This document shows, in pieces, positions 1-64,000 of a stretch of 64,000 nucleotides of DNA. The position numbers and the translations under genes were made by a program. Origin of the DNA: Talaromyces rugulosus (taxonomy: Eukaryota > Ascomycota > Eurotiomycetes > Eurotiales > Trichocomaceae); contig NC_049566.1 in assembly GCF_013368755.1 (NCBI RefSeq), forward strand, positions 4,340,001-4,404,000, read 5' to 3'. Under the pieces are notes generated by a model. The model was not told the origin of the DNA, searched no databases, and saw only the letters and a program-made list of their open reading frames with translations. Position 1 is the first letter of the stretch; each line of letters begins with the position of its first letter.

Positions 1-455
1 CACAATATGGCCGATATATTGACACCAAACAATGGGATAAATTCAGTGAAGTTGCACTACCTAACGCCAAACTTAGCTTTCACAACCGAGATGGATCGGT
101 CCTGAAGGCCGGGAAAAGACATCTCACCTTTTCCTCTTCTCAAGAATTTACAATGTTCTTCAGCAAGTTCTTCGCCAATGCGCAGTCACTTCATATTTTT
201 GGTCCCGGAGATCTAGAACAAACGGCGGATGATGAGGTGACCGCGATATGGGGAATGGAAGACCAGATTATACTAAAGGGTTCGGCAGGACTGGTAGAGA
301 TGAGAGGTGGAGGCTATTATTTTGAGACGTGGAAGAAAGTGGGTGACGACTGGTTTTTGGCGTCATTAGGCCTAGAGAGGACATATCAGAAAATCAGCTT
401 TCTGGGGAGGTTCATTATGTTTCTTGAAACATGTCTGGGGGTTTCATTTGTTTAA
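1..455 (+). CDS. SnoaL-like domain protein, 3' part only
   Basis: This is the C-terminal part of a gene that begins before the window. The frame is open from base 3, upstream of the first internal ATG at 153, and gives about 150 residues ending at a TAA at 453-455. It begins with a YGRYIDTKQWDKF segment and continues through an AGKRHLTF-like turn to GGYYFETWKK..DDWFLASLGLERTYQ. That order fits the SnoaL-like/NTF2-like fold of small fungal dehydratase- or cyclase-like proteins: helix with 'Y..yiD.k.Wd', then 'F....', then 'W....g.W.i..l.l.R'. The substrate cannot be inferred. The internal ATG at 153 is not the start, because conserved family sequence lies upstream of it. The start and any 5' introns are outside the window. 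Confidence 0.6.
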   Translation, partial: QYGRYIDTKQWDKFSEVALPNAKLSFHNRDGSVLKAGKRHLTFSSSQEFTMFFSKFFANAQSLHIFGPGDLEQTADDEVTAIWGMEDQIILKGSAGLVEMRGGGYYFETWKKVGDDWFLASLGLERTYQKISFLGRFIMFLETCLGVSFV

Positions 456-996
456 AGACGAAATTTACCCCATATGATATCCCAGTCTAAATGTTACAGC
501 AAAGAGTTCTTGAGGAAGACGTATGCAGGTAATCAAGTCTTGGGCTTATATTCGTTATTCAATCCCGCTTCCTTTAGAAGCATGCTGTCATTGCATTTAT
601 TCAACCTGACTCCTTCAGGGAATGCATGATGTATCATTACATTTTTGGGAATATCAGTTGCAAAAGGACCGGGTCATTCCCCCAATCATTCCAATAAAAC
701 AGCTGGGCAACCTGTATTAGGATATTATATTCAGTTTCAACATACATTCAACAATTTGCCGACATAGCCTGGTACATCAAAATCCCCAGGTTCTTGCAAC
801 ATAGCATACCTAGAAAGCACTAATTTTCAACTTTCAACCGAAAAGCTAAAAAATACCACGATAAAACGAGCACACTGTCTAATTTCGAAGTGTTATATCG
901 GAACAAATAAGGCAAAGGTGTCAAAATTTCATTCTAACTAACAACTACCCCTATGTAACTATAATGTCCATCATAATGGAACCTCAAAACCATATG
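456..996. other. Intergenic, convergent 3' flanks
   Basis: This 541 bp stretch lies between two convergent genes, the SnoaL-like gene and the gene at 997-2346. It is moderately AT-rich. I see no coding frame with recognisable content, no tRNA and no repeat. It presumably holds the two 3' untranslated regions. Confidence 0.5.
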
Positions 997-2346
997 CTAA
1001 TCATCCAGCTTCAGACTCGTTTCGATCCTGTCAGCAATATCGTCTGGTTCCGTATGACTGTAGTTTGCCGCGGTGTCTTTCTTAAACTGTGGTTGATCCC
1101 ATAAAAACAGTTCAATGGCTTCAGCTGCATCAAAAAATGCCTTACTGGTAACTCTTGGGTCTAGTGTCAAATTCTGTACATCTTGTACGGAAAGGCTGAT
1201 GACTTCAATTCCGTTCAAAATCAATTGTTTTATGTCTCTGCTCCTGAGCCATCCATTTCCCTTCCAGGACGCCGTAGTCAAGGATATGGTATATCTGGCC
1301 GCTTGTTTCAGTATCTTTGAGGGAATGCCATCCTGGCTACCCATGACTTGTAGAACAAGGGATGCGTTATTCAATTGTTCACTAAGAGCGCTTTCTAGGA
1401 GCCCATTATAGGTCTCCGAATTAGAACCCGCTATGTCTGAAATTTCTTCTCGGATTTTATCTATGATTAGACCATAGTGATCCGCATAGTCAGAGAGAAA
1501 GTATAGTCCACTCTCCTTGGGCAATTCCGAGCATTTAACCCGTAAATAGCGCATCCATTCCTCTTCCTTCCAGTCACCTCTGAGGATACCACACGTTTCC
1601 GACACAATAAGCAAGAGGAGTTGAATCAGACAACTCTGATGTGGATTGTATCTGATTGCGTGGCTGGGATGGAACCCATTAACCCGTCGAATCCGGACAT
1701 TGCTCTTATTTTCATCGTGAATTTTAGCATGTGCGTATTTGTCAAATATTTTTCCGATCCCAATACTCTCCAATTGCCATGCGTCCCCTTTGCACTGCTT
1801 CTGTGCATCGAAATCATCCTGGAACATTTCCAGCTTCTTTAGCCAAATTTTTCCGGCACAAAGGAGCACATCGGGCTTCTTATCAGAAAATACTTCAGTT
1901 GATGTCTGGAAACCATTTCTGAGCATCTTAGCATCCATTTCTTCCATATCACCCTCGGTTGTATAGGGGAGAAGATCAATCACAGATATATCAGAAATAA
2001 TATCTAGTGTACCGCAGGACACGACAGCGAAAAGATCCCCTAGAGCTGAAAGGGTAGGAGAACTGTCGACTACAGCGTTGACACCATCTCCGAAGGGGTG
2101 ATAATCCGACGGCTGCTGCAACGCTATCGCGATTCCCCCTGTAGTATTGGGCCCGGCCAACTGCCTTGTCACCTGTATTTCATCTTTTTGTTTTTTAAGG
2201 GTAAGTCCTTGAATTCCGATTCTAGAGACATGCCCGCCGCGAGGTGCGCTGGAAGGAACTGAGGCAACAGGCTGAAAAAGTCGTCTAATTCGATGATCGA
2301 TGGCGACACCAAGGCACGATGTTTCCGGTATCACTTCAGAAGTCAT
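997..2346 (-). CDS. Hypothetical protein, weakly uracil-DNA-glycosylase-like
   Basis: Single uninterrupted frame of 449 residues, ATG at 2344-2346 and TAG at 997-999. There is no signal peptide or clear membrane segment. Residues about 90-260 have a pattern reminiscent of the uracil-DNA glycosylase superfamily fold: 'ISVIDLLPYTTEG', then 'PDVLLCAGK', then 'VNGFHPSHAIRYNP', the last resembling the late H-P-S type motif. The canonical early GxDPY-type motif is not obvious, so enzymatic activity is uncertain. The C-terminal 180 residues look helical and resemble nothing I know. The family guess is inference from short motifs; a plain hypothetical protein is equally defensible. Confidence 0.55.
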   Translation of the reverse strand: MTSEVIPETSCLGVAIDHRIRRLFQPVASVPSSAPRGGHVSRIGIQGLTLKKQKDEIQVTRQLAGPNTTGGIAIALQQPSDYHPFGDGVNAVVDSSPTLSALGDLFAVVSCGTLDIISDISVIDLLPYTTEGDMEEMDAKMLRNGFQTSTEVFSDKKPDVLLCAGKIWLKKLEMFQDDFDAQKQCKGDAWQLESIGIGKIFDKYAHAKIHDENKSNVRIRRVNGFHPSHAIRYNPHQSCLIQLLLLIVSETCGILRGDWKEEEWMRYLRVKCSELPKESGLYFLSDYADHYGLIIDKIREEISDIAGSNSETYNGLLESALSEQLNNASLVLQVMGSQDGIPSKILKQAARYTISLTTASWKGNGWLRSRDIKQLILNGIEVISLSVQDVQNLTLDPRVTSKAFFDAAEAIELFLWDQPQFKKDTAANYSHTEPDDIADRIETSLKLDD

Positions 2347-3620
2347 CTCTGATTTTTGCTTCCTTAGTGCACGAGAAATCTCAAAGATTGTACAGATGTG
2401 TCTTTTCTCGATTGAATCGGGTAGAAGAGGTATTTAAAAGCTGTCTTGGTGCAATTGCTGCCTGAAACTCACAGCCTTGTCTGATGGCTTGCTATTGAGT
2501 CTGGGGGCTTGCACGTGACTCTTTTCCATATCTTTTGCCAATCATACCCTTGAGTTGTTTAGTTAATGCAGTAAATGACTAATAACTGCTTATCACCATT
2601 CATCTAGTACTGTTGAGGGGTATTGTCTCTCTCGCCGTAGTTGAGTATGACGGCGCCATTTATTTGCTTCAAGTGTTTTACTCTCTCTGTCACCTCATTT
2701 CTTTCTACGAAAAGCAATTATCTAATATTTCCCTTAAAAACTAGTCTTGCAGTAATGCATAGACACTTCTAATAACTGGAATATACTTGAAAACAATCAA
2801 TACGATAATCATAGCTGTCAAATATTTTCTTATTAGTATCGCTATATTAATGTTCATAATTAATAGAATACATAATATAATTCAAATATACTGTTGAAGC
2901 CTAACAAGTTGAATTATGTTAAATTAAGTAATGCTAAATAATTAAAGAAGTGAGATTGATGGCTTTAGTAGAGAAGTATTAAATAGCATCCGCTTACTTT
3001 ATATCATGTAGGGTACTTAGCTCTTTGTAGATAACATTGAATATAAAAGACTTTTTGCTAGGTAGAATAATATATGTATGAGATAAGTTGTAATAATAAT
3101 AGATATGTTTTGCTAACCCCGATTCTGTAATATGCAATTAAAAAGAGCCATATAAACAGCTGAACGCAAGATGCTTCTTTTGGCTCATGTGGCTCATGTG
3201 TATTCTACTGTTCCTCAGAGCGGCAAGCCGCACAAACTAGATTGGGATAGGCAATCTCCACCTTGCACGGTATTATATATGTAGCAATGTGCGTTTCAAA
3301 TAAACACCCGTCCACAACACCAGTTGCTTTCAAAATTACATCCCATCAGAGCTCTCTTTGGTCTTCATATCAGAAACCAGATCCCAATTGTTCGCTTACA
3401 TCGTTTCCTCTTGAGGAAAGAGTATACTTCACAAATAGGAACAGGCCGGAGATCTGCACTGAAGATAGAATATTGTGTTCATCATTTGGGAACAACAAAC
3501 AGATAGTGCTTCTAAGGCTACTGCATAGAAAAAGAATTACAGGCTATTGCATGAAAACCCCCAATGCTTATAGTTGGGAGAAATGTCAAAACGAAATCCT
3601 ACAGTTCGGCGCAATGTTTC
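2347..3620. other. AT-rich intergenic region
   Basis: This stretch of 1274 bp contains a strongly AT-rich core at about 2700-3160 with many TTA/TAA runs. It could be a remnant of repeat-induced point mutation, but no transposase-like frame is visible. A CACGTG box lies near 2514, upstream of the gene on the minus strand. The frame at 3263-3643 has no recognisable content and I do not call it. Confidence 0.4.
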
Positions 3621-5291
3621 CTATCCCAAGGGGTCACCTTTAGCTCTTGCTTTTAACCGTGCGATAGCGTCATCGACAACATGTTTTGGCAAGTTTGGAA
3701 TGTAATCGCCACCATCTGCCGGTGACTCATCGTCAACAGAGACGTCTGCATTTGCGGTGTCATCTGGTGTGGTCACTGCTGCCGGGTCGAGTTTGTCGCC
3801 CGGTAGCCTTACAAACTTTACCTTCATAGGACCTCGGCCAAGACCAGGCCAGATATCTGACGGCAGGTAGTCGCCCTGCTCTACTCTAAAGGCCTCGCGA
3901 GCATTGACGTCTTCGTCGTGGAGTTGGTCAAGTTTAGCTCGTGTTTCTCGCAAAACTCGTTCGACACCTTGACGCATGTGCTTGCGGCGAGATACTTCGA
4001 GGATAAGGCCATCGTAAGCATCTAAGAAGCCGGCGTAGAGGGTGCGAAGATCGGAAATATCTGCCATTCCCGACCGTATCCGCTCGTGCTCTTCGTTCCA
4101 TGTCTGAGTGAAGCTGTGCGCCTGGGCAATGAACTCTGGTAAGCGGGTTGAAGCAAGGCTTGACAAATGCACGAATACATCATATGTGGCATGGCCGATA
4201 GCAATAACAGCATCCCGATGTCCGATGACGCTTTCTAGCGTAGCTTCCATGTCATTAATACGCTCTTGAATCTCCAAGACTACGTCTTCGGCTTCGGCAG
4301 CATCCTTGATGAGAACACCTAGCATCTCCTGATAGTCGGACTCTGTCATGGGGTCCACCGAGTCGTGGGCGGCATTGTCTACACCTTGGGTTTCCTTTCC
4401 GAGAGATACATTTAAGCCCTCTGGCATGTCGCCGGTAATCGAACGGGCAGCGGCCCCACCACCCTCGGTGTGTTTAACAGCAGTTACGCATCTATCAAAA
4501 TGATGGACTAGAGATTCGAGCAAATCGGCCATTTCTTGCGCGTGAGATTCTAGTGATCGGAGCATCGCCGGTATAGCAGTGGGTGATGCGAGTGCCGGAT
4601 TAGATGAACCTGACGAGGATCCTGATAATGAGGAGCGTGAGGAAACCATCTCCATTGCAGTTCGGTATTTCCCTAGCGCTTGTTGAAGCGACTGTAGTTC
4701 TTGATCAAAAGCTGAACTGGACGAATCAAGCTGTGCCTGGGCTTCATTGATTCTGTCAATGGACGATTTTAGACCATTTTGTAACTCCTCAACCCCACGC
4801 TCATCGAGAAAGTCATGGAGACTCTTTTCCTCTTCGCCTCCAGGGCGGAAGGAGGGGTGAACCACGGTCTGCTGTAGCTTATTCAGCGTGTGCCTTAATC
4901 GTTCGTCGGCATGATCAAGGTCTTGCAACACGTTGGAGAATTCGTCGCGTCCTCGTTGCGATATATTCTCAATCTCAGTGCGAACATTATATAATAAACG
5001 AATTTGATTTTTTTCGCCGCGTCGTAGAAAGCCGGTTCTTGCAGATACCACTACACTTTCCTCGAGTGCCGACCGAGCACTGTTTACAATTTCGTTTGCT
5101 CGGGAGACATGGTATATTGATGACAGCGACTTCTTTGCAGCTACCAGATAGGCAATCAATGTATCCAAATGTGATTTTGGCTCCTCAGCCAATGAATGGG
5201 CGCTTCGTCCAATATCCTTTGCAGAATTTGATTCCCTCAGTGACGGCGATCTTGACGGTGATGATTTCCCCGGGGACCGTAATTGCGACAT
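3621..5291 (-). CDS. atg17: Autophagy-related protein 17 (Atg17)
   Basis: Single-exon gene of 556 residues with ATG at 5289-5291. The protein is almost entirely helical and coiled coil. It contains the run typical of fungal Atg17: an N-terminal LDTLIAYLVAAKKSLSSI helix, then TGFLRRGEKNQIRLL, then a long central coiled coil, then 'RRKHMRQGVERVLRETRAKL' and 'FRVEQGDYLPSDIWPGLGR' near the C terminus. In fungi Atg17 is the crescent-shaped scaffold of the Atg1 kinase complex (with Atg13, Atg29 and Atg31) at the pre-autophagosomal site. A low-complexity Ser/Gly stretch near residues 215-240 is unremarkable. The gene is divergent from sconB and shares a roughly 1 kb promoter region. Length and content match the family, so I am confident. 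Confidence 0.93.
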   Translation of the reverse strand: MSQLRSPGKSSPSRSPSLRESNSAKDIGRSAHSLAEEPKSHLDTLIAYLVAAKKSLSSIYHVSRANEIVNSARSALEESVVVSARTGFLRRGEKNQIRLLYNVRTEIENISQRGRDEFSNVLQDLDHADERLRHTLNKLQQTVVHPSFRPGGEEEKSLHDFLDERGVEELQNGLKSSIDRINEAQAQLDSSSSAFDQELQSLQQALGKYRTAMEMVSSRSSLSGSSSGSSNPALASPTAIPAMLRSLESHAQEMADLLESLVHHFDRCVTAVKHTEGGGAAARSITGDMPEGLNVSLGKETQGVDNAAHDSVDPMTESDYQEMLGVLIKDAAEAEDVVLEIQERINDMEATLESVIGHRDAVIAIGHATYDVFVHLSSLASTRLPEFIAQAHSFTQTWNEEHERIRSGMADISDLRTLYAGFLDAYDGLILEVSRRKHMRQGVERVLRETRAKLDQLHDEDVNAREAFRVEQGDYLPSDIWPGLGRGPMKVKFVRLPGDKLDPAAVTTPDDTANADVSVDDESPADGGDYIPNLPKHVVDDAIARLKARAKGDPLG

Positions 5292-6306
5292 CGCGCGGTA
5301 CGTGTCGCCTACGTATAGCCAGGTATGATATCGATAGTCCTTATCTTCAATAAATGCCGCACCCGCTGGGACGGGTCGGGGGTGGTCGGAGCTCGCGTAA
5401 TAGGGTCCTTCCTTTCCCTGCTCGTCAGCGTGAGACGGCCAGGGTGATGCGCCTGTTGAAGGCGTAGGCTTGACTTCCGCCTGGATCCGGTGATACAGGC
5501 TAAACGGTATGAATGGCGGGACAGAGTGTTAACACGTTGGTGGTCGTTTCGATGGAATGTGGACAGCAGCAAGGACGCGGTGTCGTCTCGCGTCAGATCA
5601 GGCGTCTAGAAGTGGGCGACGGAGCTGGGGGCAGGAACTCGCAATCTCGGTTTCATAATAGCTAATTTATTGCGTTGCTGTCGCCGATCATTCCAGCAAA
5701 TGGGACGGTGGGTTCAGCACAGCAGATCCGGGGGAGAGTAGTGAAGGCTAGAAGAAGCTGGCTGGTTGTTGTTGGACTCGGGCGGTGAGAACGGGTGGAT
5801 CCTGCTCGCGGGAGGGCTAGCCAATCCGGGGGGAACCGCGGCACCGGCAACGCTAGCCCAAAAGCAGGCTAGTCTGAGCAGAAATTGCGTGATCCGCGCG
5901 TGACATCGCGCTAAGCGGGCCCGATGGCGGCAGATTAGCGCCAGAGCACGTGATGGCGTCACCGCTCCGATCGCAATCACGCCAGCGCGGCGGCGACATT
6001 GCGATCAAATAATCACCGCTCGTTTTTGCGTCTTTGATTTCCAATTTCTCAGCCTACTTGCGGAATCCCTTGAGCCGCCTCTCACCGCCACTGCTGCCCC
6101 TTATATGAAATCGGCCCTGCTGCTTATCTCGACAGTCGAGCAGTGTGGCAAAACGTTTCTGAGGACCTCCCGGGCCTGAATGAGAATCACCTCGCCTCGC
6201 CACACCCCGCCGCTTAGATATTGAATTTCACCAGCGCAGCGACAGCTTCATAATTTCTCATCGCGGCTACTTCACTCGACCATTTCCAGTGCTTTTCTCG
6301 TTCGGT
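5292..6306. promoter_or_regulatory. Divergent promoter region of atg17 and sconB
   Basis: About 1 kb between two divergent starts, GC-richer than most intergenic DNA here. At 5947-5962 it contains CACGTG immediately followed by ATGGCGTCAC. The first is the core of the Cbf1/Met4-type site (TCACGTG on the other strand). The second matches nine of ten positions of the Neurospora CYS3/Aspergillus MetR consensus ATGRYRYCAT. The composite lies about 345 bp upstream of the sconB start. A role in sulfur regulation of sconB is inferred. Confidence 0.5.
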
Positions 6307-8401
6307 ATGCGCACCGAGGAACAGAAGTCGCCAAATGACAACAGCATCATGACCAACGAAATCACCCGCAAGCGTCGGCGGTCGGACGATTATGGCTCAA
6401 CCACGTACACATCAGGACGATCGATTTTCAATAATGCCTCCAATTACCCTATCTCGACGGAAGAACATGCCGAACCAGAAAGACCTGCAACAAAGGCGAA
6501 ACTAGCAGACGAGAATGTTGCGCCTTTTCTGGCCCGACATATACCTACTCAGTATGCCCCTTTGGGAACAGATTCCAGGTCTCTGAAGGGCCCGCCACCA
6601 CCTAGTCTGAACTCAAGGTATTGTTACCGGCACCGACCCGACCTCAAATGTCGCCGACAGGCCGGCGAGCCGTCAATGGACCAGATGCAACAAGTATGTA
6701 TAGCATGAGATGAAACTCAAGGAGAGGCACACTGACAAATAACAGGAACTCCAAACCCTCCCACAAAGTGATCAGCAAGGCATCGCACACGTCTGGTCAT
6801 TATTCTCAGCAGCCCCGGCAAAACAACGTATGCTCATGTTACAAGGCATCCTCGCTCAATGCTGCTTCCCGCAGTTGTCCTTCATCTCCGCCAGCGTACG
6901 AGAGCTGATCCGAATTGACTTTATCACGGCCCTACCTCCGGAAATCTCCTTCAGCATTTTGTCATATCTCGATACCGCCTCTCTGTGCCGCGCCGCTCAA
7001 GTATCTCGCGGTTGGAGGGCTCTAGCCGACGATGATGTCGTATGGCATCGTATGTGCGAACAGCATATTCATCGCAAGTGCAAGAAATGTGGCTGGGGAT
7101 TGCCGCTGCTGGAACGTAAGCGACTGCGTGCCTCGAAGGCACAGATCGAGGAACGTGCTCTCACTTGGGATGCCTCTTCCGAATCTGCACCTGGGGACTC
7201 TGCCCAGAACGTTACAACGCCAGAAGATAATACTATGGAAGCAAAACCGGAAATCGAAGAGGTAGACAATTCACCCACCCAGGTCGTGAAACCGCAGTGT
7301 GCCAAAGTTTCATCATGCCGCGCCGACGATAGTGAATACTACAAGACCAAGTTCAGACCGTGGAAGGACGTCTATAAAGATCGCTTCAAAGTCGGTACAA
7401 ATTGGAAATATGGTCGTTGTTCTGTCAAGATGTTCAAAGGACACACCAATGGCGTGATGTGCTTACAATTTGAAGACAACATCCTTGCAACTGGCTCTTA
7501 TGATACGACAATTAAAATCTGGGATATTGAGACTGGCGAGGAATTACGAACTCTCACTGGTCACACGTCTGGCATTCGCTGCCTGCAGTTTGACGACACC
7601 AAACTCATCAGCGGTAGCTTGGATCGCAGCTTGAAAGTTTGGAACTGGAGGACTGGGGAGTGTATATCCACATACACGGGCCATCTTGGCGGTGTTATCG
7701 GCCTTCACTTTGATGGTAGTATCCTTGCATCTGGATCTGTCGACACTACGGTTAAAATCTGGAATTTCGAGGACAAGTCCACGTTCCTGTTGCGTGGACA
7801 CTCGGATTGGGTCAATGCAGTCCGGGTTGACACAGTATCTCGGACGGTCTTCTCGGCTTCGGATGACTGTACCGTCAAACTCTGGGACCTTGACTCCAAG
7901 AACTGCATTCAGACATTCCATGGCCATGTGGGTCAGGTGCAGCAAGTCATCCCACTTCCGCGAGAGTTTGAATTGGAAGAGGAGCACCCGGATAGTGACG
8001 ACGATAGTGGCGCTTCGGACAACGGCGAGGAACCCACCGACAGACATGGCTCTCTTGCCTCGACTGCTTCATTCTTCGAAGGAGATCGTCCCGCGCCACC
8101 AAAGTACATTGTTACCAGCGGCCTTGACCTGACTATTCGCTTGTGGGAAACAACCACAGGTCGATGCTTGCGCACATATTTCGGACACCTGGAAGGTGTT
8201 TGGGCCTTGTCTGCCGACACACTACGCATCGTATCTGGAGCGGAGGACCGTATGGTCAAGATCTGGGACCCACGAACCGGAAAATGCGAGCGTACTTTTA
8301 CCGGCCATTCCGGACCTGTTACCTGCATTGGTCTCGGTGACAGCTGTTTCGTCACTGGAAGCGAAGACTGCGACGTGCGCATGTACAGCTTTAAGAGCTG
8401 A
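6307..8401 (+). CDS. sconB: Sulfur controller F-box/WD40 protein SconB (Met30/SCON-2 family)
   Basis: Two exons, 6307-6693 and 6746-8401, joined across a 52 bp intron (GTATGT...AACAG), give 680 residues. The ATG at 6307 is used because the further upstream start is not ATG. A Met30-type N-terminal block ([30 protein letters not shown]) precedes an F-box at about residues 195-240 ([19 protein letters not shown]) with the adjoining CKKCGWGLP segment. Seven WD40 repeats follow ([11 protein letters not shown] through [11 protein letters not shown]), with an acidic insert between repeats. SconB is the substrate receptor of the SCF ubiquitin ligase that removes the MetR/CYS3 activator when sulfur is plentiful. 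Length (about 680 residues) and order match the family. A possible sulfur-responsive element lies upstream. Confidence 0.95.
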
Positions 8402-9028
8402 GTCCAGACACGACAATGGACTTGTCAACTTGTACGATGTTGTAGCTTTTTTCTCGATTAGTCCTTATACCCTATTTGCATAGCTGGCGTTTATTATATG
8501 CTTTGGTTTTGATGGCAAACCCTTCGGCTAGTTCTGTTCAATGTCTAAAATGTCGATTATGGAAAACGAAGCATATTTTAGTGGGATGGGTAATTTGTTA
8601 TTTCTTGCAGTGTGTATTGGTTAGGATAGGCGTTGGAACTGGAGTTGTTGAATATTATGGATAGTGATATATATCAATTGATGTATTAATATGTATGATT
8701 GTCATTCGTAGACAATAAATTATTAGTGCATCACTCGATGAATTAACCCATGATATATTCAATAACATTGTTTGAACCAACGGTACATCAATTAATGTAG
8801 CACCAAGAAAATGTTAACACGACTGCCAAAAACGACGATTTATATCACGTGGTTTTCTCAACCCTACTGTAGGACAGTGCTTTCCTAAACTCGGTTGATA
8901 GTTTACACTCTATTCAAAGGGCTTATTAAAAAAAAAAAAAAACCATAACCGAATTCTCAATAAGTCTAGAGGTGATTCAAGATGCTGGCAAAAGCAGAAA
9001 TCCACCAACGTCAGCATGCCACAAGAAA
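8402..9028. other. Intergenic, 3' flanks
   Basis: This AT-rich stretch of 627 bp lies between the convergent sconB and the oxidoreductase gene. It includes a CACGTG near 8847 and a poly-A tract near 8930-8942. No gene is seen. Confidence 0.4.
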
Positions 9029-10302
9029 CTAAAAGTTGACAACAATCTTTTTAGCCGACACACCCTCCTTGAGAACGTCGACAGCATGCTGAATATCATG
9101 CAGGCCTTTGCCAACAACTTCCGGGTTCGGTTTTGTCTTGAGACGCCCATTCTCAAGCGCCTTTGGGACAAAGTCGTTCCAAATTGCCTTGGCTACATGC
9201 TTATGTGGGTCTTGGGCAACAGTAACAGCGATTACTAGTAGAAAAGGGAAAAAAAAGATATTAGCGATGTTGAGAGGCTAGATCGGGTAAGAAAAGGCTT
9301 ACCAAATTTTGGACCTGGCTGCTCTGTCGGCCTATCGTACGGCGAAGTTGTGACAACCTTGACGTTCGACTCTAATTTAGCCAAGATGGCACGCACTGCA
9401 TCGAATGTCGACGTTTCGGAGATGGCATCAAAAACACCAGCGAAATCCGTGCCGGAAATGGCGTTGACGACATCCTCGATGACGGAAGGCGACTTGTAGT
9501 CATACACCTCGCTCACGCCAAGCGACTTGACCAATTCAAAGTTCTTAGATGACGCAGTCGAAATCACCGTCAAGCCAGCAGCAACAGCAAGCTGGATTGC
9601 CGTCGCGCCAACAGAAGACGCGCCGCCCCAGACCAACACGGTTTTCCCAGTCGGTTTGGGCTCCTCGGCCGATGGCAAAGGGAAATTGAGCGCGTCTTCT
9701 TGAAAAAGACCGGCTGCAGAGGTGGCTAGTGCGATGGGGAGTACGGCAGCCTGTTCAAAGGCTACAGAATCCGGGATTTCGGCTGTCAAAATCTCCTTGG
9801 CTAGGACATACAGCTGGAAAGACGAGTGAGCGGGATTACCCGTTCCCAGGCCGTCGAGGTATCTTTTTAAAGCGTTTTAGACGGTATTATTTTGCCTATA
9901 AAATGAGTTGGGGAGCATACGCGAGGACTCTTTGTCCCTTGGAAAAACGTGTGACCTCTGGGCCGACTTCGACCACGACACCGGCTACATCTTCGCCCAG
10001 GATAAACGGATACTTCAAAAAGCCTTGGTCCCTGGCTCTATAGTGAACACGGGGAGGTTAGATTGTTATAGTAGTTAAAAAGCCGACCAGGACGTACTGG
10101 ATCTGCCAATCAACAGGGTTCTACGCAAAGCGATCAGTCAAATATCCGTGAGAAATCAGTGATAATATCCTACAATAGCAGTAGCAGCGCTTTTTATAAC
10201 GAGCTCGCCTAGTCCTGGAGACGGATAGGGAGCATCTTGGATGTCGAATGGCTTTTTATTGGGGGCCGTGATCCAGGCGGCCTGGTTTTGGGGTTGGGCC
10301 AT
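9029..10302 (-). CDS. MDR-family zinc-binding-dehydrogenase-like oxidoreductase
   Basis: Five exons: 10174-10302, 10098-10120, 9921-10037, 9303-9862 and 9029-9234 (minus strand), all with GT-AG introns of 53-69 bp and consistent phase, give 344 residues. The start MAQPQNQAAW is the first in-frame ATG; the longer upstream frame begins with a non-ATG codon. Features in order: N-terminal GroES-like fold with 'NPVDWQIQ' encoded partly by a 23 bp exon; 'YPFILGEDVAGVVVEVG'; the nucleotide-binding 'VLVWGGASSVGATAIQLA'; and 'VYDYKSP'. The structural-zinc cysteines of classical ADHs are absent. It resembles fungal trans-enoyl-reductase/ToxD-like and quinone-oxidoreductase-like proteins. The substrate is unknown and there is no PKS/NRPS partner in the window, so a stand-alone reductase is the cautious reading. 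Confidence 0.85.
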
Positions 10303-11697
10303 GTGGATGGTGGTGGATGGTGGAGCGAAAGAGAAAAGAAAGGAGTAATGTACCTGAATAATAATAACAACAACAATAATAATATCGCTTGATATGGTCA
10401 AGTATTACTAACTTCTTCACTGAAGATACACTGGCTTTAAACCGAGGCACCGGAGCACTTCGGCCGTCGCTATCTCCTATCCCCGGCAACCGCCAGGGAG
10501 TAGCCAATCATAAGATGCTAATGTCGAATGATTCATTATGACTACTCAAGTCAACCAGATCGCTTGGCTGATTCTGGCCAACATGAGGTTTCTTGACGTG
10601 GGTGGATCAACTGCTGACGGTTACTACTAATAAATCCCCACTGAGGGGTTCCTTTTGGAATATTAATATACGATATCGATTCTACAACATTATATAGTTT
10701 TGCGACGGAGAAAAAAAAATGGTATCTACATTTAACCGTTGCAAATGTAAACCGCTTGCTAGTTCCAGAAATTCAATATGTTTATATTTCTTAATGCGTT
10801 GCAAAGTGATGGATAATAAGGACTGGCCAAACTTTGAGATACCAAAGGCTTTTTGGTTAGCTGTTTACATACTGAGACAAAGTTCAATGCATATCAATAT
10901 TTTGATATGGTGCAGAAATTCGGTTGCCATGTAAAAAGTGGTAACGTATCGAAATTTGTTACGGTGTGGTTTTATATTACATATAAAAACATCTAGACGT
11001 TAATAAATCGGCAACGTATCGTTGATATACCGGTAACCGTACCACTTTTGGCTTGTATGACTGTTATCAGGCCACCCAATGTTGCCGCTACGTCGCCGAA
11101 CGGTCAGTACAATGGACACAATGATAAAAGTATATAGAATGCAACATGTACTTGTATGGTTATCTTTAGTGATACGACACTAACTGAAATTGAGATTCAT
11201 CAATATAGATGCCATATATAGTATCAATTGATAGTTTAGCTAACTTATTAAGACATATGCAAATTGTTGTCTCTTCTTTGTACTACAGTCGACGTCAATT
11301 GGTCCCTATTGGCAATTACTGGGTATTAAACTTGAATATTTTGCAGTAATTTGCAAACGTTGTATGCACATCTCATATGATACAACTGTCCCTATCAGCG
11401 GATAATGGATGACTTGAAACAATCTGATACAGTCTTCAGTTGCTATAAATATTACGTGACAAATGCGCTTCGTGCCACAAAGCAAACGCGCTGTTTGTTG
11501 TGGCTATAGCCGACGCGTGAATGGAAAGAGCCATCTAGAGCATCACCACCACCTGACCTTGACAACACCCCGCTGCCTGTATTCTTGGCCCACGAGACAT
11601 TATCCAAACACAGAAGTTCCATGTAGGTACGTGACAGCCTGGAATCATTTACTATGCATGCTGACTCAAAAGACAACTAACGAAGAATATCGCCTCG
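10303..11697. other. Long AT-rich intergenic region
   Basis: About 1.4 kb with no recognisable gene. Two copies of AACGTATCG lie about 70 bp apart, near 10943 and 11012. A short inverted pair (AAAAGTGGTA near 10935 and TACCACTTTT near 11040) brackets about 110 bp, possibly a degenerate MITE-like element, but the repeats are too short to be sure. The frame at 10719-10934 has no protein-like content. Confidence 0.3.
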
Positions 11698-12102
11698 ATG
11701 CCTTTGTTTCGCTTGAACCCGTTCCAGTCTCTCAACGGCCACAACCCTGCCACCACAAGGCCGTCGATCACCTGCGAGAAATGCAACCACAAACAGCCTC
11801 AAAACACAAGCAGCGACGCTGTCATGGCTAGCCTCATCGTTCTGTTCTCATATTTTCTCGCCTTTCTCGACGACATCGAACAGCAGCTGAAGACTATCCA
11901 CGGCCGAGAGAAAGGGCTTGTCGTCTGCATCCTCGGCGGAACACTGTTGCTGGGTTTCTTTGGTGTGGCTTTCTGGGTTGGGGCCATGGCGCTTCCGTGG
12001 ATTATTGGCTGCTGGGTGATCTGGGCGTACGTTCGTCGTGGCTTTGACAAGATTGTGGTTTCGCTGGCAGAGACCGAGGGGGTCCCTGAAAGGGCCAAAT
12101 GA
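11698..12102 (+). CDS. Small predicted membrane protein
   Basis: A 134-residue frame with an ATG at 11698-11700. The N-terminal third is hydrophilic and contains a CxxC pair (ITCEKCNHK). Two or three hydrophobic segments follow: about residues 43-60 (MASLIVLFSYFLAFL) and about 75-115, a long hydrophobic stretch ending in WVIWAYVRRGF with a positive end. There is no signal peptide at the N terminus. I do not recognise a family. The hydrophobic pattern, positive flank and proper ATG favour a real gene, but a chance frame is possible. Confidence 0.4.
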   Translation: MPLFRLNPFQSLNGHNPATTRPSITCEKCNHKQPQNTSSDAVMASLIVLFSYFLAFLDDIEQQLKTIHGREKGLVVCILGGTLLLGFFGVAFWVGAMALPWIIGCWVIWAYVRRGFDKIVVSLAETEGVPERAK

Positions 12103-13688
12103 GTCCAAGTTTGACGTTACAGGGCCAGCAAGCTATGGTGATATGCAAGTCTAAATAAAGACACGCGTTTTTCTCGGGAGGTTACATTTCCCGTATATCG
12201 TTGCTAATGAATTTTACATGTTGCCGGCCGCGGTAAACCATAGAATGACTGCCCAAAGGCACCACAGGTCGTTGGTGTAGCTATAAAGGGGTTACGGTAA
12301 AATAACCCTTCTTACACTGAGTTCGAGTCCTTCAAAAGGAAGGAAAAATGGAGGTTACACAAGAACCGCGACACCCTAGAGTCGCCAATTCCACCATCGA
12401 TACTTGTTGCCTAGACCGTATCAGAAAGAGCCTAACAAATATAGCCTGATACTGGCGGTGTTTACCGCTGTATTTTCTCCATCTAGCCCCGGGTACGCCC
12501 AATTTCAGTGGTATCGGACCTTCGAGTAAGAGACAAAGGCCATCGAGTAGGAATGAAAAGTTTCCTTTGAAAATTTATCCTGGTGGTTACAGTCTTGGCC
12601 TGTATCCTTGCCAATCACCACTTGTTTTCGGGTTCTGGGCTGAATAATGCTTCTGGATCCTTCTTTCGTGTCTTTTTTTGTATTTCTCGGTAGCGTTTGT
12701 CTAGCTTTTTCTGCTGTAAACGGTTTACGTGAATTCTAGATAAGAAGTGGAAAATGGTTGATATAGTTTAAACTAGTATTCAAAATACCATAACTTTAAC
12801 ATCGTGAACCAAGCACTAAGTAGCAATAAATATACGCGAATCTAAACTACCATCTAAGTATCTGTAAACTTGACTGGGTTGGGTTGAACAAGTATGCTCA
12901 TAGCATCTGCTATTGGCAACCACAAAGGCAGGAAAAGGCGTCACGAGTGTCTTTGGATCCTCGATTCCTCCAAATATTTGAAAAGATATCAAAGCTAAAT
13001 ACAAACTCCTTCTTCCGCTTCCATATACCTTTGTTAGCCATTTGACGCTAAAATACAGAAATATTTCATTTGAAATATCACGGTGCCATGACCATATATC
13101 ATCTGAAATACTATGTCATGATGACAAGTATTGAGAAGACATCTCAAAATCTCATCTCGAAACCGTCATCTCCGTTACAATCTTGTGAAAATTTGAACAC
13201 AGGGAGACAGGAGATTTTATTGACCATACAATTCGCAATAGACGTGAAAATAAAACTAGCTGCAACAGTGCTCGTCATCATGGTTCTAATTCACATGTTT
13301 TACAGGGCTTCGCGGAGGCCATTATGGTCACGAGCGATGGGCTTTCATAACCCTGATAATGACTCTCGTGGGGTTGTCATTGCGCTGTAATGACAGGGAG
13401 GATACAAAGACGCAGAGTGAGTGAGAACAAACAAAAAGACGGGCCTATGTTAGAGGGTTGTGTTTTCTCGGCATAGGATTTTGTGAAATACGGATGGATT
13501 AAAAAACAGAGGTTGTTGAAATGAATTCGTTTGTTATTGCACCATCTCCCTTTGAATAGGACTTTCTACCAAATATTACTATCTTGACAAAACAATCTTT
13601 GTGCGGGAAGCGTGGTCAACATCATCAGCAAAAACTCAAATATTATCCTTTCAATCATTATCGATAGATTTATTACCCTTGCTGAGAC
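12103..13688. other. Intergenic region
   Basis: About 1.6 kb without a convincing gene. A tRNA-like T-loop (GTTCGAGTCC) occurs near 12321, but flanking stems do not pair, so no tRNA is called. Frames at 12816-13004 and 13070-13390 have no recognisable content. Confidence 0.35.
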
Positions 13689-14153
13689 CTAGAGAAACAA
13701 CAGAATTGATTCCAGGGGAATTCCAGCTATCCATGCCTTCATACCCAGCAACGTAAACAACAGCGCACCGTAGACCAACATAACAAACGGCCCAAATACG
13801 ACAATCGGAATTAACGGTTCAATCCATTCGTAGTCATCCTCTTTGTCAACAGACGTATCATCACTTCCACTCTCGTCGTCGTCGTTGATCGTGGTGGCGG
13901 TGTTGTTGGTGTTGACGTCGTTACTGTGTCTATCACGATAGCTTCGGCGAGTTTGCCTGGTGTACCGAGTCCTGTTTGACGCGCCAGGCCGGGTGGTGGA
14001 CGCTGTAGCGCGAGATGGTTCATGCCCTGTTGACGGTGTGGTCTGATGAGGAGGAGGTCTTGGAGCAGACGCCCATGGGCTGATTCTTGGGCTGTCCCTT
14101 CTGGAGGGATCAAAACTTTGTTGTTGTGTCTGACGAGAGGAAGGCTGTGACAT
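13689..14153 (-). CDS. Small Ser/Thr/Arg-rich protein with a C-terminal membrane segment
   Basis: The frame gives 154 residues from the ATG at 14151-14153 (MSQPSSRQTQQQ). An alternative longer frame begins at 14213 with a poor N terminus. The first 100 residues are low complexity, rich in Ser, Thr, Pro, Arg and Gln. A DDDESGSDDTSVDKEDDYEW acidic run follows. The last 45 residues are hydrophobic: 'PLIPIVVFGPFVMLVYGALLFTLLG' and a second short hydrophobic tail. This looks like a tail-anchored or two-pass membrane protein with a disordered cytosolic part. The family is unknown to me. Confidence 0.45.
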   Translation of the reverse strand: MSQPSSRQTQQQSFDPSRRDSPRISPWASAPRPPPHQTTPSTGHEPSRATASTTRPGASNRTRYTRQTRRSYRDRHSNDVNTNNTATTINDDDESGSDDTSVDKEDDYEWIEPLIPIVVFGPFVMLVYGALLFTLLGMKAWIAGIPLESILLFL

Positions 14154-14612
14154 GATGCCTGGGGCGCGGCATGTTAGAGCTATTTCACTAGACAGGAGCA
14201 TGAAAACATACATAATATCACAAGGGGCGGAAACTGTGATCCAAAAAATGAGTTTTCAAGTAGTGTTTGGGGGAGGGTGATGGATAGTTGTCATGGTAAT
14301 TTCAAAGGCGGTAAACCATGTCTTGAGACACGCGGGCTCACCCGACTGATGCAACCCTTCTGGATCATCATGGATTGGTGTAATAGTTATGTATTTGAGA
14401 CTCTACTGACTATACATTGGTATCTTATGAAGAAAAAGAAGAACATAAATCGATATTGAGATAATAGTACTCCAAAACGGTGACCAAGACGCATGTGTTT
14501 TCAATGATGAGATGAATGAGGTGGTTTTTTCCAGTTCAAAATACCAAATGATGATCTATGTGATCATTATCTCATGGATCAAAATCAATTTTGAAGAAGA
14601 AACATTCGTTAA
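14154..14612. other. Intergenic region
   Basis: About 460 bp between two small minus-strand frames. It is AT-rich and I see no gene or repeat. Confidence 0.3.
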
Positions 14613-14882
14613 TTACAGCGCCAGTTTTACTATGTTGTTCCAGATATACCGCACTATGAATACGGAAAAACTACACACTTTGAAGAACATGATAACGATG
14701 AGAACTGGGGCTGCAATGGTAAATATTATACGAAGACCCCTTAGAAATGCGAATTGCAGTATCCGAAGTGGTGCCAGTAGTGTGAATGCGGTACGAGGTT
14801 GTATGCTTTCGGTGTCTGACGCAGCAGGGCGGCTGCTATTATGAGTAGAGGTGGTGGGAAAAGTAACCCTCGAGGTTGACAT
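14613..14882 (-). CDS. Small hypothetical membrane protein
   Basis: An 89-residue frame with a true ATG (14880-14882). A Ser/Thr-rich N terminus is followed by a basic-hydrophobic block (RILQFAFLRGLRIIF) and one strong membrane segment (IIFTIAAPVLIVIMFF). It resembles its neighbour at 13689-14153 only in architecture, a disordered head and a hydrophobic tail. The family is unknown and a spurious frame cannot be excluded. Confidence 0.3.
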   Translation of the reverse strand: MSTSRVTFPTTSTHNSSRPAASDTESIQPRTAFTLLAPLRILQFAFLRGLRIIFTIAAPVLIVIMFFKVCSFSVFIVRYIWNNIVKLAL

Positions 14883-15844
14883 TTTGCAGATCGTGATCCG
14901 TACTGTATGATTTAAGTAGATAAGTGTATTTTCTTAGGACGTTATAATCATTGATTTAGAAAAATCCTCCATTTCTTATATCTGTGGCGAAGGGTCTTTG
15001 TATGCCACGAAAAGTCACCATGAAAACAAAGCATCTTTATGAGAATATTCTCAACGATAGACAATGTATAGGCTGTAACGAACAATTCCTTGTGTCCTTT
15101 GTTGGTGCATTTATCTAATTGCTGAAAGAAAGAGGATTCGAATTGTCAAAAAAGTAACAACCAGATCGGTGCCTTAGTGAAATATTCATAAATCAGTTTA
15201 GATTTAGTGACTCCTGTAGTCATACTCTTTCATATATCAGTTAATGATTTATGGCACGAAAAGCCAAAAAATGAGAACGTTACCAGCGATGAAAGAAAGA
15301 ACAAAGAAAGAAGCATGCTTCCAACAGTTAATAGATGAGTGGTAAAGGATGAACAGGGCAGTATTTTTGGTGTGAGTTTGAATTGCGAAGCTATTCCTGG
15401 CAGGCGTATGGCTAATTTACCCGGCTGGAATTCTCAGGCAAGGTAGGGTCATCTCGAGGTGTAAGTGCTGGTTATACCTCTTCGGGTTACTCGAAAGTGA
15501 TAATGTTTTAAGTTGCGTCTGTGGTCTGAAATATACGAGGGGGTCGTCTCAGCCCTATCCCCAAAGTGGTCAATTTCGTAGCCATGCAGACCCAGAAGGT
15601 CAAATGTAAAGTATTGAGTAACGGAGGTGCCCAAACGACTGATATGCCATCGTTAAGATATGTTTCTTGTCAATTAACTTATGACCACTAGTAATAAGTG
15701 TTTAGTGCGACTAATATTAGAGAGGTAAACTGGTTTTTCAAATACCTTGTCCTCCCACAAAACAAAGACAAAGAAAATCATAGAGACCACAAATAAGAAA
15801 AGATCATCTAGCTTATAGCCAACATAACCATCAATGTCCAACAT
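14883..15844. other. Intergenic region
   Basis: About 960 bp, AT-rich, lying 3' of the GT2 gene. I see only an AAAG-rich stretch near 15290-15315 and no coding signal. Confidence 0.3.
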
Positions 15845-18800
15845 CTAAAGCAATATTGTCATGACAGGCAGCAGTACGTGACCAACAATCTGGTTCGCAA
15901 CCGGGAAAATACTCGTCCACGCACTGATTTTCCACCCAGTGGGAGCGAACAAGGCCAAATAGATGACACCAGCAGTGAGACAAGCCATGAAGAACAAGAC
16001 ATACTTGAATGACTGCCAAATCCTCTCCATACCCACGAAGAACCCCCCAGCTTCAAGTTCCTTGGCCGTCGAGGACCATTCGATAGGGAGGCAGAATAGG
16101 TGAGCCAGAAGAGCGTAGGAAATGTGCCAGGAAATTCCTCCAAAGAAGACAACTATACACAGACACTTATCAGCTTGGAAGACGGCAGGGAGGCTTTCGC
16201 TTGATACTCACAGAAAAATGGCATCCACCTAAAAGATTCGAGTAACGCCCAAAATAGATTCTTATCACCAAGACGATGTCTATACCATGCAAAGGTAATA
16301 GGGCTGACAAGCAAGAAGATGAATAGGGTGCCACATAGCATATCCCAGCTCGGCAAGTAGCTGTGATCTAGGGAGTCGGCAATCCAACCAGTAATAAAAT
16401 AATTAACCACTGAAAGCGGTAGGGAAGCGCCGATAGCGTAATAGGTGCCGATGTACCCCAAGATAGTAAATTTGGCGGAGATCTTCATATTGGACCAGAG
16501 GAAACGACGGAAGAGCTCGGTAAAGGGACCGCGATAGATCCATTGATAGGCAGGGTGGAAGATCTGTAAATAATCAACAAAAGGCCAAATGAGAAGGAGG
16601 GGAGAGAACATACCAACTCGGAGCAGCCATATGCATATTTCTCCCATCGCAGCAACTCATCAAAGGCCGTGAGAGAAACACCTTCCTTGAATTCTCCCTT
16701 GTCTATTAGAATAATAAGCCATGTGCTGTTATCAAGAGTAAAAAATTGTGAAAGTACCGTAAGTGGCCAACCTAACTACGAATCCAGCAGTCTGTAGGCG
16801 AAGAGACATATCGAAATCCTCAGAAACATGGCTTTCAGACCAGAACTTCTCCACCCCATCTTCCATAAAAGAAACACTTTGAATGGCCTTCCAGCGGAGA
16901 AACGCATTGTGGCCGACAAATGGCGCACAATCACCTATACAACGAATAAGCCATGTGCTGTCATGAAGAGAGAAAAATTGTGAAAGTACCGTTGCCGACA
17001 GAAAATTTGATCAGCAGGTAGACGAGGTTGGTGAAGTAAGTGACTGTGCTGTTAGTTTATGATAGCACCATGGAGACATGATGAATTACGCACTGGCATT
17101 CTCGAAGAAACTATTGATGACCTGCATCACGCCAGACGCGTGTTGAATAATGGCAACCGAAGGACTTTCCTCCATCTCCAATGCCCCCAAGGAGAGACAG
17201 TTGACGGGCTGAAAAAAATAAATAATCCTGAAAAAGACGTGATAAGATAGGGGGATATTGTACTCACCACTCGAGTGTCGCAGTCAATGAGGAGAATAAC
17301 TTCTCCCATGCGAACATTGCCCTCAGCCCAGGTCCTTCCTTCGTCTAATTCAATAATAGTTTGCCGAGCTTGCTGGTACAGTTCTTCTTCTTCATCGATA
17401 GAAAGAGACTCTTGGCTTCGTCTTTCAGCATCCGCCTTGTCCTTCATGAGCCGCAATAGCTCATCTTCGACTCGCAAACTGAAACTCAAGCAGTAGTTCA
17501 TATTCGATGCCTTTTTGAACTTCCCAGCTCGGTTAAACCCAATTTTACCATGGGGCGGTCTTGCACACCAACCGATGTTGTTCGCCTTGTAGAAATTCTT
17601 CCTCATTTCAGCTACTTCTGCGGTGACTGCTTGCATACCATCTTCACAAACGAATATACTGGCAGTTCCACCCAACGACTCATAATGTCGAATGGCGGGC
17701 ATTAAACTCTCAATCGTCGGGATGATAACTCCCTTCAAACCTTCTTTGTACACAGGCATCTGAATAGTGACATGAGGAAACTGGAAATCAGGATGGCGCT
17801 TCACATTTGGCGGTTGAGAACTGTAGTATCGCGAGTTACCTTGCTTCACGTCATTCATCGGACCAAATATCTGGAACACTGTTCCAACTAGGACAATGGT
17901 GAAGAATAGAGTGAAGAACATGAAAATAGGCAACGGGGCTAAAAGAGCGAGACGAGGAAGCATCGGGCTTCCAAGTGCTTTGATTTCGATGATGATCAAA
18001 CGAACTGCGAGACACTCAATGACCATGAGAAGACACATGGCGAGACCAACCATCATAGAGTGAGAAAGAAGGAACGGCCGTGACACTGGTGTTTTTGATT
18101 CCTCATCTTCTGCAGTCAGATCAACTTCGTCAAGAGCGACAAGATTCTTTTCATTGATCGGTCCATGTATCATGCTTGGCGTCCCTGAGACAACACTCGG
18201 TGTTGCTGTATGCCAGGATGAGTGACCTCCGGTATGATGAAGGTTATGGTGAGGAGTTTGTTGCCCTGATGTGATCATTGTTCCCCAGATCTTCAGGATC
18301 TCGTCAGCATATGTCCAGTTTATAAATTGTCTTCCGCTCAATATATTATTGCGAGAGAATCATACCGAACTCATAAGCTTCGTTTCAACATCGGATGCAT
18401 GTAGCAAAACTTCGTCTGCCGAGTTGCTCCATACAAGGACGACTTTTTCTTGCCGAACGAAACAACAAAAGTCCCTTCTCCTCATATTGCTATGATCGCC
18501 AGCTAGTAATTTCAACGACTCGACAACCGGTACTGTGATGTTATTTGGAGACAACGTTATCTCAGAGTCGTTAGGACCAACTCGCTTGAAAACTAGTGCT
18601 GTGATATCTGAGGACATGGTGAAAACGATTGCAAGACCAAGTTGTTCGCTGATGGCCCTAAGATCCGAATCCACGGTTTCGGGCTTAGTGATGTATCTAG
18701 CATCCTCTTCCTCGCCATCTCTGTCCTCTGCACGCATCACCATTCCTAGTGATGAGGTGAGTCTCGCGGCCGGATCAGGCTGGAGCCAACCTTGTTCGTT

Positions 18801-19025
18801 AAACCGTCGATGGAGAAATTGAGACATCTAAAAAAGAAATTACAATGTTAGGTCCAGTTTAGTAAAGATTCATGTTTCTCTTACAGTGATAGAGCGTGTG
18901 TAGCCATCAACATCTCCCATGCCCTCAAACAATTTCTTTGGTACTTGATGGCGAGAATATCTCGGCGACATAGTTGATGTCGGCTGCGGATTGTAGGATG
19001 CACTAGGATGATTGATAGTTGCCAT
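15845..19025 (-). CDS. Family 2 glycosyltransferase, membrane polysaccharide synthase
   Basis: Nine exons (minus strand): 18885-19025, 18366-18827, 17268-18290, 17094-17208, 16990-17043, 16758-16934, 16614-16702, 16212-16563 and 15845-16152. All are joined in phase and give 906 residues. The acceptor of exon 3 could instead be at 18299. The N terminus is hydrophilic, followed by two membrane segments (about residues 285-360). The GT-A domain contains 'VTIQMPVYKEGLKG', 'SIFVCEDGMQ', the metal-binding 'ILLIDCDTRV', 'SEDFDMSLRLQTAGF' and a processive-synthase-like 'GCSE..' region, followed by several C-terminal membrane helices. This is a processive GT2 of the chitin/cellulose/hyaluronan-synthase superfamily. 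It resembles the fungal GT2 proteins reported as needed for hyphal growth on surfaces, but the polymer is unknown. Two of its introns are near-identical (see repeats). It is divergent from a GH128 gene. Confidence 0.85.
16703..16757 (-). repeat. Intron 6 of the GT2 gene, copy of intron 5
   Basis: A 55 bp intron (GTACTTT...AATAG on the minus strand). It matches the 55 bp intron at 16935-16989 at 46 of 55 positions without gaps. It includes two identical 17-base blocks, AATAAGCCATGTGCTGT and AAAATTGTGAAAGTAC plus one base on the plus strand. Both interrupt codons after the first base. This is the signature of an introner-like element or intron duplication. Confidence 0.85.
16935..16989 (-). repeat. 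Intron 5 of the GT2 gene, copy of intron 6
   Basis: The second member of the intron pair, 55 bp, GTACTTT...TATAG. The exons around it encode unrelated protein (…KFSVGN / GDCAPFVGH… versus …RLATY / DKGEFKEG…), so the similarity stops at the splice sites apart from two or three exonic bases. The intron at 17044-17093 shares only a 10-base TGTGCTGTTA core near its branch point. Confidence 0.85.
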
Positions 19026-20072
19026 GTTACGGCTTTCACCTTGCTTGGAGAAATCAAAACTACAAGAAGGCTGCTTTTGCTTTGTCCCTTGTTCTTCCAC
19101 CGAACGGACGGTTGACCAAGTTTATGAAAAGCCGTCAGGGCGCCATGATAATCTGGATATCCAATGAGATAAATGATTAAGCTACCATGCTGAATTACTA
19201 GCTAACGACAACAAAAACAAAAATCAGACACCGTCTGTTAATATTACCTTCTTTCCTGTCTCGCTTGTTGAATCCCATTTTGTCTCCAAACAGCGAGTCT
19301 AGCCCAGTCCGAGTCAAAAAGAAAGTCGAGTTGATACCATATGAGCAAACGCATATAGCATGGTACCGTTTGTTATCGGATACGCCGTGTGGCTGTATTC
19401 GTTGCAGGAACAGTAGCCACAGGGTTATTTGGCTTGGTCTCGCCCCCCGCCACAGAGCAAACTATTGAAAAATAGTCGAGAAGAGCGAGGAAGTACCACG
19501 ACTGTGAGTGGTCTACTCGGAAATAAGAGGATCCAGGGCGCGAAATGAACAGCTCTCTGTGGTTAGCCACCGAGCCCTTTAACAGTGGGTTGATTACAGC
19601 CGAACCGGTGAGCGGAATAACCCCCCATTGCACACCCTGCGGTCTCAGTAACAGCGGCAAATCGGTCTTAGGACGCTAGCAAAGCAACTAAGATGTAGTT
19701 TCGATGGACGTGTCAAAGACAGGGTTGGTGCCGACGGCGGGTGGCTGCCGCTAGCCCTAACTACATACAAAGGCGCCAACAGTGAGCCACTAACAGCCAG
19801 CGATAGGCTTTTGGTTGATGACGTTTGACGTGGTCTGTGTTGGAAAACTTGATAAGCCCCATCTACGATTACATCTTCGAGCATTTTTGCCGACCATGTA
19901 ATTAGAGCATATTTGCGAGTTTATCGATGTTTATTCCAGCTTACCTCTTATGGCTCGTGAAAATGGCAAGTAGCCGTAAAGGTCATAATAGAAAATAAAT
20001 AATACTTCTTGCAGTTACTCTTCATAATAAAAATCAGCGAAAGAAGCTTGGGTAGTCGTCGGGACAGAAGAA
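19026..20072. promoter_or_regulatory. Divergent promoter region of GT2 and GH128 genes
   Basis: About 1 kb between two divergent cell-wall genes. It has a moderately GC-rich middle (about 19540-19860) and an AT-rich end. No gene is visible, and the frames present lack recognisable content. A bidirectional promoter is inferred from gene orientation only. Confidence 0.4.
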
Positions 20073-21146
20073 ATGAGAATGCAGATGCCGACTGCTGCAA
20101 TTCTGCTCGCCTCGAGCTACCTCCCCATTGCCCATTGTCTCGACGTGAATGGAAGTACCAAGTTTCAATCATCCACGAAACGCGGGCTTATCTACATTCC
20201 ATCCTCAGAGCACCCGTCTGACGCTCAGGTTTGGGTTGAGAATGGCACGGATCTCACCTGGTACTACAATTATGATTCCACTCCGTCGGATGCCTACTCC
20301 AACCGGAGCCAGGCTGACCTTGAATTCGTACCAATGCTCTGGGGATCATCAAACAGTTCCGATTTTGCATCCAATGTGGAATCTCTAATTAAAAATGAAG
20401 GGCGGAATATCACCCAGGTTCTAACATTCAACGAACCCGATGGATCATCCTCAGCTGGGGGAAGTGATATTGCTCCCGAGAGAGCAGCGACAATTTGGAT
20501 CAATGATATTGCGCCGCTCAGAAAATTGAATGTCAAACTCGGAGCACCTGCAGTGACAGGAAGTCAGAGCGGATTTATTTGGTTGAGCGAATTCTTTGGG
20601 AATTGTTCCTCTCAAAATACCAACTGCACCGTCGACTTTATTCCTATACATTGGTATGGGGATTTTCAAGGTTTAGCAAGCTATATTGGCCAAGTGGTTG
20701 CAACGTGAGTTGAAATAAAGGATTTGGTGTGTGATTGTGGTTTTCTGACTATGGTAAACAGATATCCAAATACCTCCATTTGGGTCACGGAATACGCACT
20801 CGCTGATGCCAGTCTATCAGATTCGCAATCTTTCTTCCAGATCTCGGCCGAATACTTTGATCGTATTGACTACATTGAGCGTTACTCTTACTTTGGCTCT
20901 TTTCGCTCATCTGTCTCTAACGTGGGCCCTAATGCTGCGATGCTGACCCAAGATGGCCTTCTTACGGATATAGGAAGCTGGTACCTCGGCGGTTCTGCAA
21001 CAGGCAATGAACCTACTTTGAATAATTCTACTAGTAGCAGTAATGGCTCTAGCAGTAATGACTCAACCCATGTCACGACATGCCGAATGGGTATAGGGCT
21101 TGTCGTGGGTATTTTTACTATGGTTGTGGTTTTTAATGTTGCCTAA
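20073..21146 (+). CDS. GH128-type secreted beta-1,3-glucanase, probably GPI-anchored
   Basis: Two exons, 20073-20704 and 20762-21146, with a 57 bp intron, give 338 residues. A signal peptide (MRMQMPTAAILLASSYLPIAHC) precedes a glycoside-hydrolase catalytic-core domain of the Asl1/GH128 type. It starts at 'KRGLIYIPS' and includes 'WYYNYD', 'VPMLWG', 'VLTFNEPDGSS' (acid/base Glu within NEPD), 'FIPIHWYGDF' and 'IWVTEYALAD' (nucleophile Glu). The C terminus is Ser/Asn-rich, followed by a hydrophobic tail (GIGLVVGIFTMVVVFNVA), as in GPI-anchored wall proteins. There are numerous N-glycosylation sequons. It likely acts on beta-1,3-glucan at the cell wall. Its neighbours, a GT2 synthase and a GH16, support a wall-remodelling role. 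Confidence 0.9.
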
Positions 21147-21727
21147 GTTGGCTTGTAAACGTATAGCGAAGCAAATATAAAGCACTGGTATTTCAATGAA
21201 AGATTGGTATTAATGCATGGAGTAGACTAAGGGTCTAGAACCAAAGTGGATCTGATGTCTTCTACCTGCAGAAGTTAGCCAGCCTAGCGGCGTACTCCTT
21301 ATAAAAGCAGCAGCATTCGCTAGAGATAAGCACATGTGGTCGCCTAATCTTTCATTTCCATAGCTGAGAGTTATTTTCAGATTAGTGATAAGTTAATCCT
21401 CAGAAGATGTTCCATTTTCCCGAAACGAAAGTTCTCACAGTACAAACGCCACCAAGGCGTATTACTGCTTTATCCGTCCACATGCTCTAGGCGTAGCCAT
21501 CGCTGCTCGCGCTAAAAAAAAAATCAATGGAAATAATAACAAACGAATCACAAATGGCCTCTCGCTTGTATTTCCTTCACTTAGTTGGCGGCAATGTTTC
21601 CAAAGGTTAAAAATCCACCGGCTATACTCTCTTCGCTTCATAAAAGTTCGATCTGTCTCCTTGCTTGGATCAGTGCCTGGGCTCCCAACCATGAAATTTT
21701 TCCCACAGCTTCTTAAAACTAAACAAT
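21147..21727. other. Intergenic region
   Basis: About 580 bp between two co-oriented glucanase genes, with no gene seen. It presumably holds the 3' end of the GH128 transcript and the promoter of the GH16 gene. Confidence 0.35.
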
Positions 21728-23593
21728 ATGGACGAGTCTATTGCATACGTTACGCATGAGTCTCAATCTGTCACGAGCGTTGAGGAGCGGTCGGTTCCGG
21801 ATGCTTCGCAAGGCCGCAACAACCCTTTTCTCACCCCTCAAGACCGAAGATCGCTGAATTCTTCTGCACAGCATTCCTCATACGCTGTATTTTCAGCCAC
21901 ATTTTCTGGTACGCTCTAACTATGCACTGTCGTGTACTATGAAAGGCCTATCTACTGATTATTTGTAGAAGCAAAACCTCTCAGGCAGAGAAAATTCAAA
22001 TCAGCTCGACTAATCGGTGTCTATGAAAAGCCATGGACCGCAAAGAAAGATCCACGAATGATATGGGACAAGATCTTTTTCATAGCACTCACTATCGTCG
22101 GGTTGGGCATTGGGGCGTATATCATATATAGCGGCTGGCAAAGTGTAGAGAACCCACCGGTAAGTTTTTGTCAAATTTTTGATCTTCAGGAGCCCATTTT
22201 TCATTTCTGTATAATATAACTCTGATACAATCCTAGTATTGCTTAGTTTTCGAGGATGATTTTCAAAAAGGCCTCGGCGCAGACGACTGGAACTATGAGC
22301 TCCAAGTCGGTGGATTCGGCGTCGGCTCTTTCGATTGGGCTACAAACGACCCAGAGAATGCTTATACAGACACGAATGGCCTGCATATTGTTCCTACGCT
22401 CACGACACAAAGTAGCTCTGCTGATATCAGTCTGGACCAGCTACTGAATGGATATACATTGAATCTCACTAAGGAGGGAGTGTGCACCGCCACTGATGCC
22501 GCTTCCTGTGTACGAGTGAGCAACATCACAACTCAGACGATGATTAACCCCGTTAGGAGTGCGAGATCGACAACGAGGGGAAAGCATAACATTACTTACG
22601 GAAAAGTAGAGGTGACTGCCAAGCTCCCTCGTGGAGATTGGCTCTGGCCGGCTATCTGGTAAGTAGACATATCTCTCCCTCTTTACACAGGGGAAGGTCT
22701 AATAAGCGGTCTTTTTTAGGATGTTACCGGAGACCGATACCTACGGAGCATGGCCACTTAGTGGTGAAATCGACATCATGGAATCCAAAGGAAATGACGG
22801 AGAAAAGTAAGGGCTATTAGATACATTCTACTACAACCCCGAAACGCTAAACAATGCACAGGTATAAAGGAGGTCGCAATGAAGTTGGAGGAACACTTCA
22901 CTGGGCTCCTAATAGTGAGCTTGATGCCTTCTGGCGCACGAATGGGGTTCGTTACATGACAAGGGGGGATTATTCGGACGATTTCCATACTTTTGGCATG
23001 GAATGGAGCGACTCGTACATTTATACATGGGTTGACAGTCGACTTGCGGTATGTTTTATTTCAATAACCATCTATAAAAACTACGATAAGTTACTAACTT
23101 TAAATCACAGCAATCTTTGTATGTCCCTTTTGGGAAAAAGTACGGGACAATGTACGACCGAGGCAAATTTGCCTCTATGAGCGTTAACGGATCAATCCCA
23201 GTATGTTCTGCATTATTAGCAATGATGTCGCTTGTACTATGACTGAATCGAATGATTTTAGCTTGACCCCTGGTCGGTGACAGGTCGCTATAATACTCCG
23301 TTTGATGAGGCATTCTATCTCATTTTGAATGTAGCCGTCGGTGCAACGGATAGTTACTTCGCGTAAGTTCCTCTGGAGTCTTGATTTCCCTTCTTCTGGA
23401 TTTAGTCTAATAGTGCCTCTTTAGAGACGGTTATGGCAATAAACCATGGGTCGACAAATCGGATACTGCCATGGAGCAGTTTTGGAATGCGTCCTCGGCT
23501 TGGGAACCCACCTGGGGAGGCGGCGATGCTCGAGGCATGACAGTGAAGAGCGTTAGATTGTATCAGCGTGGTAATTGCCCAAGTTCTTCTTAG
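21728..23593 (+). CDS. GH16 family glucanase/transglycosylase, type II membrane protein
   Basis: Eight exons: 21728-21908, 21969-22159, 22237-22658, 22720-22806, 22862-23048, 23111-23200, 23262-23362 and 23425-23593. All introns are GT-AG and in phase, giving 475 residues. The N-terminal 85 residues are cytosolic and hydrophilic, followed by one membrane segment (IFFIALTIVGLGIGAYIIYSG). The rest is a lumenal/extracellular GH16 jelly roll: 'FEDDFQKG', 'GKVEVTAKLPRGDWLWPAIWML', the catalytic ExDxxE as GEIDIMESKGN, 'HTFGMEWSDSYIYTWVD' and 'FYLILNVAVGA'. Architecture resembles fungal GH16 beta-1,3-glucanase/KRE6-like and insect beta-glucan-binding-like members. Likely role: wall beta-glucan remodelling. 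Both catalytic Glu and the middle Asp are present, so it looks active. Confidence 0.9.
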
Positions 23594-23899
23594 AGAACTC
23601 CTTTTCAATTATATGAAAGCTGGCATTATTTGGGGCTTTTTATTTTTATTTTTTATCGTAAGCTAAACGATTGGCGTTTGGTTCATCATTAATTTAATTT
23701 TGCATTCCTTGCATGGAAGTATCGTGCCCTGTTATAATTTACTTTCTTTTATTTACTAGCCCGAAATAAAAGTAATATGAACCGAAACACTTTACGTAGT
23801 AGTATCCCCCCTGTGACGACGACACATTGACTTTGAAATCTCGACGTATTCGGTGTTGACGTTGATGAAAATGCCGCTACTTTGTATACACGAATACCG
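23594..23899. other. Convergent 3' flanks
   Basis: 306 bp between the GH16 and decarboxylase genes. It is T-rich and holds only likely 3' untranslated sequence. Confidence 0.4.
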
Positions 23900-26800
23900 C
23901 TAAGGAGGAGGAGACTCATACTTGCCATTCAACACAGCTTCGATCTTCTCGAGCTCCTTCTCCCACGGGATGAGCGTCTGCTTTTCTTCAAACGGATCCT
24001 TATTCAACGACTCGACATCGACATAGACATCATCTTTCAGAGTCATAGTCCCACTCGCAATAGGCCGTATGAGTTTGTCCAGCAGTCCCGGCCCTTCGCC
24101 AGTCGACTTCGGATCGGACCAAATCTTGACATCAAAAACCTGACCTTTTTTAAAGAAAAAGTTTGATTGCTTGGAAACCTGCTCATTGTTTTTCGGAAAA
24201 GGTTGTACACACGCCTCACGCACGTTGGTCAGAGTTAGAATCAGGCCGTAGTAAATACCGGCATTAATGATGGCCGTGAGATTGTCACTCAAATCAACGT
24301 TTCTCGCAGACAACACTGCATTTGGAGCGCGCAGGAGCATGTGCGATATGTGCTTCTGGTTCTGGGTTCCGTACAGGTAGAACGGCGTGTACAACTTGGG
24401 ATAGCTCTCATCACGATTGGCTGAATTCAACGGGAGGGTCTTTACGACCCGCCGTAAGATAACTTCACAGGACTCTGTTTGTCGTTTTCTGTAAAATGTT
24501 AGCCTTTCTTCTTTCCTTTTTTTCTTCTCTAGCTTTACTGGGGTTAAATTAACTTACCCCTCGGCTTCAAACCAGAATGTGGCCTGGAATTTAGGCATGG
24601 CACTTGCCACTGTTTGCTCTACCAGGCCCTGGATATCAACGACATCATTTGATTTCAGGAAAAACTGCTTGTCGCTATGAGCAAACCGGTGTCTTTGATA
24701 TTTTGCCCAAGCTTGCGAGTCAAGAGAGGCTTCGAGGATGATCTGCTGTCGCTGGGTTGCTCGATGGAAAGAAGGCTGGAAGTCCAAGAAGAGCGTCTCC
24801 GTGCCAGCCATAACAAATTCAACCTCGTACGCACCCCGTTTGTTGCGGGAGCGACAAATTTCAACTTCCTCTCGTGCGACCTCTTGGAACTTTTGCATCA
24901 GCTCGCTAATGAAGTTGGCATCGGTGGGGAACGGGCTCATCACGACGTTGCGTATCACAAACAGATCCTGCTTGCACACATCCACCTGGAGCCTCTTCAT
25001 GAATTCCTGTGCGCATTTCCCATATAGCTCTGGTGTAAACAGGGTTGATGTTAGATACAGTGGAATTGATGCGGGGTTGGTTGCCGTTGTGGTGATAGAC
25101 AATCGGTCCACGATGCGTTTCATAAAGTAGTTTGCTTCTTCAATATCCGTGTTCAGCGTTCCATCCTCATACCGCCAGTTAAGCGAAAACGCATTGATAT
25201 TCAAGTCGGATCCTAGCTCGCGCAATTTATCCATACTGTCAGAATCTCCACTAATTTCTCGATTGGTTTGGAACATGATTCTCCGAATTTGCTCCCTCTC
25301 CTTGTTGACTTCGTCTGAGAGGGTTTCGTGACCAGCAATTTCAGTTGACAGCCGATTGAAGGGGATGCAAATGAAATAATCGGAGCATTCCTCGTCTATA
25401 TGCATGGCTGCATAGTGAGCAGAAAGCTGCAAGGTGTCAGTATAACCCCTAATAGTCCAGACTCCATAAGTGGAAACTCACCCTGGCGCTAGTAAAAGCA
25501 GCCTCTCCTAACAGTCTTCCATAGCCGTCTGGATCGAGCCCAATGGTCTTGTTTGAGAGCCAGGTCGACATGGCAGCAGCGCCAGGCTTACTACCCTCGA
25601 CGCCATACACACCAATATTTTCGGCCGAGCCTTGCGAGAGATACGGACTTGTCCAAGTTACTAGAAATCGCATTCTACCGTCGCGGTATACCAGACTGCC
25701 AGCTGGATATGGGATATACCCAGCTTTATGAGGGTCAACTGTGATTGAGTCGGCCTCGCGCAGGGCGAGCATGTCCACCATGGTGCCCTTTTTCAGCGTC
25801 AAAGATGGTACGAATCCATCTGCTTTTCTAGGAGCACCTGGCACGAGTTCTATCGGCATACCTAAGGTGGGATCAACAAACTCTCGAGGAAGCATTGTGG
25901 CAAAATACCCTCCCCAGGCAGCATCAGCATGAACTAAGAATGAGAGCCCCTTCGCTTGGAACTTGCGGCGTATCTTGATGATCTCGCTCAGTCGATCAAC
26001 GGCGCCTTCTTCTGTTGAGCCCATGACAGCTACCACGGTGTACACTGGCTGACGTTCTTGCAGACACCTCTCCAGCTCTACTTCTAGATCAGCCAAGTCT
26101 ATATGGCCGTCGAGATCAAGTTCGATCCCATGCATATTGCCTGACCCAAGTCCAGCAATGGCTCCTCCCTTAGGCCAAGAGTAATGACGAGTCTTAGCGT
26201 GGAAATACTTGATTGGTTTGTCGATACCAAAGTACTTCTCCAGTGCCTCTTTTCCAGCGGTTTGGATGTTATAACGGTCTAATACACCTTCTAAAAAGGT
26301 TGAGGTAATGCCAAATTGATCGTAAAGTGCGTCCGCCAGGCCGAGAATTGTCTCGGAACGGAGGTTGAGAAGCTCCCATACGCTGAGCTTTTGAAAAAGC
26401 TTCTCCTCGCCTATACAAGTAGTTACTTTGAAGGTATCGGCAATAAATGACAGTTCGTCCTCTTTCATTGCCTGAAACAGTGCAAGGGGGTAGAACTTAA
26501 GGTTCCTTGCTACAATATATTAGCATGACGAAACACGCGAAGAGTTGAAACCCCGAAAGGAAAAGTAGTAGAAAGACTTGACATACCGACCCATATAGAC
26601 TCAAGATTTGCGACAGTACCGTCACAGGTAATATGACCCCACGCTACTGGGGTTCCATCACGCTGTTGGCGTTCGGTGCTGAGGTTATAACCAAATAGCT
26701 TGCACAGTTGCTGACCAGCCTGTAGTTCGGCCACCGTAGTAAACGGGCTAGCTTCAACGGCGACGTTATTGGGGTTGTATATCATGGTCATAAAGTAACC

Positions 26801-27166
26801 CAACAGCGAAGACATCGTCATGTCGGTGCACATGTGTCCCTCATATCGTGGAGACCAGAAGGGAACCGAATGCTCCCCTAGTAATTTTGCTGCTGTCCGC
26901 ACGGCATTGCCAAAGTTGCGGGTAATTTCGACGAAACGGGGAGAGTTACGGATCTCATCCGTGATAAATTTCTATACTCATAAGCGAGTGACCTCAAATA
27001 AAAAGGAAAAAGGCCTCACTTCATCATCACCGTAAAATGCCAGTCTTCTGTTTCGTAGTTCTTCTAGAATGACATTGATGTTGGCTTGGAAATCGTCCAG
27101 GTTTTCCGCCTTTGGGCCGATAAAGTAGGAACTAATGGTATGGTGGGCGGTTTCGTCAACTGACAT
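23900..27166 (-). CDS. Large PLP-dependent group II decarboxylase (aromatic-L-amino-acid type)
   Basis: Five exons: 27020-27166, 26587-26971, 25482-26509, 24558-25426 and 23900-24488 (minus strand), in phase, give 1005 residues. Residues about 50-560 are a fold-type I PLP decarboxylase: 'SPRYEGHMCTDMTM' in the N-terminal part, 'GHITCDGTVANLES', the cofactor-stacking 'VHADAAWGG' near residue 371, and the Schiff-base Lys in 'ITVDPHKAGYIPYPAG' near 439. The remaining 450 residues are an extension found in a subset of fungal tyrosine-decarboxylase-like proteins. It contains 'RNVVMSPFPTDANFI' and then mostly beta-like segments. The substrate is probably an aromatic amino acid or DOPA-like compound but is not fixed by sequence. 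A PaxU-like gene lies upstream, divergent. No frame break is seen. Confidence 0.87.
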
Positions 27167-28765
27167 GTTGGCAGCGTGATATTGCACTAGTCAATGTAAT
27201 AGTAAATCAATGGGTATGTAATGCTTGTTTAATCGTTACATGGAAGACGGATTATCCGCTGGATTTATAGTCGCGCCCACCATACAATAGACCCAAACTC
27301 GCTTGTCAAGAACATTGAACACAATCACATCTGAAATCTGCATGTACATCTAGTCGCAGCAAGGTCTTCTGTAAAGAGTTAAAGAGCATCCGTGTTCTGC
27401 GTTGGCTACCTACAGCAACCACTTGCATAGATTCTATCACATTGATATGTCAAGTTGGCAAGTCCAGATGTCGAAAGAAAACAGCTTGTTGAGTAAAGAT
27501 CGTCTTCTGATCGCTGCTAATTAATACTACAGCATTAGCCAAAGCGGGGAAATTCTCCACACGTACATTGTTGGCGCGGCTTGCATAGTCGACGCTTTTT
27601 AAATGCATTGCAGATTGTCCCAGTATGTAGGGGGCCGGGTGCGTGGCGAGCTGAGATGGTGCATAACGATCCCTGATGAAAACCATGACGTGTTGTTGAT
27701 TGAAGTGAAATCGACATGGGTCTGCAGTTCCTTCAGATTGATGCAGCTGCCAATAAACCAGCCTTCGTATATGCGCGGAAGAATGTACTGCCAGTATGCC
27801 AAGTGACCTGGAAACTCATCACATAGTGACGCAAACAGTCATCTGAAGTTTTGACTTATGTGTCATATTATGAACTGGTCACATATAGCATACACCGAGT
27901 TGGGTTTCAAAACATCTTATGCAGACTCGAAAGACTACCCATCTCTGGATCCGACAGGGTTTGTGGCTGAAATCCGGTGATCGTCTTGTCAACTGGTCGA
28001 GTTTGAAATATCGTCTTTACTGGTCACTGAATGAAAGTTTGTTTTTTTCCACTAGGTAGAGAAGTGTTTTCAGTCGCTACGAGTAGAAATCGGCTGCCAA
28101 TGATTTAAACGTTTGCGAGCTTTTTTGGAAGATTGGAGGTGTCCATTGGGTGACATCGAAAACGAGGCCCGAAATTGGTGGCAATATTGTGACAAAACGA
28201 ACCTTTCATTTTCTATCTTTCATGATTGATATCTATATAGACAGCTATATATATTCGAGACGTATTTAAATCAACCATATTTTTAGCGCAACATTGAACG
28301 TTTTAACGATTGCATGTCGCAAAACGTTGCCAGTCATCGCATCAACTGGTGAACAGTGGAAATAACTCGTAAGCATCCATTTAAAAATTGCACGGGGTAG
28401 TTGATGTAAAAATAACCTAGATACTACTGCTCCCGAGACAGAAAAGCCCAACGAGCCATTTCCAGTTCTGATCCGATCATGTTGGGGCGCGCTTAAACCC
28501 GTTACGGCTTATCGGCCGTGACTATCGTATCGTGGCGTCGTAGCATCTATGCTGCCAGCCTGCCACTGTGGCCTGAATCTAAGCCCAAATAGTTATGAAC
28601 CCCTGAGTCATGATACGATTGGTTACCTGATTTATAATCGCATAAAAGAAATTTGTACTTTGCCGAGGTCTTGGCGGCTAAATTGTTCTGCAAAACAGCC
28701 TATCGCCTATTGATTTCTTTTTTTCCTGCCTTTTTAACATTTAATATCACTTAGATTGAGGTACA
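27167..28765. promoter_or_regulatory. Divergent intergenic region, decarboxylase and PaxU-like genes
   Basis: About 1.6 kb without a recognisable gene, unusually long for this window. It contains TATA-rich tracts near 28230-28260. The frames within it lack family content. It likely contains both promoters, and a decayed gene cannot be excluded. Confidence 0.3.
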
Positions 28766-29644
28766 ATGCCAAATCTGGAATATCCGGGGTTCACTGGTCT
28801 TTCTGACCAGGTTCTCTTCCGGGCTGCAAGCACAACTGAGCCCGCCGATAAAACAAAACAGCAACCTCGAACAGTCATAATCTATGGCTGGGGAGATGGT
28901 CAAGCCAAACATGTAGCCAAATACGCCGATGGCTTCCAGCAATTGTTTCCCAGCGCAAACCAGATTATGGTTTTGTCGCCAATTTCTCGCGCCATGTGGC
29001 AGAGCCGAGAGCAACGGGCCAAAAATATGGCACATGTCGTTAGAGCAGCTTTCCCCAATGAAGATGTCGGCACTCACGATGAGGGGTCTGTGTTGATACA
29101 TATGCTGTCAAACACTGGTGCTATTTTCTACACGTCAACTCTACATGCCTATCGAGAAGCATACAATAGACCATTGCCGCACCGGCTCGTTGTGCTCGAC
29201 TCGACGCCAGGGACTACGGAAATTTCGCTCCGGACATTACCCCGTCTGTCGCATGCGATGACATTGGGGACGGCAGCATGGTTTCCATGGCCATTTCTGG
29301 TAACTCAGTGCCTGTGGGCCACCTTTCTCGCTGCAAACCATCTCGTGGAAAGAATAACGGGGAGGGATAGCGCTCCTCTCACTGCCTTAAAGACATTCCA
29401 AGATCCGGAAATGGAAGAAAAAAGTGCTAAAAGGCTATACTTGTTTAGCAAGGATGACCAGATTATTCTTTGGTCAGACATTGAGGAGCATATTGCAATG
29501 TCTCGAGAACAAGGCTGGCAAGCAGACGGCGTGATCTACGAAGGAAGCGGGCATGTTAGACACATGCAAATGCATCCTGAGAAATATTGGAAGAATATAC
29601 AACTTGCTTGGATTGAAGGCATGGCGCAAAAACGTGAACCGTGA
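28766..29644 (+). CDS. PaxU/TMEM53-like (DUF829) alpha/beta-hydrolase-fold protein
   Basis: Single exon, 292 residues, ATG at 28766-28768. The sequence runs 'RTVIIYGWGDGQAKHVAKYADGFQQLFPSA', an early hydrolase-like strand-turn, then 'HMLSNTGAIFYTSTLHAY', 'HRLVVLDSTPG', 'KRLYLFSKDDQIILWSDIEEH' and 'EGSGHVRHMQMHPEKYW'. The last two carry the late Asp and His expected of an alpha/beta hydrolase triad. The order matches DUF829, the family of PaxU in the paxilline cluster and animal TMEM53. The usual nucleophile motif reads 'MLSNTG', giving a Ser at the elbow. The function of these proteins is poorly defined. No indole-diterpene genes are seen nearby. Confidence 0.85.
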   Translation: MPNLEYPGFTGLSDQVLFRAASTTEPADKTKQQPRTVIIYGWGDGQAKHVAKYADGFQQLFPSANQIMVLSPISRAMWQSREQRAKNMAHVVRAAFPNEDVGTHDEGSVLIHMLSNTGAIFYTSTLHAYREAYNRPLPHRLVVLDSTPGTTEISLRTLPRLSHAMTLGTAAWFPWPFLVTQCLWATFLAANHLVERITGRDSAPLTALKTFQDPEMEEKSAKRLYLFSKDDQIILWSDIEEHIAMSREQGWQADGVIYEGSGHVRHMQMHPEKYWKNIQLAWIEGMAQKREP

Positions 29645-30672
29645 TGTTGAAGAATTCGATGAATGCTACATTGATGTACTTATATAGACAAGACTTGGGT
29701 ATTCCAAGGGGTATTCCACAATATTATGCGTGTGAAGAGAATATTACATAATGCCCCAACGTAGATTAGATAATATCTGGAGGCGTAGATATTGGGAACC
29801 ATTTTCTTGGTTTTCCTTTAGTAGAATCGCACGTAGTAACACCATTGAATGATATCTGGACGTTTGAAAGACCTATATCTAGATTCCAGAGTAACTAGAC
29901 ATCATTTCATCTTGACCTTCTATGCGAAGTTGAAATCTTTGGATCGTGGGGCCACACAAACCATCCTTATAAAAAGACTGCTAAATTATATATTGATTAG
30001 GTCTATCTAATTACTTAAATGTAGCTCTACTAATATATTTCTCTTGAACAGATTATACTATAATCTAATATTATTTTAATTTTAATAATCTAATTTCTTA
30101 CATATAAAGAAATCCCTGCTAGGAAAATCAAAAATCGACTTTTTGAAATCTAACGCCTGTTGATGGCATCTAGAGCTTCTCTATATCTCCTAGAACCTTT
30201 AAAATCGACAACGTTCCTCTAGACCTTAAGGGTTAGGCACAGGGATAGATATAAACTCTAGATAATTGGGTTACAATATCCGAAGTGCAAGCTGAATATG
30301 AACCTGGAATTCAATGTCAGAATATAGGTGACCGGTTCGCCTTTTTTGTTTTCGATATCAATCTTTCAGAAGTTACAAATTTGGAAACCAAAGAACTTAT
30401 ATTATGCATTCTTTACATGGTGGAAGGGAGGGAATATTGGGATAACAACTCAGCTATGAATTACAGCATCAACTTCGCTAAGGCAATGAGGACATCAGCA
30501 AATTGAAATGAAGCCCGTACATGGTATATATTTTACGCGGAAATGGTCCTACATGGCGATGGAATCCAAAGCAGATATTTGATAAAAGTTTTTAACATTA
30601 AAATAATACTGGAACAATATGTTCATTATTGCTAAAATCAATGTATTTCCTACCAAAATAGTTATTAAACAG

Positions 30673-30704
<32 letters not shown>

Positions 30705-31071
30705 ATCGTAAACCTGTACATGAAGCCGTAATTACCTGCTTACTGACTTGCGGCTTTTTATCTGTTGGATCAAGATATATGTTTCTTTTTGTTTGAGAAT
30801 ATCGATACCTTTCCTTGGGCATCTGTTCCTGAAGGTATTAGTGAGAATGCGCGGTATGAAAATAAGCTGGTGTAGGTTCAAGCCAATACCTTGAATATGA
30901 ATAACTTACCGACGAAAACTTTGGAATTATTTCTGCTTTAAATACCAGGTCATATTCAGTATCTCCTCAACGACCCCGACGACTGGCGATGCTTTTGAGA
31001 CGAACAATGTTAATTAAATGTGCAAGTGAGTCGCAAACAATTGAAGTAGGAAAAAAAAAAAAAGAACTCAC
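29645..31071. other. AT-rich intergenic stretch, possible RIP-type remnant
   Basis: About 1.4 kb. The part at 29980-30130 is extremely AT-rich with TAATCTAAT-type runs, as seen where repeats have been mutated to AT. The region 30711-30840 may hold a 3' exon of the RING gene that lies upstream on the minus strand (KERYRYSQTKRNIYLDPTDKKP in one frame), but splicing cannot be fixed. A CAT microsatellite lies inside. Confidence 0.3.
30673..30704. repeat. CAT trinucleotide microsatellite
   Basis: Ten uninterrupted CAT units plus two bases. On the minus strand they would read as ten consecutive Met codons. I treat it as a non-coding simple repeat. Confidence 0.9.
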
Positions 31072-31547
31072 AGTAACCACACTTTCGGCGGTTGAGACAT
31101 GAATTTTCTTCTTACACCACCTTACAAGCGATATAACAGCAGGAGAAATTCTGTCCCTATCATCATAATGTCCAACGCTAGCTGTCTCCTCGACCAAAGG
31201 TGCTCGCAGATGGTAAAAAGTGGTGCGACAACGCGGACAGCTGGCGTCTCTTCGGCAAAGCCAGTGGTCTATGCAAGGGAGATGACAGAAACATCCGCAC
31301 TGAAGTTGACGGTAAGAGCTGGATGAGTCGAAAGACTCCAGACATATCTCACAAATATCTTGCTTTAGAGTAACTATGTCAACATGTTAGCTATTTGACC
31401 TTGGTTAAAATTGACCGCGCGTTTTTTCACACCTGTTTGGAACAATGTTGAATTCCCAGAAACTATTGTCATTCCGGCTATCTCAAGATCTCTTCGGCTT
31501 ATTGGCCCTCTTCTGGCCGCGTATGGGATTGGATATGTTGCTGGCAT
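31072..31547 (-). CDS. RING-finger protein, 3' end uncertain
   Basis: Exon 1, 31433-31547, starts at an ATG (MPATYPIPYAARRGP). A 59 bp intron (GTGTG...CATAG) leads to exon 2, 31072-31373, in phase. Exon 2 encodes a RING-type zinc finger: DICEICLESF, then LQCGCFCHLPCIDHWL, then SCPRCRTTFYH. Compared with the usual CxHxFHxxC centre, the fourth ligand position is Cys (CGC). The Phe before the His is also Cys. Zinc binding is still plausible. A further 3' exon follows after a GTGAGT donor at 31071 and cannot be placed reliably. Likely role: E3 ubiquitin ligase. It is clearly related to the RING protein at 35197, with about 20 of 36 residues shared in the C-terminal half of the finger. Confidence 0.55.
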
Positions 31548-31991
31548 TATCTTGCCTGTCTGTCGAAATGTGTAACCAAATTACTCATTACGAAATCCAT
31601 TAACTAGTTTGCGCAGAAGTGAACCGAATTAAATCGACCCGGGTTAACTAACGTCATTCGGTTCGCACGGAGAAGCAAAAGATTAGGCGGATGTTGCGGC
31701 TCATTCTTTTTTTTTTTTTTTGCTAAACTAAGAGTCTATACATTCCTATAAAGTGCCAAATATGTTTTCCCTCATTTAGTGTGATGAGGACATCGGCAAG
31801 GCTGTTTACCGTGTTTGCCGTGTTACCTTGATAACCGATTGACGCAGACCCAGACCGGACTAACCACATTTTATGGATTAAGTGGAGTGCTACATAAAAC
31901 AGAATTTCCTCTTTGCCAACAGCAGAGCATTCTATTTTCTGATTATAGGCATGTCGTGGTCCAACCAATACTTAGCCCGTTCATTGGGTAG
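31548..31991. other. Intergenic region
   Basis: 444 bp with a poly-T tract at about 31708-31722 and no recognised gene. It may contain the lost 5' part of the pyrophosphatase-like sequence. Confidence 0.3.
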
Positions 31992-32649
31992 CTTGGAAAA
32001 TGGAGATCTTCGAGTGTCCTTGTCAAAGATGATGGCTATTCCATTTCGCCATGGCACGACGTTCCCCTTAGGGCAGACCCAACGGAACTGATATTCAATA
32101 TGGTGGTGGAAATTCCAAGAGGCACAAATGAGAAACTGGAAGTAGATAGATATCTCCCTTTCAAACCATAACCTGTCATTGGTAGTAATGATCATAGATT
32201 GCGAAGGAAGTACGAGGTAATCCGATTGAACAGGATACGATCGACGGGAAACCTCGCCGCGTTGCTGCTGTTTTCCATTTCAAGGGATATCCATGCAATT
32301 ATGGAGCATTTCCACAAGTGAGCATCATTACATTCCACCTTAAGAAGGATACATGGATAATTGACTTGTTAATTTGTAGACTTGGGAGGATCCGCGTGCT
32401 CTCGACCCGGAGACCAATGTGAAAGGAGACGACGACCCTCTTGATGCTTGTGAGATAGGATCACAAATTACAACTGTGGGGCAAATTAAGAGAGTAAAAG
32501 TACTTGGGGCCTTTGTAGTTCTCGACCAAGGCGAAACTGACTGGAAGGTGATGGTGGTGGATGTCGAAGATCCACTCGCGACAAAATTGAACAATGTTTC
32601 TGATATTGAAGCGAAAATGCCTGGTTTTCTAGCTTCGCTAAGGAATTAG
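31992..32649 (+). pseudogene. Inorganic pyrophosphatase paralogue, truncated by a stop codon
   Basis: Family I pyrophosphatase sequence is spread over 31992-32141, 32198-32317 and 32380-32649, joined by 56 and 62 bp GT-AG introns in phase. Recognisable blocks are 'SISPWHDVPL', 'IFNMVVEIPRGTNEKLE', 'CNYGAFPQTWEDP', the catalytic '[12 protein letters not shown]', '[19 protein letters not shown]' and '[11 protein letters not shown]'. The frame ends at a TAG (32647-32649) exactly where the family has the Trp of the N-W-F/Y-R-I-Y-K-I-P-D-G segment. Translation beyond the TAG continues as YRVYKVPDGK before decaying. No convincing start codon or 5' exon was found. The active-site Asp residues remain, so a divergent truncated enzyme is possible, but a decaying duplicate of the housekeeping gene is likelier. 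Confidence 0.75.
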
Positions 32650-33343
32650 TATCGTGTGTATAAGGTCCCAGATGGAAAGGAAGCAAACATTTTACCTTTT
32701 AGGCAGAATACCAAGGATCGAAGGTCTGTAATTAGGAATTCGAGGTGGGTATACGCTGGCTAACTCTTATATTTTAGTGATGCGCTGTATTTAGTTGATC
32801 GCTGTTATAAGGAATGGATCTCTAATCAAACCATTGTCCTGGAGCGAAGCGAGAAAAGGGACTTAAACCAATATTGAACAATGGAAGAACGATAAGCAAA
32901 GTGACTATTGGGCTCTGGACCTCGTCGAACTTATCTATGTCTAATAGTATTACTTTCTTAAACTATAATTGGTTCCACTAGATCGTAAATCAAGTTCCAA
33001 TCAAGTTCCAATAACATATAATGTTCTGGTAACCTGGTCGAAGATTATGATCTTATGTCATTAGTCACCGGTTCACTGATAAACTTCGAAAACTCCGCTT
33101 TCAGATTCGAAAGGTCCTTCTCTAAAAAAAAAAATACTAGATGTGATTCTTGCATCATTGCCATATCTGTACATGATGCCTCTCACGGGAAAAACGGCAC
33201 ACCGGAAGATCGTTACATTCCCTTTAAAACAAGATGATGTCAGTACATAACTATATATCAACTAGCCTTAGGTGCAGGAGATCGAGGTGCAGCTTATCAT
33301 CGCCTTTGTAATTCTCATTCTTCGAATTCCTATATTCTTGACC
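32650..33343. other. Intergenic region with residual pyrophosphatase sequence
   Basis: About 700 bp. The first 100 bp are the untranslated, degenerating C-terminal part of the pyrophosphatase paralogue. The rest is AT-rich and shows nothing. Confidence 0.4.
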
Positions 33344-34415
33344 ATGACTCAAGCAACAAACGGACATTCAAAAAGACCCGCTGCCGCCAGCGGTCAGAGG
33401 TCATCCTGGAGTATGGAACGCTTCAAACTTCAGCACGACTATCGAAGCCGACTGCATCCAATCATCGCCCGATTTACTGGCTATCGTCAGCCGGGAGAAG
33501 AGCCGCCTTATGAGCCCCTCCCATTCCCACCGTTCATATGGCTTGATCGGATCCCGCTTCATTATGAAGTTTGGTTGCTTGCGTGGGTAGGAGCATTTGG
33601 CGGGATTCTTTTGATTGAAGCCATCATGTCCTCTAGTACGGCATTCCGTGATGTATATCATACCCCAACAATAATCACGTCCTTCGGTGCATCTGCAGTG
33701 CTTTTGTTTGGGGTAATTGAATCTCCAGTCGCACAGCCGCGGAACTTTGTCCTCGGCCATTTCATCTCCGCTTTGATTGGAACGTGTATCACGAGACTAT
33801 TTGTTCTCAATCGCCAATACCAAGGATATCTGGAGAACCGAGAATTCCACCCATCCACCTTCATCAATGGAGGTGTATCCATGGCCACTTCGTTGTTAGG
33901 CATGTTAATCACTGGAACCGCGCATCCTCCGTAAGTAATTCCTTTTTTTGTTTGACCTGCCTTTTGGAGCTGGCAATAACATCGCGGGTATTAATAAACG
34001 TAGTGCTGGCGCAACTGGCCTCAACGCTGCTGTACAGTCTGAGGTCGTGACTCTTTCGTGGCGTTACCTGCCCACAATGCTGGCATCGTCTCTCATCATG
34101 CTCGGGTGGGCCCTTATCATTAACAATGTTGGTCGTCGAAGATACCCACTGCACTGGTGGGCCGCTGGTCGGACATTCGTCTGTGTTCCTCAAGAGGATC
34201 AGTCTGAACCGAGTGCTCTTGAGGCAGGAAGAGCAGATACTGAATCCCATAAAAAAGAGGAAGAGGGCGTATTGAAACGTGAGAGTGTCGACGATAACGA
34301 ATTGAAGGAAGCAATGGGTCCTGAACCGGTACCTGGGAGCTCAACTGATCCTGGGCCGGCGTACTTGCAGGACATTCTGCATGCTAGTGAAGAAAACGTC
34401 AACAAAGATGGCTAG
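33344..34415 (+). CDS. HPP-family integral membrane protein
   Basis: Two exons, 33344-33930 and 34004-34415, with a 73 bp intron, give 332 residues. ATG 33344 (MTQATNGHSK) is chosen because the longer frame starts at a non-ATG codon. A hydrophilic N terminus is followed by four to five membrane segments. The family signature is present: 'ESPVAQPRNFVLGHFISALIG', then 'TGTAHPPAGATGLNAAV', the latter interrupted by the intron at the HPP motif itself. A last membrane helix 'LPTMLASSLIMLGWALIINNV' and a charged 80-residue tail follow. HPP proteins include plant plastid nitrite transporters (NITR2-type). The fungal substrate is undefined. The gene seems intact although it sits among broken genes. 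Confidence 0.87.
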
Positions 34416-35196
34416 AAAGGTTGCAGTTGTATGAAATAGCTTTTGAAGTCTACATCCATAGCCCAAAGTGAGTTTTGTTTTAAGTTTTAGACATATATTG
34501 ACTACACCTATCGGTAAAGCTATGCGCTCTGGTTAACCCACGAGAGCGTGCAAAACTGCATGTTTTATGTGGAGGGATCAGACTGCTGCAGCGCTGTAGT
34601 TGTTTTTTGACTGGAAATTCCGGGAACATTATAAAGCATCTCAAGAGACAGTCCAAGACATTTAGCATCCATTACAGACTTGGGATATAGAAATATTCCC
34701 TTCACTTTCGGCATATGGAAAGTGTCAGTCTCGGTTCTTCCGGTTCGTTCACGGAAGCGGCGGTACAACTTAGTCGATTACGTATGATGTAATTTGACAT
34801 TATCAGGCTCTTAGGCTAGACTTAATCCAACATTGCAAGCCTCCAAAATCCTATTTGACGAGAAGGAGCCCCGATTGGTTGGGGGAGGGGGTGGACAACG
34901 AGAAAAGAAGATCTTAATGGCCTAACGATTAAGGTGTAACTTTCTTTATAGTTATCTTAATGAATCGAAGTTAGGTTTCACATCATTCAAATGATAGAGG
35001 TCACGGAACCTCGGAAACTGATCATATAGTAGCTTCTGAGAAATACGGGGTTTTAAAAAAGTTAGGCTGATGCCTGATGACTGTTTAGGAGAATACTGTA
35101 ATCACTCACAAATAAATCCTCTCGAGCAACTGCAAACTTGGCATATAACATTTGAGTACACATCGAGGCAATACCTGGGACAATACCTTTGGTCGC
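34416..35196. other. Intergenic region
   Basis: About 780 bp between convergent genes. A G-rich tract occurs near 34883-34891. No gene was recognised. Confidence 0.3.
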
Positions 35197-35468
35197 CTAA
35201 TTTACTACCATATATGGCTGCCTGAAGTGATAAAAGGTTTTGCGGCAGGCTGGACAAAGGGCTTCGTATTCGCATAGCCATCTGTCAATGCAGTAAAGAT
35301 GAAATATATGGCCGCATGAGAGTTGGCGAAATGCAGAGCCATTCGTTAAAGGCTTCTCGCAAAATAAGCATACATCCGGACCGCAGCCTACGTAAGAAAC
35401 ATTTCCGTTAGAAATAGGTAACTCGGAGAAACAACGGGTTCGTGCCTTGTAGTGCCGCCAGGAGGTCA
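35197..35468 (-). CDS. RING-H2 finger protein, 5' end uncertain
   Basis: The frame encodes a well-formed RING-H2 finger: DVCLFCEKP, then LSCGHIFHLYCIDRWL, then LCPACRKTFYHFRQP, ending at a TAG. A strong acceptor (branch TTTCTAAC, then CTTACGTAG) ends at 35388, so the finger probably lies in a last exon 35197-35387. The upstream exon, probably starting from an ATG in the 35540-35560 area or at 35476, cannot be fixed. The beginning of the open frame is not ATG. All eight zinc ligands are present. Likely role: E3 ubiquitin ligase. It is a close relative of the RING gene at 31072-31547, which is on the same strand 4 kb away, suggesting a local duplication. Confidence 0.55.
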
Positions 35469-35768
35469 AAAAAACATGGCATCCCAGAAGTATTCAAATC
35501 ATATTTCCTTATTATGCCTTGTTGCGATTTTGAAGGGACAAAGACGTAGAGGACTTTCATAACTAAATAATTAGCTGGAAACCGGGAATAAAGATATAAC
35601 CCTAACAAAAGTGATGGTTCATTTCGTGCTTATATCACAAAACAATGTTAGCGTTCTCGGCAAAGGCGGCTCGAGCGGATAGATGTAAATTTGTAAGGAG
35701 CGTTAAATTCCTAGACTCTCACAACTTCTTTCAATCATACTCATGTGCATTAACTCATCTCAGCAGGA

Positions 35769-36829
35769 TTGGCGGAGAACTCTATCAATCTCGAAAACGG
35801 CAATCCTGCGCAAGATGTGCCTGATGTCAATGCCTCGACTGCACCAGCCGACGAATATGTAGCATTGAACCGTTTTATCTCGACAGCGGGCAGTGGCCGC
35901 CGCCTCTCATCTGCTGAAGGTTATATTGACGATGGAGATGACCAAATAAAGAAAAAGAGATTGTGGAAAATTTGGCACAAGTCCTCCACTGACTATGAGA
36001 CGGAAGAGGATGGCGGGTTTTCGGTCCCTGAAAAATGGCTTGAAACGGAAATCCATTCTGGCTTAAAAACCACGGATATAGAACCTCGTCGACGAAAATG
36101 TGGATGGAATGAACTATCTGCCGAGCGTCAAAATCCCTTCATTCAGTTTCTAGGTTATTTCCGCGGTCCAATATTGTATGGAAGAGACTCCCTTTGTCTT
36201 CCTCATTTCTGGTATCATGATGGAGAAGAATTATTAATGGTTACGGCAGTGATGGAGTGGGCAGTTTGCCTGGCGGGAGGTCTTCGGGACTGGATTGATT
36301 TTGGTGTTATCATTGGGATACTTATGCTGAATGCTTTGGTTGGTTGGTACCAGGAGAAGCAAGCAGCTGACGTCGTGGCGAGCCTGAAGGGTGATATCGC
36401 GATGAGGGCAGTTGTGATTCGCAATGATCATGAGGAAGAGATTCTTGCTCGTGAATTAGTTGTTGGTGATATTGTCCGTTTAGCCCTCGATCATATATAT
36501 CATGGGATTTGCTGTTGATGTGTATCCAATAGGTCATTCTCGAAGAGGGACGGGTGGTTCCTGCCGATGCTCTGCTAATCTGTGATTATGACAAGCCGGA
36601 AATATTTGGGAAACTCAAGGAAGTCCGGGCGGCGGTTGCTGACGAGGTTCTCCACGAAAAGCCAGGGGATGAGGAAGAGGCACGCAGTGGGAATTCGAAC
36701 AGGGGAAGATGCAACAAATTCCGTGGTAATAATAATAGCCGGGTATTACGGTACATAGCCAGTCCGTTTTGGTTTGCTAGCTCTGTAGCTAAAATACGGC
36801 CAGTACCAATGACGGAAGTACATACATAA
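35769..36829 (+). pseudogene. Plasma-membrane H+-ATPase (P3A) fragment, truncated
   Basis: The sequence matches the N-terminal quarter of fungal PMA1-type proton pumps: 'GWNELSAERQNPFIQFLGYFRGPILY', 'MEWAVCLAGGLRDWIDFGVIIGILMLNALVGWYQEKQAADVVASLKGDIAM', 'EILARELVVGDI', then after a 60 bp intron (36472-36531) 'VILEEGRVVPADALLICDYDKPE'. It ends about 30 residues later in unrelated sequence and a stop at 36829. The phosphorylation motif DKTGT, the nucleotide-binding domain and seven of the ten membrane helices are missing. The first intron appears unspliceable: where a GTAAG donor is expected after ILY the sequence reads GGAAGAG, so intron sequence is read through. The expected ATG-GCG-GAG start reads ATTGGCGGAG. 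I interpret this as a dead partial duplicate of pma1. Confidence 0.8.
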
Positions 36830-36901
36830 GTTGACCAACTTTGAACAGGGGTATGGAATGGGGGCGTGATTGAGCCTGTTACACCGTGAAAACAGATGAA
36901 G

Positions 36902-37759
36902 CTATCGTAGATAATCCTCCTCTTTCAACACACGTTTTCCAATCTCCGCCAACTCGTCACTCCACAGCGGATCCTTGGTGATACCGTGCTGGCACTGGTC
37001 AATCACGGCCGCTGCCAGCTCCGACACATGAACGCGCGGCGTATGGCCAAATATGTTAAATAGTGCCTTGACGACAGCGTCTGGAGTTGCCTTTGGTCCC
37101 GGGCTATCGATAGCCCCGGGTTTGGTAACGGTGACCTGTACACTATTACTGGGTGCAGTCTGATTGGCAAATTCGAGAAGGGCATTTTCCGTTCGACCCT
37201 AGTAAAATATCCATAGTTAAGCCATTATCACCCCATGAAAAGCAAAAGATAAAACCATACTCGCATGTGACGGTATTCTGCCAAATAAGGCAGCTCCTTG
37301 GTTTGGTCTCGCTCAATCAAAATGCCTGAAACATAAATAAAGCGAAATGGTTTGTTGGCCAGCGCAGCCATACTCTTTAGTGCGTGTATAGTGTAATCGT
37401 AACACACCGTCGTAACGTGCGCAAAGTCCATGTTTCTTGACTGCGATGGTGTAATTGCAAGGCTCCTTGACGTTCCGAGTCCAATCAGACCAGTGTATAT
37501 CGATACTATTATTGTAAAACGTAAGGGCCGCTTACCAGATGCATGCATCAGCACCTCGTATGACGGTCTGCAATGATTCCGGGTATTGGCTCGTCCAGTC
37601 CTCTAATACGAAGTAGTTCAGCTTGAAATTTTGCGGCGGTGGTTCCGGCATCTCTCGGCGAGTAATCGCAACAATAGAAGTGACAGCAGGGTTTCGCAGG
37701 GCTTGACGGAGGACTTCGCCGCCAACAAAGCCCGTTGCACCGACAATAACAAGCTTCAT
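36902..37759 (-). CDS. NAD(P)-binding Rossmann-fold protein (atypical SDR, HTATIP2/NmrA-like)
   Basis: Three exons: 37536-37759, 37261-37465 and 36902-37198 (minus strand), in phase, give 241 residues. The acceptor of exon 2 is placed so that 'ADACIW/SLAITPS' is continuous. The N-terminal nucleotide-binding motif MKLVIVGATGFVGGEVLRQAL fits GxxGxxG of atypical SDRs. 'DACIW', 'FIYVSGILIERD' and 'VTVTKPGAID' follow in the usual order. Such proteins are poorly characterised oxidoreductase-like or regulatory proteins. It sits 170 bp from a dead P450 on the same strand. It could once have belonged to the same metabolic locus. The frame is intact. Confidence 0.82.
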
Positions 37760-37929
37760 GTTGGGAAGTGATATAGTTAATATTTTTGTTACTATAGAGA
37801 AGAAAACTTGAACTCAAAAGTGTGTTGGGCTAAAGTTGGGTCATGTATGTATATATAGTCTGACTAGATATGTGTGGCGCAAATCCTCCACATTTTGGTC
37901 ACCTCGCATGATCAATCATATTCGACCAA

Positions 37930-39264
37930 CTAAAAAATAATTACTCGACGTGGAATTACTGGTCGAAACTGCACTACTGGCCCCTCTTTGCCGATAATAA
38001 AATAATCTTTGATCTTGTACTCGCCCGACGGTCCAACGCCCAGATGCTCCATTGCCGGGGCCAGGCGAACATCGTATAAGAACAGGACCCGCACAATAGC
38101 AAGATATAGTTCAAATAGCGCAACATTACGGCCAAGACAGCCTCTGGGACCGAGACTGAACGGAATAAATGCTTTCAGTTCCCACTTCTTCTTTTTCAAG
38201 CCACCGGGACGGGTCGTATTTAAATGGTTGCTGGAAATGCCGATTGCCATGATGTAGAGCGTATGTGGGCACATCGACTACAGTCCCTTCTGGGAGATAC
38301 TCACCCATGATAATTTGTCCGCCGGCGCAAACTTCGCGGGGGAGAAGCATGGGCACTGGTGGGCAAAGACGCATCGCTTCGTCAACGCAGGCTCATAAAT
38401 ACGCATTAGAGGTAAGCACTTGGCCGCTCGAAATCTCTTCCACAAAGCTGAAAGATGTCCGTATGGAATTTTTCAGTTTCTCGAGCACATCGGGATTGTG
38501 TACCAAGAAGTAGAAAATCGACGCGAGACTTGTGTTGGCTGTCTCTGATCCTGTTGTACTGTTAGCTGTATAGTTACACTCGGTAGAACAATGGTTTTAA
38601 TTATACCAGCTCCGAGCAACAAGGCCGACTCCCCCATAAGCTCCATCACAGAATAACCCTCGCCTGTATCGGGGTCCTTGGCTCGCTGCAGATAATGGAT
38701 AATATCCCTGCGGCCGTTACTATCATCTCCCAGGGCGAGACGCTGCTGAAGGCGCGTGCGGAGAAATCAAAACTGCTTCGCTCGTCTCTCCTTGTGAGCA
38801 CGCGTAAAGATCGTGAGATTGGATAGATTGAGTCGCCCGAGAATAGGCATTTGCCCGGTGATGTTGATGAAGCGGGAATTGGATGCCATTAGATCAAGGA
38901 AAACCGATGGTCGGGAGTTGTCGTGGTATGGAACGACTCCCCGAAGAGCAGCTCCCCAAGAGCATCGAAAATTGCATATGCAGACCATACACGCATGTCC
39001 GTGGGCGTTGACCAGTCGCTTTCTTTCTTTTCCGACGGCCCATCATCATCGTCGCCTAGAGCAGCGCACCAGATGTGGATTGCACTGATGATATACGGCT
39101 GCCCTTGACGTACTGCTTGCTCGGAAAAGGCATGGGACGTCACTCGGCGTTTGCGAGCATGGACCTTTTTGTCCCTTGCGCTGAAAATACTAATGCTGTT
39201 GAAGGCATTGTACCAAATGCTTTTGTTCACATTCGCTTTGGGGCTGTATATGCACGTTAACCGC
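37930..39264 (-). pseudogene. Cytochrome P450 pseudogene
   Basis: P450 sequence runs from 'SPKANVNKSIWYNAF' and 'KVHARKRRVTSHAFSEQAVR' through 'GESALLLGAGSETANTSL' (I-helix), 'DEAMRLCPPVPMLLPREV' (K-helix ExxR region), 'FKYDPSRWLEKEE' to the heme-binding 'PFSLGPRGCLGRNVALFELYLAIVRVL' and ends at a TAG (37930-37932). It is broken at four points: a one-base shift in a T-run near 38900; an in-frame TGA at 38767-38769; a TGA at 38393-38395, just before the K-helix; and a one-base shift near 38190, between the PERF region and the heme loop. A real intron at about 38554-38606 separates the two halves of the I-helix. The N-terminal membrane anchor is missing or undetectable. The heme Cys is still present, so decay is recent. 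Confidence 0.85.
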
Positions 39265-39561
39265 TTACTCTCCCTAGACGACGAGCCATGTGTCGGGACT
39301 CGGGGGCCATTATTCGCAACCCAGTGTCCTCCAGTCGTTTCTCATGTGAGGGCCCAGACTCTGCGTAAGCCGCCATTGTCTTTTTGACTTTTTGGTGATC
39401 GCCCTGCACGGTTCTATCCCCACGTGGAAACCGAAGAAGAATCGTGAATCAACAATCATGGTTCAACATGTCGAAAGAATCATATAACCCTCTGGCTGTT
39501 GCAGCAGGAAAACTCCCGCCATACGCCTGGAGAGCGTGACTCAGGATATCATGGCGTTCCT

Positions 39562-40792
39562 ATGACCGCTGTTCTCGGCGTCTTTGCTTTCCTTGCGCTG
39601 TCCTTTTATTTGACGAGAATATATGCAAAGCTTGTGATTGTTAGACGGTTAGGATGGGATGGCCGTACGTGTTTATTCTTCCTGTTTTGTTGTTAGAAAC
39701 TGCTGTTCACTTTGGGGCCTGTTCAAGTTTTGTGTACTTTGGGTGTGGTATGCAGTCGATATATTGAGAATTGTTACGCATCAACCATGCCGAACGTGAA
39801 GAACAGCTCGGTGCTATTTTGGATATTGTTTGTTTCGGAACAGGTATTTCTTTGTTCCCTAATTTGAGTTTGGACTTGTCCTCATAAATAACCACAGCTT
39901 CAATTAATGGGCCGCTTGGAAAGCATATGTGGAATATCACTCTTGCTCAATTCCTAGCAAACAACTTTGTCATCGTACGAAGCCCCACAGAGTTAAGTAA
40001 TAGACAGCTGCTAAAAGAGTCGAGGGCAGACAGGCTATATTATGCAAGTGACGGCCTCAGCCACTCTCGGCCTTATCAAACTCACAATTTTCCTCTTCTA
40101 CGCCGAGATCTTCTGGGTGCTTGAATGGTGTCGATGCGTGATCTATATTGGTGCCAGTATTAGTACCGCCTTCTATTTGTCCATAACCATCGTCCAGTTC
40201 TATTTCATGACGCCACGACCTGGAGAAAGCATGGCGAAACACTTTGGCGGGAATATGGCTGCGAGGGTGACCAGCTTGTCGATCCCAACCACCTCTGTTG
40301 GTCTAGCAATAGATATTTTGCTATTAATCGTGCCATTACTAGCGGTTTTCCAATTGCGTCTGGCGAAAAAGAAAAAGGTTCAATTACTTTTGACCTTTCT
40401 CATTGGTATTTTGTATGTCTCCGATCACTCTTCTGTAGCTCTCTCAGCCAATAACGAATGACAGTGCCATCCTTGGCTCGGTGTTAAGTCTTTGAAAATC
40501 AAGACATATGGGAATGCGGACTTGACTTATCACTTGATTCTCGTCAACTTTTTCATGTACGCACAGCCCTCAGCCCTCCCTCCCAAACTATCTTATTCTA
40601 ATTTGAGTTCATAGCTCCATCGAAATGATCTTCGGAATCTGCATCGCCTGTGCACCCCTCGTATCTCGCACTGCAAGATATCATCGCGGCAGTCTCTCTA
40701 CGGTCGCTCAGAGCCTCTCCATTTCTCCCCATTCGCTACCTTCGTTCGTTTCCCCCGTTAAGACCAAATCGTCCCAAAAGTCATCGAACTAA
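39562..40792 (+). pseudogene. Rhodopsin-domain (fungal PTH11-like/'integral membrane') protein, probably frameshifted
   Basis: The pieces match the fungal seven-helix 'rhodopsin domain' family: 'MTAVLGVFAFLALSFYLTRIYAKL..RRLGWDG' at 39562-39664, 'GPLGKHMWNITLAQFLANNFVI', then after a 55 bp intron (39975-40029) 'TGYIMQVTASATLGLIKLTIFLFYAEIF' and 'VGLAIDILLLIVPLLAVFQLRLAKKKK', then 'AILGSV' / 'SLKIKTYGNADLTYH' and 'SIEMIFGICIACAPLVS'. Between AILGSV and SLKIKTYG the frame shifts by one base near 40485. The exon containing 39728-39842 cannot be joined without a stop. The tail stops at TAA 40790-40792, while an in-frame Thr-rich continuation runs to 41044. An intact gene with unusual splicing is possible, but I favour early decay. 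Confidence 0.5.
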
Positions 40793-41044
40793 ACCCCTTC
40801 TTCCTCGGCCGAGGGAACTGGAGGAACCGACACGGAGATGAGTGGGTTCAAGAAGTGGCGTATACCTATATATAGGTCAACGAAATCCGAGGACAAAAGA
40901 GTGTGGTATAGCACCACTGATGGGACCAATGCGACAACGACGACGACGACTGTTACGACGGGGCACGGCACGGATACAACGGCGAAGAGTACTATTAAAG
41001 AGCAGCATAAACAAAGATATGATTCTCCAGAACAACATGTTTAG

Positions 41045-41500
41045 TAGATATTGGATTCAAATTCTGTATATAGTCTGTATGAATAAACGCATTCTTGGTA
41101 GAAATTAGAACGTTGACGCACTAAGACGATAGAGACTTCAAAACTACTAAATACGCATATCAATGTCACGCATCACCGCTTGTCATGTGCTGGCAATTGC
41201 CGTTCAAAAATAGGATGATTAAACTCGGGCGTTTTTTTAATCAATGGAAAGTTGAACTTTCAAATAGTCATAGGATAAACTAAGTAACAAGAATCTAAAT
41301 CCAACATGTATAACATTGGAAAGAAAGAAACAAAAAAGAGCCTCATATACAATCCTGATACAGCTCAACTGATCATAACAAGGAAACGCCATACTCCAAT
41401 GCAAATCAAAAACGGGTCAGTGACAATCCTGACTTGTGATCGTGGTATCGTTGCCTTTAATAACGAAAAAGAAAAAAAAAAAGAATTTCCAGTGCTGCTA
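41045..41500. other. Intergenic region
   Basis: About 450 bp, AT-rich, the 3' flank of klpA. It includes an A-rich tract at 41466-41482. No gene is seen. Confidence 0.35.
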
Positions 41501-44390
41501 TCAGTTCTGGATCTTGGCTACTCGCTTCGCTGTTCCAATGTGTGTATTGTGTACTTTTGTCGCGAACTTCAGACTCGTCAAGGTCTCTCCGAGGTGTGCT
41601 TGTAGAGGGCTAACCATGACAAACATCAAAGTTTTCGAGTTGCCGCCCAAGGAGAATTGCAGCAAATATGTGAGCTATAGGTGGTCAGCATGTGTTTACA
41701 AATACGAAAGTCATAACGAACCTTGCTGTTTCGGTATGGTATGTGGCCACCTTCTTTACCCTGGCCAAGGGCACCGATGACATCTCCCAAGCAGCTCAAG
41801 CTACGGTTGATATTTTGGGTTTCCTTCAGTCGTTCTCCAGTGGCACCACTGTGGCTGAGGCGTTCACTACCTGCCAGATCAACCAAGTTCAAGGTACCCT
41901 CACTCCTTTCACCCGTAATACTATTTTGGCCAATTAACCGCAAAATGAAGACAGAGTGTGACCGGGAGGATCGTTCGTTTGCTTTGGTGGCAGCGACGGA
42001 ACGATTGGACGCAGCTCGCTTGAGAATAGTTTCAACCATTTCAGGAGAATCCAGCGTCACCGTGTTGACGTCAGTGATGGTCGTTTTGCATCTTTGCATG
42101 TCGTGTCGGATCTCGTGTTTCTTCTTGTCTAATTCGTCTGCTTTTCCAAGGAGGTCATTCAGGTTTTCGTTGTAAACCTCCACAAAGTTTCCTTCCATTG
42201 TGTATGTCCATCCTTTCTCCTCCAAACTCTTTGCTGTATCGTAGATCTGATGGACAGCGCGAGGGATCATGCCGTCCTGCGACGACATCGTGTGCGTCTT
42301 GCCGCTACCTGTCTGCCCATAACAGAAGATGCATACATTGTAACCGTCGAGTGCACTTTGAACGAGTTGGCTAATCTCGTCAAATACATCGGCGTTCCTG
42401 CTTTCAGGGCCAAAGACGTGGTCAAAAGAGAAAGCGTTGTTTCGGCGGGAAACGATGCCCAGACTACTCTTTTCCTCGGGTCCCATGACCGAGATCTCTT
42501 TGCCTTCTTCCGCGTCGTCAGGGAATACAATTTGAGCAACATCAGACGGTGGTTCTGAGTTGAGTGGTGGTCGCACACGACAGAATACACGAATGTTGCC
42601 TTTCAATTCCTGCACTTGGTTGTGCAGTTTGCGACGAAGGGTTTCTTCCTTTAGCAATTTCTCCTTGGCTTCAGTTGTCTCCGCGAGGGCATCTTCCAAC
42701 TGCTGTTGAAGGCGTTCAAAGGCCTGTGACTGTTCTTGGCTTCCGGACTCCAAAAACTCAACGCGAGCCTTGAGAGCTCGGATGGAGGACTCAAGTGTAA
42801 CACTATTGCTGCTGACTGTGTCCAGGTTACTGCGAAGATCTCGGTTTCTGGTCTTTTCACTTTCGATATCGGCAAAGGCTGTTCGCAGCTCTCGTTGGAG
42901 TTTCTCAACCTCCCTGTCCTTGCTTACCATTTCCAGCTGCACACGCTGAGAGTCGAGAGCATTCTGCGAATTAACCTGGCTGATTTCGCGTTGAACTCGA
43001 GCGCGCTCATTTTCCAGATCACTCTCGAACCGCCGTCTTAATTCTTGAATTTCTGCCTGATGCTCCGATAAGACATTGCCGATTTGCTTCTGGCTTTCCT
43101 GCCTTATGGTCTCCGCTTCGATACGCATTCTTTGTTCCGACTCGTCCATTGCGATCTCTTGCTCTCTTTCGGAATCTCGAAGGGCGGCTTCAGTAGACGA
43201 GAGTTTGCCTTTCACAGCCTCCAGGTCAATGCGCAGCGTGCAATTAGCCTCCAAAAGCTTTTCACGGGTTTTCTCAAGCTCGTCGACTGTTGCTGTCAGA
43301 AAGAATCTTCAATTCAGCAAGTATAAAACTTACCTCTTGTCTTGTATAGATTAACGGCCTCCTTCATCGCATCGCTGCTTTGGCCGACCTCGGACATTTT
43401 ATTATAGAACGCTCCAAACATATCTTCGAAATGCTGAATCCGGTTGTCGTCGCAGGCTGTTACAGAAGAATGTTTGGTTAGAAACGGTTTTATCACTTTG
43501 TTGCCTCTTTTTGGGGAACTGGGTCTGCTAGGCGATGGGGATGGGGATGGTAGAGAAGTTGACTTTGAATGACAGGGCCCTCTGGCCATCATTGAGCGTG
43601 AGGGTACCTTGCGTGGTTTCTTTGCCAACATGGTTGGGGGCTTGGGTGGATCCATGGGTTCCTGCAATGACAGTTTACCCATCATACTACTTAACGACAC
43701 CTCTCGTTGCTGATCAGGTATTGTGTCGGGAGTGTAGGATGTGCTGGGTGAAGGGGTCCATTCCATTGTGCAATGGGGGTGCTTGTCATATGATCCTGGG
43801 GTAACTTGGAGAGCTTGATAAGAATGATGCGTACCCTTTCGTTTGCCAAGAACACTGTTGGGCGATTCCTCCTCATGGGTATCCAGTGATGTTTTGGGTC
43901 TTGAGATGGATGAGGCTCCTAAGCGCCGGGTGCCCATCGATGTCTGTGGTCTTGAAACAGGAGCCCTGGAGCTGGCGCCGACAGTCTGGGAGAATGTAGA
44001 GCCCGTATCCGTTCGTGGTTGCGTGGATCGTGATGATACGGACGACGACAATGAATTCGTTCGACCATGTTGTCTAGGTCCGCCGCTGGGTATCTTGGAC
44101 GTGGCATTTGCTGCTGTGGTCGGCTCTGCCATATAAATCAGTACTATGCCACAAAGACACCATTCAAGCACGCACTTGTGATCGACGATGGTTTGATGTT
44201 TGAGGTGGCAAAACCAGGGGCCTTGAGCCCAGATCGAGAGTTCGTCTTGGCCGAGTTCATCTCCGCGAGACCTTGTGGGATTCGTGATCTGGTTGATGAC
44301 CGAGAGTCCATCTAGATAGGCGCAATCAGTCAGTCAGCATGTGCGCATCCGGAAGCTCCAATTTCATACGTTGACAAAGTTCTCATCCAT
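41501..44390 (-). CDS. klpA: Minus-end-directed kinesin-14 (KlpA/Kar3/Ncd type)
   Basis: Five exons: 44370-44390, 44176-44311, 43334-44125, 41722-43292 and 41501-41674 (minus strand), in phase, give 897 residues. The first exon encodes only MDENFVN. A basic, Ser/Pro-rich tail ([29 protein letters not shown]) is followed by a long coiled coil at about residues 320-545. The neck-motor junction '[25 protein letters not shown]' is the hallmark of C-terminal-motor kinesin-14. The motor contains P-loop [10 protein letters not shown] near 645, switch I '[11 protein letters not shown]' and switch II '[10 protein letters not shown]', and ends '[13 protein letters not shown]'. In Aspergillus, KlpA acts in spindle function and opposes the BimC kinesin-5. 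It is divergent from the coronin gene. Confidence 0.94.
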
Positions 44391-45146
44391 TGTGGTTCAA
44401 CCCAAACAATCGCGACAAGGGGCTTTGTTGACAGTGTAAACAATTGGCGAAGGGCGTTAGAGAATCATCACAAACATAAATCGAAAGGCAGTAGAGGGCG
44501 CAACACAAAGCTCGCCGCCGTCAGGACGAGTGTATGGCGCTCAACACGGCTCGCTGCTAGGTGTACTGTCGAGAAGCGAGTCTGGAGTCGTGAAGTCAAG
44601 ACAGCTTGTTGCGGCCGCGGTTACCCGGAGAAACAGGTAAACAAACGGAAATCTTAGTCAGCGCCCGATCAGGCATAGTGTGTCTCTGAGGGGCAGCCCG
44701 TGCAGGGCGACGCTAGTGCACAAATAGACTAGTGTCAATCTGCCAGACACGTGATGCCCTCGACGGCCACGCAGATGAAAGCAGAAACAACAATTGTTTC
44801 AGATAACATCACTATATGCTAATTAACCCTAGTCTGATAAACTGTAGCTCCTTTTGCTCCCCTCGTAGACCCTCCGTATCTCAGGGCGCAGTCACATTGG
44901 TCTCAGCTCCTGTTTGACACCGGAGAAGGCCCCGGCGTGGCTTAGCCTCAGGGTGCGGCGTGGCTTAGCCTCAGGGTGCGGCGAGGCTTCCCAGCAATTC
45001 TTATTATTAGCATCCATGCTGCCTCCTATCCACCCGACCCATCCTGTCCTCCCCCTCTCCCTCCCCTAGCTCAATTGCAAGGTCCTGGAGACCCTTTCTT
45101 TCTGTGCGCTTCTTCCTCTGTTCTCTAGCAACCGCTTGCTGTCACC
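44391..45146. promoter_or_regulatory. Divergent promoter region of klpA and coronin genes
   Basis: 756 bp between two cytoskeletal genes in divergent orientation. It contains a CACGTGATG box near 44749, a 23 bp tandem duplication at 44935-44980 and a CT-rich stretch (45045-45125) just upstream of the coronin ATG, as is common in highly expressed fungal promoters. Confidence 0.5.
44935..44980. repeat. Two perfect 23 bp tandem repeats
   Basis: The unit begins GCGTGGCTTAGCCTCAGGG and ends TGCG. It occurs twice head to tail at 44935-44957 and 44958-44980, followed by a partial third start (GCGAGGCTT). It lies about 170 bp upstream of the coronin start. The function is unknown. It could be a duplicated protein-binding site or a replication slip. 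Confidence 0.85.
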
Positions 45147-47297
45147 ATGTCTGGTCGTTTTGTCCGGTCGTCGAAATACCGTAAGCTGGCGAATGGTCCC
45201 GCGTGACTTTGGACAGAGCTGATGAGTGTGCTTTTAGGACACGTTTTCGGTCAACCCACAAGACGAGTACGCTTGGAATAATCGGCGGACCACCGTCAAT
45301 GGACTACTGGATGATCGCTCATCTTCTACGAATAGGAACAATGCTACGATAATCTGCGCGTGTCCCGCAATGCGTGGGATACCAACTTGCTGAAGGTCCG
45401 CGCCGTCCCTTGGCCCTGCTGCCCTGTCGCATATATGGTCTGACTATTACACAGGTCAATCCCCAATACCTGGCAGTCAACTGGGAAACTGGTGGCGGCG
45501 GTGCATTCGCCGTCATCCCCTTGGAGGAGCGAGGAAAAGTTCCGGAGAAAATACCCTTGTTTCGAGGACACACCGCCGCTGTCTTGGATACTGACTGGTA
45601 AGCTGCATCGCTTCGTGTATGCTTTCTGTGTCGAGGAGACTGACGTTATAACAATAGGAACCCCTTCAATGACTCGCTGATCGCATCTGGTTCCGACGAT
45701 GGCAAGGTAGGTTGCGCCGTCATGAGATGGATCTACGTGGCTTCGGCTAACGGTGACACAGGTGTTCCTCTGGCGCGTCCCCGACGATTTCACCGTTCGT
45801 CCTGATGTCGAGTTCGATGCTATACAAGATATCTCTCCGGTCGGAAAACTCAGCGGGCATCCTAGGTCAGAAAACCAGTCGATGTTAGGTAGACATGAGC
45901 TGACAGCGCTACAGAAAGGTTGGCCAAGTGCTATTCAACCCCGCGGCAGAAAACGTGCTGGCGACCGCATCAGGCGACTTCACTATCAAAATCTGGGACA
46001 TTGAAGCTGGCGCCCCCAAATTCACTCTCAAGCTGGGCGACGTTGTGCAGTCGCAATCGTGGAGCGCCAATGGATCTCTGCTAGTAACGACGTCTCGTGA
46101 CAAGAAGTTTCGGATATGGGATGTGCGCCAGGAGCGTCCCGCCATCGAGACCGCAGGCCACTCAGGAGCAAAGAACAGCCGTGCTGTGTGGATGGGCGAA
46201 CATGACCGAATTGCTACTACCGGTTTCTCCAAGATGAGTGACCGTCAGCTAGCCTTGTGGGATGTCCGTGCCGCGCGCGAGCCTTCTAGTGGATTCAAAA
46301 CTCTCGACTCAATCTCCGGTGTTTGTGTTCCTTTCTGGGATGATGGCACACAATGTCTGTACCTTGCTGGAAAGGGGTAAGTAGCATAACCCTGCGTGGA
46401 ATCTTGTCCAGCTCGCGTGCTGACATAACTAGTGATGGTAACATTCGTTACTTTGAATATGAGAACGACAAGTTTGAGTTCCTTTCAGAGTACAAGTCTG
46501 GCGATCCTCAGCGTGGTCTGGCATTCATGCCCAAGCGCGGCGTCAACATACACCAAAACGAAGTCGTCCGTATCTACAAGTCCGTTGCTGATACTTATGT
46601 GGAGCCCATCTCATTTATCGTTCCTCGACGTTCAGAGACCTTCCAGGATGACATTTATCCCCCTGCGTTTGGTCTTAAGCCAGCCATGACTACGTCGGAG
46701 TGGCTCGATGGCAAGGAAGCAATTCCGCCAAAGATTTCGTTGGAGGGCATCTACGAGGGAACTGGCTTGCAGGAGGTGACTCCCTCCCAGGCTAAGCCCA
46801 CTTCTACCATTAGCGCTCCAGCTCCCCAGCCTGCGGAGCCTGCTCAGCCTGTCAAGGCAGCTGAACCTGTTCGCTCAGAGCCAACCCCAGTCGTGCGACC
46901 AGCGCCTTCAATGAAGGATCAGGGAGCTTCTATGGCAGCGATGGTTGACAAGTTCGCCGATGACGACCAAGAAAAGGAGGATGTAGATGATGCCTCCAGC
47001 TTTGAAGAGGTTTCCAATCCTGTTGAACGAGTGCCAGCTTCTCCAGTGAAGGCCACCGCACCAGTTAGGCAGGTGCCTATTATCAAAGAGACCCCTCCTC
47101 CGGTTGAGTCGGCGCCCTCGCCTGTTACTGAAACTCCCGCAAAATCATCCCCCACCTCATCAGACTCTGTCAAGGATGATATTGCCGAGATCAAGGCATT
47201 GATTGCTCAGCAGACCAAGACCATTGCCTCTCAGGCCGAGCACGTGCAGAATCTCACCGCAGAAATCGAATCGCTCAAATCCAAGCTTGATGGTTAG
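45147..47297 (+). CDS. crn1: Coronin, actin-binding WD40 protein
   Basis: Eight exons: 45147-45180, 45238-45266, 45336-45395, 45455-45597, 45658-45706, 45762-45865, 45915-46376 and 46433-47297, in phase, give 581 residues. The start MSGRFVRSSKYRHVFG is the coronin signature. It is followed by 'NLRVSRNAWDTNLLKVNPQYLAVNWE', five to seven WD repeats (for example '[13 protein letters not shown]' and 'SRDKKFRIWDVRQ') and the coronin C-terminal propeller extension 'YYFEYENDKFEFLSEYKS'-like block, 'GLAFMPKRG', 'FIVPRRSETFQDDIYPPA'. A Pro/Ala-rich linker of about 130 residues precedes a C-terminal coiled coil (IAEIKALIAQQTKTI…). Coronin binds and bundles F-actin and regulates Arp2/3 at endocytic patches. 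Many tiny 5' exons are usual for the gene. Confidence 0.94.
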
Positions 47298-47855
47298 AAA
47301 AATTAAAGCGTCCTATGTTTCGATACATCTATACAGTTCTGGCAGCAGTACCTCTAGTCTCATTTTTTTTCGTTTTCCATCTGGAAATGCATGTTGTGAT
47401 TTGATAAAGGTTTGGATGGCGTGGGTTACTTGTGATGCTTGCTAGTCTACATATTCCACATTCAGTATATTTACACCGATCCCAAGGTCCTGTATATGAA
47501 TTTGTTTGACTTTGGAGACTTGGTGGCACAGAAGACGAAGAGTTTACGATTGTGGTGGCCTCCCTTGTTGGCGCATGATGTATTTCATATTCTCTGTTTA
47601 ATGAAAGCAAGCGTTTATTTTGCTAGATTTTTGTCTTTTATTTTTCTCACGCATGGAGGCATGGTCCTCATCTCGATACTCGAGAATCCCTGGCAAGTTG
47701 GTAGAGTGAGAAGAAATCCTCTAACGGTACACAGTGATGACTGAAGACATCCACCACCCAAGGAAGGGAGCATATAGTGAGTGAAGATTTTCCAATTCGT
47801 ATATGTACATTGTTTCAGTCAACCAGTACAGGATCAAACCAGCTACTGCTCTGGC
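47298..47855. other. Convergent 3' flanks
   Basis: 558 bp between coronin and the amidohydrolase gene. It contains T-rich 3' untranslated sequence and no gene. Confidence 0.4.
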
Positions 47856-49507
47856 TCATACAAAAACCTCTTCCTCACTTTTCCCAAACATGGACAACAT
47901 CGTGCGCCTTGCGAGATCAACGTTTACACTTTCGATCCTCTTCTGGAGCTCTGCTCGACTGTCCACTAACCTACGGGCTATCTGCTTCCAAGAGAATTTT
48001 GATTCCTGAGATGCATCAAGTCCGTTGACTGCAAAAATTTCCGATCCGCCGGCGATATCTACTTTGCGCAATATGCCGTCTTCCTTTCGTATCTGGCCTC
48101 CAACAATCACAGTATTCACCTCCCGAGACCCTGCATGCCTGACCAACGCAGCCAATGGATCTTGCTCAGCAGCACAGATCATTGAAGGAGTCGACGCATC
48201 AAAAATAACCAAATCAGCTAATTTCCCCACGGCAATAGATCCAATCGACTCATCCAATCGGGCCGCCCGAGCACCTTTAATAGTCACCAAGTTAAACGCA
48301 CGCTGCACTTTGGCCCGGAACTCCCTCGGATACCGGTTTTCTTTGGCAGCCTCGGACATTTGGGCGGCGCGATCGCTGCCTAGAGCCATCTGGGCTTGAT
48401 GGAGCATGCTGGTAGATCCGCAGGAGTGGCAGTCTGCACCGAGACTCGTCAGGGGCAGATCAGCGCGAAAGGCTACGGGATCAGAGCCGGAAGCCATGAA
48501 TATCTCGGCGTCGGGGGTCGAGGCGATATACACACCGGCGGACGTGAGCAGCTCGGCTTGCGATGCTGTGACGCCATTGCCGTGGGATAGGAGAATGTCT
48601 GGGCCTAGGAGGGAAGATGATTGTAGGACTTCTGGGATTTTGGACTGTCCTAGAATACCATTCTTGTTACCACATTTAAATCTCTCGGGGTTTGCCTAGT
48701 GTGGGAAACTGACCTTCTGATACCGACCAGTGTCTAAAATGGCTTGTGATCATTCTGACTCCCATCTTGCGAACCTTGTCAAAGACAGAAGTAATCACGT
48801 CCTGCGGCAAGAAATAAGAATCGAAAAAGAACCCCAATTGTACACGTCCGTCACCTCCAAACGGCGACTTTTTGGCAAACTCTTCCAGCTGGTCAAACAT
48901 CCAGACTGGGAAAGCTCCGCTCTTGTCGACCTCAAAGGTGCTTGAAGTCCACTCAGCAGCTCGGAGGGGGGTCACCCCGTAGCAAAATATAGAGCGTATC
49001 CCAGATGCCACTGTTGCAGCGAGAGCGGCAGAGCCGTGGTCAGGGCCGGCGCTCATGTGCGCATTATCAACGACGCAGGTTGTTCCTGCGTCGAGGGCTT
49101 CCAGACATCCTCCGAGTTGGCCCCAGAAGATATCGTCGGCAGTGAAGTTTATAGCTTGAAGATTTGCTATTTATTTTTTTTTCCTATTCAGTAGATGATT
49201 ATACTTCCACGTTGGGCCGGACGAATAACATACCGGCAGTCACGTAGTCTACCAATGTGTGATCGCCATGTCTGCCTTTCAACTGCGTCTGCCACATGTG
49301 ATGGTGCGAGTCAATGAAACCCGGAGAAATAATCTTGTCAGTGCAGTCAATCACATAGGTGCCATCAAGATCCGACAGGTTTTGTCCGATCTGGATGATA
49401 CGATTGCCTGTGATGAGAATGTCCGTATCACGCAGGACACACACATTGTCCTGCTCGTCGTGCTGCAGGACCGTGCCGTTTTTTAGGATAATCGAAGTTT
49501 GAGACAT
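47856..49507 (-). CDS. Amidohydrolase-superfamily deaminase/chlorohydrolase-like protein
   Basis: Three exons: 49234-49507, 48714-49166 and 47856-48649 (minus strand), in phase, give 506 residues. The ATG at 49505-49507 (MSQTSIILKNG) is chosen because the longer frame begins at a non-ATG codon. Metal-binding features of the ATZ/TRZ-type amidohydrolases are seen: 'PGFIDSHHHMWQTQLKG' (HxH), a central 'TSHFRHW' and 'ILLSHGNGV', 'STPDAEIFMASGSDP' and 'TSLGADCHSCGS', where the late metal Asp sits within GADCHS. The end 'GSIAVGKLADLVIFDAS' is typical of this superfamily. Such proteins deaminate or dechlorinate purine, pyrimidine or triazine-like rings. The physiological substrate cannot be told. 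It looks intact. Confidence 0.87.
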
Positions 49508-50935
49508 GGGGCTTATATCTTTGCTGTAAATGCTTGAATGAATGATATTGAGATGCAAGAAAACCGGACGTGCTGGTTATATACTATCCAAACCCGGTCA
49601 ATTCAAACCTCGGCCTCGGGGTATTGATCGAACTCGGTGTTTGTCTCTCTGCCCAAACTTAGGCAGAACCAATCAATCGAGGTGGGATTCAATTTTTTAA
49701 TTTCCCACTTGAATCCTTCTAGTATCATTTCTTCAATAGAAAGGGATTTGCGTTCATACTACTTCCACGTAAGGTTTGGTCTGCCCAGCGCAGTGGTCTC
49801 GGTGGCTGTCTGTCTCAAAGGATGGTGCCTTTTTTTTTATTCTTAATAGATTACAACTTTTTCATGAAAATATTTAATCACTTCTATATTAAAGAACAAA
49901 AATCGAAAATTATAGAAAGATGGGTTGCAGCGTAGCGACCAAGTGGAAATTTCCCGTTTTGCAAACCACATTGTAATGGGGGACCTCATTCACTTGGAGA
50001 AAAAGATTTAACATTTTAGTGTTAAATTCATATGAATAAACTGTTATTTCTCAATGCACCGTTCAATGTTGCTTTAAATAGAAATCTGTTGATATTAAAA
50101 TTAACTAGTCAATTTCAAATTAATTGATAGGATCGATTAATATATATATATATATATACTAATTTTCTGAGCGATATGTCACACTTTCGCTGGTTTCTTT
50201 AAACGTTACATTTCTAGAATAGGCATCCAAGCATGAAATACAGGTGCTGTAGAAATATCTGGGAATACTGACCTCTTAAGATAGCATTGGTAGTACAAAG
50301 TGCAACAATTCAACCTCGGAAGTCGAAAACACCACTGTCAGAACTCGGACTCAGACGAATAGCACTCTCATCATTGATACCGAACTGCCTCTGGCAATGC
50401 TTGCCCATTATTCAAACTTGCATTCCCTTCACCATGTAGCCATACAAAAGTTGAATGGCATTTTCAGCATCAACCTGCCATTTACCTCCCGCTTCGACCC
50501 GGACAGCCTGAACCCGGGTTTCTCGCCCAGTGAACAAGCCCAGGTTTTTATACGAAATGGGGGAGGGGGGATGAATTGGCCGGAGTTTCCGTGGGTGGTG
50601 TCCATTTTGGTGTTGGTTTGCTTCGACTGGGAATATCTTGCGTGTCGGCCAGTTTGTGAAAAACAGGGATAGTAGGCAGAGGATTTTTAGTTTGGTTGAT
50701 TGTTATCAGACCGAGAGTGAAAGTTGCAACACTTCATACTTCATACTTCATATTATTTAAAATTTAATTTTTTTTTTGAAGTTTCTATAACATATACACA
50801 TTTCCGAGACAATCATTTTGTCATCTAAATGGCATTATCCGGAATTTTTTCATTCCGCATAATGAAACCAACACATTACATCGTGAAAGCAACGCGGGAT
50901 TAGTCGTGGGGCTATATCAGATAAATCCTTGGAGC
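49508..50935. other. Long AT-rich intergenic region
   Basis: About 1.4 kb separating the amidohydrolase from the RiPP-like locus. It is very AT-rich at 49840-50170, including a (TA)8-type run near 50143-50158, and has three ACTTCAT units near 50735-50755. No convincing gene; the frame at 50397-50672 is not supported. Confidence 0.4.
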
Positions 50936-52171
50936 TCAGGAATGATCGTTATGGTTGATATGATCGCTATCATGGTCAAAATGATTTGGACGGAAGTCCG
51001 GATGTCCAGGCACTCTGCCCGTTGCCTTGTATTCTGCCTCGGGGAAGGAGGGGCCTGTAGCAGTAGACACACGGTTAGAAGGAATTGAATATTCAAGTAA
51101 AGCAAGTATAGCGTACCTAGCGAAGGGTGTACAAGAGTCTTCTCGTCAAAGATATCGAACCGATGGTCCTTTGCCCAGTTGTCCATCTTCTCCCAGTTCA
51201 CGCACTCATGCTCAACTTCGAAGTTGGGCTTGGGGGCACGATCGTTGTCGACCCAGGAAAAGGTAACTAACGATACGTCCCCCTTGCACATGAGGTTTTG
51301 GCGGAGGTTATCGATGCAGTGGTCTGTTGCAAGTTAGTTTTGCAGGAAAGTTGAAATCTGGAATTAGGACATACCAATGTGAATCGGGGTAGTTGGCTTC
51401 TCAATGTTGTAGTAGTCTTTGTAAATAACTTGCCGGAGGAATTTCTGTCCATCGTTAGTATGGAGAATATACTGATGGGCCCACAATGCTTACTAAACAA
51501 TGAAGTTGATGATAAACATCTGTTAAGCCATTCCCAGTCAGTAACCGTCAATACCTCGAGTCACTGATCTTACCTGGAATCGCATAGAATCCTCCCTTGT
51601 CATCCGTAACCGGGACGGAGGTTTTATTGATCTGGGCCAGATCATCGGCCGTCACACGAACATTGGAATTGATAAATAGTTGGTGCCATGCGTGGTCAAG
51701 CTCATCCGATGGCGGGCCTTTGAACGGATTTTTGTTGGCAAATGAAGCGTGAACCATCTTTGGCTCCATCTCAATAGCCTCGTGTAGAGGGGCTTTCAAT
51801 TGTTAGCATTTTCTCATATTTTCTAGAGAAAGACTACACTTACAGTAAACACTATGTTGCTGCCTTCCCGTAATTTTCGATGTAGCTGTCGTGTAAATTG
51901 CGCCGATAAAGGCTATTGAATAGATGCTAATGAGTGCAAGGTGAAAGCACACAGCCTTCCACCTAGATCTTGACGCAGTGGGTTTTTCATTATAGTATCC
52001 GTTTTCAGATGTGCTCTCCTTTGATTGAATATCATCGTGATAATCCTCATTTCCTGACAAGGGCAATCGCTCCTCGGTTGAGTCGCTACCTTGTCGGAGA
52101 GCAGAGTACATGCTGGGCTTTTCAGGGGCACGTCGTAAAAACTTGTCGAACATTTTGAACATATTAAACAT
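50936..52171 (-). CDS. UstYa-family oxidase (DUF3328), putative RiPP cyclase
   Basis: Six exons: 51844-52171, 51574-51792, 51494-51519, 51375-51444, 51117-51323 and 50936-51054 (minus strand), in phase, give 322 residues. The short cytosolic N terminus is followed by one membrane segment at residues 73-95 (AVCFHLALISIYSIAFIGAIY) and a lumenal domain: 'HSVYSPLHEAIEMEP', 'DELDHAWHQLF', then the two family-defining HxxHC motifs, HQLHC at 186-190 and HIDHC at 213-217, followed by 'DNLRQNLMC' and 'HPSLG'. The first HxxHC is carried wholly by a 26 bp exon. UstYa proteins catalyse oxidative C-O/C-C cyclisation of fungal peptides (ustiloxin, asperipin-2a, cyclochlorotine). The start could also be the in-frame ATGs at 52162 or 52153. 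A repeat-type precursor gene lies 1.9 kb away, divergent. Confidence 0.92.
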
Positions 52172-54060
52172 AAAAGAATTCCAACAACACTTCTGCAAAG
52201 TTGCTTGGAGGTGGATGGAGAAGAACAGTGACAAGTCAAAGATTGAGAAATGATATATGCCACTAGGTCTCCTAGACGCTGGATGTTTGCTAAATTCTGG
52301 AGGTAAAGAGCCATTACATCACTTTGGCTGACTGCATTTGCCCCTCACATTAGGTCATTGGGAGATCGCTGATTGACTTTCTCCCAAAAAAGAGGGCGAT
52401 ACAAATGCGGTGTAGACTCAGCGTACTCCTGCAGCTTCTGTTTGTAGCAAGCTACGAAGCTACCAAGCTTGCGCCTAAATTTTGGCAATGAGAACACACG
52501 GATTACGCCATTGATTAGCAAACAGTTCCGAGACTTGCCATCGGAACTTGCTCGATCATGCCTCAGCTACGGCCTGGCAGATCTGCAGTCCACATTTTGC
52601 GTCAAAGAATACATACAGTGCGGGGTGAATTGTGGGACGTGTCAAGGCAGGTGCATTTGAATACCGGAATCAGCATCTAGTTATTACTCAAACTGGAGAT
52701 TACAAAACTTGGTGACCCATCGCGAGTTGTAGTACCTCGATCGTGACAGGGCTAGCTGAGTATCGGCTGCTGATTGCAGCTTTCTGTAATGCATATGCAC
52801 CGACGACTAGCACGACATCAAAGTTCAATAGAAATTTAGTCACTGTCGGTACCAATAACCTACCAAGTCCTCAAACTACATGAGCCTAAATCGGTACCTA
52901 GTACCTCGACGGAGCCCTGGGGGTTAGCGTGAGCTGATAAGCCGAGTTTGAAACTCGTATCGCATCTAGCTGTCTGCTATCTGCACCTATCAAGCGATAA
53001 TCAGCATTAGCGCTAACGGAAAACTAGAAGCCATTGGCCGTATGCACGACGACTACATGCATCTTGCTCCACCGACTAACAATGTGGATCGGGCCGGCGG
53101 CAACGAACCCTGATTTTGCTCCAGGTGCTAAACTTCAGTTGAGGATCTGCGATTGACAAGCAATTATATTACTGAAGACAGGCGAACAATGATCCAGAGG
53201 CCACGCACTATGACGTATTGTTCTGTAGCCAGGCCTTTTACGTCGCCCAGCAACAGAGCAACTTGCAGGCTGCAGGTGGTCGTGATCCCTAGCGCAGTGA
53301 TAGATTGCAGAGCTAATACTGCTAGAAAAGCATGTTTTCTCGACACATGCGATGCCGTGGTCGGAGCGGCGATGTTCTTCCATGGCACGGCACGCTCCTG
53401 GCCCATCAGAAAAAGAAAGTCTTTGTGCATGGTGGACGATCTATCGCGAATCAGACAGGAAGGTCTGCAAGGGAGAGAACAAGGACGAGGCCTGGGCTGC
53501 GCCATGTTTGCTTCGTGTTTGTCGTGTTTAGGCAGTTTTCTCACATGCTTGCATCAACCTCCCTAAGTTGAGCGCTCCAGACAACGTCTCGATGCTTGCC
53601 ACTCGCACTAGGCAAGGGTTTAGTGCGGGAAAAGTGGCGTGTACGAGCATTGGAATTGCAAATCCATGAGCCCAAAACTTGGTCATGCTGATTGCATGCG
53701 ATAGTGCAGCTTGGATTGCGTCTTTTCTCTAAAGCATGACGCCTGGATGACGAATTGGAATGGCGACTGGTGATCGTTCTCTGCCGATTGTTCCCGTTCT
53801 CACTGTGATGTTGAACAGCTCGCGTAGGGCGCATTTGCATGGTCGAGGGGTGGCTCAATTACGTCTTGCATTGGATATCGATCTACTGATCATCGAGAAG
53901 CCAAGTCACGCAACCAAAGACTGGAGAAAAAGGTGGGCACAAAATATTTATATAGCAACACGACTTTGTCCAATTTAGCGCTATCCAAGATACATTTTTT
54001 CTTTCAAATTACCTTGAACCAACTTCATATCTCAGCAAGAGAAAGATACCACCAATCAAA
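52172..54060. promoter_or_regulatory. Divergent region between UstYa-like and precursor genes
   Basis: About 1.9 kb. A TATA-like TTTATATAG lies at 53947-53955, 106 bp before the precursor ATG, and probably drives it. The rest is of balanced composition with several open frames on both strands (for example 53164-53544 minus), none with recognisable motifs. A small undetected gene of the locus could hide here. Confidence 0.4.
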
Positions 54061-54743
54061 ATGCTTGTCACCAAGTCTGTTCTTGCCCTCTGCCTGGTCT
54101 CCATGGGCATGGCCGCTGCTCTACCCAGTTAGTTCATTGATCTTGTTGTGTTGAACATATACTAATGTTGTATTTAGAGGTGGCCAAACGTGATGAGCTC
54201 GATGGAGATCTCTACAACTACAAGAGAGATGAGCTCGATGGAGATCTCTACAACTATAAGCGTGATGAACTAGACGGCGACTTGTACAACTACAAGCGTG
54301 ACGAGCTTGATGGCGATCTCTACAACTACAAGAACAAACGCGACGAGCTCGATGGTGACTTGTATAACTACAAGAAGAACAAGCGCGACGAACTTGATGG
54401 CGACCTTTATAACTATAAGCGTGACGAGCTAGACGGCGACTTGTACAACTACAAGAGCAAGCGTGACGAGCTTGATGGAGATCTCTACAACTACAAGAAC
54501 AAGCGCGATGAGCTCGATGGAGACCTCTACAACTACAAGAACAAGCGCGATGAACTTGATGGAGACCTCTACAACTACAAGCGTGATGAGCTTGATGGCG
54601 ACCTCTACAACTACAAGAACAAGCGCGATGAACTAGACGGTGATCTCTACAACTACAAGAATAAGCGTGACGAGCTCGATGGCGACTTGTATAACTACAA
54701 GAACAAACGTGACGAGCTCGATGGTGACTTGTACAACTACTAA
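54061..54743 (+). CDS. Secreted multi-repeat Kex2-processed peptide precursor (dikaritin-like RiPP precursor)
   Basis: Two exons, 54061-54127 and 54178-54743, joined over a 50 bp intron (GTTAGT...TTTAG), give 210 residues. A signal peptide (MLVTKSVLALCLVSMGMAAA) leads to KVAKR. Then fourteen copies of DELDGDLYNY fill residues 28-210. The copies are identical in all ten residues and separated by KR (five), KNKR (six), KKNKR (one) or KSKR (one); the last copy ends the protein. Each copy is thus preceded by Lys-Arg, the Kex2 protease site. This is the layout of UstA/PhomA/AprA-type RiPP precursors and of Kex2-processed repeat proteins. The core probably lies in DLYNY, whose two Tyr are candidate cyclisation sites. 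The DNA copies differ by many synonymous changes. A mating-pheromone precursor is unlikely because the sequence is unlike known alpha-pheromones. Confidence 0.93.
54178..54743 (+). repeat. Fourteen coding tandem repeats of 36-45 bp
   Basis: The units each encode DELDGDLYNY plus a basic spacer. Period is 36 bp (KR spacer), 42 bp (KNKR/KSKR) or 45 bp (KKNKR). Codons for Leu (CTC, CTT, CTA, TTG), Gly (GGA, GGC, GGT), Asp and Arg vary between units while the amino acids do not. Confidence 0.95.
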
Positions 54744-55562
54744 GCCTTAATCGAGAACAGCTTAGAAGCCAAACAGGCAGAAACAAACCACCTTGGCCTA
54801 GAATGACAAACATACTAGGTCAAAAGAGTACGAATGACGATGATTATGGAAACTTGTTGTAGCCAGAGGGGCGGGGAAACAACGCGCGAATACTTTGTGA
54901 GAGGGGCTTACGAGACATGAGGTTGACATCGTTAGTAGGTTATATTTTTGTGTAGCTAAACCACGCTCATTAAAAATGGAATTTTTTGGATTTGACTTGA
55001 ATTTGCTCTGTTCTCGGACTTTCCTGTCGTTCTGCTATTACTAGATGCGTAGCTGTCTTAATCTGGTAAGTAGTATACAAAAAACCTAGTAAATATGAAA
55101 TTCTGTCATCATTGACTTATCAGCACTAATTTGGTTAAAAGTCAATCATTGATGCCAGTGGCCGGTGTTATTATTTGTCAGGCCACGGGCTGTCAATGGT
55201 TAGATACCATCTGCACTTTCTGTCGTATCCTGAGCGATCAGTCACAATTATGGTCTAAGCGGTGGAGCATCCAGTCTCAACTTTTATCAAAAGAAAACTG
55301 GAATGTTGTGTGATTCTGTGGTTTTGAGTCGTCAAAGTGGGTCCTGTCAGCCAGCCACTGCTGGACCCGCCGGGACCCACAGTTCGCAAGTAAGGTTTAC
55401 CGATCTGAGCCTAATTTCTGTGCTAATCTTCGATCCCGCTTTTTGACTTGTCACACTAAATCTGGAGACGTACATTGATTGCTCCTTTTGGGTGTGGCCG
55501 GCTTGCAGCAAAGCCCCCCCCCACTGCGTGCTCTCTCCCCGCTACGTAGTGCATACTACATA
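54744..55562. other. Convergent 3' flanks
   Basis: About 820 bp between the precursor and a convergent MFS gene. I see a C-run near 55516-55522 and no gene. Confidence 0.4.
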
Positions 55563-57202
55563 TTACGCTAATCGTGTGACTAGACCCAGCGCCCCCAGAA
55601 ATAGCAAACAACACAGCAGAAAGGGCAGCGGCATACCCCTCACGCCGTAACTCATGCCGACCGTGTAAACCCAGGCCCACGTCGGCCCATTGATGATGTT
55701 AGCGCATGTCTCGACGATCGAGATGCACATGTACAGTCGCGTTATTGAGCTGACATCGACCAGCCCCGTCACATATGACTTCAGCGCGTCGTGGAACCCC
55801 ACGGCCAACGCAAACATTCCCAACGCAACAAGGAAGGCGAGGCGGCTGCTACCTGAAGCGGCAATGATTGCCACCCCGCCTGCAGCTGCGAATAGGCTCC
55901 CGCGGATGATGTAGATTTGTTGCTGTCGCTGTTCTGACGGCCCTCCTCGGGTGCTGCTGCCCCGGGGTAAGTTCCGCGCAATAAAGGGAAGCACGGCGAG
56001 GAAGATGCTGCCGACGAAAGTTTCGGACGCGAGGATATACCCAGTAGTGCGCAAGGGCCACGCATAACGCTGACTCATCCACTGCTCAGTAATGTTGCGT
56101 ACCCCCATGCCACTTTCATGGACGAGAAATATCGCGAGAATGTGGGAGTGCTTGAGCATGAACGTCGAGTAAGTTGAGAATGATCGCAGAAGAGACATAG
56201 GCTGCCCAGCGAAGTGGTCAGTTTCAGCTGGGGGAATATCCTGGTTTTGGCTGTCGCTTTCTTCTCGTTTCTGAGACTCGGCCGGGTCATAAGATTCGGT
56301 TGTTCGAAGCAAATGATCTCCTTGATCAGACGAAATTTTCTGGTCCAACAAGTTGTCACGGTGATCTTTCAGCCAGAGAAGAACCGGTATGCAAAGACTA
56401 GTAAAAGTCAACCCTAGCCAGATTGGAATCCAAACACTTTCTCCAAGGAGATAGGAGCCACTCGTAACACCCAACACTCGCGATATCGACATTATGGACG
56501 TGAGACGAAAATAAATAGTGCTCCTAAATTTCAAGTTAGCAAGTTAAATTCCTTCCGAATGAGATGGAAAATCCAACGTACAGTGCGGAAGGAGCCGTAG
56601 CCTCAGCGATCAAGACCTGAGTAATTGTATTGAAAACCAATCTTCCTCCTCCGACACAGTCAAACAAACTCGCCAACCATATCAGGCGTATATCAAAAGT
56701 GTTGTAAAAGTAGCCTGGGGAGGAATTAGCAACTTCTAGACAATATAGACTGGTCTTGTAGAGATGCTTCATACATATCGTCAAAACGTAAAGTTGTGAA
56801 ACTATCCCACTCAAAACATTGACGAGCAAAATGATCCTCCGACTGACTCGTTCGCTCAGCGCGCTGTACGGAATCGCAAGAACCAATGCTTAAAGATATT
56901 AATAGGTTACTTGTAAGAGCTTCCAGCAAGCTTCACTCACTAGGGATGTAAAAGAAGAAAGAGTTCCATCCTGTCAACTGAGCAAGGCTGGCTTGAATTT
57001 GCGGGATCTTGCACAGTTCTTCTGGTACATTATTGCCCACGTCGATTAAACTGGGATTGTAGCTCTGGTAATAGGATCGACAGATTGTTGATTCGTACAG
57101 GCGCAGGCGAGGAACAATCGTTATGGCAGTGTTCATTGTCTGTAGTATTTTCAAGGCAGCGCAGAGACCAGCGACCCGCCAGAACTGGGGTTGGCTCTCC
57201 AT
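55563..57202 (-). CDS. Major facilitator superfamily transporter, candidate exporter of the RiPP locus
   Basis: Four exons: 56941-57202, 56775-56888, 56582-56714 and 55563-56523 (minus strand), in phase, give 489 residues. The 60 bp intron at 56715-56774 is also an open frame, so retention would lengthen the protein by 20 residues. The ATG at 57200-57202 (MESQPQFWRVAGLC) is used; the longer frame starts at a non-ATG codon. The protein shows about twelve hydrophobic segments in two halves. The loop-2/3 motif appears as 'PYSALSERVSRRIILLVNVLSG', 'RLIWLASLFDCVGGG' follows, and there is a charged central loop of about 70 residues. Substrate is unknown. Position next to a precursor/UstYa pair parallels the transporter of the asperipin locus, so peptide export is a reasonable guess. 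Confidence 0.85.
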
Positions 57203-57565
57203 TGTAGCACCGTACAGTGTTCTGGGAGCCGCAAATAGAAAAATAGCTGGATGTAAAGTGAGTGGAAAAGTAGGATTTTCCAAAATTAAACATGGAGGAG
57301 GGAAACGAGGTAAATATTCTTGGGCCGATGATTAAGCTGCACCGATCTGCGCTTTCCTGTCCCGCCCGCGCGGACTTGCCTCATTCCTTCTTCCTTCCAC
57401 CTCATCTACCTTCACTCTTTCTCTCCTGCTGCTATCGTCCTTGGCTAACCCTTTCCTAATCTGTGGGAGCCTTTATGAATCAATATTGTACACGGGTCTT
57501 AATGACAACGACGACGAGTATCACGGACAATTGAGCGAGTTAGCTGTTTGGGCGAACGTGCCACG
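57203..57565. promoter_or_regulatory. Divergent promoter region of two MFS genes
   Basis: 363 bp between two divergent transporter starts. It is pyrimidine-rich at 57380-57440. No gene is seen. Confidence 0.4.
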
Positions 57566-59150
57566 ATGAATGACAACGCGACAGCTGCTAAACAGGGCGA
57601 ATTCCCCACGGCACAACTCTTCTTGCTTGGTACGTTGCTCCATTGCAAAACCTCTCAATGGCGTATAAAACTCACCTTCATCTAGCGCTGTGCCGAATTG
57701 CAGAGCCCGTGGCGCTTACGTCGGTCTTTCCCTATGCCTACGATTTCATGCAGTATTTGCTGGGCGCCAAGACGTCAAATGCTGCCTTTTATGCCGGCGT
57801 ATTCATTGCAGTGTTCTCGCTCGCCGAATCCTTAACTGGCTTTTGGTGGGGAGCTCTTTCAGATCGCGTCGGAAGAAAGCCTGTCCTGCTGCTTGGCTGT
57901 GGAGGAACTATGATTTCTTTGTTCGTCCTGGGCTTCTCGTCGAACATATGGATGGCCGTGCTGGGGAGAGCACTCGGTGGTGCCCTGAATGGCAATATCG
58001 GAGTTGTTCAAACTATGGTCGGGGAAATGGTCACACGTCCGGAGCATGAACGTATGCTGTCCCTTTATTTCTCTTTTTATTGATATGGACGAAGCTAACG
58101 TAGTTAGCCCGAGCGTATGCCGTGATGCCCTTCTTTTTCAGTATCGGATGCACACTAGGACCCGCCATTGGAGGCTTTTTTGCCAGCCCAGCAGAGAGTG
58201 AGCTCCCTCTGTTTGGGAAAAGTCGACTTTTTCAGCAGTTTCCTTACCTTTTGCCAAATCTCATTTGCGCTGGAATGGTCTTCCTGACGATGCTCTTTGC
58301 CTCGGTGGCCTTGAAAGAAACACATCCCAATCTGCGGCACCGAAAGACAAAGTACGTTTTCTGGGAGCATCGCCATGATGAGTCTAGCGAGACACCACTT
58401 CTTTACCCAGTTAGCTCTGAGGTGGAAGAACCGTCATATGGGGCGACCAGCACCGGGGAGGAAGAACCACACCCTATTCCAGCTAGTTTTAATCCATTTA
58501 GAGGACTTGGGATAAACGTGTGGATGCTAGTGGCTGCAATTTGCTTGCTCAGCAGTCATACTGTTACCTATATCCAGCTTCTTCCTATTTTTCTTCGAGA
58601 CCCGCCCGACACCAGCGTTCCGCCGCACTATATGGGTGGAGTTGGTGGTCTCGGTATGAGTCTAACACAAGTTGGACTTGTAATGGGACTCAACGGTATT
58701 ATCGGGTTAGTAGTTCAACTACTTTTCCCTTTTTTTACGGAACGTGTCGGCATCCAATCGACCCTCCTGCTGGTGACCACACTGCACCCTATTTCATACT
58801 TTTGCGTACCCTACCTGGCATTCATTCCTACAAGCACATGGCGAACGATCGGCCTCTATACCTGGTTGACGATGCGAAACGTCTTCTCAACCTTTACCTA
58901 CCCAATTCTTTTGATATACATCAAACGGTGGACCCCAGATACTCTTATGCTTGGCCGCGTGAATGGACTGGTTGCAAGTGCTGGGGCAGCATGCCGTACA
59001 GTTTCACCGGCAGCGGCTGGCTTACTACAGACTATCGGTCAACATCATCATTTCAGTGCTTTGGCATGGTGGGGATCAGGAATAGTAGCTCTGGTTGCTG
59101 CTGTACAGTGCTGGTTTATCAACACTCCACCTGAGGAGGACAATGAATAA
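57566..59150 (+). CDS. Major facilitator superfamily transporter (YCR023C/ZIFL-like)
   Basis: Three exons, 57566-57629, 57686-58051 and 58108-59150, in phase, give 490 residues. The first exon ends in 'FPTAQLFLLALCRIAEPVAL', the N terminus characteristic of the fungal YCR023C/plant ZIFL-like MFS group. Conserved parts include 'GFWWGALSDRVGRKPVLLLGC' (MFS motif A), 'GALNGNIGVVQTMVGEM' and 'RAYAVMPFFFSIGCTLGPAIGG' (motif C type), then a 100-residue charged loop and the second six helices ending 'AGAACRTVSPAAAGLLQTIG'. Homologues transport small molecules or metal complexes in plasma or vacuolar membranes. It is probably a generic transporter and not necessarily part of the neighbouring RiPP-like locus. 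Confidence 0.87.
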
Positions 59151-60231
59151 AATTGAGTTACAGGTACTCAAAACCGTTCTCGCAATATCTTGGAATCTAC
59201 TGAACGAGTTATCAACAAATTGCATGTTTTGTTTTTAACTGAAGATCTTAATAATATAGTAAAATTATACATGATCGGTGTATACATTCGGAACATCCTA
59301 AAATTCGATATAGAATTCGGGGTTACCAAAAATCCCTTATTAGTCAATGTGTTTCAAGGAGAAAAATAAAGCAACATACATATGTATAGTTTCCATACTC
59401 TACCAAGTTGAATACCACCCTATTGACAACATTGAAGGGGCAATACGTCTACGCATGCATATTAAACGATGTGATTAACTGATCGCTTAGAATATGTGAT
59501 TCTCATCTACTGTATAGATATTAAAAGCTCATTTGTTTATTGGAATACTTATAAAGCCCTTGTATAGGCTAGTAGATTATTTATCCTTTACTTGAAATTT
59601 CAAGGCACAGGAACAAAGAGCATGTCTCCGAGGAACAAAGCATAGACTTCCTCCGTACATTGAAAGTTGGCAGAATTTGACAATTTTCACTTATGTGAAG
59701 AAAAACATTTTGTGTAACTATATTCTTGTGAAGCTTTGTGGATAGCAAGCTGGCCCTGTTCCTTAGCATAGAATTGGTGGTGCTGTCTGGTCACAAAGAG
59801 ACTGGTGCTTGTTCTTTTGTTTATTAGTATCTAGGTTTACATATGTATTTTGACTTCACAACATTTATTCCTAATTTCTGTGTTAATATTGAATTATGTT
59901 TTGCACACAACCCATGAGAACTAGATGTATGTGGTAAATACAAAGATTTCTTACAAACATGAATATAAATAGTCAGCACTCCTTACCAGTTGACCTCTGA
60001 AACCCTAGGTGTTTTAAAATAGATATGAAACTCTGTCTTTCGCGCCACTTGTTTCGAGAATCGACAAAGAATGTTTCATTCATGAAGATATGAAATGATC
60101 AACTTGCCCCCATGGGTATCTAGAGTGGTAGTTGGTCTCTGAATAATATTTATTCTTACTACGCTCCAAATCTTGTATCAGACAGCGAAGCATTTATTGC
60201 ACCAAAAAAATCAAATATCAAAAATCAAAAT
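59151..60231. other. AT-rich intergenic region
   Basis: About 1.1 kb, AT-rich throughout, with no recognisable gene or repeat. An A-rich leader immediately precedes the next ATG. Confidence 0.35.
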
Positions 60232-61533
60232 ATGTCGAACCTAGAAGATGACCTATATGTAGTGGACCCGGAGGGCGACACCATCATTGATATTATCAGA
60301 ACAGGTAATGAGGATGACATTGGGTGGGATTCGAGCGAAGAGTATGAATCGGACGGCTTCGATGAATATGATCCAGAAGGGGTGTATTTCCAGAAGACAG
60401 GCCGAGGATTACATTTAGATCCCGAAGACGACAGGGCCCCACCAGTACAAGAGGAATACGACCCAAGTGGAGAATTCAACACTTATCCGAATGACGACGA
60501 CCATGTTAGCGAAAATAATACCAACCCAGAGCCGGACAAGCCAAAGAAACTCCGGACCAGTTTCAAAGTATCTTCCACATGCTTGTCTATGGGATCAGGC
60601 TACTTCAAGGCCTTGTTTCGACACAGGATATGGACAGCAACCCAGCATGGCCGATATGAAATCAATGCCGCCTGGGGCTTCAAGGCTTTCAAGATCCTTA
60701 TGCAAATTGCCCATTTGCAGTTTATCAAAATCCCGGACCAGCTAGGTATCAACACCATGGTTAAGCTGGTCATGGCAGCAGACTATCTGATGATGATACC
60801 GCTTCTAAATCCTTGGATATTCCGCTGGGGGATCGAAAGCCCGTTACCGTGGACTGGTCGACATCGGCGCCTAGAAGATACCCAGAAGTATGATATGAAA
60901 TTACTTTATATTAATTTACAGCTAGGCTACGGTGGAGGTTTCCGGACTAGCTTCAACAAATTAATCACCCACTATGGCCCTTATTTTATGAATTTTGGTT
61001 TGCCAGTCCCTCAGAAACTTATTGGTATGTGCCAAGAAAATCCTTGTAACTTCACCATTAGCTAAAAAAAAAACAACTTCTTTTTAACAGACACTCTCAT
61101 ACACAGCCGGGAGCAGAAATTAAGAAAACTATTGTCCACCCTGCGTGATATCATCAATCTCTATGTCTTTGGCGCACATTCGGAGGAGACACCGAGGTGG
61201 TTCTCGACACAATGCAGAAACAACGTGTTCGGTCAGCTCATGATCCAACTCCACAATCGGGACATCTATCCTCGCTTGCCAGACCCTTCAGACGATCCAC
61301 GTTCTTATTATTATGTTGAAGGTTTGATAATGGCGTCGGTGTTTGAAATAGAAGCTACCGGGTGTAGAAGCGAAAAAGATAATGGCCCGTCCTGCTCTCT
61401 TCGCTGGGCTTTGCCGATGTTCCGAGAAATAGACCTGCCAGATAGTGATAAGCTTGGCGAATTTGTGCCTGGGTGGGAACAACGACAGTTGAAAGACGTG
61501 GGTGATGTATCGGAGAGGGCGGTATCGAGATGA
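60232..61533 (+). CDS. BTB/POZ-like domain protein
   Basis: Two exons, 60232-61024 and 61091-61533, with a 66 bp intron, give 411 residues. The first 105 residues are very acidic (for example 'DDIGWDSSEEYESDGFDEYDPEG'). The following segment 'LRTSFKVSSTCLSMGSGYFKALF' then 'HGRYEINAAWGFKAFKILMQIAH' and 'KLVMAADYLMMIPLLNPW' follows the fungal BTB pattern: 'f.vss..L...S.yF..ml', 'd.aF..ll...H', 'l..lA.ladky'. Such proteins are numerous in filamentous fungi and mostly uncharacterised. Some are adaptors of Cullin-3 ligases. The acidic head and the C-terminal 190 residues match nothing I know. Confidence 0.75.
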
Positions 61534-62325
61534 TACTACCGACGACTGGATAACAGCAAGGCATGAATGATTAGACTGCCATTTGTACTATACTATGTAG
61601 GCTTTTTCTTGTTTTTCAAAAGGGTTTGTACAGCTGCTTACGTGTACGTGTAGTTTTTTGTTGGTGATAGATTTATTGATATCGATTTTATTTCAAGTGT
61701 CTGGTGAAGCGTAGGACAGTTTGGTTTATTTGGTTTGTCCTACATCAAAACAATACCAAATATGAACATTGAAACAAAGAAAAAATATCCACACTCACAT
61801 CAATTAATATTTTATTTCAGCAAAGCACTTTCAGATAATAAGGATGTATATTCTTTACACTACTTATATGTGAAAGTAAGACAACTATATGTGCCCATAG
61901 TTAGAAGTTAATTTATATTAATATTTAGTACATTTTTTCTTTATTTTTCTTTATTCTTTCTTTATTATAAACAATACATTCACACATAGTAATACTAGCC
62001 ATTTTCACAAATATACTCACTTTCCTATCTCTTTCCACCCTATTAGGTCAGATGGCGACTCATCACAACAAAAGCCCCCGCCATGATTATGTGCCATGAT
62101 TATGTCGTTGAAGAAAAGTCTCGGCGAAGGATCACACAATTGCTTTGTCTCAGCTCACCGATCTTTCTCTTCTTCTGCTGCTGCCTGTCTCTTCCGCCTT
62201 CCTCAATTCTTCCCAACTCCACCATCCCCATTCCCATCCCCAGAATTCATCATCCTCACCCTCATCCTGATCCTCACAAGTCATCAAATATCTGCTCCCA
62301 TCTGGGGGCTTGCCTCCTTGGCAAA
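61534..62325. other. Intergenic region
   Basis: About 790 bp. AT-rich to 62030, then a C/T-rich leader (62150-62280) before the next gene. In-frame upstream codons before ATG 62326 exist but encode low-complexity Pro/Ser/His sequence that looks like untranslated leader. Confidence 0.4.
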
Positions 62326-63398
62326 ATGGAGAACCGTAGTTTCTTCATCGAAGCTACCCTCATGAGGGTCAAAAACATCTTTGATCTCACCCTTGATATC
62401 ATAAATGACCTCCAGTCTCTGCCCGGGAAAAAGATCGTCATCAGGCGGTTTCCCATCTCGCCTATCGATATGAACAAGTGGATTGAGGAAAATGGTCTGC
62501 CCAAGGGCTTGGAGTATGACATTACCGAGAACAGCATCTCTCTCAAGGTCGAAGAAGATGCCATCGGCAAGGCCATTCGAATGGCATTTCAAGAGGATTT
62601 TTTCCCTGTTGTCATCGACAAACTTCACCAGCACTTGCCACAGGAGACTTTTTCCACAAGCTACAATGAGCGTAAGTCTGATTCTCTCCACAACAACTCT
62701 TTGCAGTTTCGGAAATTCTAACATAAATGGCTGCAGCACACATTCTCGATGGCGAATTCGATGGCGACCTGGTCTGCAGTGATGGTCAGATCGACCAAGA
62801 GGGTTCTCCTGCTCCACGCATCGTAGTGCTTATTGGACCCGGGAACGAAATTGTTCATGGTGCAAACAAGTGGATTCGCGGTGGTGGCAAAAAGACAAAA
62901 TTCGTCCTTGGTGTTGAGGTGAGAGAACGTGCTCCAGTTGGCTGGTGCCCCTGGGATCTGGAAGTTCAAGAAATCGCCGAGATGGACTTGCAGGACCTGA
63001 CCAACGCCATCATCGACTATCATAAGAAGGAAAAAAAGCCGATAGTTGGTGTCATCAAACTCAGACTTTTCGTCATCACCAAGAATGAACTTGGCCTTTC
63101 TGAATCGGAGCTCGTCCCTGCGTGGACCTGCACGTTTGGTCCCAAGGAGTCGTACGAAGACGCCCTTGGCAACTTTGTTCCTAGTGGAATCAGGTCCCAC
63201 CTCAACCCAAGAATGTTGAGCATCAAACTGCCTGGAGAGATTGAAGTGGCATTGCCGTTTGTTGAGATAAAAGAAAGGGTAAAGGGAGCAATTGAAGAGG
63301 CGGAGAGGGGCAGAGCCTTGGTCATGGCAACTGAGGGCCTGAACTACACCATCATGACCCTAAGGGGTGGTCCTGTTGTCCCTCCTTTTCCTGTCTGA
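62326..63398 (+). CDS. Unrecognised conserved-looking hypothetical protein
   Basis: Two exons, 62326-62671 and 62737-63398, joined across a 65 bp intron (GTAAGT...CTGCAG) in phase, give 335 residues starting MENRSFFIEATLM. A longer frame reaches back to an ATG at 62083 but its first 80 residues are low complexity. Blocks that look structured are 'GKKIVIRRFPISPIDMNKWIEENG', 'VVLIGPGNEIVHGANKWIRGGGKKTKFVLGVEV', 'KKPIVGVIKLRLFVITKNELG' and 'SIKLPGEIEVALPF'. No signal peptide or membrane helix is seen. I cannot assign a family. The mixed strand-rich composition suggests a compact globular protein. Confidence 0.6.
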
Positions 63399-64000
63399 TA
63401 TCACTTCGGACCAACTGGTTGGATGGCCCTTCTGAGATGGACGCAGCTGGTGTTGTTTTCTTCTCTTTCTTCTTCTTTCTTTCTTGCTATGGAATCCCCA
63501 CTCTTCTTTTCTATGCTGCTTGGCCGACGGTGTGCTATATCAGTGCATCAGCATCTAGCTGTTGTGCCTTGTCAGCAAGGTTCTTTTCCGCTGCTCATTG
63601 CAGTGATGATATGCGTGTTTAATCGAGCTTGTTTTGTTTCTTTTCGTTTTTGTTCGCTGCAATCACGAGAACGTTCGTCTTGGCCGGCTCTGCTGCTCAT
63701 GCTGTATGTACCTGCTGGCCACTCTCTATATCGTTATGAATCAATGAAATGAATGAATTAACATATGAATGATGTCTGAAGGTAGTATCGTAGAGTCTGC
63801 TCTGTGGCGAGGCCGATCAGTGTTCAGACGGCAGCCGCGGCCGCGATTGGCGGGGCAGGCACGAGCCACAACACCAAAACGAGGCTGTGCGCACTGGTCC
63901 GACCTCGTTCTATTGAATATTATTTGCTCCTCCATCTGCAAAGTTTTTTCTTGTCGGTCCCGCGATTTCACATGATTCGGCGATTTTCCGGGGGGGAAAT
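63399..64000. other. 3' flank and window end
   Basis: About 600 bp. T-rich after the stop, then a GC-rich last 230 bp with a GCGGCCGCG-like motif near 63834 that may belong to the promoter of a gene beyond the window. No gene is called. Confidence 0.3.

Follow-up and report, generated by a model that had tools for sequence, protein, structure and literature searches.

A putative dikaritin-like RiPP precursor with fourteen identical DELDGDLYNY cores beside a UstYa/DUF3328 gene in Talaromyces rugulosus

Fourteen identical copies of the decapeptide DELDGDLYNY, each set off by Lys-Arg, are encoded by a single gene of Talaromyces rugulosus which is divergently arranged with a UstYa/DUF3328 oxidase gene. 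Judged from its sequence, we consider the encoded protein to be a Kex2-processed repeat protein (KEP) that serves as a putative dikaritin-like RiPP precursor, with a probability of roughly 0.75. The two genes together probably constitute an intact, functional locus of the dikaritin type that is under selection. The positions given below are those of the window, that is, the whole 64 kb stretch of DNA that was analysed.

Results and discussion

Precursor gene and protein

The precursor gene consists of two exons.

54061-54127, + strand: precursor exon 1, encoding the signal-peptide-like MLVTKSVLALCLVSMGMAAALP (read by eye)
54128-54177, + strand: precursor intron, 50 bases, GT-AG (splice sites read by eye)
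54178-54743, + strand: precursor exon 2, encoding the KVAKR segment and 14 copies of DELDGDLYNY, with the stop directly after the final core

The ATG is located at 54061 and the stop codon ends at 54743, exactly where an earlier note on this DNA had placed them. Once spliced, the gene forms one open frame of 210 aa. The N-terminal part of the protein, MLVTKSVLALCLVSMGMAAALPKVAKR, leads into fourteen units that all carry the core DELDGDLYNY (14/14); the start is hydrophobic and ends in ALP, after which comes the short KVAKR segment (read by eye). KR directly precedes all 14 cores and K directly follows 13 of them; the 14th is followed by the stop codon, so that this core is the C-terminus of the precursor. 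The 13 spacers between the cores are KNKR (six), KR (five), KSKR (one) and KKNKR (one). The spliced translation thus bears out the anatomy described in the earlier note, namely a signal-like start, fourteen identical Tyr-containing cores after Lys-Arg and no tail; its account of the gene was right as to the sequence but overlooked the 50-base intron and the variability of the spacers. In P0010, a relative from JGI, the start is nearly the same, MLITKSVLVLCLASMCMAAALPAVAKR, and there is no insert at the point of the intron. The protein fits the KEP plan in that its tandem repeats are bounded by Lys-Arg and near-identical, here with all 14 cores the same, and its leader followed by repeated cores is that of a dikaritin precursor.

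No second copy was found in the 35.76 Mb, six-contig genome, where the two matches are the two exons of this gene. Protein searches (8000 candidates per search, 0.55-1.75 times the length of the precursor) returned no T. rugulosus entry for it; the gene is therefore probably unannotated. A 230-codon open frame, rich in Cys, His and Arg, runs antisense to the precursor (54121-54813, - strand). Most likely this frame arises from the repeat as a side effect and is no gene.

Constraint on the core

At the DNA level all 14 core units are distinct: none of the 91 pairs is identical, and the mean is 4.9 differences per 30 bases. Every one of the 10 variable sites is synonymous. Assuming that about 22% of random codon changes are synonymous, the chance that 13 or more changes are all synonymous is approximately 3e-9. 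Tandem Repeats Finder located the array with several periods and 73-78% matches; the cores in the protein are 100% identical. Synonymous-only divergence therefore argues that the peptide is under selection and is not simply the outcome of fresh duplication; it also speaks against chance or recent duplication alone, considered as the source of the repeats. The spacers vary in both length and sequence with KR in place before 14 of 14 cores, which indicates that the cut sites and the cores have been kept and the period has not.

The UstYa/DUF3328 gene and its surroundings

The following genes flank the precursor.

50936..52171, - strand: UstYa/DUF3328 oxidase gene TRUGW13939_11823, six exons (spliced model)
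52171-51844, 51792-51574 and 51519-51494, - strand: UstYa exons 1-3 (from splicing)
51444-51375, 51323-51117 and 51054-50936, - strand: UstYa exons 4-6 (from splicing)
55563..57202, - strand: MFS transporter gene, 489 aa, four exons spliced by hand; MFS_1 E=1.2e-15
57202-56941, 56888-56775, 56714-56582 and 56523-55563, - strand: exons of this first MFS gene (hand splicing)
about 57592..59150, + strand: second MFS gene; MFS_1 E=1.3e-16 (57592-58080) and E=3.5e-22 (58104-59147)
47859..49576, - strand: amidohydrolase gene beyond UstYa; Amidohydro_1 E=2e-15 for 47859-48695

The UstYa gene is divergent from the precursor and 1.9 kb away. The spliced model gives a protein of 322 aa, compared with 316 aa as annotated, the annotated start lying six residues later; the part of the protein that was queried is 100% identical to annotated TRUGW13939_11823 of strain W13939. 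The PF11807 profile is matched with E=2.7e-61 over positions 2-220 of 220. The protein carries both HxxHC motifs (YHQLHC and HIDHC), the first of which is encoded separately, by an exon of 26 bases, and a hydrophobic stretch near the N-terminus is likely to form one membrane helix. A nearby UstYa/DUF3328 gene with two such motifs is a mark of dikaritin loci, and in CctR the paired HxxHC motif is described as binding two copper ions (PMC12435403). No relatives of the protein were found in the PDB at E<=0.1, and an NCBIfam search with four proteins gave nothing above cut-off.

The first MFS gene is convergent with the precursor and possibly encodes a putative exporter. It is uncertain whether the second belongs to the cluster. 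The amidohydrolase gene, in which 49202-49576 also matches Amidohydro_3 with an E of 8.9e-4, below the cut-off of that family, is probably outside it. Further left on this side are WD40-type and kinesin genes, and further right one frame matches BTB weakly. The cluster thus consists of the precursor gene, the UstYa gene and either one transporter gene or both.

No tyrosinase was found near the precursor; of 14 PF00264 matches in the genome, two are on the precursor contig (C6), at 845 kb and so about 3.5 Mb off. Likewise there is no S41 peptidase nearby, neither of the two matches in the genome being on this contig. Methyltransferases and reductases gave no match in the part of the frames at 41-64 kb that was scanned, a region in which short exons could escape and in which several frames of at least 110 codons, mostly overlapping or antisense, lie outside the scan. 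Evidence for Kex2 in the genome consists of one partial P-domain match (PF01483 positions 1-57 of 86, with a stop inside, at C2:612356).

Other UstYa loci of the genome

The genome contains 43 UstYa matches, which group into 25 loci; 0.37% of the genome is within 2 kb of such a locus and 0.79% within 5 kb. Stretches of 10 kb at the 24 other loci were scanned by script for KR-bounded repeats. KEPs were detected at 4 of the 25, the precursor locus and three others (plus a frame antisense to one), and as a small control the remainder of the window was scanned together with a further 9 kb outside it, with no other KR-bounded repeat match.

6123-6410 of locus L017, contig C1 at about 2.038 Mb, - strand: KEP with seven VEDYFIG units
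3574-4173 of locus L034, contig C5 at about 3.95 Mb, - strand: KEP with three ACAAVGGGSAAAACKR units
7005-7523 of locus L028, contig C4 at about 1.85 Mb, + strand: KEP-like frame, close to a UstYa gene, in which ELYPAPDLGRI(K/R)V is repeated eight times

In the 10 kb of L017, UstYa, tyrosinase and S41 peptidase matches stand beside the VEDYFIG KEP. This precursor is of the ustiloxin type, its unit being close to the published EDYXI, given as the core of ustiloxins and phomopsins (PMC6339444). The spacers of the L034 KEP are of the EEEVAAALKR/EEDAAVEKR type; this locus has four UstYa matches, and a tyrosinase match is located about 0.4 kb outside the 10 kb stretch. It seems unusual for UstYa genes to accompany a Cys-Ala-Gly core that has no Tyr, as they do at L034. 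In the L028 repeat several unit boundaries are QR or ER instead of KR.

Relatives of the precursor and of the oxidase

A search for DELDGDLYNY-like repeats, suggested in the earlier note, returned 11 relatives with ELDGD-like blocks (P0001-P0011; protein searches, E<=0.01, three of them returned by another search as well). They have KR-bounded ELDGD-like units and Tyr in common with the present precursor and differ from it in having fewer repeats. P0006 and P0008 repeat EELDGDLYNY four and three times, respectively, and both end at the core. In P0002-P0005 and P0007, ELDGDLYNY is mixed with Cys/Pro-rich or other units. Elsewhere the unit ends differ: LYEY in P0009, IYHY and others in P0001, and ends such as NYSVKY in P0010, whose signal segment is almost identical. 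P0011, which carries the name of the lichen fungus Gallowayella weberi, has the ends VSNVYKY and VDFVYAY.

An xLDGD-like block opens 28 of the 45 Kex2 units of the 11 relatives; Tyr is present in 27 of these 28 and Y-x-Y in 20. The remaining 17 do not open with such a block, and four of them contain ELDGDLYNY internally. Over 19 distinct types, the positions of the block are conserved at 74% (E), 84% (L), 95% (D), 100% (G) and 95% (D), and the four positions that follow at 58%, 79% (Tyr), 47% and 63% (Tyr). Since D-G-D is the most conserved part and the Tyr-rich end is more variable, ELDGD may act as a recognition segment and LYNY or DLYNY may be what is left as the final core. This division is suggestive only, because E is not conserved above the first Tyr and because words taken from the query were used to find the relatives. 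A comparable arrangement is described for UstA, in which an acidic ED precedes the YAIG core (PMC6514808).

With 187 residues of UstYa as query, 33 proteins were found at E<=1e-10, its own protein included. Talaromyces proteolyticus has a relative of 90% identity, and several Aspergillus species and Penicillium brevicompactum have relatives of 60-77%. Relatives also occur in the lichen fungi Letharia (75%), Letrouitia (72%) and Usnea (69%), and a piece from Gallowayella weberi is 74% identical over 25% of the query; the precursor relative and the UstYa relative of G. weberi carry different MAG accession prefixes. The linkage of UstYa and precursor is an observation from one genome. Among 20 aligned annotated relatives the first HxxHC motif is absent from eight, all from Aspergillus (P0019, P0020, P0023, P0024, P0026, P0028, P0029 and P0030); P0027 also lacks it. 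Since this motif sits here in a separate exon of 26 bases, the likely reason is a small exon overlooked in annotation, or, conceivably, the motif has truly been lost.

Proposed pathway and alternatives

A plausible route can be drawn up for the putative product. The signal peptide would carry the precursor into the secretory pathway, where Kex2 would cut after each Lys-Arg and a carboxypeptidase would trim the trailing basic residues to leave fourteen DELDGDLYNY peptides. By analogy with asperipin-2a and ustiloxin, the divergently encoded UstYa/DUF3328 protein would recognise ELDGD and oxidise the LYNY end after Kex2 cleavage. The most likely outcome would be one crosslink, either within Tyr-x-Tyr or from Tyr onto a neighbouring carbon, with loss of 2 H; Tyr-x-Tyr is proposed because the Y-x-Y spacing recurs. 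The Tyr-Ile ring of ustiloxin has an i to i+2 spacing. The MH+ values calculated for the linear peptide, for loss of 2 H and for loss of 4 H are 1216.500, 1214.485 and 1212.469 for DELDGDLYNY, 687.298, 685.283 and 683.267 for DLYNY, and 572.272, 570.256 and 568.240 for LYNY. Peptidases would then trim away DELDGD, in part or completely, and an MFS transporter would export the product. The interpretation in the earlier note is supported in part, namely in its precursor plan and in a pathway of the dikaritin type, and the decisive evidence is a gene that the note did not mention, the UstYa neighbour.

The main alternative, which we regard as unlikely though well worth weighing, is that the KEP releases linear, unmodified peptides (signal, pheromone-like or acidic extracellular) and that UstYa serves another product or none. 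KEPs without such an enzyme are common: of the 7878 KEPs in the survey of Umemura 2020, 6120 lack a DUF3328 gene among the 15 nearest genes, and 1758 (22%) have one nearby, most often in the adjacent position (PMC7329392). The DELDGDLYNY unit is moreover acidic and hydrophilic, and a modified product is not known. Against release of linear peptides, the UstYa gene is 1.9 kb away, when a mere 0.37% of the genome lies that close (within 2 kb) to any UstYa locus. Tyr, present in every core here, is commoner in the repeats of DUF3328-linked KEPs than in those of other KEPs (65.6% compared with 38.2%, as given in PMC7329392). The Pfam scan of the precursor also argues against this alternative, as MF_alpha was not matched and no family passed its cut-off. 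A pheromone precursor was considered as a candidate and rejected, there being no Pfam match above cut-off.

Far less probable is a secreted structural or metal-binding repeat protein whose Lys-Arg sites would be incidental or cut only in part. The acidic D-x-D-G-D blocks could bind metal, and the precursor has five weak Pfam matches, all below cut-off, to coiled-coil-like families. However, KR precedes all 14 cores although the spacers differ in length and sequence, and the final core ends the precursor, as it does in P0006 and P0008. A structural repeat was rejected as a candidate on the grounds that the spacer lengths vary and the cores and KR sites are constant. The least probable alternative, a formerly active dikaritin locus that has lost expression, would fit the seeming lack of annotation of the precursor in T. 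rugulosus and is at odds with the intact frames and splice sites of both the precursor and UstYa genes and with the synonymous-only divergence among the 14 units.

Novelty and significance

The reading as a dikaritin-like precursor places the peptide in a general system that is known; the DELDGDLYNY peptide itself looks undescribed. A literature search, to which the main Aspergillus survey and the supplements did not belong, did not turn up the core. Among the matches listed for wider fragments, only ELDGD matched, and no title there concerned fungal peptides. ELDGD also occurs in GFP. The earlier note had called the precursor new-looking, which holds within the literature searched, but the core may have been listed before, many precursor types having already been catalogued. 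Umemura 2020 predicts 838 precursor types, not all of them DUF3328-linked; for Aspergillus, the paper cites over 40 types that neighbour DUF3328 genes (PMC7329392). The main text of that paper does not contain LDG, and that of Le Marquer 2019 contains neither DGD nor YNY, supplementary tables aside. Dikaritins themselves are few, only five being counted as reported by 2022 (PMC10512285).

There is a moderate chance that this locus heads a subclass. Our fuller proposal is tentative, and we think it more doubtful than probable: ELDGD precursors would form an undescribed dikaritin subclass, in which a conserved ELDGD tag within every repeat guides one dedicated copper UstYa to crosslink a Tyr-x-Tyr or nearby core that differs in sequence from species to species, with no tyrosinase, and which would occur in lichen fungi as well as in moulds (Talaromyces and perhaps also Aspergillus and Penicillium). 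In a 2025 survey of lichens, no repeated precursor was found for two conserved clans of DUF3328 clusters (PMC12048977). Were the subclass real, ELDGD precursors would be a candidate for the repeated precursor missing from these clans; Letharia, Usnea and Gallowayella are not named in the main text of the survey (PMC12048977).

Because the locus is compact and intact, seems to be unannotated, contains a single evident oxidase gene and permits the prediction of exact masses, it is a convenient test case for a lone UstYa. It is suited to asking what such an enzyme does and how its substrate is found. The relatives, among them one from a lichen fungus, provide a natural series in which the block is kept and the Tyr-containing ends vary.

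Comparison with known systems

Membership of the dikaritins depends on the definition. In the 2021 definition a nearby UstYa/DUF3328 gene with two HxxHC motifs is class-defining, and the earlier one of Ding et al. has a tyrosinase, a transporter or peptidase, and a methyltransferase in the cluster (both as given in PMC12048977). Of the latter set, two predicted MFS genes here supply the transporter; there is no tyrosinase nearby and no methyltransferase in the scanned frames at 41-64 kb.

The precursor resembles the KEPs of Le Marquer 2019 and Umemura 2020, as these are portrayed in the main texts, in being secreted-looking, with tandem repeats, Kex2 sites and DUF3328 nearby. With the ustiloxin and phomopsin precursors (UstA, PhomA) it shares a signal-like start, KR-bounded repeats, acidic residues before the core and DUF3328 enzymes. 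Those systems employ UstYa/UstYb together with a tyrosinase, whereas here there is one UstYa, no EDYxI core in the precursor and neither tyrosinase nor S41 peptidase nearby.

Given that no tyrosinase or S41 match is close by, the locus so resembles the cluster of asperipin-2a from Aspergillus flavus, which is described as having four genes (AprA, AprY, AprT and AprR) without a tyrosinase and as needing a single UstYa homologue, AprY (PMC6514808). The two differ in the core, FYYTGY in asperipin-2a compared with LYNY within DELDGDLYNY here, the FYYTGY type being absent from our precursor, and in the reductase, as no AprR-like match was found among the scanned neighbouring frames. What they have in common is a precursor with a Tyr-rich core, a lone UstYa homologue and a transporter, in a cluster without tyrosinase.
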